Source: Acetobacteraceae bacterium
Lineage (GTDB): Bacteria; Pseudomonadota; Alphaproteobacteria; Acetobacterales; Acetobacteraceae
NCBI GenBank assembly: GCA_947474705.1
Contig: CANJJS010000041.1
Location: 1 to 41,844, forward strand
DNA length: 41,844 bases
Direction: 5' to 3'
Shown here: piece by piece, positions 1-41,844 of the stretch
Position numbering within the stretch: the first letter of the stretch is position 1
Layout of the letters: every line of letters starts with the position of its first letter
Translations under genes and position numbers: made by a program
Notes under the pieces: generated by a model
What the model saw: the letters and a program-made list of their open reading frames with translations, nothing else
Told to the model about the DNA's origin: nothing
Databases searched by the model: none

Positions 1-134
1 AAGGACGCGGCGGCTTTGTCGCGCCCCGACAATCAACCAGCGACATAACGCTTGCCAACGACAATCGGCGAGAACACCATGAGATCGTCGCGATTACCAA
101 ACGTCATCCTGTTTGTCGCTGATCACCATCCAGA

Positions 135-740
135 TTGTCGCGCTACACGTTGCTGCCGCTACCTGGGCCCACAAGTCCACAGACGACGGTGACGGACTGG
201 CAGGTCACGCCGTTCAAAGGACCCGAAATTGAAGCCGGATTGGGGCACGATACCGTGTTTCGAGCGATCTGCGGACCCGACGTCGAAACAGTTAGAAGCG
301 GCAATAATGTCACAGATTACCGACCGGCCCCAAGGCTGAAACTCGTGGGTGAGTTGCCGGTCAACTCGTTGGAGACAAGTGCTCCGCCGTTCAAGGAACT
401 GATCAGGGATTTGGGCCGGTATTCGGATTTATTTGTCAGCAATCTGTTTGACGGCGAGAACCCGTTACCGCACGGTGTCTGGGTGATCTGGAAGTTCGAC
501 GATGCGCCGGTAGCGGGGAAAACCATTCCCAATGAAACCGCGTCCCGTTTGGAATGGGCGTTGCCTTTGACGAACTTCTCCAACCGCAAGAACCTGTTGT
601 TCACATTCATGGTGAATCGGGAAAACCGCACGTTCCGCTTCGCCCTCGATGGTCCGGTTTTCGTCGACCTCGTGTCGCGTTGCGTGGCGGAAGCAAATAG
701 TCTTGCCGCCGATATGCGTGCGGCAAATCCACCGAAATAG
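135..740 (+). CDS. Unrecognised protein, probably a 5'-shortened paralogue of the secreted protein at 1980-3086
   Basis: A 201-residue reading frame from a TTG codon; an in-frame TGA lies just upstream (120-122), so it cannot extend, and no signal peptide or clear ribosome site is visible. I do not recognise a family. By eye it resembles the protein at 1980-3086: both have VTDW near the start, then RAIC/RAVC followed by a P two residues on, then a stretch ending in RF, and VF with a single Cys before an AEA/TAA end. The other copy has a signal peptide and an extra C-terminal repeat region that this one lacks. It may therefore be a 5'-truncated copy that is no longer exported, or the true start may be mis-set by a frameshift near 80-135. 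Codon use looks genuinely coding. Function unknown. Confidence 0.5.
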   Translation: MSRYTLLPLPGPTSPQTTVTDWQVTPFKGPEIEAGLGHDTVFRAICGPDVETVRSGNNVTDYRPAPRLKLVGELPVNSLETSAPPFKELIRDLGRYSDLFVSNLFDGENPLPHGVWVIWKFDDAPVAGKTIPNETASRLEWALPLTNFSNRKNLLFTFMVNRENRTFRFALDGPVFVDLVSRCVAEANSLAADMRAANPPK

Positions 741-850
741 AGGCGCACAAGACAGGGGAGATTGAATTCGTTCTTTTTCGAAATATTGGTAAGGTACCGC
801 TTGGCGCCCTGTGCGAATGGCTGCCGATGCGCCAGACAAGGAGATGCGTT

Positions 851-1867
851 ATGCCATTATGCGAATACAGTCCGGGGGTAGTTGTTCGTCGATCCCTTAT
901 CATCGTGGGGACGCTGCTCCTCGCGGGATGCAGTGCTCAGGAATTCGCGGACTTTAACCGGTGCTCCGACGCGGCATCGAGGGCGCATCCGACTTTTTCC
1001 TCGCGTTACGCCACCAATCCCAAACAGGATGCCTATTTTATAAAATGCCTGGAACAGGCGCAGGCAAACGAAAATAAGAATGAACTTCTGCGTCCCCTTC
1101 TGGCACGTTCCCGTGCTGGCGATGTGTTTGCGGCGTATGAGATCGCCGCGATTTATGAGGCCGCGGCGCACACGTACGACAAAACGGGTCGCGGTGACCC
1201 GGGGGACAGGGCGGCGTCAATGGTGTGGTATAAAGCAGCCGCCCAGGCTGGGCATGGGCGTTCGGCCAGACTTCTTGGCCGCCTCGCCACCAGCGACGCG
1301 GAGGCGCTGAAGTGGTTCGATCTCGCGGCAAGCCGGGGTGAACCTGGGGCGGCGGAGGACTCCGCGCGAATTCGTGACAAGATAACAGCGCAAAGGGTGG
1401 CGGAAGCGCGCGCGGCGGCTGATCGCATGAGAGCGGAGGCGGCCGCGGCAAAGGAAGCGGCGCGATTAAAAGCCGTCGCGGCGGCGGAATGGGAGCGCGG
1501 TGCTCCGGCGCGCGCCTTGGCGGAGCAAACCGAGCGCGATCGCCAGGCTCGCGAAGTCGCAGCGGCGGCCGAGGCGCGAGAACGAGTAGAGGCCGCACGT
1601 GTGCGCGAAGCGGCGGAATGGGCCGCGTTGCCGGAGGAGGAAAAGGAGCGCCGCTTGATAGCTCTCGCCGCTGCCCGGATACAGCAGTGCCAATCGTCCT
1701 GTTCGTCGTATCTCGGTTCGTGCCGTAGCAGTAATACAAGGACAGGTGGGGCTGCGTGGATAGGTGCAGGCGGCTATGGCGGCGGATTTGGATCCATGAT
1801 GGCTGCCGGACGGGCGTCAAGAAATTGCGATGGCGAGTACTCAAGCTGCGTTGGTTCCTGCCGGTAA
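851..1867 (+). CDS. Sel1-repeat lipoprotein with coiled coil and mirrored cysteine hairpin
   Basis: Predicted outer-membrane or periplasmic lipoprotein of 338 residues. I chose ATG 851 over ATG 827 because AAGGAG (838-843) sits 7 nt before it. The N-terminus has a basic RR, a hydrophobic stretch and the lipobox LLLAGC. Residues about 80-170 hold Sel1/TPR-like helices (AAYEIAAIYEAAA, AASMVWYKAAAQAGHG, EALKWFDLAASRGEPGA). Residues about 175-275 are an Ala/Glu/Arg-rich helix, probably a coiled coil. The last 55 residues hold six cysteines spaced C-x3-C-x6-C, a 34-residue Gly-rich loop, then C-x6-C-x3-C. Sel1 proteins usually scaffold protein-protein contacts; the actual partner is unknown. It lies between two related proteins of unknown function, which suggests one envelope locus. 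Confidence 0.8.
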   Translation: MPLCEYSPGVVVRRSLIIVGTLLLAGCSAQEFADFNRCSDAASRAHPTFSSRYATNPKQDAYFIKCLEQAQANENKNELLRPLLARSRAGDVFAAYEIAAIYEAAAHTYDKTGRGDPGDRAASMVWYKAAAQAGHGRSARLLGRLATSDAEALKWFDLAASRGEPGAAEDSARIRDKITAQRVAEARAAADRMRAEAAAAKEAARLKAVAAAEWERGAPARALAEQTERDRQAREVAAAAEARERVEAARVREAAEWAALPEEEKERRLIALAAARIQQCQSSCSSYLGSCRSSNTRTGGAAWIGAGGYGGGFGSMMAAGRASRNCDGEYSSCVGSCR

Positions 1868-1979
1868 GCTGGCCGGACATTGGCGATCGACCCGTTCGGG
1901 GACAGGATGAGGCTTCGGGCTGAGATGTAGCGTCCTCGCTTTGAAAGTGAACTGGTTGTTTCCAACAAGAGGGCAGAGC

Positions 1980-3086
1980 ATGTTTCAATGCGCGCGAACG
2001 GCAAGAAATGTCGGTATCGGCCATCGAAGGTCACTGCGCCATGTGGTCTACGCTGCGGTGTTGGTCTTCATGGCCATCCCGGACGTTGCGTTCGGCGACG
2101 ATGAAACTCCGGAAAATGCGCTAACACGGGGTATACTCGTAACTGACTGGCTCACGAAGCCGAGCCCAGGGATCGTCGCAAAGCCGGTTTACGATCCGGA
2201 TACCGGCCGCATCGCGGTGATCCGGGCCGTATGCCGTCCGAAAATCGCCCCTGTGCGAGTTTCCATCGGACCGGTTTTGGCCTTGGCCGGTCACGAAGGA
2301 AAAGGAACGTCGGTCGTTTTGTCGGCCAGGTTCGCAACTGAATCTTTGGAACGGGTGACGGTTGGTTTAACCGAGGTGACAGGCTCCAATATCAACAGGA
2401 TATTTCGCTCGCTTACAGGACCGGGTCCATCGCCGATATCGACACTCATGGGGATTCCGGTTTCCTATTATTTCGACACCGAGAAAAAGATCAGCGAGAC
2501 AGTCCGAGCCAGAAGCGGCTATCGGGTCGCGATCGGTATCCCGCTGGAGGCTTTCCAAAACCAGTGGATGCTGACCATTACGCTTCCCGTTGAGGGAGAA
2601 GACATACGATTTCAAATGCCATTGAAAGTGCCGGACGGGGTCGCGCCGTTCAATATTCCGGTCTTCGCGGCGTTTCTTCGGGACTGTGGCACGGCTGCGG
2701 GCAAAGAGATTGCCGCTCTGGAGCGAGACCGGACCGCCCAGGGCGAGGCCTCTAAAGCCAAAGGCGACACCGCCTTACGCGCGTCGGACTTTGTTTCCGC
2801 GACGGTTCATTATACCGACGCCGCCGCGCGCGGCGTGACGAACGAGGCGATTGTCATGGAACTTGGCCGAATTTATTTGGAGGGGTTGAACGAGGTACAC
2901 GCCATCGACTCAAATGGAGCGTCTTGGACTGTTACTGAAACCGGGACGGCCTGGGCATGGTTTCGTTATGATGCCGATACATACAGGAACCAGAAGGCTC
3001 TCGAAGCACTTTGCCGTATGACGCGGAATAAACAGACGCCAAAAGGGGTGGCGATCCCCGATGGGTGTGCTCCGGCCGCTCAGTGA
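1980..3086 (+). CDS. Secreted protein of unknown function with C-terminal Sel1/TPR-like helices
   Basis: A 368-residue protein. ATG 1980 is preferred over the upstream TTG 1941 because AGAGGG precedes it closely and it gives a clean Sec signal (RRSLRHVV, a hydrophobic core, then cleavage near AFG/DD). The mature part starts with a beta-rich domain of about 220 residues that resembles the protein at 135-740 (VTDW and RAVC motifs). A linker with a charged helix leads to residues about 265-368, which look like one or two Sel1/TPR repeats (ASDFVSATVHYTDAAARG, VMELGRIYLEG). Together with the Sel1 lipoprotein upstream this suggests a periplasmic assembly, but I recognise no enzyme signature. Known: Sel1 repeats mediate contacts. 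Inference: an envelope complex encoded by this locus. Confidence 0.75.
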   Translation: MFQCARTARNVGIGHRRSLRHVVYAAVLVFMAIPDVAFGDDETPENALTRGILVTDWLTKPSPGIVAKPVYDPDTGRIAVIRAVCRPKIAPVRVSIGPVLALAGHEGKGTSVVLSARFATESLERVTVGLTEVTGSNINRIFRSLTGPGPSPISTLMGIPVSYYFDTEKKISETVRARSGYRVAIGIPLEAFQNQWMLTITLPVEGEDIRFQMPLKVPDGVAPFNIPVFAAFLRDCGTAAGKEIAALERDRTAQGEASKAKGDTALRASDFVSATVHYTDAAARGVTNEAIVMELGRIYLEGLNEVHAIDSNGASWTVTETGTAWAWFRYDADTYRNQKALEALCRMTRNKQTPKGVAIPDGCAPAAQ

Positions 3087-3258
3087 TATCTTGAACCCTG
3101 CCTATGCCGGCTCGAATTGGTACGCACGGGCGCCGACACGAGGGGCGGAGCGGCGGACAAATTATTCCGCACTGGGTGATAGTGAATGCGCTGCAAGTGG
3201 TTTCTGGATTTGGATGGTCATGCGCAATCATCCGCGACTGCGGCCGACACAAGCCCCC

Positions 3259-4275
3259 TCACCGGGCCGCCTGCTCCAGCAACAGCACCTGGCGCTGGTT
3301 GTCGATCGACCAGGACCGGAACCGGCCCAGAAAACTCTGCCCCAGCAACAACGGACTCCGCGCGGGCGCGACATGCGCGCTCACGTTCTCCACCCGCTGG
3401 CCCCCGACCTCCAACACCTTCAACCGAAACGTCGCCGCCAAGGACCGGGTCCCGTCGGCGGTCACATAAACCCGCCGGCCCGTGAAATCGCCGTCGGTCA
3501 GCGTCCCCGTCCGCCGCAAGGCCTCGACCGCGTCCTCGGGAATGCTGACATCCGCCGCCCCGCTGTCGACCGCGAAATGCAAGGTCAGCGCATCGTTCAC
3601 CCGCGCCGGCGCGACCAATATCCCGCCCGCGCGCGAAAGCCGGATCGCCTGCGTTCCGCCCCCTCCCGCCGCCACCACCCCCACTCCCCCGGGCTCCATC
3701 CCCCCGGGCCCCACGCCCCCCGGCGTCCCCACCCCTGGGCAGGCCGCCCGCATCGCCGCCTGCGCCGCCGCGAACCCCCGGGAACTGAACGTGTCGCTCA
3801 CCGCCGCGCCGCCCGGCCCCGGACCCGTCGCGACGATCCGCTGAACCCCGGGCTCCGACAACGCCGAGACCGCCTCCGCGCCATTGCCCGGAAACGCCCG
3901 GTTCTGGGCCGTCGCGAACAACAGAGTCGCCGGGCCCGCGCGCACCGTCACCGCCGCGTTCGACGCGAACACGAAACCCGCGTCCAGCCGGATCGTATCG
4001 CCGCCGTTGCGGCCTCGCGTGGCCCACAACATCACGGGCCCGCGGTCCGGCAGCGCCGGCGTGGAGTCCAGGGCCCGTGTGAACGCGTAGCAAAGCGTTT
4101 GAAACGACGCGGTCTGCACCGCCGCCGTCCAGTCGTCGAAATGGCCGATGACCCGGGGGGGGGATGTCCCTGGTTCCGCCGGTTGCGCCATGGCGGCGGC
4201 GGGTGCCAGCAGAGCCAGTGCCGCCCAGCTCCGGACGCGCCGCGCGGGGGGCGGCCGATGTCGAATGCCATCCAT
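3259..4275 (-). CDS. IalB-like domain fused to a retropepsin-like aspartic protease, exported
   Basis: 338 residues with a signal peptide (RRVRSW, hydrophobic ALALLAPAAAMAQ). Residues about 38-175 match the pattern of invasion-associated locus B (IalB) proteins: FDDWTAAVQ, a CYAF segment, a GFVFASN segment, and an end with SDTFSSRGFAAA and a final Cys. A Gly/Pro linker follows (about 178-205). Residues about 215-338 are a retropepsin-like domain: catalytic FAVDSGAADV, hydrophobic flap region, and a closing LLLGQSFLGRFRSW. Family knowledge: such single-domain proteases act as dimers in the periplasm. The joining of an IalB-type domain to one is what is unusual here. A purine-rich GGGAGA directly touches ATG 4275, so the exact start is uncertain. 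It is convergent with the envelope locus and divergent from the nitroreductase. Confidence 0.85.
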   Translation of the reverse strand: MDGIRHRPPPARRVRSWAALALLAPAAAMAQPAEPGTSPPRVIGHFDDWTAAVQTASFQTLCYAFTRALDSTPALPDRGPVMLWATRGRNGGDTIRLDAGFVFASNAAVTVRAGPATLLFATAQNRAFPGNGAEAVSALSEPGVQRIVATGPGPGGAAVSDTFSSRGFAAAQAAMRAACPGVGTPGGVGPGGMEPGGVGVVAAGGGGTQAIRLSRAGGILVAPARVNDALTLHFAVDSGAADVSIPEDAVEALRRTGTLTDGDFTGRRVYVTADGTRSLAATFRLKVLEVGGQRVENVSAHVAPARSPLLLGQSFLGRFRSWSIDNQRQVLLLEQAAR

Positions 4276-4407
4276 TCTCCCGGGGGTAACGGGCGGCTGG
4301 TTTCGTCCGGGTGTCCGGCGGCGCCTTTTCGGGCCCAGAGTTGCGTTTCTCGCGGGTTAGAGGCAGTTTCCGGCCACTTCCTCAGACCTTGAACGGAAAC
4401 ACGACCC

Positions 4408-5250
4408 ATGGATGTGAACGCGAGCTCGACTGTGTCCCAGGCCCAGGCGCTGAATCTTCGGTATGGCGATGGTGGCGAACCGGCGGTGCAGGGGCCCTGG
4501 AACGATGTGATCGCGACGCTGCTGTCGCACCGCTCCGTCCGCGGCTTCCTGCCGGACGCGCTGCCGGCCGGCACGGTGGAAACGCTGGTCGCCGCCGCGC
4601 AGTCGGCTTCCACCAGTTCCAACCTGCAGACCTGGTCGGTGGTCGCGGTGACCGACCCCGCGAAGAAGGCGGCGATGGCGAAGATCGCCAACAACCAGAA
4701 GCATATCGAGCAGTGCCCGGTGTTCCTGGTGTGGCTCGCGGACGTCTCCCGCAACGAACGTCTCGGCGCGGCCGAGGGTGTGACGCTGGAAACCATCCCG
4801 CATTTCGAGACCTATTTGGTCGCCGCGATCGATGCCGCTCTGGCCGCGCAGAACGCCACCGTCGCCGCTGAATCCCTGGGCCTCAACATGGTCTATATCG
4901 GCGCGCTGCGTAACGATCCGGCCGAGGTCGGGCGTCTGCTGAACCTGCCGCCGGGCGCCATGGGCGTGTTCGGCATGTGCGTGGGTTATCCGCTCCCGAC
5001 CGTCACCAACGAAGTGAAGCCGCGCCTGCCGCAGTCCGCGATCCTGTATCATAACGAATACAGCACCGCGACCGAGGCCGCCGACCGCGCCGCTTACGAC
5101 AAGCGGATGGCCACGTTCTCCCAGCGTCACGAAATGACGCAGGACACCTGGACGAAGCGGGTCATCGGCCGGATGCAGAAGATCGCGGCCATGAGCGGGC
5201 GCGACAAGCTGGTGTCGATCCTGCACGGGATGGGTTTCCCGCTGCGCTGA
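4408..5250 (+). CDS. Nitroreductase family protein, NfsA/FRP-like
   Basis: A 280-residue FMN-dependent NAD(P)H oxidoreductase, cytoplasmic. The FMN phosphate motif HRSVRGF lies near residue 42, followed by the ring-binding SASTSSNLQTWSVV stretch near 70. The central region (AIDAALAAQNATVAAESLGLN, then YIGALRND) and the GMCVGYP strand are typical of the NfsA branch, whose length (about 240-280) also fits. NfsA-type enzymes reduce nitroaromatics, quinones or flavins; the real substrate cannot be read from sequence. It is a single-gene unit: the neighbour on the left is divergent and a strong terminator follows 8 nt after the stop. Confidence 0.93.
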   Translation: MDVNASSTVSQAQALNLRYGDGGEPAVQGPWNDVIATLLSHRSVRGFLPDALPAGTVETLVAAAQSASTSSNLQTWSVVAVTDPAKKAAMAKIANNQKHIEQCPVFLVWLADVSRNERLGAAEGVTLETIPHFETYLVAAIDAALAAQNATVAAESLGLNMVYIGALRNDPAEVGRLLNLPPGAMGVFGMCVGYPLPTVTNEVKPRLPQSAILYHNEYSTATEAADRAAYDKRMATFSQRHEMTQDTWTKRVIGRMQKIAAMSGRDKLVSILHGMGFPLR

Positions 5251-5257
5251 AACGAAA

Positions 5258-5301
5258 ACCTCCTCCGGCGCGGTGTCGCGCGCCGGAGGAGGTGTTGTTT
5301 T
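5258..5301 (+). terminator. Rho-independent terminator after the nitroreductase gene
   Basis: A perfect 15-bp GC-rich stem (arms 5258-5272 and 5279-5293, acctcctccggcgcg and its complement) with a 6-nt loop, followed by GTTGTTTT. It begins 8 nt after the stop codon of the nitroreductase gene. This is the clearest intrinsic terminator in the window. Confidence 0.92.
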
Positions 5302-5487
5302 CGGAAGCGTGGGGTGTGCTGGTTCGTTACGGTATATCGCCGTTCGTTAAGGGCGGCCGCGAAACCTGGCGATGCCGAACGCCCCCGCGGCCGATCCGCC
5401 TTGTGGCGCCAAACCCGGGCCGGCGGAGCCCCGATTTACGGGGAACCTGGCGCATACCCGGCGATCGGCTACGCTGGGACGCCGTTC

Positions 5488-5733
5488 TTACTCCTCCGGA
5501 TGGTCCTCGGAATAATCGTCGAACCAGTCCAGCATCTCTTCCATGAAATCGGGATCCTCCGTCAGCCGGGTCGCGATCGCCACGCCGAGCAGCTTCGTCA
5601 TCGGCAGTTCTGCTTCCTCGTCGTCCGTTTCCGGCTCTTCCGTCGACTCGATCCGTACGATCAGCCGGTCATCCTCCTTGCCGATGACGATGGCGCATTC
5701 ATCGTCGCCAATATTGATGGTCAGGCCGCTCAT
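5488..5733 (-). CDS. Small acidic cytoplasmic protein, unknown function
   Basis: 81 residues, of which 27 are Asp or Glu. No signal peptide or membrane segment. The start ATG has GGAG about 7 nt upstream. The N-terminal half reads as short beta strands (GLTINIGDDECAIVIG, DRLIVRIES), then an acidic linker, then a helix around LLGVAIATRLTEDPDF and an acidic tail. It starts 46 nt after the stop of manC on the same strand, so it is probably the last gene of that transcript. I do not recognise a family; charge and size would suit an adaptor or anti-activator, but that is only a guess. Confidence 0.65.
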   Translation of the reverse strand: MSGLTINIGDDECAIVIGKEDDRLIVRIESTEEPETDDEEAELPMTKLLGVAIATRLTEDPDFMEEMLDWFDDYSEDHPEE

Positions 5734-5779
5734 TGTGTGTCTCCAGTCAGGCCGCGAAAGCCGGTGATGGCGGAGCGGG

Positions 5780-7204
5780 TCAGGCCCGCCCGTAAGTGTC
5801 CTCGATACGGACGATATCGTCTTCGCCCAGATAGGCGCCGGACTGCACCTCGATCAGCGTCAGCGGTATCCGGCCCGGATTCTCCAGCCGGTGGGTGCAG
5901 CCCAACGGCAGATAGACGCTTTGGTTCTCGCTGAGAATATGAGTTTCCGCGTCGCGGGTGACTTTCGCGGTGCCGTTCACCACGACCCAGTGCTCGGCCC
6001 GATGGTAATGGCTCTGCAAGGACAGCTTCCCGCCGGGCGAGACCACGATCCGCTTCACCTGAAACCGGTCGCCCGTGGCAAGGCTCTCGTAATACCCCCA
6101 GGGACGATAGGTCCGGTTATGCGCCACCGCCTGCTGCCGGCCCGCCGCCTTCAGCCGATCCACCACTTTCTTCACGTCCTGGGCGTTATCCCGGTGCATG
6201 GCGAGCGCGACGTCGTCCGTCACCACCACCACCACATCCTTCAACCCCACGACCGCCGTCAGCATCCCATCGCTGCGGACATAGCAGTCCCGGGAGGCCT
6301 CCAGCACCACATCCCCAATCGCCACATTCCCCGCGGCATCTTTCTCGCCCAACTCCCACAAAGCGCTCCAGCTCCCGACATCGGACCAGCCGATATCGGC
6401 CGGCACCACCGCCGCCTCGCGCGTCCGTTCCGCCACCGCGTAATCGAGGCTGATCGACGGGCAGGACGAAAACGCTTCCACGTCGAGCCGGATGAAATCC
6501 AGATCGGTCTGCCGCCCGGCGACCGCGGCGCGCACGGGTGGCAGCACCTCCGGCGCGTGCAGTTCCAGTTCCCGCAGCAGGGCGCGCGCGGTGAACACGA
6601 ACATGCCGGAGTTCCACAAATGCCGCCCATCGGTGGACAAACGTATCGCGACCTCCGCCAGCGGCTTCTCCACGAAGCGCGCGACCGCGTGCACGCCGGG
6701 CGAGTTCGGCAGCACGTCCCCGATCTCGATATACCCGTATCCCGTTTCCGGCGCCGTCGGCCGCATGCCGAACGTGACGATCTTGCCGGCCCGCGCGGCC
6801 TCCGCCGCGGCCTGAAGCGCGCGATGCAGCGCCGGCGTATCGGCGATGGAGGCGTCCGCGGCCATCATCCACAGCACCGCGTCCGGATTGTCCTCGGCGA
6901 TCAGCACGGCGGCGGCGGCGATCGCGGGGGCGCTGTTGCGGCCCACGGGCTCCAGCACGATCCGCGCGCCGGCGACGCCGATCTCTCGCAATTGCTCCGC
7001 GATCAGGAATCGGTGGGCCTCGTTGCACACCACCACCGGAGGCGCGAACCCTGCCCCATTGGCGCGCAGGACCGTGTCCTGCATCAAGGAGTGCTCCGAC
7101 ATCAGCGGCCAGAGCTGCTTGGGAAAGCTTTCGCGCGACACGGGCCAGAGACGCGTGCCGGAACCGCCGGACAAAACAACCGGGACGATGGGAGAAGTGC
7201 TCAT
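5780..7204 (-). CDS. manC: Mannose-1-phosphate guanylyltransferase / mannose-6-phosphate isomerase
   Basis: A 474-residue bifunctional enzyme of the ManC/CpsB/AlgA type that makes GDP-mannose from mannose-1-phosphate and GTP, with a type II phosphomannose isomerase domain at its C-terminus. The nucleotidyltransferase signature GGSGTRLWP is at about residue 13; the KQ of ESFPKQLWPL follows, FVEKP is near 180. The cupin part (about residues 360-470) carries the GYYESL..GDRFQVKRI strand, the metal-binding QSHYHRAEHW motif, LPLGCTHRLENPG and EVQSGAYLGEDDI. Length equals the family norm. Upstream on the same strand are a small secreted protein and a LivK-like binding protein; a separate class I isomerase lies 3 kb away on the other strand. 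The product GDP-mannose would feed exopolysaccharide or mannan synthesis. Confidence 0.95.
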   Translation of the reverse strand: MSTSPIVPVVLSGGSGTRLWPVSRESFPKQLWPLMSEHSLMQDTVLRANGAGFAPPVVVCNEAHRFLIAEQLREIGVAGARIVLEPVGRNSAPAIAAAAVLIAEDNPDAVLWMMAADASIADTPALHRALQAAAEAARAGKIVTFGMRPTAPETGYGYIEIGDVLPNSPGVHAVARFVEKPLAEVAIRLSTDGRHLWNSGMFVFTARALLRELELHAPEVLPPVRAAVAGRQTDLDFIRLDVEAFSSCPSISLDYAVAERTREAAVVPADIGWSDVGSWSALWELGEKDAAGNVAIGDVVLEASRDCYVRSDGMLTAVVGLKDVVVVVTDDVALAMHRDNAQDVKKVVDRLKAAGRQQAVAHNRTYRPWGYYESLATGDRFQVKRIVVSPGGKLSLQSHYHRAEHWVVVNGTAKVTRDAETHILSENQSVYLPLGCTHRLENPGRIPLTLIEVQSGAYLGEDDIVRIEDTYGRA

Positions 7205-7285
7205 GCGCTTGGGTTTGCCTCAATTGGGGGAAGCTGACCACCGTCAGCGTATCCTGAGCCGGATGACAATCCTGTTTCGCGGCGC

Positions 7286-7591
7286 CTATCGCGGGGTGAA
7301 CACGACCTGGGGCGGCCCGCCGGGGACGAGGATCGTGCTGGACCCGTTGCCGTTGTCGCGTAGGATCCCGTTGGCCGCCACGCCGGGCAGCGCGACGATC
7401 GCGGCCGAGCCGCCGATCGATCCCGTCACCATCGCCGGTCCGTTTGACGTCTGCACCGCGGTGCCTGGGGCCGGCAGCCCCGAGGGAACCGGCTGGGCGT
7501 ACGCGGCAGCGCAGGCCAGCGCGGTCAGGACGGCGCTGGCCAGAATGGCGAAGGCGGGGAGGGCGAAACTGGGGCGTGACGTGCCTGGCAT
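7286..7591 (-). CDS. Small exported protein, unknown function
   Basis: 101 residues. Start 7591 is chosen because AAGGA lies about 6 nt upstream and it gives a signal peptide (SRPSFALPAFAILASAVLTA, cleavage at AYA/QP). The mature part of about 70 residues is Gly/Ala/Pro-rich with low charge (GSIGGSAAIVALPGVAANG, STILVPGGPPQVVF). No family recognised. It lies between manC (81 nt downstream) and the LivK-like gene (143 nt upstream) on the same strand. The longer frame upstream of 7591 lacks a ribosome site and has non-coding character. Confidence 0.6.
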   Translation of the reverse strand: MPGTSRPSFALPAFAILASAVLTALACAAAYAQPVPSGLPAPGTAVQTSNGPAMVTGSIGGSAAIVALPGVAANGILRDNGNGSSTILVPGGPPQVVFTPR

Positions 7592-7734
7592 GGGTGTCCT
7601 TCCTGGCCGGGCCATGCGCCGCGAGATACGAGGCATGGGCTGCCGGCCCAGGCGCGCCGCGCCAAGGAGAGAGAGGTGGCACGCCCGCCCGCTTGCAGAT
7701 GGCGTTGCCGCCGCCGGTTTCAATCGGCGAAGAC

Positions 7735-8970
7735 TCAGACCTTGATCATCGGGCAGCCGCCGTCTTTCAACGGCCGAAACGCCTGTTCCGTCGGGATCGT
7801 TGCTTTCAGTTTCAGCAAATCCCAAGGACCTTTCGACTCGGACGGCGATTTCACCTCGAACAAATGGATTGGATGGATCACGCGCCCGTCCTCGCGAATA
7901 AAGCTGTCCCCGAAGATCGGGTCCTTCGGCGGGTTGGCGCGCATCTGGGCGATGACGTCGCGGCCGCTCGCCTTGGCGCGGTCCACGCCCATGGCCGCCA
8001 CCGTCTTCAAATAGTGACTGACCGCCGAATACTGGCCCGCCTGCGCCGAGTTCGGCATCGCCTTCGTCTGCATCCGCGCCTGAAACCGCTGCCCGAAGGC
8101 GCGCGTCCCGTCGTTCATGTCCCAGTAAAACGGCTCGGCGAGCCGCACACCCTGCGCCACTTCCAGCCCCACACTGAAGATGTCGTTAATCAGCAGGCCC
8201 GTCCCGACGATCTTCTTCCCGGCCTTGACGAGCCCGAACTCGACCGCCTGCTTGATGCAGTTCACCGCGTCGGTGCCGCCATTGGCGAGGCCGACGACCT
8301 TCGCCCCGCTCGCCTGCGCCTGGAGCAAGAACGCGGAGAAATCGGTCGTGCCGGGGAAGGGATGGCGCGCCTCGCCCTTGACCGTGCCGCCGCTTCCCTT
8401 GACGAAACTCATGCAATCCGCCGCCAGCGTGTGGCCGAAGGCGTAGTCGGCGGTGAGGAAGAACCAGGAATCGCCGCCGTCCTTGACCGTCGCCTCGACC
8501 ACCGCGTGCGGAATGCCCCAGGTGTCGTAAACCCAGTGCAAATGGTTCGGTCCGCACTTCGCGCCGGTGACCATGGACGAGGCCGCACCGGTGAAAATCG
8601 CCAGCTTGTCCTTCGCCTTCGCCATGTCCCCGATCGCATACGCCGCCGAGGACAGCGGCACATCCGTGAGCAGATCGATGCCCTTGTTGTCGAACCAGTC
8701 GCCCGCGATCGCCAGCGCGACATCGGGTTTCAACAGCAGATCGGCCGAGACCAGTTCGACCGCGATCTCCGGATGCGCTTTCTGGAAGTCCTCTACCGCC
8801 AGGCGCGCCCCCAGCACCGACCCTGGACCCAAAAGCGCGGAATAGGTGCCGGCCATGTCGGTCAACACGCCGACGCGAATGGTTTTGTCGGCGGCCCGCG
8901 CCGGCCGGGCGGAGAGCGCCGTGGCGGCACCGGCCGCGAGAACAGCGCGGCGGGAGAGCTTATGGGTCAT
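7735..8970 (-). CDS. ABC transporter substrate-binding protein, branched-chain amino acid (LivK) type
   Basis: 411 residues. Start 8970 has GGAGGAAAC directly upstream; the longer frame before it is unlikely to be coding. The signal peptide carries a twin Arg (LSRRAVLAAG, cleavage ARA/AD), so Tat export is possible. The mature protein starts IRVGVLTDMAGTYSALLG and continues with GARLAVEDFQ, the standard opening of the peripheral binding protein type 1 fold; later segments (WFFLTADYAFGHTLA, TDFSAFLLQAQASGAKVVGLANGG) are also typical. Family members bind amino acids, amides, urea or aromatic acids. No permease or ATPase gene is next to it, so its transporter partners must be elsewhere or it may act as a receptor. 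Confidence 0.93.
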   Translation of the reverse strand: MTHKLSRRAVLAAGAATALSARPARAADKTIRVGVLTDMAGTYSALLGPGSVLGARLAVEDFQKAHPEIAVELVSADLLLKPDVALAIAGDWFDNKGIDLLTDVPLSSAAYAIGDMAKAKDKLAIFTGAASSMVTGAKCGPNHLHWVYDTWGIPHAVVEATVKDGGDSWFFLTADYAFGHTLAADCMSFVKGSGGTVKGEARHPFPGTTDFSAFLLQAQASGAKVVGLANGGTDAVNCIKQAVEFGLVKAGKKIVGTGLLINDIFSVGLEVAQGVRLAEPFYWDMNDGTRAFGQRFQARMQTKAMPNSAQAGQYSAVSHYLKTVAAMGVDRAKASGRDVIAQMRANPPKDPIFGDSFIREDGRVIHPIHLFEVKSPSESKGPWDLLKLKATIPTEQAFRPLKDGGCPMIKV

Positions 8971-9416
8971 GTTTCCTCCGTGTTGGGGCGCCGGGTTTCC
9001 GGTCGTGTGGGCGGCAGTATGGCGGTGGATGCGGGCGCGCGCCATGGGCCCGTCCAGAGAACTCGGACTTCGAATTTGCTCGAAGTCCAATTCCCTCTTG
9101 CCCGGCGTTGGGCCAGGTGTTTCCACGGAATGGCGTTCGAAATCCGTCTGGGTAAGGATGCCATGGAAGACTTCGCCACCTGCCGGGAGGGGCTTGAAGA
9201 CCCTCGGACCGGCAACGGAACCGAGCGGATAACGGGCCGAATAACCTCGCCGCATTTTTTTGGCCTATGGCACTGATCGTGGTTCAACAAGGACATGTCG
9301 CAAGGGTCTCGCCGAGATAAGTTCAAACGGGATTCCTGGGACGAAACCCATCTCCGAACCTTTCTCGGATTATTTTGACTTGTGAACTGCGATCGCCGTG
9401 CAGCGCCAACCCCCCG

Positions 9417-9437
9417 CAACGTATCCGGCGTACGTTG
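9417..9437. promoter_or_regulatory. Inverted repeat, possible operator
   Basis: Perfect 7-bp arms CAACGTA and TACGTTG separated by 7 nt. The arm spacing fits a dimeric regulator rather than a terminator; no T-run follows. It lies in the long divergent region about 450 nt upstream of the LivK-like start. Confidence 0.35.
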
Positions 9438-9870
9438 TAAGCACGCCCTGAGCCATTTTTTTGGTCAACAGCGCGACGGACTGGCCATCGGCGTCGCGTT
9501 CGCAATGCACCTGGTGCCTTCGCGCTGGAAACGACGCCACGCCATTCAGAGTGTGCCATTATTGTTCGCGCCGGCGATTTTCGCCAACTCCTGGATTTGG
9601 CCGGCTCCGCGAACAAAAATGCGTTGCCGTAACGGCGATCGCCGTTTCCGCCGTAACCGATATTTTTCCAGGCGACATGCCCAACCTGAAGGATGTCGAA
9701 TTTCGCGATCATGCGGCAGCTCCCCGGATTCACCGGTGAGTGTGTTCCCCATCCCCTGGGCTTTCGCCGGTGCCCCAGCGGCGTGACGGCGGGCGGTGCC
9801 GCGCGAAAAGGCAAATCGCGATCGAGTCTTTCGCGCCGGGATATCTGGCCGTGGCCGCTTTGTCTGTAAC

Positions 9871-9895
9871 ACGCAAGAATATGTCGTACTTGCGT
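9871..9895. promoter_or_regulatory. Inverted repeat, possible operator upstream of the isomerase operon
   Basis: Perfect 7-bp arms ACGCAAG and CTTGCGT separated by 11 nt, followed by an AT-rich TATATTCTC. It lies about 310 nt before the isomerase start. The arm sequence differs from the dyad at 9417, so the two would serve different proteins. Confidence 0.35.
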
Positions 9896-10203
9896 ATATT
9901 CTCGATTTGCGTTGCACCGCCGCGGCGGATCGGCGCAAAGCTGCCGGTGCGGTCCACGAGGCCGACAACAGCGGAAATTCTGGATAAACAGAATTTTTAC
10001 GCTCATTATTGGATGTTCGAGAGTTTATCGAGATCGCGCGCGTTCAATTCCGGACGCGATGGATTTCGCGTGCCTTGTTCGCGACGCTGGCTCCAAGGCC
10101 GGTGCTCCGCGCCGGCGCGGATTTTAACGGCGATGGCGACGCCGCTTCCCGCGCAAGGGCGCGGTTGGCGGAGCGCGCCATTTAGCGAACAGGAGCAATG
10201 GCC

Positions 10204-11169
10204 ATGCCTGTCGAGCAAACGACACCGAACGCGATTCCGAAGCCTTGGGGCATGCGGGACATTCGTCCCTGGTCTGGTCAGGCGCTGGATGGAGAGACCA
10301 TCGGCGAGATCGTGTTCGAACGTGAGTCGGAAAGCGTGGCGAATTCATCGTTGTGTTTGAAACTTTTATTCGCGGCGGAGCCACTTTCCATACAGGTTCA
10401 CCCGGACGATCAATATGCGAAGACAATGGGTTTGACCGGCGGAAAAAGCGAAGCCTGGTATGTGGTCGCGGCGGAGCCTGGCGCGCGCATCGGGATCGGC
10501 CTTACTCAGCATCTGAACCGGTCGCAGTTGCGGCGGGCCATCGCCGACGGTTCGATCCGGGATCTTTTACTTTGGCGAAGCGCCTCGGCGGGCGAAAGCT
10601 ACTATATTCCGGCCGGGACCGTGCATGCCATCGGCGCCGGGTTGGTCATCGCCGAAATTCAGCAGCGGATCGATGCCACTTTCCGGCTATACGACTATGG
10701 CCGCGGCCGGGAGCTTCATTTGGATCGCGGAATGGCGGTCGCGCGGGCGGAACCTGTCCGGGGTTTGGTCGAGCAGTGCCGCCTGTCTGGCGCGCGCCGG
10801 TTACTGGCGGCTGGCGCGGGCTTCGTTTTCGAACGGCTCGATCTTCCGCCGGCCAGCAACTGGTTGCTGGATACGTCGAATGAGACCTGGCTGCTGGCGT
10901 TGTCGGGGGCGGCGGCGGCGGGCAACCTGCGGCTTGCCACCGGCGACGCCGTTTTCGCGGCCGATGGCACGGTGCACCTGCGGGCCGGGCCAAAAGGGCT
11001 GGTGGCGCTTGTGGGATACGCGCGAACCGAGCCCTATTGTCACTTATTGCGCACATATAGCGAGAATGGCCGGGACCTGGAGGACGATCCGAATGAGGAT
11101 CAGGTGATGGCCTGTTACGCAGGCGCAATGAGGGCATTCATGCGGCAGCGGCGGGAGCTCGCGTCATGA
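10204..11169 (+). CDS. manA: Class I mannose-6-phosphate isomerase
   Basis: 321 residues; interconverts fructose-6-phosphate and mannose-6-phosphate, zinc-dependent, cytoplasmic. ATG 10204 is preferred to ATG 10198 because AGGAG (10191-10195) is 8 nt from the former and only 2 nt from the latter. Zinc ligands are visible as the Gln and His of IQVHPDD (near residue 65), the Glu of GGKSEAWYV (near 82) and the His of PAGTVHAIG (near 143); the catalytic-loop Arg is in QQRIDATFRLYDYG. It belongs to the short bacterial type. The last codons overlap the next gene (ATGA at 11166-11169), so this is the first gene of a mannose operon. ManC on the other strand has its own unrelated isomerase domain, so the step is encoded twice. 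Confidence 0.88.
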   Translation: MPVEQTTPNAIPKPWGMRDIRPWSGQALDGETIGEIVFERESESVANSSLCLKLLFAAEPLSIQVHPDDQYAKTMGLTGGKSEAWYVVAAEPGARIGIGLTQHLNRSQLRRAIADGSIRDLLLWRSASAGESYYIPAGTVHAIGAGLVIAEIQQRIDATFRLYDYGRGRELHLDRGMAVARAEPVRGLVEQCRLSGARRLLAAGAGFVFERLDLPPASNWLLDTSNETWLLALSGAAAAGNLRLATGDAVFAADGTVHLRAGPKGLVALVGYARTEPYCHLLRTYSENGRDLEDDPNEDQVMACYAGAMRAFMRQRRELAS

Positions 11170-11769
11170 CGCCGTTCCGCCGCATGGTGTTCGTGGGCGA
11201 CCACCTACCGCGTCAATGCGGGATCGCCACGTTCACGCACGGCATTCACCGCGCGGTCGCGGCCGCGCGGCCCGATCTGGATACCGGCACGATCGCGATG
11301 ACGGCGCCGGGCCATCGGCACGACTATCCGCCATGTGTCTTGTTCGAAATTCGCGAGGAGGTGGTGGCGGACCACGCGCGGGCGGCGGAGTTTCTGTCGG
11401 ATATCGACACGGATCTTGTGTGTTTACAGCATGAATACGGCATTTTCGGCGGCGAGGCCGGCGGACATATCGTCGAATTGTTGTCGCGTCTGACGATGCC
11501 GGTGGTCACGGCCTTGCACACGGTCCTGGCCGCGCCGGCACCCGCGCAACGCCTTCCGCTGGTTCCTTGGCCATAACGATCTGGCGATCGCGCTGGCCGA
11601 TCCCACGAATGGCCGCCGCGCGGATGGTTTGCATCCTGGCGGCCGCAACGAAAACACGGGTGCTGAATCAATGTTGGCCTGTTCGATGAGTCTCGCGGAA
11701 CTCCGCTCGCTCAACCGCATGGCGGGTCCGCCGGTGGAACAATCCGCGTGGCGGGCGACGCATGCCTGA
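11166..11769 (+). pseudogene. Glycosyltransferase family 4 gene with its middle deleted
   Basis: Two remnants of one gene. Codons 1-129 (11166-11552) are a normal N-terminus of a large GT4-type protein: VFVGDHLPRQCGIATFTHGI, LVCLQHEYGIFGGEAGGHI, MPVVTALHTVL, then AQR. The same frame then runs into TAA (11574-11576). Shifted by +1 from 11551 the sequence reads AFRWFLGHNDLAIALADPTN, DGLHPGGRNENTGAES, and ends with TGA at 11767-11769; this resembles the extreme C-terminus of the same family as I remember it, where the full protein is about 750 residues. The nucleotide-sugar domain between them, roughly 550 residues, is missing. The 5' end overlaps manA by ATGA and the 3' end overlaps the GH130 start by 8 nt, so the ancestral coupling survives at both ends. 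A translated 136-residue stub would be non-catalytic. Confidence 0.8.
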
Positions 11770-13087
11770 CGTGTCTCCGGCGGAAGCCGAACGCGATCCG
11801 CCTTGGTTCATTCGTCATAACTGCGTGCTTCGCCCCGATCCGGCGCGGGCGCTCGCGCTTCGTTTCCGTCCGGCGGTGGAGCCGCGCGATCTCAATCCGC
11901 TCGACCGGCCGCGGGTCAACAATATCGTCGATCGGGTCGTGGCGCTGCCACCGGACACCGTGGAACGGGAACTGGCATCGGTCATGGCGGACTTCGGCCA
12001 GCGCCACGCCGATTTTCCGGAGCGGCTCGACATCCGCGCCGCGGAGATGGACACGGCGCTGGAACCGCATGCGACGTTGAGTGTTTCGCAGCGGCGCCTC
12101 GTGGGGGCGTATTTCTTGCACGAATACTCGTTCGAGGCGGCGGCGCTGTTCAATCCGAGTGTTGTTCCTCACCCGGATCAGTCGGGTGTGCCCGACGGCG
12201 CGCTGCGTTTCATTTTAAGTTTGCGCGGCGTTGGAGAGGGACATATCTCGTCGCTGACGTTCCGGTCCGGAGTCATCGGCGCGGACGGCGGTATCGTCCT
12301 CGATCCGGGCGCGGCGAGAGCGCGCGCGCCGCGGGTACTGGGCCGGACACCCGCGCCGCATGGCGAGGAGATCGACGCGTTGTTTCAACCGGGCCTGACG
12401 TTGCCGGAACGCGTGTTGTTTCCGATCACGGAGGCGCAGAGCAACGGGATAGAGGATGCGCGGTTTGTCGCATTCGACGACGCGGGCAAGCGCCGGTATT
12501 TCGCGACTTATACCGCCTATAGCGGGCGCTCGATTCGGTCGGAATTGTTGGAAACTTCGGACTTTGAGTTGTTCAGGCTGACACCGCTGAACGGGACGGC
12601 GGCGCGTAACAAGGGCATGGCGCTGTTTCCTCGGACGATCGGCGGCCGATACGCGATGATCGGATGGCACGACAACGAAAACCTGCATTTGATCTATTCG
12701 GACGATCTGTACAGTTGGGACGATGGTCAGACGATCGTGCATCCGCGGTATCCGTGGGAGTTCGTGCAACTTGGCAATTGCGGCTCACCCGTGGATCTGG
12801 GGGATTACTGGCTGCTGCTGACCCATGGGGTGGGTGCGATGCGCCGTTACGCGATTGGCGCTGTGCTGCTGGACAAGGACGATCCGTCCCGGGTCGTCGC
12901 GCGTTCGCGGGTGCCGCTGATCCAGGCGGCCGGCGCGGATCGCGCGGGTTACGTGCCAAATGTCGTGTATACCTGCGGGGCGATGCGGCACGGGCGTTGG
13001 CTGCTTCTGCCATATGCCGTGGCCGATACTTACACGCGGTTCGCGACCATCGATATCGCGGGGTTGATTGAAACGCTGCTTGCCTGA
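11762..13087 (+). CDS. Glycoside hydrolase family 130 protein, mannoside phosphorylase-like
   Basis: 441 residues, cytoplasmic (no signal). The five-bladed propeller family signs are ALFNPSVVPH (near 127), GIEDARFVAF (near 226; the Asp is the expected general acid region), ARNKGMALFPRTIGGRYAMIG, WEFVQLGNCGSPVDLGDYWLLLTHG and a late VPNVVYTCGA. GH130 enzymes phosphorolyse or hydrolyse beta-mannosides; many act on beta-1,2-mannose links. Its ATG lies inside the end of the decayed glycosyltransferase gene, and with manA upstream the cluster looks built to make and recycle a mannose-containing oligosaccharide. Which linkage it cuts cannot be told from sequence. It remains intact although its usual partner is broken. 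Confidence 0.88.
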   Translation: MPDVSPAEAERDPPWFIRHNCVLRPDPARALALRFRPAVEPRDLNPLDRPRVNNIVDRVVALPPDTVERELASVMADFGQRHADFPERLDIRAAEMDTALEPHATLSVSQRRLVGAYFLHEYSFEAAALFNPSVVPHPDQSGVPDGALRFILSLRGVGEGHISSLTFRSGVIGADGGIVLDPGAARARAPRVLGRTPAPHGEEIDALFQPGLTLPERVLFPITEAQSNGIEDARFVAFDDAGKRRYFATYTAYSGRSIRSELLETSDFELFRLTPLNGTAARNKGMALFPRTIGGRYAMIGWHDNENLHLIYSDDLYSWDDGQTIVHPRYPWEFVQLGNCGSPVDLGDYWLLLTHGVGAMRRYAIGAVLLDKDDPSRVVARSRVPLIQAAGADRAGYVPNVVYTCGAMRHGRWLLLPYAVADTYTRFATIDIAGLIETLLA

Positions 13088-13444
13088 ACCGGTTCGGCCC
13101 GCCATGGGAACCGCCAACGGAGACCCGCCGGCGGTTCCATTTCGCGGCTGAGGTCGGCGTGTGTGCGTTGTCGTCGCGGGCGTGTCCGGATTCACGACCG
13201 TGCCGGTCGTGGTCGTCGTTTTCGCCGAAGCCGTTGCCGCCGGGCAAGCGAGACCGCGCCACGCGTGCGGCTTGTAAGCGCGCGCGTGCACCGGACGTTT
13301 CTCGACTTCTTCGGTCACCACCTTGGACGGCATCTCCGGAGGAGGGGGCGCCGTCGTGGTCTGCCCGGTGGACGTGGCGCGGGTGAAGGAGGCCGGTCCG
13401 CATCCCGTCAAACCGGCGAGGCCCGCGATCGCGCCAGAGGCCAT
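12785..13444 (-). CDS. Possible short lipoprotein, reading frame runs into the GH130 gene
   Basis: From ATG 13444 the frame gives a hydrophobic start with a lipobox (GLAGLTGC), then a Thr/Pro-rich stretch (STGQTTTAPPPPEMPSKV) and a second Thr-rich segment (TASAKTTTTTGTVVNPDTPA). The first 120 codons, in the gap after GH130, look like a real small lipoprotein. The remaining 100 codons are antisense to GH130 and look like shadow, so either the stop was lost by a frameshift near 13090-13130 or the gene is decayed. In-frame codons before the ATG would add the basic residues usually found in a signal peptide (KTSRSR), but no start codon precedes them. No clear ribosome site. Confidence 0.3.
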   Translation of the reverse strand: MASGAIAGLAGLTGCGPASFTRATSTGQTTTAPPPPEMPSKVVTEEVEKRPVHARAYKPHAWRGLACPAATASAKTTTTTGTVVNPDTPATTTHTRRPQPRNGTAGGSPLAVPMAGRTGSGKQRFNQPRDIDGREPRVSIGHGIWQKQPTPVPHRPAGIHDIWHVTRAIRAGRLDQRHPRTRDDPGRIVLVQQHSANRVTAHRTHPMGQQQPVIPQIHG

Positions 13445-13464
13445 GCGCGAACGCGATGTTTTTT

Positions 13465-13492
13465 GTCAATTGTTTTAATCGAAACAATTGAC
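13465..13492. promoter_or_regulatory. Perfect 11-bp AT-rich dyad, likely operator
   Basis: Arms GTCAATTGTTT (13465-13475) and AAACAATTGAC (13482-13492) around TAATCG. It is flanked by TTTTTT on the left; seen from either strand no T-run follows the stem, so it is not a standard terminator. It sits 21-48 nt upstream of the possible lipoprotein start on the minus strand. The CAATTG-containing symmetry resembles sites bound by MarR-family dimers, an inference only. Confidence 0.5.
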
Positions 13493-13855
13493 CTGTATGA
13501 TGCCGGGCACTGTGCCGTCGCCTTGATAAGGCAGGTTAATGGACAGTCGTGGTTTCCGTCGATCTCTTCGTCGCCGTGGTATCTCCGGCCGGGCCCGATG
13601 TCTGCGCGCCGTGGCCCGGGAAATGCCGATCGCGGCGCGGACCGCGGCCGTCATGCCGGTTTTTGGCGGCATCGTCACCACCGTTGCCCCTCTGTCCGGC
13701 GGCATCCGAATTCTCAGCGGGGCGGCCTGGAGCCAGGAGCATCTCACGATGTTATTCACCGGTCGGAACCTCCGAAGGCGCGGCTCGGGGACCCGGTGCG
13801 GTGGACGCCACTCCGGCCGGCGGATAAAAGCGCGGAGGCTTATTGGGAGGGCACC
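13493..13855. other. Gene-poor stretch before the oxidoreductase
   Basis: About 360 nt with reading frames of 68-106 codons on both strands, none with a ribosome site or recognisable motif. The last 12 nt hold the GGGAGG site of the downstream oxidoreductase. I see nothing else that can be supported. Confidence 0.4.
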
Positions 13856-14887
13856 ATGAACACACGCTACTGGACGCTAGCCAAACGGCCGCCTCCGCCC
13901 TGGCCCGATGAAGCCACTTTCGCGCTGAAGGAGGCGCCGGTCCCTGCACCCGGCCCTGGCCAGGCGCTGACGCGGACCATCTACGTTTCCCTCGATCCCT
14001 ATCAGTGGGGCTACAAGCGCCGCGGCGAGGAGCCGGAGGGTGTGCCCTGCCACGCCCGCACGGTGTCGCAGGTGATGGAAAGCCGGATCGAAGGCCTCGC
14101 GGCGGGAGATTTCGTCTTCAACACCAATGGCTGGGCCGAGTACGGCCTGATGGGGGACGGCGTCCCCCGTCCCAGTTACATGATCCCGCGCAAGCTCGAT
14201 CCGGCCCGCGGCAAGATCAGCCACGCGGTGGGCGTGCTCGGCATGCTCGGCCTCACCGCCTATGCCGGCATGGCCCTGCAGTGCGAGCCGAAGCGGGGCG
14301 AGACGGCGGTTGTGTCGGCGGCGTCTGGCGGCGTGGGTCAAATCGCCGGACAGATCGCGCGGTTGAAGGGCTGTCGCGTGGTGGGTATCGCCGGACACGA
14401 GGAGAAGTGCCGCTATGTGGTGGAGGAACTCGGCTTCGACGCCTGTATATCTCGCCTTTCGCCCAATTTCGTTCAGGACCTGAAGGCCGCCTGCCCGGAT
14501 GGCATCGACGTTTATTTCGAGAATGTCGGCGGGCCGGTGTTCGACGCGGTACTGCCGTTGTTCAATCCAGGCGCGCGGATGACGATTTGCGGATTGATCT
14601 CGCATTATGGCGATGCGCCCGGGGAGGATGTCAAAGCCCAGGAACGGAGTCGCGCCGAAGCGCGGGGCGTGGGGGTGCGGGACCTCTCCGTTGGCGCGTA
14701 TGTGGCGGATTGGCACGACACGTTCCTGGCGGAGATGGCCCCCTGGGTTGCCTCTGGCGAGGTCCGCTACCGCGAATATATCCGCGAGGGATTCGAGGCG
14801 ATTCCCGCCGCCTTCGCCGAGATGCTGCGCGGCGAGAATTTTGGAAAGACGTTGGTCCGCGTGGCGCCGGATCCCACTCTCGCGTAG
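13856..14887 (+). CDS. NADP-dependent MDR-family oxidoreductase, prostaglandin reductase/CurA-like
   Basis: 343 residues. ATG 13856 has GGGAGG 5 nt upstream; the open frame before it is not coding. The protein belongs to the zinc-free medium-chain dehydrogenase/reductase branch that reduces alpha,beta-unsaturated ketones or aldehydes with NADPH. Signs: early YVSLDPYQWGYK, the GVLGMLGLTAYAGM helix, Rossmann loop AASGGVGQIAGQIARLKGC (near 155-173), GIDVYFENVGGPVFDAVLP, and GENFGKTLVRV at the end. The zinc-binding cysteines of alcohol dehydrogenases are absent, as expected. It appears monocistronic. The physiological substrate is not evident. Confidence 0.92.
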   Translation: MNTRYWTLAKRPPPPWPDEATFALKEAPVPAPGPGQALTRTIYVSLDPYQWGYKRRGEEPEGVPCHARTVSQVMESRIEGLAAGDFVFNTNGWAEYGLMGDGVPRPSYMIPRKLDPARGKISHAVGVLGMLGLTAYAGMALQCEPKRGETAVVSAASGGVGQIAGQIARLKGCRVVGIAGHEEKCRYVVEELGFDACISRLSPNFVQDLKAACPDGIDVYFENVGGPVFDAVLPLFNPGARMTICGLISHYGDAPGEDVKAQERSRAEARGVGVRDLSVGAYVADWHDTFLAEMAPWVASGEVRYREYIREGFEAIPAAFAEMLRGENFGKTLVRVAPDPTLA

Positions 14888-15030
14888 CAGCGCGGGTGGG
14901 GGCGAGGTTTGGGCGGGAGGATGTTTTGGTCCGCCATTGAGTCGGGCGAAGCCGGCGATTGATTTCATGCGCATTCGCCGCGGCCCGGCGACCGATCGGC
15001 CTTCGATCCCGAGATCGAGCAGCGGACATT

Positions 15031-15591
15031 TCATTGGTCGCCCAGAGCCTTCATCGCGACCGCGGCGGCGCGGTTCTCGATATCCAGCTTCGCGTAGATC
15101 TGTTCCGGGTGCTTGTTCACCGTGCGTGGACTCATGCCCAAAATCTCGGCGATGTCGCGGTTCCGCTTGCCGCGCGCCAGCCACGGCGGCACTTCCGCCT
15201 CCCGCGCCGCCTCGTCTATTTTCTGGACGTCCGTCAGCCGCGACCAGAACCCGGTCCAGGGGCATGTCGATCGCCGCCGGGAGATAGATCGACAACAGGG
15301 TCAGGCCGATAAACCCGTTGAACAAAACGAACAACCCGATGTACCGCCAGGGCATGGTGTCCCGCGCGGGCGCGAGGCGGGCGGGCAGCCGGCGTTGCGC
15401 CGCGGCGCGCGTCCAGCGCGCAGCAGAGCGAGCATAGCGGTCCCGTGTAAACCGGGCAGTACGCCATGTCATCCTGTTCGAATTGGTGTTCGCGGATGCA
15501 GCGGCGAATTTCGGTTTCGCGGGCGATATAGTAACAGCCGCGCGTGTCGTTGCCATGCCGGGCTGGGATGTGGTGTGTTTCCTGGAAGAGG
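15031..15591 (-). pseudogene. Decayed multi-domain gene: Cys-rich segment, membrane helix and LuxR-type HTH in three frames
   Basis: Read leftward, three conserved-looking peptides follow one another in different frames. First (about 15591-15405) a segment with GCYYIARETEIRRC and then MAYCPVYTGPLCSLCCALDA. Second (about 15367-15241) a membrane stretch, MPWRYIGLFVLFNGFIGLTL and following LLSIYLPAAIDMPLD. Third (15240-15031) a complete LuxR-type DNA-binding domain: REAEVPPWLARGKRNRDIAE, ILGMSPRTVNKHPEQIYAKL, ending in GDQ and TGA. At least two frameshifts separate them, and the 5' part is cut off at the start of the acyl-CoA ligase gene. It was probably one membrane sensor-regulator; I do not recognise the parent family with certainty. 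KHPEQIY where related regulators have KHLEQIY also fits decay. Confidence 0.7.
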
Positions 15592-15601
15592 GAGGGTCCA
15601 A

Positions 15602-17164
15602 ATGACTCAGATCGCGCAATTCGTCCGCCGCGCCGTGCAGACTGGCGCCAACAAGCTCGCGACCGTGAATGGTGCCCGGTCCCAGACCTGGCGGACGTTC
15701 GACGGACGGATGAAGCGCCTCGCCGGTGCGATGCATGCGTTGGGGTTCAAGCCGGGCGAACGGATCGGCATTCTCTCGCTAAATTCCGACCGGTATTTAG
15801 AGGCGCTTTTCGGCCTGTCCCATGGTGGCTTCGTGTTCGTGCCAATCAATACAAGGCTCGCGCCGCCGGAGATCGTGTTTTGGCTGGCGGATTCGGGGTG
15901 TGTCGCGTTGTTCGTGGACGAGGCGTTCGTGCCCGTCCTGCCCGCTGTGCTGCCGGAAACGCCAGATCTACGAACGGTTGTTTACATTGGCGAGGGCGCG
16001 GCGCCCTCTGGTCTGACGGAATACGAATCGTTGCTCGAAGGCGCTGCGCCCCTGGCGGACTCGATCGGCCAGGACCAGGACCTGGCTGGCATATTCTATA
16101 CCGGCGGCACCACCGGGCGGTCCAAGGGCGTGATGTTGAGCCACAACAATATCATGGCCAATGCGTTGAACATTTATCCGGGGACTCAGGCGAACGAGGA
16201 TTCTCGGTATATCCACGCCGCGCCGATGTTTCATTTGGCCGACAACGCCATGACTTTCGTGGTCACGGGCTTCGGCGGCACGCATTATTTTCTGCCGCGC
16301 TTCGATCCCGTGGGGCTGATGGCCGCCATCGCGGAATACAAGGTCACGGTGATGCTGATCGTGCCGACCATGGTCAACATGATGGTGCATCATCCCGACG
16401 TCGCGAAATACGATCTGAGCAGTGTCCACCGGTTGTTGTTCGGGGCCTCGCCGATGCCGGAGGCGGTGCTGCGGCGGGCGACGCAGGTCATGCCGGCGAC
16501 GGAATTCGTGCAGGCGTATGGACAGTCGGAGGCCTCGCCGCTGCTGACCTTGCTCGACGCGCGTTACAACACGTTCGATGGCCCGTACGCGGGCAAGGTG
16601 AAGTCCGCGGGCCGCTCCGGTCTGGGGATCGAGGTGCGCATTCACGACGTGGACGACAACGAGGTCCCTCGCGGCACTGTTGGGGAAATTTGCGGCCGCG
16701 GTCAGGTGGTGATGTTGGGCTATTGGAAGCAGCCCGAAATGACCGCGCACACGCTGCGCAATGGTTGGCTGCACACCGGCGATGGCGGGTACATGGACGA
16801 GGATGGCTTCGTTTATCTGGTCGATCGTGTGAAGGACATGATCGTCAGCGGCGGGGAGAATGTTTACTCGGCGGAGACGGAGGACGCGCTTTACAGCCAT
16901 CCGGCGGTCGCTGAGTGCGCCGTGATCGGTGTGCCCGACGACAAATGGGGGGAAAGGGTGCACGCCATCGTGCGTTTGAAACCAGGGATGCGCGCGACCG
17001 AGGCGGAACTGGTCGCGCATTCGCATGGGCGGATCGCGAATTACAAATGCCCGCGCACGGTGGATTTTCGGGAAGAGCCGTTGCCGTTGTCGGGGGCCGG
17101 GAAAATCCTGAAGACCGAGCTGCGCAAGCCGTTTTGGGAAGGCAGGGACAAGCAGATCAATTGA
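15602..17164 (+). CDS. AMP-dependent acyl-CoA synthetase/ligase
   Basis: 520 residues of the ANL superfamily, activating a carboxylic acid to its CoA thioester through an acyl-AMP. ATG 15602 has GAGGGAGGG just upstream. Motifs: P-loop FYTGGTTGRSKGVMLSH (near 162), YGQSEASPL (near 302), HTGDGGYMDEDGFVYLVDRV (near 392) with KDMIVSGGENVYSAETE, and the C-terminal catalytic Lys in LSGAGKILKTELRK (near 503). Length fits medium- or long-chain fatty acyl and aryl-acid ligases; the chain-length preference cannot be read. It begins right where the decayed regulator gene is truncated, so its promoter region may have been rebuilt by the deletion. No beta-oxidation partner is adjacent. Confidence 0.94.
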   Translation: MTQIAQFVRRAVQTGANKLATVNGARSQTWRTFDGRMKRLAGAMHALGFKPGERIGILSLNSDRYLEALFGLSHGGFVFVPINTRLAPPEIVFWLADSGCVALFVDEAFVPVLPAVLPETPDLRTVVYIGEGAAPSGLTEYESLLEGAAPLADSIGQDQDLAGIFYTGGTTGRSKGVMLSHNNIMANALNIYPGTQANEDSRYIHAAPMFHLADNAMTFVVTGFGGTHYFLPRFDPVGLMAAIAEYKVTVMLIVPTMVNMMVHHPDVAKYDLSSVHRLLFGASPMPEAVLRRATQVMPATEFVQAYGQSEASPLLTLLDARYNTFDGPYAGKVKSAGRSGLGIEVRIHDVDDNEVPRGTVGEICGRGQVVMLGYWKQPEMTAHTLRNGWLHTGDGGYMDEDGFVYLVDRVKDMIVSGGENVYSAETEDALYSHPAVAECAVIGVPDDKWGERVHAIVRLKPGMRATEAELVAHSHGRIANYKCPRTVDFREEPLPLSGAGKILKTELRKPFWEGRDKQIN

Positions 17165-17266
17165 CGCGCGGCGTTTACGTTGCGGCTTTCGCGGCGGCGA
17201 TGGCGTGAAAAACTTCCGCGAATCGCCCGGTAAATTAGGCGATCGTTAATAAACGCGCCGTAGACA

Positions 17267-17302
17267 GGGCTCCGGTCTTTCAAAAACTGAAAGCGGAGTC
17301 CC
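17267..17302 (+). promoter_or_regulatory. Leader hairpin covering the ribosome site of the Hint surface protein
   Basis: The RNA can fold into GGG and CTCCG (17267-17274) paired with CGGAG and CCC (17294-17302, one bulged U), then CTTTC/GAAAG (17277-17281 with 17289-17293) around a 7-nt A-rich loop. The Shine-Dalgarno GGAG (17295-17298), 7 nt before ATG 17306, is entirely inside the stem. This could limit translation until the stem melts or is bound. Inference from pairing only. Confidence 0.45.
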
Positions 17303-17305
17303 GTC

Positions 17306-19108
17306 ATGACCGCCTATACCGTGACCGCGGGTGCGACCAGCAGTGGCGTCGTTCTCGCGAACGGCGACGAACTCGATGTGTTGTCCGGGGGCGTCGCGAT
17401 CGACACGGTCGTCGGCAGCGGTGGCGCGGCCTATGTTTACGATGGCGGGGTCGCGAATTCCACCGTCGTTGGCGATGGCGGTGTGGCCTACGTTTATAAC
17501 GGCGGCGAGATCGACGGCACCGTCGTCGAAGGTGGCGGCACCGAATATGTTTATCATGGCGGCCTCGCCCGAGGAACCCAGGTGGGTTTGGGTGGCGCGG
17601 AGATGGTGCTGTCGGGCGGGACGGCGAGCGCCACTTCCGTTGGGGATGGCGGGGTGCAGGTGGTCGTGACCGGCGGTGTCGCGGCGGACACGTTCGTCGC
17701 CTCGGGCGGCACGCAAACGATCTCGGGCGGGCTCGCGACGTTCGCCAATCTGTCGGGCGGCACGCAGAGCGCGCTGTCCGGGGGGATCGTCAGTGGCACC
17801 GTGGTGGGCGCCGGTGGCACCGAATGGGTGGTTTCCGGGGGCATCGCGCGCGGCACCGTGGTGTCCAGCGGTGGGACCGAAACCGTGGCGGGCGGGTCCG
17901 CCAGCGGGTCCGTCGTCAGTGGCGGTGGCTTCATGGCCGTGACGGCGGGCGGTGTCGCGTCCGGCACCACCGCGGTGGATGGCGGCCGCCTCTATGTCGA
18001 ATACGGCGGTATGGGGTGGGGTACGTCGATCGGAAGCGGCGGTTTCGAGTATATTTTCACCGGCGGGGTGGTTTCGGGTACCTCCGCCGGCTCGGGCGGG
18101 ATCGAACGGGTTGAGTTCGGCGGCGTCGTGATGGGCGCTCTGGTCAGCGGCGGCACGCAAAATGTGACTTATGGCGGCACCGCGAGCGGGTCGGTTTTGC
18201 GCGATGGCGGGCTGCAATATGTTTATTCCGGCGCCAACGCGGTCGATACGGTGGTCAGCAGCGGCGGAATTCAGGCGATTCAGGGCGGGCAGGCCGTCAG
18301 CGGAACGATTCTCAATCCTGGCGGCGCGATCGACCTGCCGGATTTCGTGTTTGGCGGCGGTCTGACCGCGGAGCTCGATACGATCGCGGGTGTGTTGTCG
18401 GTCAGCCGGGACGGCAATTTGTACGAGCAGACTTTCGGCGGCGGTTATGCGAATCTCGCCGTCCAGGCGGGCCCGGATGGCGGGACGGGGACCATGATCG
18501 GTCTGTCGGCGGCGCCGCAATGTTTCGTGGCGGGGACCCGAATCGCGACCGAACACGGTCAGGTCGCGGTCGAGGCGCTCCGGCCGGGCGATCGCGTGTT
18601 GCTGCAGCGTGGCGGCATGGCGCCAATTGTTTGGATTGGCCATCGTTATGTGGATTGCGCCCGCCATCCGCGTCCGCGAGAGGTTTGGCCCTTCCGGATC
18701 GCCGCCGGCGGGTTTGGACCCGGGCAGCCGCGGCGCGATCTGTATTTGTCCCCGGATCACGCGGTTTATGTCGAAGACGTGCTGATCCCCGTAAGGTTCC
18801 TCGCCGCACCGGGCGAGATCGAGCAGGAGGCGCGAACGGAGGTGTCTTATTTCCATCTCGAACTCGCCGAACACGATATCGTGCTGGCGGAGGGCATGGC
18901 CGTGGAATCGTATCTCGACACTGGCGACCGGTCGCGGTTCGATAATGGCGGTGCTGTCGTGGCGTTGCATCCGGATTTTTCCGCGCGGGCGTGGGATGCG
19001 CTCGGATACGCGAAGCTGGTGACGACCGGACCGGAGTTGGAGGCGGTGCGCCAGAGCGTGGCGCGCGCGCGGGCCTGGCGGACATTGCCCGCGGCGGGGA
19101 GCGTCTGA
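17306..19108 (+). CDS. Surface protein with strand-loop-strand beta repeats and C-terminal Hint domain
   Basis: 600 residues. Residues about 10-350 are some 17 repeats of roughly 19-20 residues built on GG-x-A-x-GT-x-V-x-x-GG, the strand-loop-strand repeat found in autotransporter passengers (right-handed beta helix). Residues about 398-560 are a Hint_2-type domain: it opens CFVAGTRIATEHG, has LRPGDRVLLQRGG, and ends with LYLSPDHAVYVEDVLIPVRF, whose His is the usual catalytic one. No N-terminal signal and no beta-barrel are present; related proteins are thought to leave by a type I or unknown route. In this family the Hint domain may self-cleave after its Cys, but there is nothing C-terminal that looks like an extein. 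The ribosome site is within a hairpin. Confidence 0.9.
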   Translation: MTAYTVTAGATSSGVVLANGDELDVLSGGVAIDTVVGSGGAAYVYDGGVANSTVVGDGGVAYVYNGGEIDGTVVEGGGTEYVYHGGLARGTQVGLGGAEMVLSGGTASATSVGDGGVQVVVTGGVAADTFVASGGTQTISGGLATFANLSGGTQSALSGGIVSGTVVGAGGTEWVVSGGIARGTVVSSGGTETVAGGSASGSVVSGGGFMAVTAGGVASGTTAVDGGRLYVEYGGMGWGTSIGSGGFEYIFTGGVVSGTSAGSGGIERVEFGGVVMGALVSGGTQNVTYGGTASGSVLRDGGLQYVYSGANAVDTVVSSGGIQAIQGGQAVSGTILNPGGAIDLPDFVFGGGLTAELDTIAGVLSVSRDGNLYEQTFGGGYANLAVQAGPDGGTGTMIGLSAAPQCFVAGTRIATEHGQVAVEALRPGDRVLLQRGGMAPIVWIGHRYVDCARHPRPREVWPFRIAAGGFGPGQPRRDLYLSPDHAVYVEDVLIPVRFLAAPGEIEQEARTEVSYFHLELAEHDIVLAEGMAVESYLDTGDRSRFDNGGAVVALHPDFSARAWDALGYAKLVTTGPELEAVRQSVARARAWRTLPAAGSV

Positions 19109-19145
19109 ACCTGGTGTCTCGCCCGGGGGGACCGGCTTCAGGCGG

Positions 19146-20045
19146 CTAGAGATTCGTGGCGGCGCCGACGACCCAGCCGCGGCCATCGGGGTCCGGCCGC
19201 CAGATCACGATCAAATGCGGGGCCTCGGCGGCGATGCGGATCGCGTGGTCTGGGTTGCTGTCCACGAAATGGGTGCATCCCCATTCGATGGCGGCGGCGA
19301 TTTTTCGTTCCGCCGGGCTGGCGCCGTCCCGGTCCCAGGTCAGCGGCAAATGCCGGTAGGGGGTATCGGCCAGCCGGGCCTGGATCGCCGCTCGCGCGGA
19401 CTCCGGGCATGCCTCGGCGAACAGGACCGCGCGTTCGCTGGGATACAATGTGCCGGGACCGGCTTCGCGTCCGGTTTCCGATGCCATGGCCGCCACGACG
19501 CCGCCGGTCAAAGCGATGCCGTGAAACGGGGCTTCGGCGGAAAGGTCGAGCGAGCCGCCGGCGGCCTTGGCCGCGCGTCCGGTGGGCGTGGCCTCGCCAC
19601 GTTCCCATGGCAGGCGAAACAGGTCGCGCATGGGGTGGGACAGATCCGGCACGTAACGCGCGACATCCGGGTCATGCACGATCGTCAGGGTCAGGCAGTC
19701 CCGGCCTTCGGCGATCGTCGCATCGCGCGCCCGCCGGAGCGTTTCGCCGCTGGAGCAACAATCGTCCACCAGCAGCACGCGGCGTCCCGGGCAGGGAGGA
19801 CCCAGCCATGACATCGCACCGGTGGATTTGTCGTGGGTGAGAAACGATAGCGGGAGAGCCAGAATCCCCGCGGCCATGGACGCCGGCACGATACCGCCCC
19901 GCGCGATGCCCACGACCCCGTCCGGCCGCCAGGCCGCGGCGCGGTCCAGAAGCGAGGCGATCATACGTTCCGCGCGATCGTAGCCGATGTAGACCGGCTT
20001 CTTTTTGGTATCGAGGCCTTTCCAGGCGCCGGGCGCGGCGGTCAT
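19146..20045 (-). CDS. Phosphoribosyltransferase-domain protein with an extra C-terminal domain
   Basis: 299 residues. Its ATG (20043-20045) overlaps the TGA of the upstream binding-protein gene, so the two are translationally coupled. Residues about 15-150 are a PRTase fold: GVVGIARGGIVPASMAAG, then the PRPP loop VLLVDDCCSSGETLRRARDA (near 92-111), and TIVHDPDVARYVPDLSH. Enzymes of this type move phosphoribose to or from bases, or act as regulators. Residues about 190-299 are an added alpha/beta region (ALTGGVVAAMASE, HLPLTWDRDGASPAERKIAA, THFVDSNPDHAIRIAAEAPH) that I cannot place firmly; it may belong to the HAD-like or a rare PRTase-linked class. Coupling to a thiamine-precursor/aliphatic-type binding protein hints at a base-like ligand. 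Confidence 0.82.
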   Translation of the reverse strand: MTAAPGAWKGLDTKKKPVYIGYDRAERMIASLLDRAAAWRPDGVVGIARGGIVPASMAAGILALPLSFLTHDKSTGAMSWLGPPCPGRRVLLVDDCCSSGETLRRARDATIAEGRDCLTLTIVHDPDVARYVPDLSHPMRDLFRLPWERGEATPTGRAAKAAGGSLDLSAEAPFHGIALTGGVVAAMASETGREAGPGTLYPSERAVLFAEACPESARAAIQARLADTPYRHLPLTWDRDGASPAERKIAAAIEWGCTHFVDSNPDHAIRIAAEAPHLIVIWRPDPDGRGWVVGAATNL

Positions 20046-21061
20046 TTTTTCAGGTTCATGCCAACGCGCTTGTTCGCGAAGGCCGTCGTATAGGCTTTGT
20101 CGATGGCGAGGCCGGGCGGATAGACCCCAATCGCGACCATGCCGTTGTAATATTCGGCCCATCGCTCCGCCGTCATCGCGCCAATGCCCAGGGTCAGGGC
20201 GTCGCCGGAATCGACGATGCCGTGGTCTTTCATGACCTGACGTCCATAGGCGATCAACGCGTCGGTCATTTCGGGATTGGCGGCGCGGATTTCCTTGTTC
20301 CCGGGCGCGGGGTCTTCGTACAGATAGGAATACCAGCCCTCCATCGAGGCATCGACGAAGCGTTGCACAACGCCCGGCCGCTCCTCCACCATTTTGCGGC
20401 CGGTCGTGATAATGTTGCCATATCCGCGGTAACCGCCATCGGCGACCAGCAGGACGTTCGGTTTGAAATGGCCGGCCTGTTCGATCAAATACGGTTCGGA
20501 GCCGAGATAACCCTGTTGCGTCAGGGTTTTGTCGGCGAGAAACGGCGCCATGCTGAATGTGTAAAGTTTTGTCTGCGCGTCGGTGTAGCCGTATTTCGCG
20601 GCCAGGAACCGCCACCAGCTTTGCCGCGCATCCGCCGCGATCGCGACGGGCCGGCCCTTCAGCGATTCGAAGCCGGAAATTCCCTGGTTGGGATGCGAAA
20701 TCAAAACCGCCGGGTCTTTCTGGAAGATGGCGGCGATCGCGACATAGGGCAGGTTGTTCTGCACGAACTCGACCGCGCGCCCGCCGCCAAGGTTGAAGTC
20801 GAGCCGGCCCGCCATCAGCAATTGCATGTGGTTGACCTGCGGCCCGCCCTCGCGGATCGTCACATCCAGGCCGTGTTTGGCGTAAATGCCCTTGGCGAGG
20901 GCCTGATAATAGCCGCCATATTCGGCCTCCGCCCGCCAATCGATGCCGAAGACGATCTTATCGGCCGCATGCGCCGCGAACGGGGACGCCAACACCGACG
21001 CGAGCGCGATCGTCCAGCGGTGCGATATCCCACGCGCCGCCTTCGATACAAGGTGTGCCAT
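20042..21061 (-). CDS. ABC substrate-binding protein, NMT1/THI5-like
   Basis: 339 residues. Start 21061 has AGGAGG upstream; the frame before it is non-coding. A Sec signal ends at AAHA/AD. The mature N-terminus (IVFGIDWRAEAEYGGYYQAL, AKGIYAKHGLDVTI, VNHMQLLMAGRLDFNLGGG) is characteristic of NMT1/THI5-like periplasmic binding proteins that carry pyrimidine precursors, nitrate, sulfonates or similar ligands. The W-x-A-E-x-x-Y-G-G-Y pattern resembles the pyrimidine-type subgroup. The coupled downstream gene encodes a phosphoribosyltransferase, which would fit salvage of a heterocycle. No permease or ATPase gene follows. Confidence 0.9.
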   Translation of the reverse strand: MAHLVSKAARGISHRWTIALASVLASPFAAHAADKIVFGIDWRAEAEYGGYYQALAKGIYAKHGLDVTIREGGPQVNHMQLLMAGRLDFNLGGGRAVEFVQNNLPYVAIAAIFQKDPAVLISHPNQGISGFESLKGRPVAIAADARQSWWRFLAAKYGYTDAQTKLYTFSMAPFLADKTLTQQGYLGSEPYLIEQAGHFKPNVLLVADGGYRGYGNIITTGRKMVEERPGVVQRFVDASMEGWYSYLYEDPAPGNKEIRAANPEMTDALIAYGRQVMKDHGIVDSGDALTLGIGAMTAERWAEYYNGMVAIGVYPPGLAIDKAYTTAFANKRVGMNLKK

Positions 21062-21246
21062 CGCCGCCTCCTCTGCCCGCCCATGGATGAGGATAGCGAT
21101 TGCGGGTTGCGGATCAACCGGTGGCCGAGGCCGAGGCTTTGACCCAAGGCTTTGACCGCGTCGCCCGATTGGCAGTGGGGCAGGGCGATTGACAGCATCC
21201 CCGGTTCCTTCGAACCCTGCGCGCTCGCGAACAAGGAGAGCCGCCC

Positions 21247-22428
21247 ATGACCACACAAGCCGCCGCGGCGCGCGCCGCATTGCCGGAAGACGCCAGCCGG
21301 GCGAGCCTCGCCGGCCGCGCGTGGCGACCCGACGCCGGCGGTCCCGCCGTCGTCGCCATCCGCGACGGGGACGTGTTCGATATCTCCGCCACGACACCGA
21401 CAATGCGCGATCTGTGCGAACAGCCAGACCCCGCCGCCGTGGTCCGCGCCGCGAAAGGCGAGCGGCTCGGCTCCGTCGCGGCGCTGCTGGCGAACACGGC
21501 GCCGGATACGCGCGATCCCGGCAAACCCTGGCTGCTCGCCCCCAACGATCTGCAGGCCATCAAGGCGGCGGGCGTCACCTTCGCGATTTCGATGCTGGAA
21601 CGCGTCATCGAGGAACGTGCCCGCGGCGACCTGACCGCGGCCGCCGCCATCCGCGCGGAAGTGACCCGCCTCGTCGGCGACGACCTGGCGCGGTTAAAGC
21701 CGGGATCGCCGGAGGCCGCGCGGCTGAAGCAGGTGCTGATCGAACAAAACGCCTGGAGTCAGTATCTGGAAGTCGGCATCGGACCGGACGCGGAGATTTT
21801 CACCAAGGCACAGCCGATGGCGGCGGTGGGAACCGGCATGGACGCGGGGGTGCATCCGGTGTCGTCGTGGAACAATCCGGAACCGGAAGTGGTACTGGCC
21901 GTGTCGTCCGGCGGCCGGATCGTGGGCGCGACCTTGGGCAACGACGTCAATCTGCGCGATGTGGAGGGACGGTCGGCGTTGCTGCTGAGCAAGGCGAAAG
22001 ACAACAATGCCTCCTGCGCCATCGGCCCGTTTATCCGCTTTTTCGACGCGGATTTCACTTTGGACGATATTCGCTCCACCACGGTGACGCTGCGGGTCGA
22101 AGGTCTGGACCAGTTCGTGTTGGAGGGGTCGTCCTCGATCGCGAAAATCAGCCGCGATCCGGCGGACCTCGTGGCGCAGATGGTCAACGCCCATCACCGC
22201 TATCCCGATGGCGCCGTGCTGTTTCTGGGGACCATGTTCGCGCCGGTGGAAGACCGCGGCGAGAATGGGCAGGGCTTTACGCATAAGACCGGCGACATCG
22301 TCACCATCGCCGCGCCGAAACTGGGGGCTTTGGTCAATCGGATCGCGCCGACCGATCGATGCGAACCCTGGACATTCGGAGTCGGCGCGCTGATGCGCAA
22401 TTTGGCCGCGCGGGGCTTGCTGCGCTGA
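21247..22428 (+). CDS. Fumarylacetoacetate hydrolase family protein
   Basis: 393 residues, longer than the minimal FAH fold because of a roughly 140-residue N-terminal part. ATG 21247 has AAGGAG upstream. Metal-binding acidic residues are visible in NNPEPEVVLAV (near 217-227) and in TLGNDVNLRDVEGRS (near 237); ALLLSKAKDNNASCAIGPF and GAVLFLGTMFAPVEDR follow as in FAH enzymes. Family members cleave C-C bonds or hydrate/decarboxylate acylpyruvates in sugar-acid and aromatic catabolism. The long form resembles FAH proteins near sugar-acid dehydratases or dioxopimelate-type pathways, but no such partner is here. The amidase gene starts 11 nt after its stop. Confidence 0.88.
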   Translation: MTTQAAAARAALPEDASRASLAGRAWRPDAGGPAVVAIRDGDVFDISATTPTMRDLCEQPDPAAVVRAAKGERLGSVAALLANTAPDTRDPGKPWLLAPNDLQAIKAAGVTFAISMLERVIEERARGDLTAAAAIRAEVTRLVGDDLARLKPGSPEAARLKQVLIEQNAWSQYLEVGIGPDAEIFTKAQPMAAVGTGMDAGVHPVSSWNNPEPEVVLAVSSGGRIVGATLGNDVNLRDVEGRSALLLSKAKDNNASCAIGPFIRFFDADFTLDDIRSTTVTLRVEGLDQFVLEGSSSIAKISRDPADLVAQMVNAHHRYPDGAVLFLGTMFAPVEDRGENGQGFTHKTGDIVTIAAPKLGALVNRIAPTDRCEPWTFGVGALMRNLAARGLLR

Positions 22429-22439
22429 AAGATACGGAC

Positions 22440-23930
22440 ATGGACATCGGGTTTGCCTCCGCGACGCGCCTCGCGGCCATGATCCGCCGCCGGGAGATCG
22501 GCTGTCTGGAACTGCTGGACCATTTCATCGCGCGGGTGGCGGCGCTGGATGGTCCGATCAACGCCGTCGTGGTCCGCGATTTCGACCGGGCGCGCGACCG
22601 GGCCCGCCGCATGGACAGCGCCGCCGATCGCCGCGGACCGTTGTTCGGCGTGCCGATGACCGCGAAGGAGAGCTTCGACGTCGCCGGGCTGCCCTCAACG
22701 CATGGCCATCTGGCCGCGAAGGGGCATCGCGCGAAAATCTCCGGTCTCGCGATCCGGCGGCTGGAAGCGGGCGGCGCGATCGTCTTCGGCAAGACCAATG
22801 TGCCCGTCGATCTCGCGGACTGGCAGAGCTACAACCCGGTCTACGGCACGACCTGCAATCCCTGGAACCTCGACCATACGCCGGGCGGGTCCTCGGGCGG
22901 GTCGGCGGCGGCGCTGGCGGCGGGGCTGACGGCGCTTGAGATCGGCAGCGATATCGGCGGCTCCATCCGGGTGCCCGCGCATTATTGCGGCGTATTCGGG
23001 CACAAGCCGACCTGGACCTTGTGCCCGAACCATGGCGATCCGGAGACCCGGCCCATGGCGCCGACGGACCTCGCGGTGTCCGGTCCCTTGGCGCGTTCGG
23101 CCGGCGATCTGGCGCTGGCGCTGGATCTGATGGCCGGTCCGAATCCCGACGAGACCGCCCTGACCTATAATCTGCCCCCGCCGCGCGCCGCCAGTTTGAA
23201 AACCTTGCGGGTCGCCGTCTGGTCGCACCAGCCGGGCCAGGCGACGGACGCCGAAACCGTCGCGGCCATCGAGGCGATGGCGGACCATCTGGAACGGCTT
23301 GACGCGACCGTGAGCCGGACGGCCCGGCCCGCCTTCGATCCGCTGGAAGCGTTCCATCTCTATCTCCAGGCGCTTGATTCGGCGTGGAGCGCGCGCATGA
23401 CCGACGAAATTCTGACCGCGAAGCGCGCCCGGCTGAAAACCCTCGATCCGGCGGATACCAGCGCCGACGCCGTCATGGCGCGCGTCACCGATATGCCGCA
23501 CCGGGACTGGCTGATTCTGAATGAGCGGCGGATCCGGTCGCGGCGGCTTTGGAGCGTGTTCTTCCGCGAATGGGATGTGCTGCTGACCCCGGCGATCAAT
23601 ACCGCCGCGCTTCCGCATATGCAGGAGGGCGCCACGATGGCGGGTGGCACGCGCCGCCGTCACATCCAAAGCGGTCAGCCCTGGGAGCGGCGCCTGACCG
23701 TCGACGGTCGGGAGATTGCTTATAACGATATGTTGTTCTGGCCGGGTCTGACGGCGGGCTGCCATTTGCCCGCGACCGTGGTGCCCATCGCCCTCAATCG
23801 GGCGGGGTTGCCCATTGGGGTCCAGGTCTCGGGCCCGATTTACGGCGACCGGACCACCATCGCGGCGGCGTCGTTGTTCGAGCAAGCGGGGTACGGATTT
23901 CGGCCGCCGCCCGTGTGGACTGGCGCCTGA
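22440..23930 (+). CDS. Amidase (amidase-signature family)
   Basis: 496 residues, cytoplasmic. The Ser-cisSer-Lys triad is visible: Lys in GVPMTAKES (near 78), the first Ser in the Gly-rich PGGSSGGSAAALAAG segment (near 152) and the nucleophile in EIGSDIGGSIRVPA (near 176). VYGTTCNPWNLDHTPGG and CGVFGHKPTW are normal for the family. I start at ATG 22440 because the frame upstream is inside the FAH gene; the ribosome site is weak (GAAAGA), consistent with coupling. Family members hydrolyse linear amides to the carboxylic acid and ammonia; the substrate is unknown. It is probably in one operon with the FAH-family gene. Confidence 0.92.
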   Translation: MDIGFASATRLAAMIRRREIGCLELLDHFIARVAALDGPINAVVVRDFDRARDRARRMDSAADRRGPLFGVPMTAKESFDVAGLPSTHGHLAAKGHRAKISGLAIRRLEAGGAIVFGKTNVPVDLADWQSYNPVYGTTCNPWNLDHTPGGSSGGSAAALAAGLTALEIGSDIGGSIRVPAHYCGVFGHKPTWTLCPNHGDPETRPMAPTDLAVSGPLARSAGDLALALDLMAGPNPDETALTYNLPPPRAASLKTLRVAVWSHQPGQATDAETVAAIEAMADHLERLDATVSRTARPAFDPLEAFHLYLQALDSAWSARMTDEILTAKRARLKTLDPADTSADAVMARVTDMPHRDWLILNERRIRSRRLWSVFFREWDVLLTPAINTAALPHMQEGATMAGGTRRRHIQSGQPWERRLTVDGREIAYNDMLFWPGLTAGCHLPATVVPIALNRAGLPIGVQVSGPIYGDRTTIAAASLFEQAGYGFRPPPVWTGA

Positions 23931-23966
23931 GGGCGGCTGTACGCGTCTGGTGCTTGTCTCGCGCTT

Positions 23967-23990
23967 GCGGCGCGCCTGGTGGCGCGCCGC
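23967..23990. terminator. Hairpin between convergent genes
   Basis: Perfect 10-bp stem GCGGCGCGCC with loop TGGT, located between the amidase stop (23930) and the CDGSH stop (23998). No T-run follows, so it would be a weak bidirectional terminator or a Rho-assisted end. Confidence 0.5.
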
Positions 23991-23997
23991 CGGGCGG

Positions 23998-24246
23998 TCA
24001 CGGCAGGTTTTTGTGCGAGCCGTCGCAACGTGGCGCCTTGCCTGTGGCCTTGCAGCCGCAGAATGAAACCGTGCCCGATTGCTCGGCCTCGAACTTCATG
24101 GGGCTGAACGCGGATCCTTTGTGCGAACCGTCGCAGAACGGCTGCTTGCCGCTCTTGCCGCAGGAACACCACCAATAGGATTTACCGGCTTCGACCTCGA
24201 CTTTGTAGGAGCCCTTTTGGGCGACGACGGGCAGTGATTCGGACAT
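23998..24246 (-). CDS. Double CDGSH iron-sulfur domain protein
   Basis: 82 residues with two tandem CDGSH motifs: CSCGKSGKQPFCDGSH (near 27-42) and CGCKATGKAPRCDGSH (near 63-78). Each has the three Cys and one His that hold a [2Fe-2S] cluster in mitoNEET-like proteins. There is no membrane anchor, so it is a soluble two-cluster protein. Family proteins are linked to redox sensing and iron-sulfur or electron transfer. It lies 99 nt downstream of an unrecognised putative regulator on the same strand, so the two may be co-transcribed. Confidence 0.92.
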   Translation of the reverse strand: MSESLPVVAQKGSYKVEVEAGKSYWWCSCGKSGKQPFCDGSHKGSAFSPMKFEAEQSGTVSFCGCKATGKAPRCDGSHKNLP

Positions 24247-24345
24247 CGGTGTTTCTCCCTCTATCGCGGCCGCGCGGCGATCCGGCGGCGTCCCCGCGAC
24301 GGTAGCGTTTCGCGCCTGTCCCGCAAAGGCCCTCGTTCGCGGCGG

Positions 24346-25203
24346 TCAGGCGGTGCGCGTGGCGCCGTCGGGGGCGAAGTCGTCGCGGAGGTGTTCGATG
24401 GCCCTGGGGTCGCCAAGGTCTTCGAGGCGTACGATGCCGAGGGGCCGGGCCGTGTCCGGGCCGGGTTGGCGGCGGGCGGCGAAGCGGGCGCGGGGGAAGA
24501 TGCCGCGGCGGCTGGAGACCAGCAGGTATCCCTGAAAATATTGAACCGGCTGGCGGCGGTCGGTTTCCGGCAGGGTCATTTCAATCGCGCCGAATTTGAC
24601 GGCGGTTCCGCCGATTTCCTTGGTCAGGAAGTAGATCGACGGTCCGTGGACGAACAGGTATCCGTGGTCGATTTGTTCGAACGGCATGTCGCCGTCCGGT
24701 GTGCGATGGGATTGAGATTCTCGCGCGGTCAGGCCGCCTTCCGCTTCCTCGATCCAAAAGGACGATACTCGCACGCCATTTTCGAGACTGACGCGGTCGT
24801 GATCTCGCCGCATGAAGGTGTATTTTCCGGGCATGGCGGCGCGCATGTCGTCCATTCGGCGTTTCGCGCCGGTGTCGGTGCCGGCGGCGAACATGGCGCC
24901 CAGGGCCTGGCCGAATCCTTGGCTGGGGGTGTCGGGTTCGAAGGGGGTTGGCGCGAAGTAGGCGGCGTAGGCGGGTGTGGCGCGCAGCATATCGTGAATG
25001 GCGCGCAATTCCCGGATTTTGGTGATGTGTTCGCCGCGCGTGAATCGGTCGAGTGTCGCGCGGGAGATCGCGAGGTTATCGCCTCTGGTGCGTTGGCGGT
25101 TGAACAGATCGACGATGGTCTGGCTGGTCAGGCGTTCGGTTCGCGCGAGTTGCCGGAGTGTTTCGCGGAAGTTTGGCGCGTCGCGGATGGGGTCGTATGG
25201 CAT
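24346..25203 (-). CDS. Unrecognised protein with N-terminal helical (HTH-like) domain, possible regulator
   Basis: 285 residues, cytoplasmic, no signal or membrane segment. Residues about 8-75 are helical and could form a helix-turn-helix of the XRE-like kind (FRETLRQLARTERLTSQTIV, then ISRATLDRFTRGEHITKIRE). A less conserved linker is followed by a C-terminal domain of about 150 residues with strand-rich text (PGKYTFMRRDHDRVSLENGV, FEQIDHGYLFVHGPSIYFLT, QYFQGYLLVSSRRGIFPRAR). I know of no firm family. It could be a transcriptional regulator with a sensor domain, controlling itself and the CDGSH gene. The other side of its promoter region is the recombinase-like gene. Confidence 0.7.
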   Translation of the reverse strand: MPYDPIRDAPNFRETLRQLARTERLTSQTIVDLFNRQRTRGDNLAISRATLDRFTRGEHITKIRELRAIHDMLRATPAYAAYFAPTPFEPDTPSQGFGQALGAMFAAGTDTGAKRRMDDMRAAMPGKYTFMRRDHDRVSLENGVRVSSFWIEEAEGGLTARESQSHRTPDGDMPFEQIDHGYLFVHGPSIYFLTKEIGGTAVKFGAIEMTLPETDRRQPVQYFQGYLLVSSRRGIFPRARFAARRQPGPDTARPLGIVRLEDLGDPRAIEHLRDDFAPDGATRTA

Positions 25204-25679
25204 GGTCTTCTCCGCCGTTGCTCGGATTTGAGCAGATTTCCGGGCGGATTTCCAGGTGCATTGGCAAGTCTCGGTCGAATTCGATCGACAGTGAGCGCAT
25301 TTGTCGCTTCCCTTTCACATAACGGAAACCTTATTTGCATTCGGATACCGGTGTGCATCGGAAACTGCCCGCGAAGCTGAATCCGGTCTCAAATTCGGAG
25401 GGTCGCCGGGGCGGCGGCGATGCCGTCGGCGTATGTCCGCCGCGGAGATATTTCGTTATCGATATATCAACGAAGGTTACGATGGCGCCATCTGTCCGGT
25501 AGTCTGGATAATAGGTGCGTCTCCGGTGTTGGCATTCGCGTTTTCTCTTGTCCATCCGTTGCATATGCCCGGAAATATTCGAATGGGACGATTTAATGGT
25601 GGCGCGATGCCATGGTTTGATGTATCGAGCGGTAGTCGGGCGATTCGTTCACGGCCCTTCTCATAATGGAAAGAACACA
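25204..25679. promoter_or_regulatory. AT-richer divergent region with dyad and repeated motif
   Basis: 476 nt without a supported gene, visibly poorer in GC than the rest of the window. It holds an inverted repeat TTCGTT-N11-AACGAA (25452-25474) whose spacer contains ATCGAT and TATATC, and two similar motifs: CCTTTCACATAACGGAAAC (25311-25329) and CCTTCTCATAATGGAAAG (25656-25673). The latter abuts the recombinase-like start. The region separates the putative regulator from the recombinase-like gene and may be the binding site of one or both products. Confidence 0.45.
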
Positions 25680-26213
25680 ATGATCCACGGGTACATGATT
25701 TCGACGTCCGACAGCCAGGATGTCGCCGCGCAACTTAAAGCCGCCGGTTGCGAAAAGGTTCATCGCGACACGCGCGGGACAGCGAAGACGGAGCGGGTTC
25801 GCCGCCGGCGCGCGATCGAGCAATTGAATGCAGGCGATACGATCGTCGTCGCCCGTCTGAATCAGATCGCCGATTCGACGCTCGATCTGGTGGCCACGCT
25901 AAATGCGATCGCCGAGCGCAAGGCCAACTTCCGCTCGCTGGCCGACGCATGGGCCGACACCACCCAGCGCGGGGTTCGGCTGATGAGCGTGTTGGAGGGT
26001 ATCACCGCGTTCGAACGCGATGTTCGCAGTGCCCGTACCGAAGCCGGTCAGGCGCGTGCCGTCGCCCGTGGCGTGAAGCTTGGCCGTAAGCCGAAGCTGA
26101 CGCCGAAGCAGGAGCAGGAAGCGTTGCGCCGCCGCAAGCGGGGCGAGACCCTGGCGACGATCGCTGAGTCCTTCAACGTCAGCCACAGCACGATTTCGCG
26201 CCTCGTCGCCTGA
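25680..26213 (+). CDS. Serine recombinase-like protein with substituted active site
   Basis: 177 residues with the full layout of a small resolvase/invertase: N-terminal catalytic fold, long helix (FERDVRSARTEAGQARAVAR), arm GVKLGRKPKLT and a C-terminal Hin-type helix-turn-helix (GETLATIAESFNVSHSTISR). The body follows the common family (AQLKAAGCEKV, FRSLADAWADTT). The active-site positions do not: where the family has GYARVST this protein has GYMISTS (residues 4-10), so the conserved Arg is Ile and the nucleophile Ser position is Thr; where the family has DRLARS it has NQIADS (61-66), losing two more Arg. It is therefore probably unable to cut DNA but still able to bind it. A 55-codon in-frame extension upstream is not credible; the ribosome site is weak (GGAAAG). 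Confidence 0.85.
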   Translation: MIHGYMISTSDSQDVAAQLKAAGCEKVHRDTRGTAKTERVRRRRAIEQLNAGDTIVVARLNQIADSTLDLVATLNAIAERKANFRSLADAWADTTQRGVRLMSVLEGITAFERDVRSARTEAGQARAVARGVKLGRKPKLTPKQEQEALRRRKRGETLATIAESFNVSHSTISRLVA

Positions 26214-26228
26214 TCTCGTGTCCGGTCC

Positions 26229-26252
26229 GATCCCGGTCAGCCGACCGGGATC
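26229..26252. terminator. Hairpin shared by convergent genes
   Basis: Perfect 9-bp stem GATCCCGGT / ACCGGGATC around CAGCCG. It overlaps the last codons and stop of rnd on the minus strand and follows the recombinase-like stop by 15 nt. There is no T-run on either side, so its strength as a terminator is uncertain. Confidence 0.45.
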
Positions 26253-27421
26253 AGCCTGATCCGGCGTCCGTCGACGCCCAGGGCGACGCGGCCTTCGCGA
26301 AGGGCCATGGCGTCGTCGCCGAAGATCGCGCGCCGCCATCCGTGCAGGGCGGGAATATCGCCGGTTTCATCCGTCGCGATGCGGTCGATGTCGTCCGAAG
26401 AGGCGACCAGTTTTGGCGCCACCGCGTGCTCCTCGCACCGCGCCGCCAGCAAGAATTTTAACAATTGCACAAGGGCCGCGGACGGTTTGACCGTATCGCG
26501 GGGGCGGCCGAGCGGCGGCAGCGCGGATTCGGCCAGTGCCAAAGTTCCGGCGATGGCTTCCAGCAACGACACGCCGGTTTTGCCTTCCGCGAAGCCCCGG
26601 GAAATGCCGCGGGCGCGTGAGAGGGACTCCGCGTTCATGGGCGCGATCGCGGCGATTTCCATCAGCGTTTCGTCTTTCAGAAGACGTTGCCGGGGAATGT
26701 TGATGCGTTGCGCCTCTTGTTCCCGCCAGGCCGCGAGCACGCGCACCAATGCCAGAAACCGCCGGTTGTTGCCGCGCACTTTCAAACGTTCCCACGCCGT
26801 TTCTGGGTCGGCGCGATAGGTCGCGGGATTGGTCAGGATGTCCATTTCCTCCGCGACCCAACTCAGGCGGCCCTCTTGCTCCAGCCGGGCGCGCAACTTG
26901 CGGTAGACGGCGCGCAGCCATGTCACGTCCGCGGCGGCGTATTCCATTTGCGCCGGCGATAAGGGGCGCGCCGACCAATCGCTGAACCGGTGGGCTTTGT
27001 CGATCGTGCCGCCGGTCAGGCCCGACACCAGCGAGTCGTAACCGACCTGATCGCCGAATCCCGCCACCATCGCGGCGACCTGTGTGTCGAACAGCGGGGT
27101 GGGAACGGCGCCGAAACGCTGGACGAAGATTTCCACGTCCTGCCGTGCCGCGTGAAACACCTTGGTCACGGCGGGATTGGCCATCAACGCGGCCAGAGGC
27201 TCGATATCGATGCCGTCGGCCAAGGTGTCGACGACCGCGACCTCGCTCTCGCCCGCGAGCTGCACGAGGCACAGCTCGGGATAATAGGTGCGTTCCCGCA
27301 TGAATTCGGTGTCGACGGTCACGAAGGTTTCGCGCGCGAGACGGGCGCACAACGACGCGAGCGCGTCCGTGTCGGTGACGACGGTCGGCGGCGGAAAGTC
27401 GGGGGTTTGCGGTCGGGCCAT
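26237..27421 (-). CDS. rnd: Ribonuclease D
   Basis: 394 residues. A DEDD-family 3'-5' exoribonuclease that trims tRNA and other small RNA precursors. The exonuclease motifs are visible: ExoI VTVDTEFMRERTYYPELCLV (near 34), ExoII FHAARQDVEIF (near 88), ExoIII YAAADVTWLRAVYRKL (near 161, with the Tyr four residues before the Asp, the DEDDy type). HRFSDWSARPLSPAQMEYA is family-typical. The C-terminal half holds HRDC-like helical domains (RFLALVRVLAAWREQEAQRI). Length fits alphaproteobacterial RNase D. Monocistronic, with a long palindromic repeat directly upstream and a 10-bp palindrome ACACGCGTGT at 27433-27442 in its leader. Confidence 0.95.
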   Translation of the reverse strand: MARPQTPDFPPPTVVTDTDALASLCARLARETFVTVDTEFMRERTYYPELCLVQLAGESEVAVVDTLADGIDIEPLAALMANPAVTKVFHAARQDVEIFVQRFGAVPTPLFDTQVAAMVAGFGDQVGYDSLVSGLTGGTIDKAHRFSDWSARPLSPAQMEYAAADVTWLRAVYRKLRARLEQEGRLSWVAEEMDILTNPATYRADPETAWERLKVRGNNRRFLALVRVLAAWREQEAQRINIPRQRLLKDETLMEIAAIAPMNAESLSRARGISRGFAEGKTGVSLLEAIAGTLALAESALPPLGRPRDTVKPSAALVQLLKFLLAARCEEHAVAPKLVASSDDIDRIATDETGDIPALHGWRRAIFGDDAMALREGRVALGVDGRRIRLIPVG

Positions 27422-27476
27422 CCGGCCGTTTTACACGCGTGTGCCGTGAAGGCCAGAGGTGCCCAGACTCTGGCCG

Positions 27477-27770
27477 GGCGGGCGGAGGTGTGGACGCCTT
27501 GGGGCTCCGCCCCAAACCCCGCGAGGGGCTCTGCCCCTTCGAACCCCGCCAGGGCGGGGGCCCCCCGCCTTCGCAGGGGCAAGCCTGGACCCGGTTAATG
27601 GGGGGAGATGAAGAAGGGGGCCATGCGAGGCGGTTGCAACGTCCGTGTAGGCCCCCTTCTTCATCTCCCCCAAACAGACGGCATCCAAGGCCCTGCCTTG
27701 GCGGGTTCGAAGGGCAGCGCCCTCGTGGGGTCCGGGGCAAAGCCCCGGGGTTTCCGCATCCTCGACCCGC
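27477..27770. repeat. Long imperfect palindromic repeat, copy 1
   Basis: About 295 bp. The centre is a perfect 22-bp stem (27601-27622 with 27650-27671) around a 27-nt loop containing CGAGGCGGTT. Outside it lie imperfectly paired GC-rich arms: GGGGCTCCGCCCC (27501-27513), TTCGAACCCCGCCAGGG on the left and CCCTGCCTTGGCGGG, GTTCGAAGGGCAG, GGGGCAAAGCCCC on the right. The same order occurs at 33380-33653. The element fills the gap between the stop codon of the SDR gene and the rnd leader. It encodes nothing credible; it looks like a MITE-like or RNA-structural intergenic repeat. I recognise no named family. Confidence 0.85.
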
Positions 27771-28535
27771 TCAATCCCGATCCAGGCCGCCGCTGACGTT
27801 CAACCGCTCCGCCGTCATGTCGTCGGGCGCGTCCAATGCCAGCCAGACAATCATGTTCGCGACCGTATCCACATCCGTCCGGCGGCCGATCGGGATACGG
27901 GCGGTGCGTTCCGCCAGAAACGCGGCCGTGTCGGTCCGGCCCTCGACCGCGGCCAGTTGGCGTTCCGTGATCCGTTGCATCGCCGTGTCCATCATTCCCG
28001 GCGCGATGCTGTTCACGCGGACGCCGAAGGGCGCCAGTGCCACCGCGGCGGCGCGGGTGACGGAATCGACCCCGGCTTTGCTCGCCGCGTACGCCAGATA
28101 ATTCGGCAGCGCCATGCGCGAGGCGGGCGAGGTCACATTGACGATGCGTCCCGTTCCTTTCTCCTTCATATGCCGGCCCGCGGCCGCGCAGATCAGCGCC
28201 ACGGCTTTCAGGTTCAGCGCCAGGGTGCGGTCCCAGCTCGCTTCGGTCATTTCCAGAAATGCCTCGCCGATCCCGAAGCCGGCGTTGTTGACGACGATAT
28301 CGAGGCCGCCCGAGGCCGCGATGGCTTCGACGACTGCCAGTTCCGGGGCACCGGGCGCGGTCAGGTCCATCGTCAACGGCGTCACCAAACCCGAGCCCGC
28401 CTCATCCGCCGTTTCCTGTGCCGCCGTCCCGTTGATGTCCAGCGCGACGACCGCGCAGCCGCGTTTCGCCAGGGCCAGCGTCACCGCCCGTCCCAATCCG
28501 CCACCCGCGCCGGTGACCAGGGCCGCGGCGATCAT
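27771..28535 (-). CDS. Short-chain dehydrogenase/reductase
   Basis: 254 residues. Its ATG (28533-28535) overlaps the TGA of the amidohydrolase gene (ATGA), so translation is coupled. Classical SDR signs: TGAGGGLGRAVTLALAKRG (near 8), a DIN segment near 34 (Asp favours NAD), NNAGFGIGE (near 85), Ser in VTSPASRMALPNYLAYAASK (near 133; catalytic Ser, Tyr and Lys present) and VNSIAPGMMDTAM. The tail SGGLDRD is normal. Family members oxidise or reduce alcohols and ketones; with the upstream amidohydrolase it may serve a catabolic step for an aromatic or hydroxy acid. Confidence 0.92.
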   Translation of the reverse strand: MIAAALVTGAGGGLGRAVTLALAKRGCAVVALDINGTAAQETADEAGSGLVTPLTMDLTAPGAPELAVVEAIAASGGLDIVVNNAGFGIGEAFLEMTEASWDRTLALNLKAVALICAAAGRHMKEKGTGRIVNVTSPASRMALPNYLAYAASKAGVDSVTRAAAVALAPFGVRVNSIAPGMMDTAMQRITERQLAAVEGRTDTAAFLAERTARIPIGRRTDVDTVANMIVWLALDAPDDMTAERLNVSGGLDRD

Positions 28536-29638
28536 TGGCAGTACACCGCGCGCGCGTTGTCCATGAAGAACGCGCGCCGTTTCGCTTCCGGCACCCCCCG
28601 CGGCAACACCATCGCGGGATCGTCGTAGTCCCAATGCGGATAATCCGTGGCGAACAGCAGCCGGTCCCAGCCCATCCAGTCGATCGTGTCCAGGACTCGC
28701 AGCCGGTTGTCCGGTTCCTCCATGGGTTGCGAGGTGATCCAGACGTGGTCCCGGAGATATTCCGACGGCGGGCGTTTCAGATGCGGCAATTCCGCGCGCA
28801 TGCGGTGAAACAGCTTGTCGAGGCGCCAGCACAAGGGCGGCAGCCACGCGAACCCGGCCTCGATCAGGACGATTTTCAGGCCGGGAAACCGCTCGAAAAT
28901 GCCTTCCATGACCATCGAGGTCAGCATCGACTGGCTCGACTGGGCGTGGCCAACCATGTCTTCCATGTAAAAAGACGGCCAGCCGGACCCGGAGACCGGA
29001 TAGCCGCCGAACCCGAAGGCGTGGACGCCGATTGGCATGCCCACTTCCGCGGCGGCCTGGTAGATGGGCCAGTAACGTTTCTGCCCGGCGGGCTCGGCGG
29101 TACGGCTCAACATCAGGGCCTGGACATAATCCTTGTGCCCCGCCCAATGGCGGATTTCGGCCGCCGAGGCCTCGCCGTCTTCGTAAGGGATCAACAACGA
29201 CGCCTTCAGCCGCGGTTCCAGAGAGGTCCATTCCGCGACCTGCCAGAGGTTCATGGCGCGGGACAGGGCCTCGGAAAGATAGGTGTTCATGAAACTTCCG
29301 GGGTGCGGCCGGATCATGGCGAGCACGCCCAAGGTAATGTTGTGGGCGTCGAGGTGCTGTGTCTGGAGGAAGGAGAGGCTGCTGCCGGGTCGCCCGCCCT
29401 CTGGCGGCCAGGCATCGCGGCGGGAGGCGTCGGGCTGGCTTTTGGGATAGGCCGGGCCATTCTGAAACGCCTGGCGCGGCAAGGGGCCGAACATCTCCAG
29501 ATGCTCCCGCCACCGGGACGGCAGATACGGATACAATCCCTTCATCCCATTTCGAGGACTGTGATGAATGTCGCAATCGGCGATCGCCAGGCGGGACATC
29601 GCGGCGGGTCCGGCGACGGGCCGGGTTTCGACGGTCAT
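28532..29638 (-). CDS. Amidohydrolase family (ACMSD-like TIM barrel) protein
   Basis: 368 residues. ATG 29638 is preferred to 29692 because AAGGAC is about 8 nt upstream. The metal-binding start is ADCDIHHSPRNG, where the usual D-x-H motif is seen as D-I-H. Further segments: GVHAFGFGGYPVSGSG (His near the third metal or proton shuttle), GLKIVLIEAGFAWLP, and the late FATDYPHWDYDDP with the catalytic Asp. Such amidohydrolase_2 enzymes decarboxylate or hydrolyse carboxylates such as aromatic acids and lactones. It is the first gene of a pair with the SDR gene. Its promoter lies in the 71-nt gap to the divergent thrC. Confidence 0.88.
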   Translation of the reverse strand: MTVETRPVAGPAAMSRLAIADCDIHHSPRNGMKGLYPYLPSRWREHLEMFGPLPRQAFQNGPAYPKSQPDASRRDAWPPEGGRPGSSLSFLQTQHLDAHNITLGVLAMIRPHPGSFMNTYLSEALSRAMNLWQVAEWTSLEPRLKASLLIPYEDGEASAAEIRHWAGHKDYVQALMLSRTAEPAGQKRYWPIYQAAAEVGMPIGVHAFGFGGYPVSGSGWPSFYMEDMVGHAQSSQSMLTSMVMEGIFERFPGLKIVLIEAGFAWLPPLCWRLDKLFHRMRAELPHLKRPPSEYLRDHVWITSQPMEEPDNRLRVLDTIDWMGWDRLLFATDYPHWDYDDPAMVLPRGVPEAKRRAFFMDNARAVYCQ

Positions 29639-29709
29639 GGGACGGTCCTTTCGTTCGCCCCCAGCATACAGGGTGGCGCCCGGCGGGGCCATCGCGGTAA
29701 ACAGCCCGC

Positions 29710-31113
29710 ATGCGCTATATCTCCACCCGCGGGCACGCCCCCGCGCGCGATTTCGCCGGTGTCCTGCTGTCCGGCCTAGCCGAGGACGGCGGGCTGTTCA
29801 TGCCCGAAACCTGGCCCCATTTTTCCGCCGCCGACTGGCGCGCGATGCGGGGGCTGTCCTACGCCGATCTCGCCGCGCGGGTCATGGCGCCCTTCGTGGG
29901 CGAGTCGATTCCCTTCGCCAAACTGTCGGAAATTTGCCGCGAGGCCTATGCCGGGTTCGGCCACCCGGCGGTCGCGCCGCTGGCGCAGCTCGAAACGCAC
30001 CTGTTCGCGCAGGAACTGTTCCACGGTCCGACGCTCGCCTTCAAGGACATGGCGATGCAGGTCCTGGGGCGCCTGTTCGACCATGTGCTGACGGAGCGCA
30101 ACACGCGCGTCACGATCGTCGGGGCGACCAGCGGCGACACCGGCTCCGCCGCCATCGAGGCCTGCGCGAACCGGGACCGCATCGATATCGTGATTTTGCA
30201 TCCGCACGAGCGGACCTCGATGGTGCAGCGGCGGCAGATGACCACGGTCCTCGCGCCGAACGTGGGCAATGTCGCGATCGAGGGCACGTTCGACGACTGC
30301 CAGGACATCGTGAAGGCCTTGTTCGCCGACACCGCGTTTCGCACGGAAACCGGACTGTCCGCCGTCAACTCCATCAACTGGGCGCGTATCGCGGCGCAGA
30401 TTCCTTATTATGTGGCCGCGGCTTTGGCGTTGGGCGCGCCCGATCGCGAAATCGCCTTCTCCGTTCCCACCGGCAATTTCGGCAATATTCTCGCCGCCTG
30501 GGCCGCGCGCCGCATGGGGCTGCCGGTGGCGCGGCTGATCGTGGGATCGAACCGTAACGATATTCTCGCGCGGTTTTTCGAAAAGAACGATATGTCGATG
30601 GCGCCGGTGGAACCATCCTTGTCGCCGTCGATGGATATCCAGGTCAGCTCGAACTTCGAGCGGCTGTTGTTCGAACTGCTGGAACGCGATCCCGTCGCGA
30701 CCGCGGCCGCGATGCGCGGCTTCCGGGAGACCGGGCGGATGACTGTGCCGGACGCGACCTGGCATCGGGTCCGGGGCGTGTTCCACGGATTCCGGCTGGA
30801 CGATCCGGGGACGGCGGCCGAAATCCGGCGGCTGTACGAGACGAGCGGTTACCTCGCCGATCCGCACACGGCGATTGGGATCGCCGCCGCGCGGGCGCAC
30901 ATGCCGGGGCATGGCGTGCCAGTGGTGGCGATGGCGACCGCGCATCCGGCGAAGTTTCCGGATGCGATCGAGGCCGCGGTCGGGATCAGGCCGGCGCTGC
31001 CCGCGCGCATGGCCGATCTGTTCGAACGTCCCGAACGGTTCGTGGTCCTGCCGAACGATCTGGCCGCGGTGCAGGCGAATGTCCGGGCGCTGGTGGGGCG
31101 GAACGCGGGGTAG
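29710..31113 (+). CDS. thrC: Threonine synthase
   Basis: 467 residues; converts O-phosphohomoserine to threonine with pyridoxal phosphate. Family signs: start MRYISTRG, GGLFMPETWP, GHPAVAPL, the PLP Lys in GPTLAFKDMAMQ (near 114), SGDTGSAAIEA (near 144), NSINWARIAAQI and the FSVPTGNFGNILAA phosphate loop (near 256). Length corresponds to the long (type II) form in proteobacteria. The gene is on its own rather than with hom/thrB, convergent with the pca genes (9-nt gap). Confidence 0.96.
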   Translation: MRYISTRGHAPARDFAGVLLSGLAEDGGLFMPETWPHFSAADWRAMRGLSYADLAARVMAPFVGESIPFAKLSEICREAYAGFGHPAVAPLAQLETHLFAQELFHGPTLAFKDMAMQVLGRLFDHVLTERNTRVTIVGATSGDTGSAAIEACANRDRIDIVILHPHERTSMVQRRQMTTVLAPNVGNVAIEGTFDDCQDIVKALFADTAFRTETGLSAVNSINWARIAAQIPYYVAAALALGAPDREIAFSVPTGNFGNILAAWAARRMGLPVARLIVGSNRNDILARFFEKNDMSMAPVEPSLSPSMDIQVSSNFERLLFELLERDPVATAAAMRGFRETGRMTVPDATWHRVRGVFHGFRLDDPGTAAEIRRLYETSGYLADPHTAIGIAAARAHMPGHGVPVVAMATAHPAKFPDAIEAAVGIRPALPARMADLFERPERFVVLPNDLAAVQANVRALVGRNAG

Positions 31114-31122
31114 GGCGGGGGC

Positions 31123-31713
31123 TCAGACGTCGAAAAACACGGTTTCGTTGTCGCCCTGCATGTGGATGTCGAACCGGTAGACATTCCCGTCTTGCTTCGT
31201 CGCGATCAGCGTCGCGCGGCGGTCCTCTGGGACCAGGGCCAGCAGGCTGTCAGCCGCGTTCGCGTCCGCTTCGTCGGAGAAATAAACGCGGGTGAAGGCG
31301 TGCAGCAGCATGCCGCGCATCGTCACGATAACGTTCAGATGTGGCGCCTGACCCGGATCGGGCGAACCCGGTTTGATCGTATCGAAAAAAAATCGGTTGG
31401 ACGGATCGGTGCCGGTGCCGCAACGTCCGAAACCCCTAAAGTTGCTGTTACTGCCTCTGGGATCGGCGGGGTGGGCGTAGCGGCCCAGCGCGTCGGCCTG
31501 CCATATCTCGATCAGCGCGTCGGAAATCGGGTTGCCGGCGCCGTCGAACACCCGGCCTTCGACCCGGATGCGTTGGCCCTCGACATCGGGCGGCGCCATG
31601 TCCGGCCCGGCGATGCTGGAGAGCCCGTGCTGGTAGCCGTACTGTTCCGGCGACAGGCCATAGGCGAAATAGGGGCCGACGGTTTGCGATGGGGTTTGGC
31701 GGTGTTTGGGCAT
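31123..31713 (-). CDS. pcaG: Protocatechuate 3,4-dioxygenase, alpha subunit
   Basis: 196 residues. The alpha subunit of the intradiol dioxygenase that opens protocatechuate to 3-carboxy-cis,cis-muconate. Start QTVGPYFAYGLSPEQYGYQH, then IEIWQADALGRYAHP, GFGRCGTG, GQAPHLNVIVTMRGMLLHAF and RFDIHMQGDNETVFFDV, all standard for PcaG. Iron ligands reside in the beta chain, which explains their absence here. The gene follows pcaH by 3 nt, and the normal order (pcaH then pcaG) is kept. Confidence 0.95.
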   Translation of the reverse strand: MPKHRQTPSQTVGPYFAYGLSPEQYGYQHGLSSIAGPDMAPPDVEGQRIRVEGRVFDGAGNPISDALIEIWQADALGRYAHPADPRGSNSNFRGFGRCGTGTDPSNRFFFDTIKPGSPDPGQAPHLNVIVTMRGMLLHAFTRVYFSDEADANAADSLLALVPEDRRATLIATKQDGNVYRFDIHMQGDNETVFFDV

Positions 31714-31716
31714 CGG

Positions 31717-32418
31717 TCAGGCCTCCATCGGCGTGGCGCGGCGGCCCCGCAGCACGATATCGAATGCGTAACCCAGCGCGTAATTGGGTTGGGTGAGGTC
31801 GAGGCTGAAGGCCGCGATCAGCAGGTTCCGGGTCGCGGCTGGCGTGGCCAGAAAGATCGGGTCGAGGTCGAGCAGCGGGTCGCCCGGAAAATACATCTGG
31901 GTCACGAGGCGGGTCGCGAAGCTGGGCCCGAACAGCGAGAAATGGATATGCTGCGGGCGCCAGGCGTTGTGGTGATTGGGCCAGGGGTAGGCGCCGGGTT
32001 TGACCGTCATGAACCGGTACCGGCCCTCCGCGTCCGTCGCGCAACGGCCGCCGCCGAAGAAATTCGGATCGATCGGCGCGTCGTGCTGGTCGGTCGCGTG
32101 GATGTAACGGCCGGCGGCGTTGGCCTGCCAGACTTCCACGAGCGTGTTGGGGATGGGCCGTCCGTCCTCGTCCAGCACGCGGCCCGCGACGACGATGCGT
32201 TCGCCCAAGGGCTCGCCGTTGCGGCGGCCGTTGCGGGTGAGGTCGGCGTCGTGGCCCGCGACGCTCTCCGGGCCGTAGACCGGGCCGGTCAGTTCGGACA
32301 ATGAGGACGGGAGTTTAATAAGCGGTTTGGTTGGGCCGCGTAACGGCGTGGATTTGTAGCCGGGGGCGATGTAGGCGGGCTGGCCAGCCCAGTCGCGGGG
32401 GTTCACGGTGTCGTTCAT
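31717..32418 (-). CDS. pcaH: Protocatechuate 3,4-dioxygenase, beta subunit
   Basis: 233 residues, the catalytic iron-binding chain. The four Fe(III) ligands can be assigned: Tyr in AAGRYIHATD (near 105), Tyr in VKPGAYPWPN (near 145) and the two His in RPQHIHFSLFG (near 160-162). VEVWQANAAGRY and ALGYAFDIVLRGR are typical of the family, and the N-terminal extension before GPVYGPES is normal for PcaH. It lies between an aroE-like dehydrogenase gene (28 nt upstream) and pcaG (3 nt downstream). No pcaB/C/D or a LysR-type regulator is in the window. Confidence 0.95.
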   Translation of the reverse strand: MNDTVNPRDWAGQPAYIAPGYKSTPLRGPTKPLIKLPSSLSELTGPVYGPESVAGHDADLTRNGRRNGEPLGERIVVAGRVLDEDGRPIPNTLVEVWQANAAGRYIHATDQHDAPIDPNFFGGGRCATDAEGRYRFMTVKPGAYPWPNHHNAWRPQHIHFSLFGPSFATRLVTQMYFPGDPLLDLDPIFLATPAATRNLLIAAFSLDLTQPNYALGYAFDIVLRGRRATPMEA

Positions 32419-32446
32419 GGCGCGGGTCCGCTCGGGTTGGGGGTGG

Positions 32447-33319
32447 TCAGGACGATCCGTCGCGTTCGGCCAAAGCGCGGGCGAAGGCCGCCGCCATACG
32501 GGCCGGGTCGGGATCGATGCCCGTGAACAGGCGGAAGGCGTCGACGCCTTGCCAAACGCACATGCCGCCGCCGGTCAGGACACGGGCGCCCTTGGCCGCG
32601 GCGTCCCGGATGAGTTCGGTTTCGATCGGGCTGTAGATGACATCCGCGACCCAGTGGTCCGCGCGCACGGCGTCCATGGGGATGGGGTTGCCGGGCAGGC
32701 CGGTCATGCCGATGGGTGTCGCGTTCACGACTCCGTTCGCCGCGGCGATGTCCGGCGCGAGGCCGGTGGAAACGCGGCACCGCCCGGTTCCGAAATGCGT
32801 GTTGACCGTGGCGGCCAGGGCTTCGGCGCGGGCCGGGTCGACGTCGTGGATCGCGAGGTGCTTCAGGCCAAGGTCCATCAGCGCGAAGGCCACCGCGCTG
32901 CCGGCGCCGCCCGCGCCCGCGAGGACCGCCGTCTTGCCTTCCGCGGCGGCGCGGCCCAGCCCATGCTCGAAATTCAGGCGGAAGCCGCTGCGATCGGTGT
33001 TGTATCCCGTGGTGTGGCCGTCCGGGCGGATCGCGACGGTGTTGACGGCGCCAATCTGGCGCGCTTCCGGCGACAGCGCGTCGAGCATCGGAACGATCGC
33101 CTGTTTGAACGGGAAAGTCACATTGACGCCCAGAAATCCGGCGGTTTTCACGGCGGCGAGGAGGGAGTCGAGGGTGCGGCCCGGCAATTGCTCGACGTCC
33201 ATCAGGTGATAATGGCCATGAATGCCCGCTGCCGCGAAGGCATCGACGTGCAAAGCGGGCGCCAGCGATTTCATGATATTGCCGCCCAAAAGCCCGAGCA
33301 GTGCCCGCCGGTCGTTCAT
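32447..33319 (-). CDS. Shikimate/quinate dehydrogenase family protein (AroE-like)
   Basis: 290 residues. Start 33319 has GGAG just before ATG; the longer 33373 start is less likely. Substrate-site motifs: MKSLAPALH (near 16), NVTFPFKQ (near 66) and NTDRSGF (near 107). Rossmann loop AGAGGAGSAVAFAL (near 127-140), then HDVDP rather than an NADP-type NRT, which suggests NAD. VNATPIGM, VIYSPIETELI and the GGGMCVWQGVDAF end are normal. In an operon with pcaHG, a catabolic role (quinate or shikimate to protocatechuate) is more likely than the biosynthetic one. The dehydratases needed between these steps are not nearby. Confidence 0.88.
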   Translation of the reverse strand: MNDRRALLGLLGGNIMKSLAPALHVDAFAAAGIHGHYHLMDVEQLPGRTLDSLLAAVKTAGFLGVNVTFPFKQAIVPMLDALSPEARQIGAVNTVAIRPDGHTTGYNTDRSGFRLNFEHGLGRAAAEGKTAVLAGAGGAGSAVAFALMDLGLKHLAIHDVDPARAEALAATVNTHFGTGRCRVSTGLAPDIAAANGVVNATPIGMTGLPGNPIPMDAVRADHWVADVIYSPIETELIRDAAAKGARVLTGGGMCVWQGVDAFRLFTGIDPDPARMAAAFARALAERDGSS

Positions 33320-33379
33320 CTCCACTCCCTTCCGATGCGCCGCGAAGATGACGGCGGGCGAAAGGAGCGTCAACGATGG

Positions 33380-33653
33380 GGGGCGGATGAGGATGCGCCG
33401 GGGCGCTGCCCCGGACCCCGCGAGGGCTCCGCCCTTCGAACCCGCCAGGGCGGGGGCCCTGGACCCGTTTAATTGGGGTGTTCGAAGAACGGGGCCATCC
33501 GAGGCGGTTCAATCGCCACCGTAGGCCCCCCTTTTTCGAACACCCCAAACCGACGGCATCCAAGGCCCTGCCTTGGCGGGGTTCGAAGGGGCAGCGCCCC
33601 TCGCGGGGTTTGGGGCGGAGCCCCAACGCCAACCCCATCCGCCGCCCGATCGT
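33380..33653. repeat. Long imperfect palindromic repeat, copy 2
   Basis: About 275 bp, same structure as the repeat at 27477. The central stem (33474-33496 with 33524-33547) pairs TGGGGTGTTCGAA with TTCGAACACCCCA plus GGGGCC ends, around a 27-nt loop (33497-33523) that again contains CGAGGCGGTT. The loops match at 19 of 27 positions. Outer arms GGGGCGCTGCCCC, CTTCGAACCCGCCAGGGC and CCCTGCCTTGGCGGGGTTCG, GGGGCGGAGCCCC correspond to those of copy 1, and GGCGGATG/CATCCGCC extends the palindrome at its edges. It fills the divergent gap between the aroE-like gene and DUF4387. Confidence 0.85.
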
Positions 33654-33716
33654 CCCGCCGGTCTTGCGGCGCCGGACGCGATCCCGCACGCTGTTCTGGC
33701 GGCGAAGGGGGTGGGC

Positions 33717-34019
33717 ATGAAGTTGTCGGATATTGCTCAGGTGATCAGAAGCAAGAACGCGGGGCCAAGGCGGCTGACGCTGGATGTCATGTTTGGCAGC
33801 GACGCGGATTACCAGCGTGTGGCGCAGTCGCCCGCGTTGGGCGCGGAGGCCATTGGGCGTCTTTACGGTGTGCCGGCGCCGGAGGTCACCGTCATTCCCT
33901 ATCCGGCGGGCCGCGCCATTAAGATCGTGATGGCGCGGAAGATCATGGCCGGCGATCCCGGCGAAAAGGATGTCTATGGCGCGCAACAGCACGCGCCTTT
34001 GCTGGGGATCGAGATATGA
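33717..34019 (+). CDS. DUF4387 family protein
   Basis: 100 residues, cytoplasmic. ATG 33717 has AAGGGGG upstream. The text (KLSDIAQVIRSKNAGPRRLT, LDVMFGSDADYQRV, VTVIPYPAGRAIKIVMAR, GEKDVYGAQQHAPLL) matches what I know of DUF4387, whose genes are normally next to an AtuA/DUF1446 protein, as here. Its stop overlaps the AtuA-like start (ATGA). The pair probably works as one unit, perhaps as a small subunit. The reaction is not established. Confidence 0.85.
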   Translation: MKLSDIAQVIRSKNAGPRRLTLDVMFGSDADYQRVAQSPALGAEAIGRLYGVPAPEVTVIPYPAGRAIKIVMARKIMAGDPGEKDVYGAQQHAPLLGIEI

Positions 34020-35410
34020 GCGCCTCCGGACGTGTATTGGCGGAGCTGCGCCGGTCCCGCCGTCCGTTGCGGCTGATGGGGGCATCGGGGCAACTCGGGT
34101 ATGGGATTCCGGCGCCGGGGTTCGCGCGCGGTCTCGCCTGGAAGCCCGATCTGATCGGGTGCGACATGGGCTCGATCGACATTGGTCCGGCCTATCTGGG
34201 CAAGGGCGAGATGGCGACCTCGCCGGGCGCGACGAAGCGGGATTTGCGGCGGGTGTTGCGCGCGGCGCGGGAGCTGGATGTGCCTCTGGTCATTGGGTCC
34301 GCCGGGTCGGCGGGCGCGGCGCCGCATCTGGACGGAACGCTGGCGATGCTCCGGGAGATCGCGCGGGAGGATTCGTTGCATTTCCGCATGGCCTCGATCC
34401 GCGCCGACATCCATCGGACGATGTTGCTGGAGGCTTTGCGCGGCGGCCGCGTGATGGATTTCGACGACATGCCGCCGCTGACGGAGGAGGATATTCGCGA
34501 GGCCGCGCATATCGTGGGACAAATGGGCACCGGCGTGTTTCGCCGGGCGTTGGAGGCCGATGTCGATGTCGTGATCGCCGGCCGCGCCTGCGACACCGGA
34601 ATTTTCGCCGCGCTGCCCACCTTGCTCGGTTTCCCCACCGGCCTGTCGGTGCATCTGGCGAAGATCGTCGAGTGCGGGTCCTTGTGCTGCGTGCCCGGCG
34701 GGCGCGATCCGATCATGGCGGAACTGGACGACGAGGGGTTCGTGCTGGAGAGCACCAACCCGGAACGCCGCGCGACCCCGACCTCGGTCGCGGCGCATGC
34801 GCTTTACGAGCAATCCGATCCCTTCACCGTCGTCGAACCGGACGGCACCCTGGATCTGAGCCTGGCGAAATACGAGGCTTTGGACGAGCGCCGCACGCGG
34901 GTCTCGGGCGCCTTGTGGCGCGACACGGACAGCCCGACCATCAAGCTGGAAGGCGCGCGGTTCATTGGCGAGCGCGCCGTGCTGCTGGCCGGTGCCGCCG
35001 ATCCGCGCTTCATCGCGCAAAGCAAAGAGATTTTGCCGAAGCTTTCCGACCTGGTGCGCGACCTCGTGTGCGAGGATCGGGAACAGGATTACACGCTGCG
35101 CTGGCGCGTCTACGGTCTGGACGGCGTGCGCATGGCGGTCCCGGCGGGCGAGGCGCCGCCCGGAGAAGTGTTCGTCATGGGCGAATGCATCGCGCCAACG
35201 CGGGAGCGGGCCTCCGAGGTGATGCGGACCTGCAAGCAATATCTGCTGCATTTCGGCTACCAGGGGCGGCTGTCCACCGCTGGAAATCTCGCCTTTCCGT
35301 TCACGCCGCCGGAAGTGTCGCTTGGGCCCGCCTACCGTTTCAACGTCTACCATCTTCTGAAAGTGGACGACCCCGACGCCATGTTCCCCATGGATATCGA
35401 GACCTTGTGA
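34016..35410 (+). CDS. AtuA-like (DUF1446) acyclic terpene utilisation family protein
   Basis: 464 residues. Family signs: GASGQLGYGIPAPGF near residue 23, DLIGCDMGSIDIGPAYLGKG near 45, PLVIGSAGSAGAAPHLDGTL near 91, VIAGRACDTGIFAALP near 184 and SVHLAKIVECGSLCC. AtuA was named from citronellol/geraniol utilisation, but many homologues lie in other hydroxy-acid or CoA-ester clusters, so the real substrate is open. It is tightly coupled on both sides: ATGA overlap with DUF4387 and TGATG with the OmpA-like gene. Confidence 0.88.
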   Translation: MSASGRVLAELRRSRRPLRLMGASGQLGYGIPAPGFARGLAWKPDLIGCDMGSIDIGPAYLGKGEMATSPGATKRDLRRVLRAARELDVPLVIGSAGSAGAAPHLDGTLAMLREIAREDSLHFRMASIRADIHRTMLLEALRGGRVMDFDDMPPLTEEDIREAAHIVGQMGTGVFRRALEADVDVVIAGRACDTGIFAALPTLLGFPTGLSVHLAKIVECGSLCCVPGGRDPIMAELDDEGFVLESTNPERRATPTSVAAHALYEQSDPFTVVEPDGTLDLSLAKYEALDERRTRVSGALWRDTDSPTIKLEGARFIGERAVLLAGAADPRFIAQSKEILPKLSDLVRDLVCEDREQDYTLRWRVYGLDGVRMAVPAGEAPPGEVFVMGECIAPTRERASEVMRTCKQYLLHFGYQGRLSTAGNLAFPFTPPEVSLGPAYRFNVYHLLKVDDPDAMFPMDIETL

Positions 35411-36633
35411 TGCTCGCGCGCGCCTTCGCTGTCTTGTTGCTGTTGGCGGGCCCCGTGTTCGCCGCCGCGCCGCCCTTGCCCGCTTACCTGTCCTTGCCCG
35501 CCGGCACGCCGCCGCCGCCGGCCGATCAGGTCGCCTTCGAAACTTATGGCGAAGCGGAGGTCTGGCTCGACCCCGCGGCGGAGCCGGTGTTGAAGCGTGG
35601 CAAATACTGGCACGCCGTGTTGACGATCCCCGGCCTGCCGGCCGATGCCGACGCGCCAGCCATCTGGGCGCGGTTGAAACCGGCGTTGGCGAAAGCGGGT
35701 TGGGCCGTGGTCGTGGATTTGGACGTCAGTCCCACCGGCGCGACTCTGTCGCTGCGTAAGCCGGGTCTTGAGGCCTGGATCTTCGTCAGGATTTTCAGCC
35801 CGGACGATATCAGGCTCGACCTGGTGGAAATCGCCGCGCCGCCGTTTTCGATCGCGCTGAAACCGCCCGCCGCCACCCCGGAAAAAATAGAGGCGGGCAA
35901 AGGCGATTTCCCTTGGCTTCCGCCTCTGCCGGGCGCGAAATTCGACACCGGCGCGCCGGACAGCGCGCCGATGGAGGCGAAGCTCGCGGGCGCCGATCAG
36001 CCGGAGATCGTTGCGCCGGGATCGATCCAGAAACATTATATCGGGCCAGAGGGGCTTTCGTCCTTGTTGTTTGTCACCGTTTACGGCGAGGCGCTGCGTA
36101 AGGCGGGCTGGCGCATCGTCAACCAGTCGCAAGGCCCGCACCAGACCGACGGCATTCTTCTCGCCCATTACACCGGGAACGGCCGGAACATCTGGGCCTA
36201 TCTGCGTGCCGAATTCGGCGCGTTCACGCTGCGCGCCGGAGACGCCGGCGCGCGCGACATGGCCGCCGAACTGAACAAAACATGCCACGTCGCGCTCGAC
36301 GGCGTGCTGTTCGATTTCAACAAATCCACGCTGAAGCCGGAGTCCGCGCCGGTGCTGGAGCGGGTCCGCGCGATGCTGGCCAAGGACGCCGCGCTGAAAG
36401 TGGAAGTCCAGGGCCATACCGACTCCGTCGGCGGCGACGCCTATAATCTGACCTTGTCGGATGCCCGCGCGCGCGCCGTCGCCGCCTGGCTGACCGCGCA
36501 AGGCATCGCGGCCGAGCGTATGGGCGCGAAAGGCTACGGCAAGACCATGCCGGTCGCCGACAATGACAGCGACCTCGGACGGGCGCGCAACCGGCGGGTG
36601 GAGGTGGCGAAACCGGGCTGCAAGCCGAAGTAG
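35410..36633 (+). CDS. OmpA-family protein with a C-terminal peptidoglycan-binding domain
   Basis: 407 residues. A signal peptide (RAFAVLLLLAGPVFAAA) starts at ATG 35410, which overlaps the stop of the AtuA-like gene by one base. Residues about 20-280 are a periplasmic region with no barrel, perhaps two repeats of one alpha/beta module (PAIWARLKPALAKAGWAVVV and VYGEALRKAGWRIVNQ). Residues about 290-405 are a standard OmpA domain: GVLFDFNKSTLKPES, VQGHTDSVGGDAYN, and the cell-wall motif NLTLSDARARAVAAWL. It would tether to peptidoglycan. Why an envelope protein is coupled to DUF4387/AtuA is unclear; read-through only is possible. Confidence 0.9.
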   Translation: MLARAFAVLLLLAGPVFAAAPPLPAYLSLPAGTPPPPADQVAFETYGEAEVWLDPAAEPVLKRGKYWHAVLTIPGLPADADAPAIWARLKPALAKAGWAVVVDLDVSPTGATLSLRKPGLEAWIFVRIFSPDDIRLDLVEIAAPPFSIALKPPAATPEKIEAGKGDFPWLPPLPGAKFDTGAPDSAPMEAKLAGADQPEIVAPGSIQKHYIGPEGLSSLLFVTVYGEALRKAGWRIVNQSQGPHQTDGILLAHYTGNGRNIWAYLRAEFGAFTLRAGDAGARDMAAELNKTCHVALDGVLFDFNKSTLKPESAPVLERVRAMLAKDAALKVEVQGHTDSVGGDAYNLTLSDARARAVAAWLTAQGIAAERMGAKGYGKTMPVADNDSDLGRARNRRVEVAKPGCKPK

Positions 36634-36682
36634 GCCCATGGCGGACGATGTGGTATCGCGGCCGCAATTCGGGAGGCCATCC

Positions 36683-37726
36683 ATGCTGTATCTGACCAAA
36701 CGCCATTTGCTGACCGCCGCCACCGCCTATGGCATCGCCCCGGCCGCGGCACAGGACCTGCCGGCAAACGAGCAGGCGCTATACGAAGCGGCGCGGAAAG
36801 AAGGCGAATTGACCTGGTATTCCGGCCAGGTCCAGGCCGAAACCGGCGAGGCCGCCGGCAAGGCCTTCACCCAGCGTTACCCCGGCATCAAGGTGAATGT
36901 CGTCCGCAGCACCTCCCAGGTCGCCTATCAGCGCCTGTCGCAGGACATGCAGGCGGGGGTGGCGCAATGCGATATCTTTAGCTCCACCGATTACGGCCAT
37001 TATAACGCGTTGAAGCGGGAGAAAGCCCTGCTGCCATTCCGGCCGAAGGCCGCCGACGGACTGATCGGCCCGGCGAAAGACCCCGATCCCGACAACATGT
37101 TTCAGATTCTGTATATCGGCCTCTACCTCATCGCCTACAACAACAAGAAAGTCGCCGAGGCCGACGCGCCGAAAAGCTGGAAGGATCTGCTGCATCCGAA
37201 ATGGAAGGGACAACTCGCCGTCGGGCATCCCGGCTATTCCGGCGCCATCGGGATCATGGGCGTGACGCTGTCGCGCATGTACGGCTGGGACTTCTTCAAA
37301 TCCCTGGAGAAAAACAAACCCCAGATCGGCCGTTCCGCCGACGATCCCGTCACTTTGATGAACGCGGGCGAGCGCACCGTCGGCCTCGGCGTCTCCCTCT
37401 CCGCGCCGCTGCTGTCGCAATCGCGCGGCAATCCGATCTCGATCGTCTATCCCAGCGACGGCACGCTCGCCGTGTATTCGCCGACCGGCATCCCCCGCAA
37501 CGCGCCGCATCCCAACGCGGCGAAGCTGTTCATGGAATTCGCCTGCGGACCCGCCTACGCCGAAATCATGCGGCAGTTCTTCATCATGCCCGTGCGGCCC
37601 GAGATCGCGCCGCCCACTGGCGCGTTGCCTTTCGAAAAGGTCAAACTCATCGGCTCCACACCGGCGCAAATCGAGGACGGGGTCCCCGAAATCAAAGAGT
37701 CCTGGCGCGATACGTTCGGCGTCTGA
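36683..37726 (+). CDS. Extracellular solute-binding protein, Fe(III)/AfuA type
   Basis: 347 residues. ATG 36683 has GGGAGG about 7 nt upstream. Signal peptide KRHLLTAATAYGIAPAAAQ. Mature text: YEAARKEGELTWYSG (standard start), AFTQRYPGIKVNVVRSTS, DIFSSTDYGHYNAL, YIGLYLIAYNNKKV and PKSWKDLLHPKWKGQLAVG. These belong to the family of iron(III), putrescine-like or phosphonate-type binding proteins. The Tyr pair that binds iron in FbpA is not evident at the expected end, so the ligand may be another anion or organic compound. The next gene (TGATG overlap) is its permease. Confidence 0.9.
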   Translation: MLYLTKRHLLTAATAYGIAPAAAQDLPANEQALYEAARKEGELTWYSGQVQAETGEAAGKAFTQRYPGIKVNVVRSTSQVAYQRLSQDMQAGVAQCDIFSSTDYGHYNALKREKALLPFRPKAADGLIGPAKDPDPDNMFQILYIGLYLIAYNNKKVAEADAPKSWKDLLHPKWKGQLAVGHPGYSGAIGIMGVTLSRMYGWDFFKSLEKNKPQIGRSADDPVTLMNAGERTVGLGVSLSAPLLSQSRGNPISIVYPSDGTLAVYSPTGIPRNAPHPNAAKLFMEFACGPAYAEIMRQFFIMPVRPEIAPPTGALPFEKVKLIGSTPAQIEDGVPEIKESWRDTFGV

Positions 37727-39402
37727 TGCGCCGCCGCCTGCCCGAACCGGCGGTCCTCGTGTGGATCGCGCTCGCCGCCACGCTGCTGGTCCTGGTCGCA
37801 TGGCCCTTGTTCCAGTTGCTGCTGGTCAGCCTGCGGACGCGGTCCGGGGATTTCACCTTCGCCAATTACCTCGCGGCCTACGGGCGCGCGCGTTACATCG
37901 ACTCGCTGACGACGTCGCTGTTGCTCGCCGCCGAAACCTCCCTCCTCTCCGCCATCTTCGCGACCCCCATGGCCTGGGCCATCTCCCGCACCAACATGCC
38001 CGGAAAGGGCCTGGTCTGGGCCATGGTCTTTGGCGCCTTCATCCTGCCGCCCTATCTCGGCGCCATCGGCTGGATCCTGCTGGCCGGCCCGAACGCGGGG
38101 TTTCTCAACCAGCTCTGGCGCTGGGCCACCGGCGCCGGAGACCCGCTGGTCAACGTCTACAGCTTCCATGGCCTGGCGTTCGTCATGGCGTTCCAGTCCT
38201 TTCCGTTGATCTTCATCTTCGTGAAGGCGGCGCTCGATCTCGTGTCCTCGGAAATGGAGGATGCCGCGAACATCCTTGGCGCGGGCACCTGGCGCACGAT
38301 GTGGAAAGTCACGCTGCCGCTGGCCTGGCCCTCGATCCTTGGCGGCACCATCGTCGTGTTTCTGGAAACGGTGGCCTTGTTCGGCACCCCCGCGTTGATC
38401 GGCATCCCCGCCCGCATCAACACCGCCACCACCCAGCTCTGGCAGTTTTTCGAATCCCCGGTCCGGGTCGAGGTCGCGGCCGCCTATGCCATCCCGCTGT
38501 TGCTGATCGCATTGGTTTTGGTCGGCGCGCAAAAGGCGCTGCTGGCGCGCAAAGGCTACGTCTCCCAGACCGGAAAAGGCGGCGAACGCCGCCCCATCGC
38601 GTTCGGCTGGGGCCGCTTCGTGCTCCTGGCCTGGTGCATCGGCGTTGGCCTCCTCTCCGTCGTACTGCCGGGCCTCGTGCTGCTGGAGGCATCCTTCGCG
38701 CGCGCCTGGGGGCGGGGCCTGTCGGCGGACAATTTCACGCTCGCCAATTACCGGTTTTTGATCTTCGAGCACGAAACCGCGCTGGCCACGATCTGGCACA
38801 CGATCTGGTATTCCGCCGCCGCCGCGAGTCTCGCGGTGTTACTGGCGATGCTTGTGTCCTACATCGTCAGCCGGAAACTCGTGCGTTTCGCCGGGGCGCT
38901 GGGCTTTCTGGCGATGGCGCCCTTCGTCATTCCCGGCATCGTCATGGCGATCGGCTTTTATGCCGCTTTCGCCCGGCCGCCCTTCGCGCTGTATGGCACG
39001 GCGGCGATCATCATCCTGGCCTTCACCGCGCGCTTCCTGCCGATCGCCTATGCCAGTTCCTCCGCCGCCATGGGCACGCTGCACCCGGAGATGGAGGAAG
39101 CCGCGCGTATCCTCGGACTTGGCCGCCTCGGCACCATCGCGCGGATCACGGCTCCCTTGCTGAAAAAATCCCTGCTCGGCGCCTGGCTGATCGTGTTCAT
39201 CGTCGCGACGCGGGAATTGTCCGCCGCGATTTTCCTGGTCGGGCCCAACACGCGCACGATGGCCGTCCTGCTTTACGATCTCAGCGAGGCCGGAAATTTC
39301 GAGGTCGTCGCCGCGCTGGGCTTTATTCTCCTGGCGATCGCGCTTGGCCTCGCGGGCCTTGGCATGAAAGCGATCGGGCGGGATTTCATGCTGCGGCGGT
39401 GA
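37726..39402 (+). CDS. ABC transporter permease, two fused modules (AfuB/FbpB type)
   Basis: 558 residues with about 12 membrane helices. Two binding-protein-dependent modules are joined in one chain; each has an EAA loop: EMEDAANILGAGTWRTMWKV (near 183) and EMEEAARILGLGRLGTIARI (near 457). Membrane segments include VWIALAATLLVLVAWPLFQL and AIALGLAGLGMKAIG. The ATG overlaps the TGA of the binding-protein gene, so the two are coupled. The third transporter component, the ATPase, does not follow: the next gene is on the opposite strand. A distant or shared ATPase must complete the system. A short CGCCGG/CCGGCG palindrome (39435-39448) lies in the convergent gap. Confidence 0.92.
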   Translation: MRRRLPEPAVLVWIALAATLLVLVAWPLFQLLLVSLRTRSGDFTFANYLAAYGRARYIDSLTTSLLLAAETSLLSAIFATPMAWAISRTNMPGKGLVWAMVFGAFILPPYLGAIGWILLAGPNAGFLNQLWRWATGAGDPLVNVYSFHGLAFVMAFQSFPLIFIFVKAALDLVSSEMEDAANILGAGTWRTMWKVTLPLAWPSILGGTIVVFLETVALFGTPALIGIPARINTATTQLWQFFESPVRVEVAAAYAIPLLLIALVLVGAQKALLARKGYVSQTGKGGERRPIAFGWGRFVLLAWCIGVGLLSVVLPGLVLLEASFARAWGRGLSADNFTLANYRFLIFEHETALATIWHTIWYSAAAASLAVLLAMLVSYIVSRKLVRFAGALGFLAMAPFVIPGIVMAIGFYAAFARPPFALYGTAAIIILAFTARFLPIAYASSSAAMGTLHPEMEEAARILGLGRLGTIARITAPLLKKSLLGAWLIVFIVATRELSAAIFLVGPNTRTMAVLLYDLSEAGNFEVVAALGFILLAIALGLAGLGMKAIGRDFMLRR

Positions 39403-39448
39403 CCGGCGGGCCCGGCCCGCGAGGGGACGGACACCGCCGGAACCGGCG

Positions 39449-40180
39449 TTACTTCGCCCGTTTGGCGGCGTAAGAGCCGCCGGCGGCGCGCACTTCGGCC
39501 GCGTTGGTCGCCGCGCGCAGGCGCGCCAGATGTTCGGCCTCGCCTTCCAGCATCTTTTGGGCGTTGGCCAGCACCTGATCGGCCTTGTCGGCCGGGAACT
39601 TCACCGCGCCGTTTTCGTCCATATGGATCAGTTCGCCCGGCGCGACATCCATGCCGCCGACGGAGACGGGGACGTTCACCGCCTGCACCGCCATTTCCCC
39701 ATGACCCGCGGTGACGCCGCCGAGCAGCATCTGGAAATCCAGGCGCCGCACCGCGTCCACGTCGCGCGACGGCCCGTTGGACAACATCCCGATGCAGCCG
39801 ACGGCCTTCATCGAGGTCACCATGATCTCCCCGGCGAGGCCGGCCTTTTTCATCAGATGTTCCGGCCATTTCTGCTCGATGACCAGAATGGTCGGCTTCT
39901 TCATGGCGTCGAGCGCGTCGACCACGTCCATGAAACTCAACCGGCCCTGGTAGTTGGGATCGGGCAGCCCGAACACGCAGGTCACCGCGTATCCGACGAT
40001 CGCGCCCATCTCTGGATAAATGCAACGGATGGAGGTGTCGGTGTACCAGTTCTCCGTCCACGGGTTGTAAAGGCCCAGGCAGAGGGGGTTTTTGGGATAG
40101 GTGGCGACGACGTTGGTGATTGTGGGTGTGTCGATCTTTTTCAGTTCCGTCAGCACGTCGGTCTTCGGGGCTTTGGCCAT
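39449..40180 (-). CDS. RraA-like family protein
   Basis: 243 residues. ATG 40180 has GGAGG about 10 nt upstream; the longer frame is non-coding. The fold is that of RraA/HMG aldolase: DTPTITNVVA near 17, GYAVTCVFG near 63, AGEIMVTSMKAVGCIGMLSNG near 118, SRDVDAVRRLDFQML with the Arg-Asp typical of the aldolase active site, and VSVGGMDVAPGELIHMDENG with the metal-site Asp/Glu. Many such proteins cleave 4-hydroxy-4-methyl(carboxy)-2-oxoglutarate-type acids to pyruvate; others inhibit RNase E. A catabolic role is more likely near the PrpD-like gene. About 40 extra C-terminal residues are predicted helical. Confidence 0.85.
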   Translation of the reverse strand: MAKAPKTDVLTELKKIDTPTITNVVATYPKNPLCLGLYNPWTENWYTDTSIRCIYPEMGAIVGYAVTCVFGLPDPNYQGRLSFMDVVDALDAMKKPTILVIEQKWPEHLMKKAGLAGEIMVTSMKAVGCIGMLSNGPSRDVDAVRRLDFQMLLGGVTAGHGEMAVQAVNVPVSVGGMDVAPGELIHMDENGAVKFPADKADQVLANAQKMLEGEAEHLARLRAATNAAEVRAAGGSYAAKRAK

Positions 40181-40303
40181 GGTCGCGTGTCCTCCCGCGA
40201 TGAGGTTTCGGTTCCCGGTCATTGCCCCCCGCGCCCGGACCTGGCAACCCCGCATTGCGCGGGACGGGCGGTCTGGGCCATGGTTCGCCCGGAGGAACCC
40301 ACC

Positions 40304-40885
40304 ATGCCAGTCGCCGACCCAAACCGCGTGATCCTGACCGGAGAAAATCCGTTCATTCGCCTCAGTGAAACCGATGGCGCGCCGTTTTCCACGAATGCCA
40401 GTTTCTGGCGCATCATTTCGTCCGGCGCGGGGCCGGGACACGTGCTGTACATCAAGAGCGAGCTGACCGGCGATCGCTGGCGGATTTATTCCGACAACAT
40501 CGCCATGGCCCGCTGGCTGCAAAACACCGTCCAGGGCATGCTGAACCCGGAACTGAAGGACACGTCGATCCCGGTGACCGACGCGGTGTTCGAAAAATCC
40601 GGCGATCCGCGGGATTACTGGACCGAGACCGCCATCGCGCGCGACGAAACGATCGCGCTGACATGGCACGACATCGGCGATCCCTTGTTGATCCACACTT
40701 TCCCCAACCAGGGTCCCGACGCCCGTCCCCAAGGTGTCTGCACCGTGCTGATCCCGGCTTTGTCCGCGCGTGTGACCCGTAACGGCGTGCAGGCGAAAGG
40801 CACGGCTTTCCCTCGGATTCGGGAAGAACGTCCTTTCAGCACCTGCGCGCTGGCGTTCTGCGAAAGTTGGACCGAAGCGCGTTAA
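40304..40885 (+). CDS. Unrecognised protein of 193 residues
   Basis: ATG 40304 has GGAGG 8 nt upstream. No signal peptide or membrane helix. The sequence is Trp-rich and mixed alpha/beta (PFIRLSETDGAPFSTNASFW, GHVLYIKSELTGDRWRIYSD, NIAMARWLQNTVQGML, ETIALTWHDIGDPLLIHTF). I do not recognise the family; it reads like a genuine conserved soluble protein. It is divergent from the RraA-like gene (123-nt gap) and its TAA overlaps the stop of the convergent PrpD-like gene (TTAA at 40882-40885). Confidence 0.75.
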   Translation: MPVADPNRVILTGENPFIRLSETDGAPFSTNASFWRIISSGAGPGHVLYIKSELTGDRWRIYSDNIAMARWLQNTVQGMLNPELKDTSIPVTDAVFEKSGDPRDYWTETAIARDETIALTWHDIGDPLLIHTFPNQGPDARPQGVCTVLIPALSARVTRNGVQAKGTAFPRIREERPFSTCALAFCESWTEAR

Positions 40886-41844
40886 CCCGCCAGCAATCGC
40901 ATCAGGGGGCGGATCGAGTCCGATGTCTCGATCCGCCACAACGCCGCGAAGATCGCGTCCATATCGCCGCCGAAACCGCCGTGTGCCGCGGAATCGCGGG
41001 CTTTGTCTTCAAGTTCCCGGTCCGTCAGCGGTTTTTCGGCGCTGCCTTTGGGGTGGGCCACGGTCGCCGTCAGGATGCGCCCGTCCCGCGTGACAACCGT
41101 CGCCCTGGCGGTGCCGCGCGGACTGGCCGGATCGAGCCGGGCCGAGACCTGCCCGCGCAGCGCCGCGACGGTGGGGTCGTGGACGGTCGAGTCCTCGAAT
41201 TCCTTCAGGCCGGCGGCGCCGAACAAGAAGGCCACCGCCGCGCAGTGATGGATGCTGACCCGCGCGTCCCGGTCGTTGGCGACAAAGCGGTCGCCACGAT
41301 CCAGCAACAATTGCTCGCCCGAAATTTCGATTGTCGCGATATCCCCGGCGGTCAGGCCGTGCGCGTTGCGTAATTCCAGGCAGGCGTCGATCACGGCGTG
41401 CATGACGATGCCGCAGGGCCAGGGCTTGTAGGTGTTCGCGGCGAACTCCCAACGATCCCCAAGACCCTCGACGATATCGGGGAGGGACGGAACATCGCCC
41501 ATCGCGCGGGCCCATCCGAGCGGGCCTTCGATGGCGCGGGGCGCGGCGGTATAGCCCGCCTTGGCCAGCAGCGCCGCGAACAGGCCGTTGCGCGCCGCGT
41601 TGCCGACACTGACGTTTTTGCCGGCGCTGGGGAGATTTTCCACGTGTCCCGCCGACTGACTCGAGGCGAGGCCGAGCGCATGGGCGGTCTGAACTGGCGT
41701 GAGGCGAAGGAGAGCGGCCGCCGCGGCGGCGGCGCCGAACACGCCGCAGGTGGAGGTGATGTGCCAGCCGCGCGCGTAATGCGCGGGGGAGACGGCGTTG
41801 CCGATGCGGCATTCCACCTCGGCGCCCAGTATAAAGGCGCGCAG
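40882..41844 (-). CDS. MmgE/PrpD family protein, 5' part beyond the window
   Basis: At least 320 codons, open to the right edge. The sequence begins inside the protein (LRAFILGAEVECRIGNAVSP) and continues with HYARGWHITSTCGVFGAAAA, ALGLASSQSAGHVENLPSAG, KNVSVGNAARNGLFAALLA, KPWPCGIVMHAVIDACLELR, and a C-terminal domain (DRDARVSIHHCAAVAFLFGA, LTDRELEDKA). This is the MmgE/PrpD fold, which in PrpD dehydrates 2-methylcitrate and in other members acts on cis-aconitate or related tricarboxylates. About 130-150 N-terminal residues should be outside. An internal GTG at 41815-41817 is not a credible start. Confidence 0.92.
   Translation of the reverse strand: MRAFILGAEVECRIGNAVSPAHYARGWHITSTCGVFGAAAAAAALLRLTPVQTAHALGLASSQSAGHVENLPSAGKNVSVGNAARNGLFAALLAKAGYTAAPRAIEGPLGWARAMGDVPSLPDIVEGLGDRWEFAANTYKPWPCGIVMHAVIDACLELRNAHGLTAGDIATIEISGEQLLLDRGDRFVANDRDARVSIHHCAAVAFLFGAAGLKEFEDSTVHDPTVAALRGQVSARLDPASPRGTARATVVTRDGRILTATVAHPKGSAEKPLTDRELEDKARDSAAHGGFGGDMDAIFAALWRIETSDSIRPLMRLLAG

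Follow-up and report, generated by a model that had tools for sequence, protein, structure and literature searches.

A small serine recombinase-like protein beside rnd, predicted to have lost DNA cleavage and to have kept its DNA-binding half under selection

A gene at 25680..26213 (+ strand) of the 41,844-nucleotide stretch of contig CANJJS010000041.1 analyzed here (the window) encodes a 177-residue small serine recombinase that is predicted to be catalytically dead from its open reading frame, Pfam matches, orthologue alignment and fold match. Loss of cutting and conversion under selection are well supported, and the role of the protein is most likely that of a sequence-specific DNA-binding regulator or an architectural protein. 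With moderate confidence, we favor the reading that a resolvase turned into a non-cutting DNA-binding regulator or DNA-bridging protein and was kept beside rnd. Small serine recombinases are among the best-studied DNA-cutting enzymes, and in Sin the same protein serves both as cutting and as purely architectural subunit; if selection kept the binding half in a lineage that gave up the cutting half, the two roles would be separated there by nature. The target of such a protein is directly testable, since the res sites and half-sites of its intact relatives can be read from sequence.

Both sequence profile and fold place the product in the family defined by the Pfam Resolvase and HTH_7 domains: PF00239 and PF02796 match at 3e-17 and 1.8e-07, each above the gathering score, and an AlphaFold model built from 16 sequences (mean pLDDT 82, pTM 0.60) finds its best PDB match in gamma-delta resolvase on DNA (1gdt; E 3.5e-11, TM 0.64), with further gamma-delta, Sin and Tn3 resolvases ranking next (Sin 2r0q, E 2.1e-10). 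A preliminary description had reported a recombinase-like reading frame here with its body, hinge and HTH motifs kept and had proposed that its structure be modeled; we confirm its coordinates and find the reported motifs in the translation (MIHGYMISTSDSQ..., VARLNQIADSTLDL, GVKLGRKPKLT and NVSHSTISR), and the model returned the resolvase fold. The C-terminal HTH domain spans residues 141-176 (26100..26207, +), as judged from Pfam, the model and the recognition helices of relatives. We take the ATG at 25680 as the start because a GGA-type ribosome-binding site is kept in the three orthologues (GGAAA at 25668..25672, +, conserved as GGA(A)) and strong conservation starts there.

Four active-site residues are replaced in 3/3 orthologues (Arg8 by Ile, Asp67 by Asn, Arg68 by Gln and Arg71 by Asp), with numbering that we take to be that of gamma-delta resolvase. 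The loss of the three arginines had been noticed before and is confirmed in every orthologue; that of Asp67 comes in addition. All four residues are present in gamma-delta/Tn3 resolvase (1gdt), the best structural match, and they are near-invariant in intact relatives (Arg8 93%, n=29; Asp67 94%, Arg68 97% and Arg71 97%, n=33), as is Ser10 (97%, n=30). In the family alignment, the former active-site strand/loop 1 (residues 1-10; 25680..25709, +) reads MIHGYMISTS in place of the GYARVST type, and the former Asp67/Arg68/Arg71 motif (residues 57-70; 25848..25889, +), VARLNQIADSTLDL, is identical in 3/3 orthologues with codons that differ synonymously; MIHGYMIS and LNQIADST are common to all three. 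The family set comprised 64 distinct proteins that match over at least about 140 residues with no stop, 3 dead and 61 others, and NQIADS occurs in 0/61 of the latter. Excerpts of a published report on Tn3 resolvase (PMC4499144) place R8 and R68 in contact with the scissile phosphate and propose the same for R71. Because all three phosphate-binding arginines are lost, we infer that the protein no longer cleaves DNA. The nucleophile is a less uniform case: it had been described as Ser changed to Thr, which stands for two orthologues and fails for the third, the Ser10 column reading Thr, Ser and Thr with a Ser one residue earlier in 3/3. HMMER pairs this segment differently, setting IST against the VST of a DNA invertase, which keeps a Ser (residue 8) and deletes Arg8. 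No pairing restores Arg8, since the first 16 residues hold no Arg in any of the three.

The earlier view that the changes lie exactly at the active site proved too narrow. In a comparison set of 33 other proteins with at least 40% identity, 79 positions are conserved at 85% or more (the only two cut-offs tried for this count), and 21 of them differ from the consensus in all three orthologues. The replaced positions, at 6-10, 30-34, 42, 61-65 and 96-124, all belong to the catalytic domain and helix E, amounting to 21/60 conserved positions in residues 1-127 vs. 0/19 in residues 128-177 (Fisher p = 0.0019). In helix E (model residues 94-129; 25959..26066, +; placed by alignment and model), nine family-conserved positions are replaced in 3/3 orthologues (96, 99, 106, 108, 115, 116, 117, 122 and 124), and the orthologues lack three residues in or next to helix A. 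A few other relatives show isolated active-site changes, for example L036 and L048 with Ile for Arg8 and L013 without Arg68 and Arg71, but none of them has the full set. Copies that are decaying elsewhere look different, with stops (L024, L045, L118) or with the HTH lost (L044, L049). L036 and L048 (G008 C116 and C87) read GYAIVST with their remaining motifs intact, and the nearest matches there to R1, the res model introduced below, lie about 600 and 800 bp upstream, not at the start codon.

A search for homologues with NQIADS-like substitutions, as the preliminary description had advised, found two orthologues, which places the gene in 3/33 genomes of the genus: the window's own, G027 (87% identical; SHWL01000168.1, a Lake Baikal metagenome assembly) and G004 (82% identical; CALFNB010000470.1), both alignments being ungapped. 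No further orthologue was found in 397 family genomes (best 8 candidates per genome, E up to 1e-45), in genome contigs beyond the two known (next best 47%) or among the plasmid matches listed (best 58%). Phages and viral contigs gave none either, their best matches reaching 36% (among those listed) and 35%, respectively, and PADLOC gave no match for the gene. All three genes are convergent with rnd (ribonuclease D), which adjoins the dead gene in the window (26237..27421, −) and is its neighbor in 3/3 genomes, across gaps of 23 bp (window), 32 bp (G027) and 161 bp (G004); the other flanking genes differ among the three loci. rnd was found in 31/33 genomes, and of the 30 loci taken only three have a relative of the dead gene by tblastn, 5 of the 27 others showing less than 600 bp 3' of rnd (one of them 1 bp). 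An inverted repeat read at the convergent 3' ends of the two genes (26229..26252, no strand assigned), GATCCCGGTC-AGCC-GACCGGGATC, is possibly a terminator stem that they share. The divergent upstream gene (24346-25203, −; 285 aa) has no Pfam, NCBIfam, PHROG or PADLOC match and no homologue in the other 32 genus genomes at E up to 1e-5; as it is present in 1/33 genomes, it was rejected as a partner of the dead protein.

In the resolvase tree (36 sequences; bootstrap not fully settled) the three dead proteins form one clade (100/100), whose stem measures 0.75 and whose tips measure 0.03, 0.06 and 0.14; the clade branches at an unresolved fork inside a group of resolvases from the same family (96/92). 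In the rnd tree (30 sequences) the three hosts likewise form one clade (100/100). Pairwise dN/dS (Nei-Gojobori, 500 bootstraps) is 0.111, 0.104 and 0.094 for the dead gene (bootstrap limits 0.05-0.18) and 0.133, 0.127 and 0.171 for rnd; the values are approximate because they come from three sequences only, with completeness of 80% and 89% for two of the genomes and a dS close to saturation. A dN/dS of 0.09-0.11, the measure also suggested in the preliminary description, indicates purifying selection on the gene. Each replaced motif carries 2-5 synonymous differences per pair with identical residues. Across the three orthologues the replaced positions are no more invariant than ordinary ones (17/21 vs. 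69/98, p = 0.43; motif 57-70 alone, p = 0.03; residues 1-8, all invariant, alone, p = 0.14), and the claim of purifying selection therefore rests on the whole-gene dN/dS. These data indicate a burst of change on the clade stem followed by purifying selection, that is, one old loss of catalysis rather than decay. Conversion from a recombinase, as proposed earlier, is thus upheld over decay because two other species share the substitutions, dN/dS is about 0.1, the dead proteins form a single long-stem clade and the DNA-binding domain is untouched. The marks expected of exaptation, namely vertical inheritance, purifying selection and a fixed neighbor, are seen in 3/3 genomes, in one clade and beside rnd.

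We examined 33 upstream stretches, 30 from other genes and three from the dead ones. Plasmid "recombinase family proteins" are among the nearest intact relatives (Acidiphilium plasmids, 57-58%, among the matches listed). A res-like element, picked by eye, precedes the start codon in 17/30 of the other genes (L002, L007, L008, L010, L011, L041-L043, L046, L047, L049, L084, L113-L116 and L119), within about 90 bp of it, in Acetobacteraceae and one Aurantimonadaceae genome. Its parts are an inverted site I of 26 bp (GGTGCATAATTC-AA-GAATTATGCACC type), a spacer and a pair of direct half-sites spaced 13 bp apart, the second of which ends about 6 bp before the ATG; three Methylocystaceae plasmids (L142-L144) have a shifted form. 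The arrangement, in which an inverted site I is joined by a direct-repeat site II, is that of the res of Sin, whose structure (2r0q) is also a fold match, and excerpts of the Sin literature describe the site II motifs as head-to-tail (PMC2428073). A CATAAT overlapped by site II may be the resolvase promoter. We built a sequence model of the element, R1, from the 17 sequences; it scores 61.6 bits at an intact paralogue on contig C45 of the window's own genome, itself among the 17. Near the dead gene R1 found no res site in the window, L082 or L083 with filters off and E up to 10, the best score in the window being 3.5 bits at 2036-2065. The dead genes are therefore without a recombination site as well as without the residues for cutting.

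The half-site follows the residue after NVS (or DVS) in the recognition helix: His goes with GGTGCA in 9/9 cases, Gln with GATGCA in 2/3, Pro with GTTTCA in 2/2 and Ala with GTTGCA in 1/1. As exceptions, two Ser cases are irregular, the Gln case L015 has no clear half-site there, L046 (NVHNST) has GGTGCA, and L014 and L018 have no such site. There is an apparent link between this residue and the second base of the half-site (His with G, Gln with A, Pro or Ala with T). The recognition helix of the dead protein, SHSTISRL, is the same as in nine intact resolvases, whose proximal half-site is GGTGCA in 9/9; because the dead protein has His after NVS, GGTGCA is its predicted half-site.

Searches for an operator or target of the dead protein in the window's own genome, G027 and G004 were negative or unspecific. 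The region at 25204-25679 had been called AT-rich, which is true in a mild sense (53% GC vs. 65% for the window). That the protein acts on this region of its own found little support, as neither a res-like site nor a sigma-70-like promoter (+ strand, 25150-26350) was detected. A short block upstream of the gene, AGTCGGGCGATTCG (25634..25647, +; 33-46 bp before the ATG), keeps 10/14 positions in the three genomes vs. at most 8 in 300 shuffles that kept single-base composition only. Its word, ATCGGNCGANNCG, has 12 matches in the window vs. 14.9 expected; with one mismatch allowed, each of the three genomes has 94-140 such words and two genomes that lack the gene have 83 and 95, and the counts in all five exceed those of the reversed-pattern control (20-44). 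With similar words common in window and genomes, the block was rejected as an operator or regulon marker. GGTGCATAA has 3 one-mismatch matches in the window vs. 4.3 expected, none near the dead gene. GGTGCA itself occurs once upstream of the gene in the window, at a distance of 425 bp, and is absent from the upstream stretches of the other two orthologues. GGTGCA-type direct-repeat sites (up to 1 mismatch) and GGTGCA-type site I (up to 3 mismatches) number 0 in the window's own genome and 0 in G027, and occur 3 times and at 10 places, respectively, in G004. Loose inverted GGTGCA pairs vs. the control pattern number 2/1 in the own genome, 3/6 in G004 and 5/0 in G027, and 2/4 and 4/8 in G030 and G018, which have no dead gene.

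In the genus survey, where the best 130 candidates per genome were scored and the counts are lower bounds, R1 matched in at least 23/33 genomes and gave at least 75 matches at E up to 1e-4, counting those linked to a resolvase. Stand-alone res-like sites, which sit between unrelated genes without a resolvase, are present twice in the window's own genome (G000 C102:8981-9057 and C89:14760-14841), twice in G027 (C67:3148-3233 and C16:979-1041) and on many contigs of G004, which has 18 R1 matches in all. Among 18 sites compared, similarity is almost wholly limited to the 80-bp element, except at two beside intact resolvases. Eleven of the 75 R1 matches break off at one and the same model position (81, within the last half-site), which may mean that the promoter part was not kept, and the broken start of a resolvase lies 3' of at least one stand-alone site (L155). 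Stand-alone sites do not track the dead gene because they are also found in genomes that lack it, and res-like sites were for that reason rejected as its regulon. Those of the window's own genome and G027 have half-site types other than GGTGCA.

Based on these results, we propose that an Acetobacteraceae plasmid-type resolvase, of presumed plasmid origin, settled beside rnd in the common ancestor of the three species. On the clade stem it lost Arg8, Asp67, Arg68 and Arg71 together with the conserved pattern of helix E, and since then it has been inherited under purifying selection; by comparison with its relatives, the ancestral res site at the gene would have been lost as well. The resolvase fold is predicted to be kept, and a dimer would bind DNA through helix E, the GRKP hinge and the HTH, as conservation suggests: residues 110-146 (later helix E and hinge) are invariant in 37/37 positions among the three orthologues and residues 131-177 in 44/47. 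Such conservation fits a DNA-binding role without proving it, and the C-terminal half could instead be conserved for folding or protein contacts. By analogy with non-cutting Sin at site II, the protein would most likely act as a transcriptional regulator or a DNA bridge at chromosomal or incoming sites. According to excerpts of PMC2428073, Sin has no catalytic activity when bound at its regulatory site, where it pairs DNA by way of its C-terminal domains, and a protein reduced to a Sin-like binding half could by that analogy still bind and bridge DNA. Sin binds site II without cutting but cuts at site I, whereas the dead protein is predicted to bind only and has no detected res.

Other readings were weighed against this one, and the most serious, which we regard as doubtful, would have the dead protein keep its ancestral half-site specificity and either occupy the res sites of incoming plasmids and mobile elements or mix with their resolvases; in both cases it would block multimer resolution or silence the resolvase promoter, which probably overlaps site II. 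It draws on the recognition helix shared with nine GGTGCA resolvases, on the plasmid genes among the closest intact relatives (57-58%, Acidiphilium, matches listed), on the res-like sites in at least 23/33 genus genomes and on the restriction of changes at conserved positions to the catalytic domain and helix E. Set against it are the window's own genome and G027, which have no GGTGCA-type res site within the mismatch limits and carry other half-site types, the lack of an orthologue among the plasmid matches listed (best 58%) and the lack of a PADLOC match. A specific form, a dedicated dead subunit with GGTGCATAA specificity that serves as a chromosomal dominant-negative guard and acts in trans on the res of invading plasmids, is a shade less probable again; if true, it would block multimer resolution of these plasmids or repress their resolvase promoters.

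It is improbable that the protein still works as a recombinase through an unusual active site, with Ser8 or the Thr/Ser at position 9 as its nucleophile. Ser or Thr does occupy the nucleophile column, the alternative pairing keeps a Ser8 that is invariant in 3/3, and residues that we presume equivalent to Arg45, Arg119 and Arg125 are kept; however, Arg8, Arg68, Arg71 and Asp67 are all replaced in 3/3, and no res-like site lies near the gene (E up to 10, filters off; window, L082, L083). Marginally less probable still is that the gene is kept for its transcript or place, through convergent transcription with rnd and a terminator stem common to both genes, in which case the protein would be incidental. 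Convergence with rnd in 3/3 while the other surroundings differ, and the inverted repeat at 26229-26252, would agree with this, but an amino-acid constraint at a dN/dS of about 0.1 is not expected under it, and the gap in G004 is 161 bp. That the gene is a pseudogene or a sequencing artefact is hardly credible: catalytic loss in one copy would fit, and other copies in genus and family are visibly decaying, but here three assemblies agree over an ungapped 177 residues with no stops and a dN/dS of about 0.1. Sequencing error is very unlikely because three separate assemblies agree at these codons, and with two orthologues carrying the same motifs both error and pseudogene were rejected. The preliminary description had named as contrary evidence close homologues with the normal Ser/Arg set alongside scattered damage in this copy, or sequencing errors, and we found neither.

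The non-cutting DNA-binding protein that we favor can be set beside several known systems. Acetobacteraceae plasmid resolvases have the same domain order but are plasmid-borne; among relatives of this group the Ser/Arg set is intact, and many have the identical recognition helix and many a res site before the gene. One from Acidiphilium cryptum pACRY04 (WP_011930816.1, "recombinase family protein") is 57.5% identical over 99% of the query. The dead gene is an exapted mobile-element enzyme, and such conversions are of a known kind. TldR, for example, is an inactivated nuclease. Excerpts of one report describe TldR proteins as phage-encoded RNA-guided transcription factors (PMC13418256). Exapted bacterial mobile-element proteins likewise went from enzyme to cellular or regulatory roles in excerpts of PMC8987985, where the serine recombinases are invertases that are still active, unlike the dead protein. 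For a conserved dead small serine recombinase we found no precedent among the papers that the literature searches listed, as judged largely by titles and abstracts.

Elsewhere in the window, at 17306-19108 (+), the translation reads as a protein in which a long, repeated SGG-rich stretch precedes a segment with CFVAGTRI and VEALRPGDRV, which we take from these motifs to be Hint-like.
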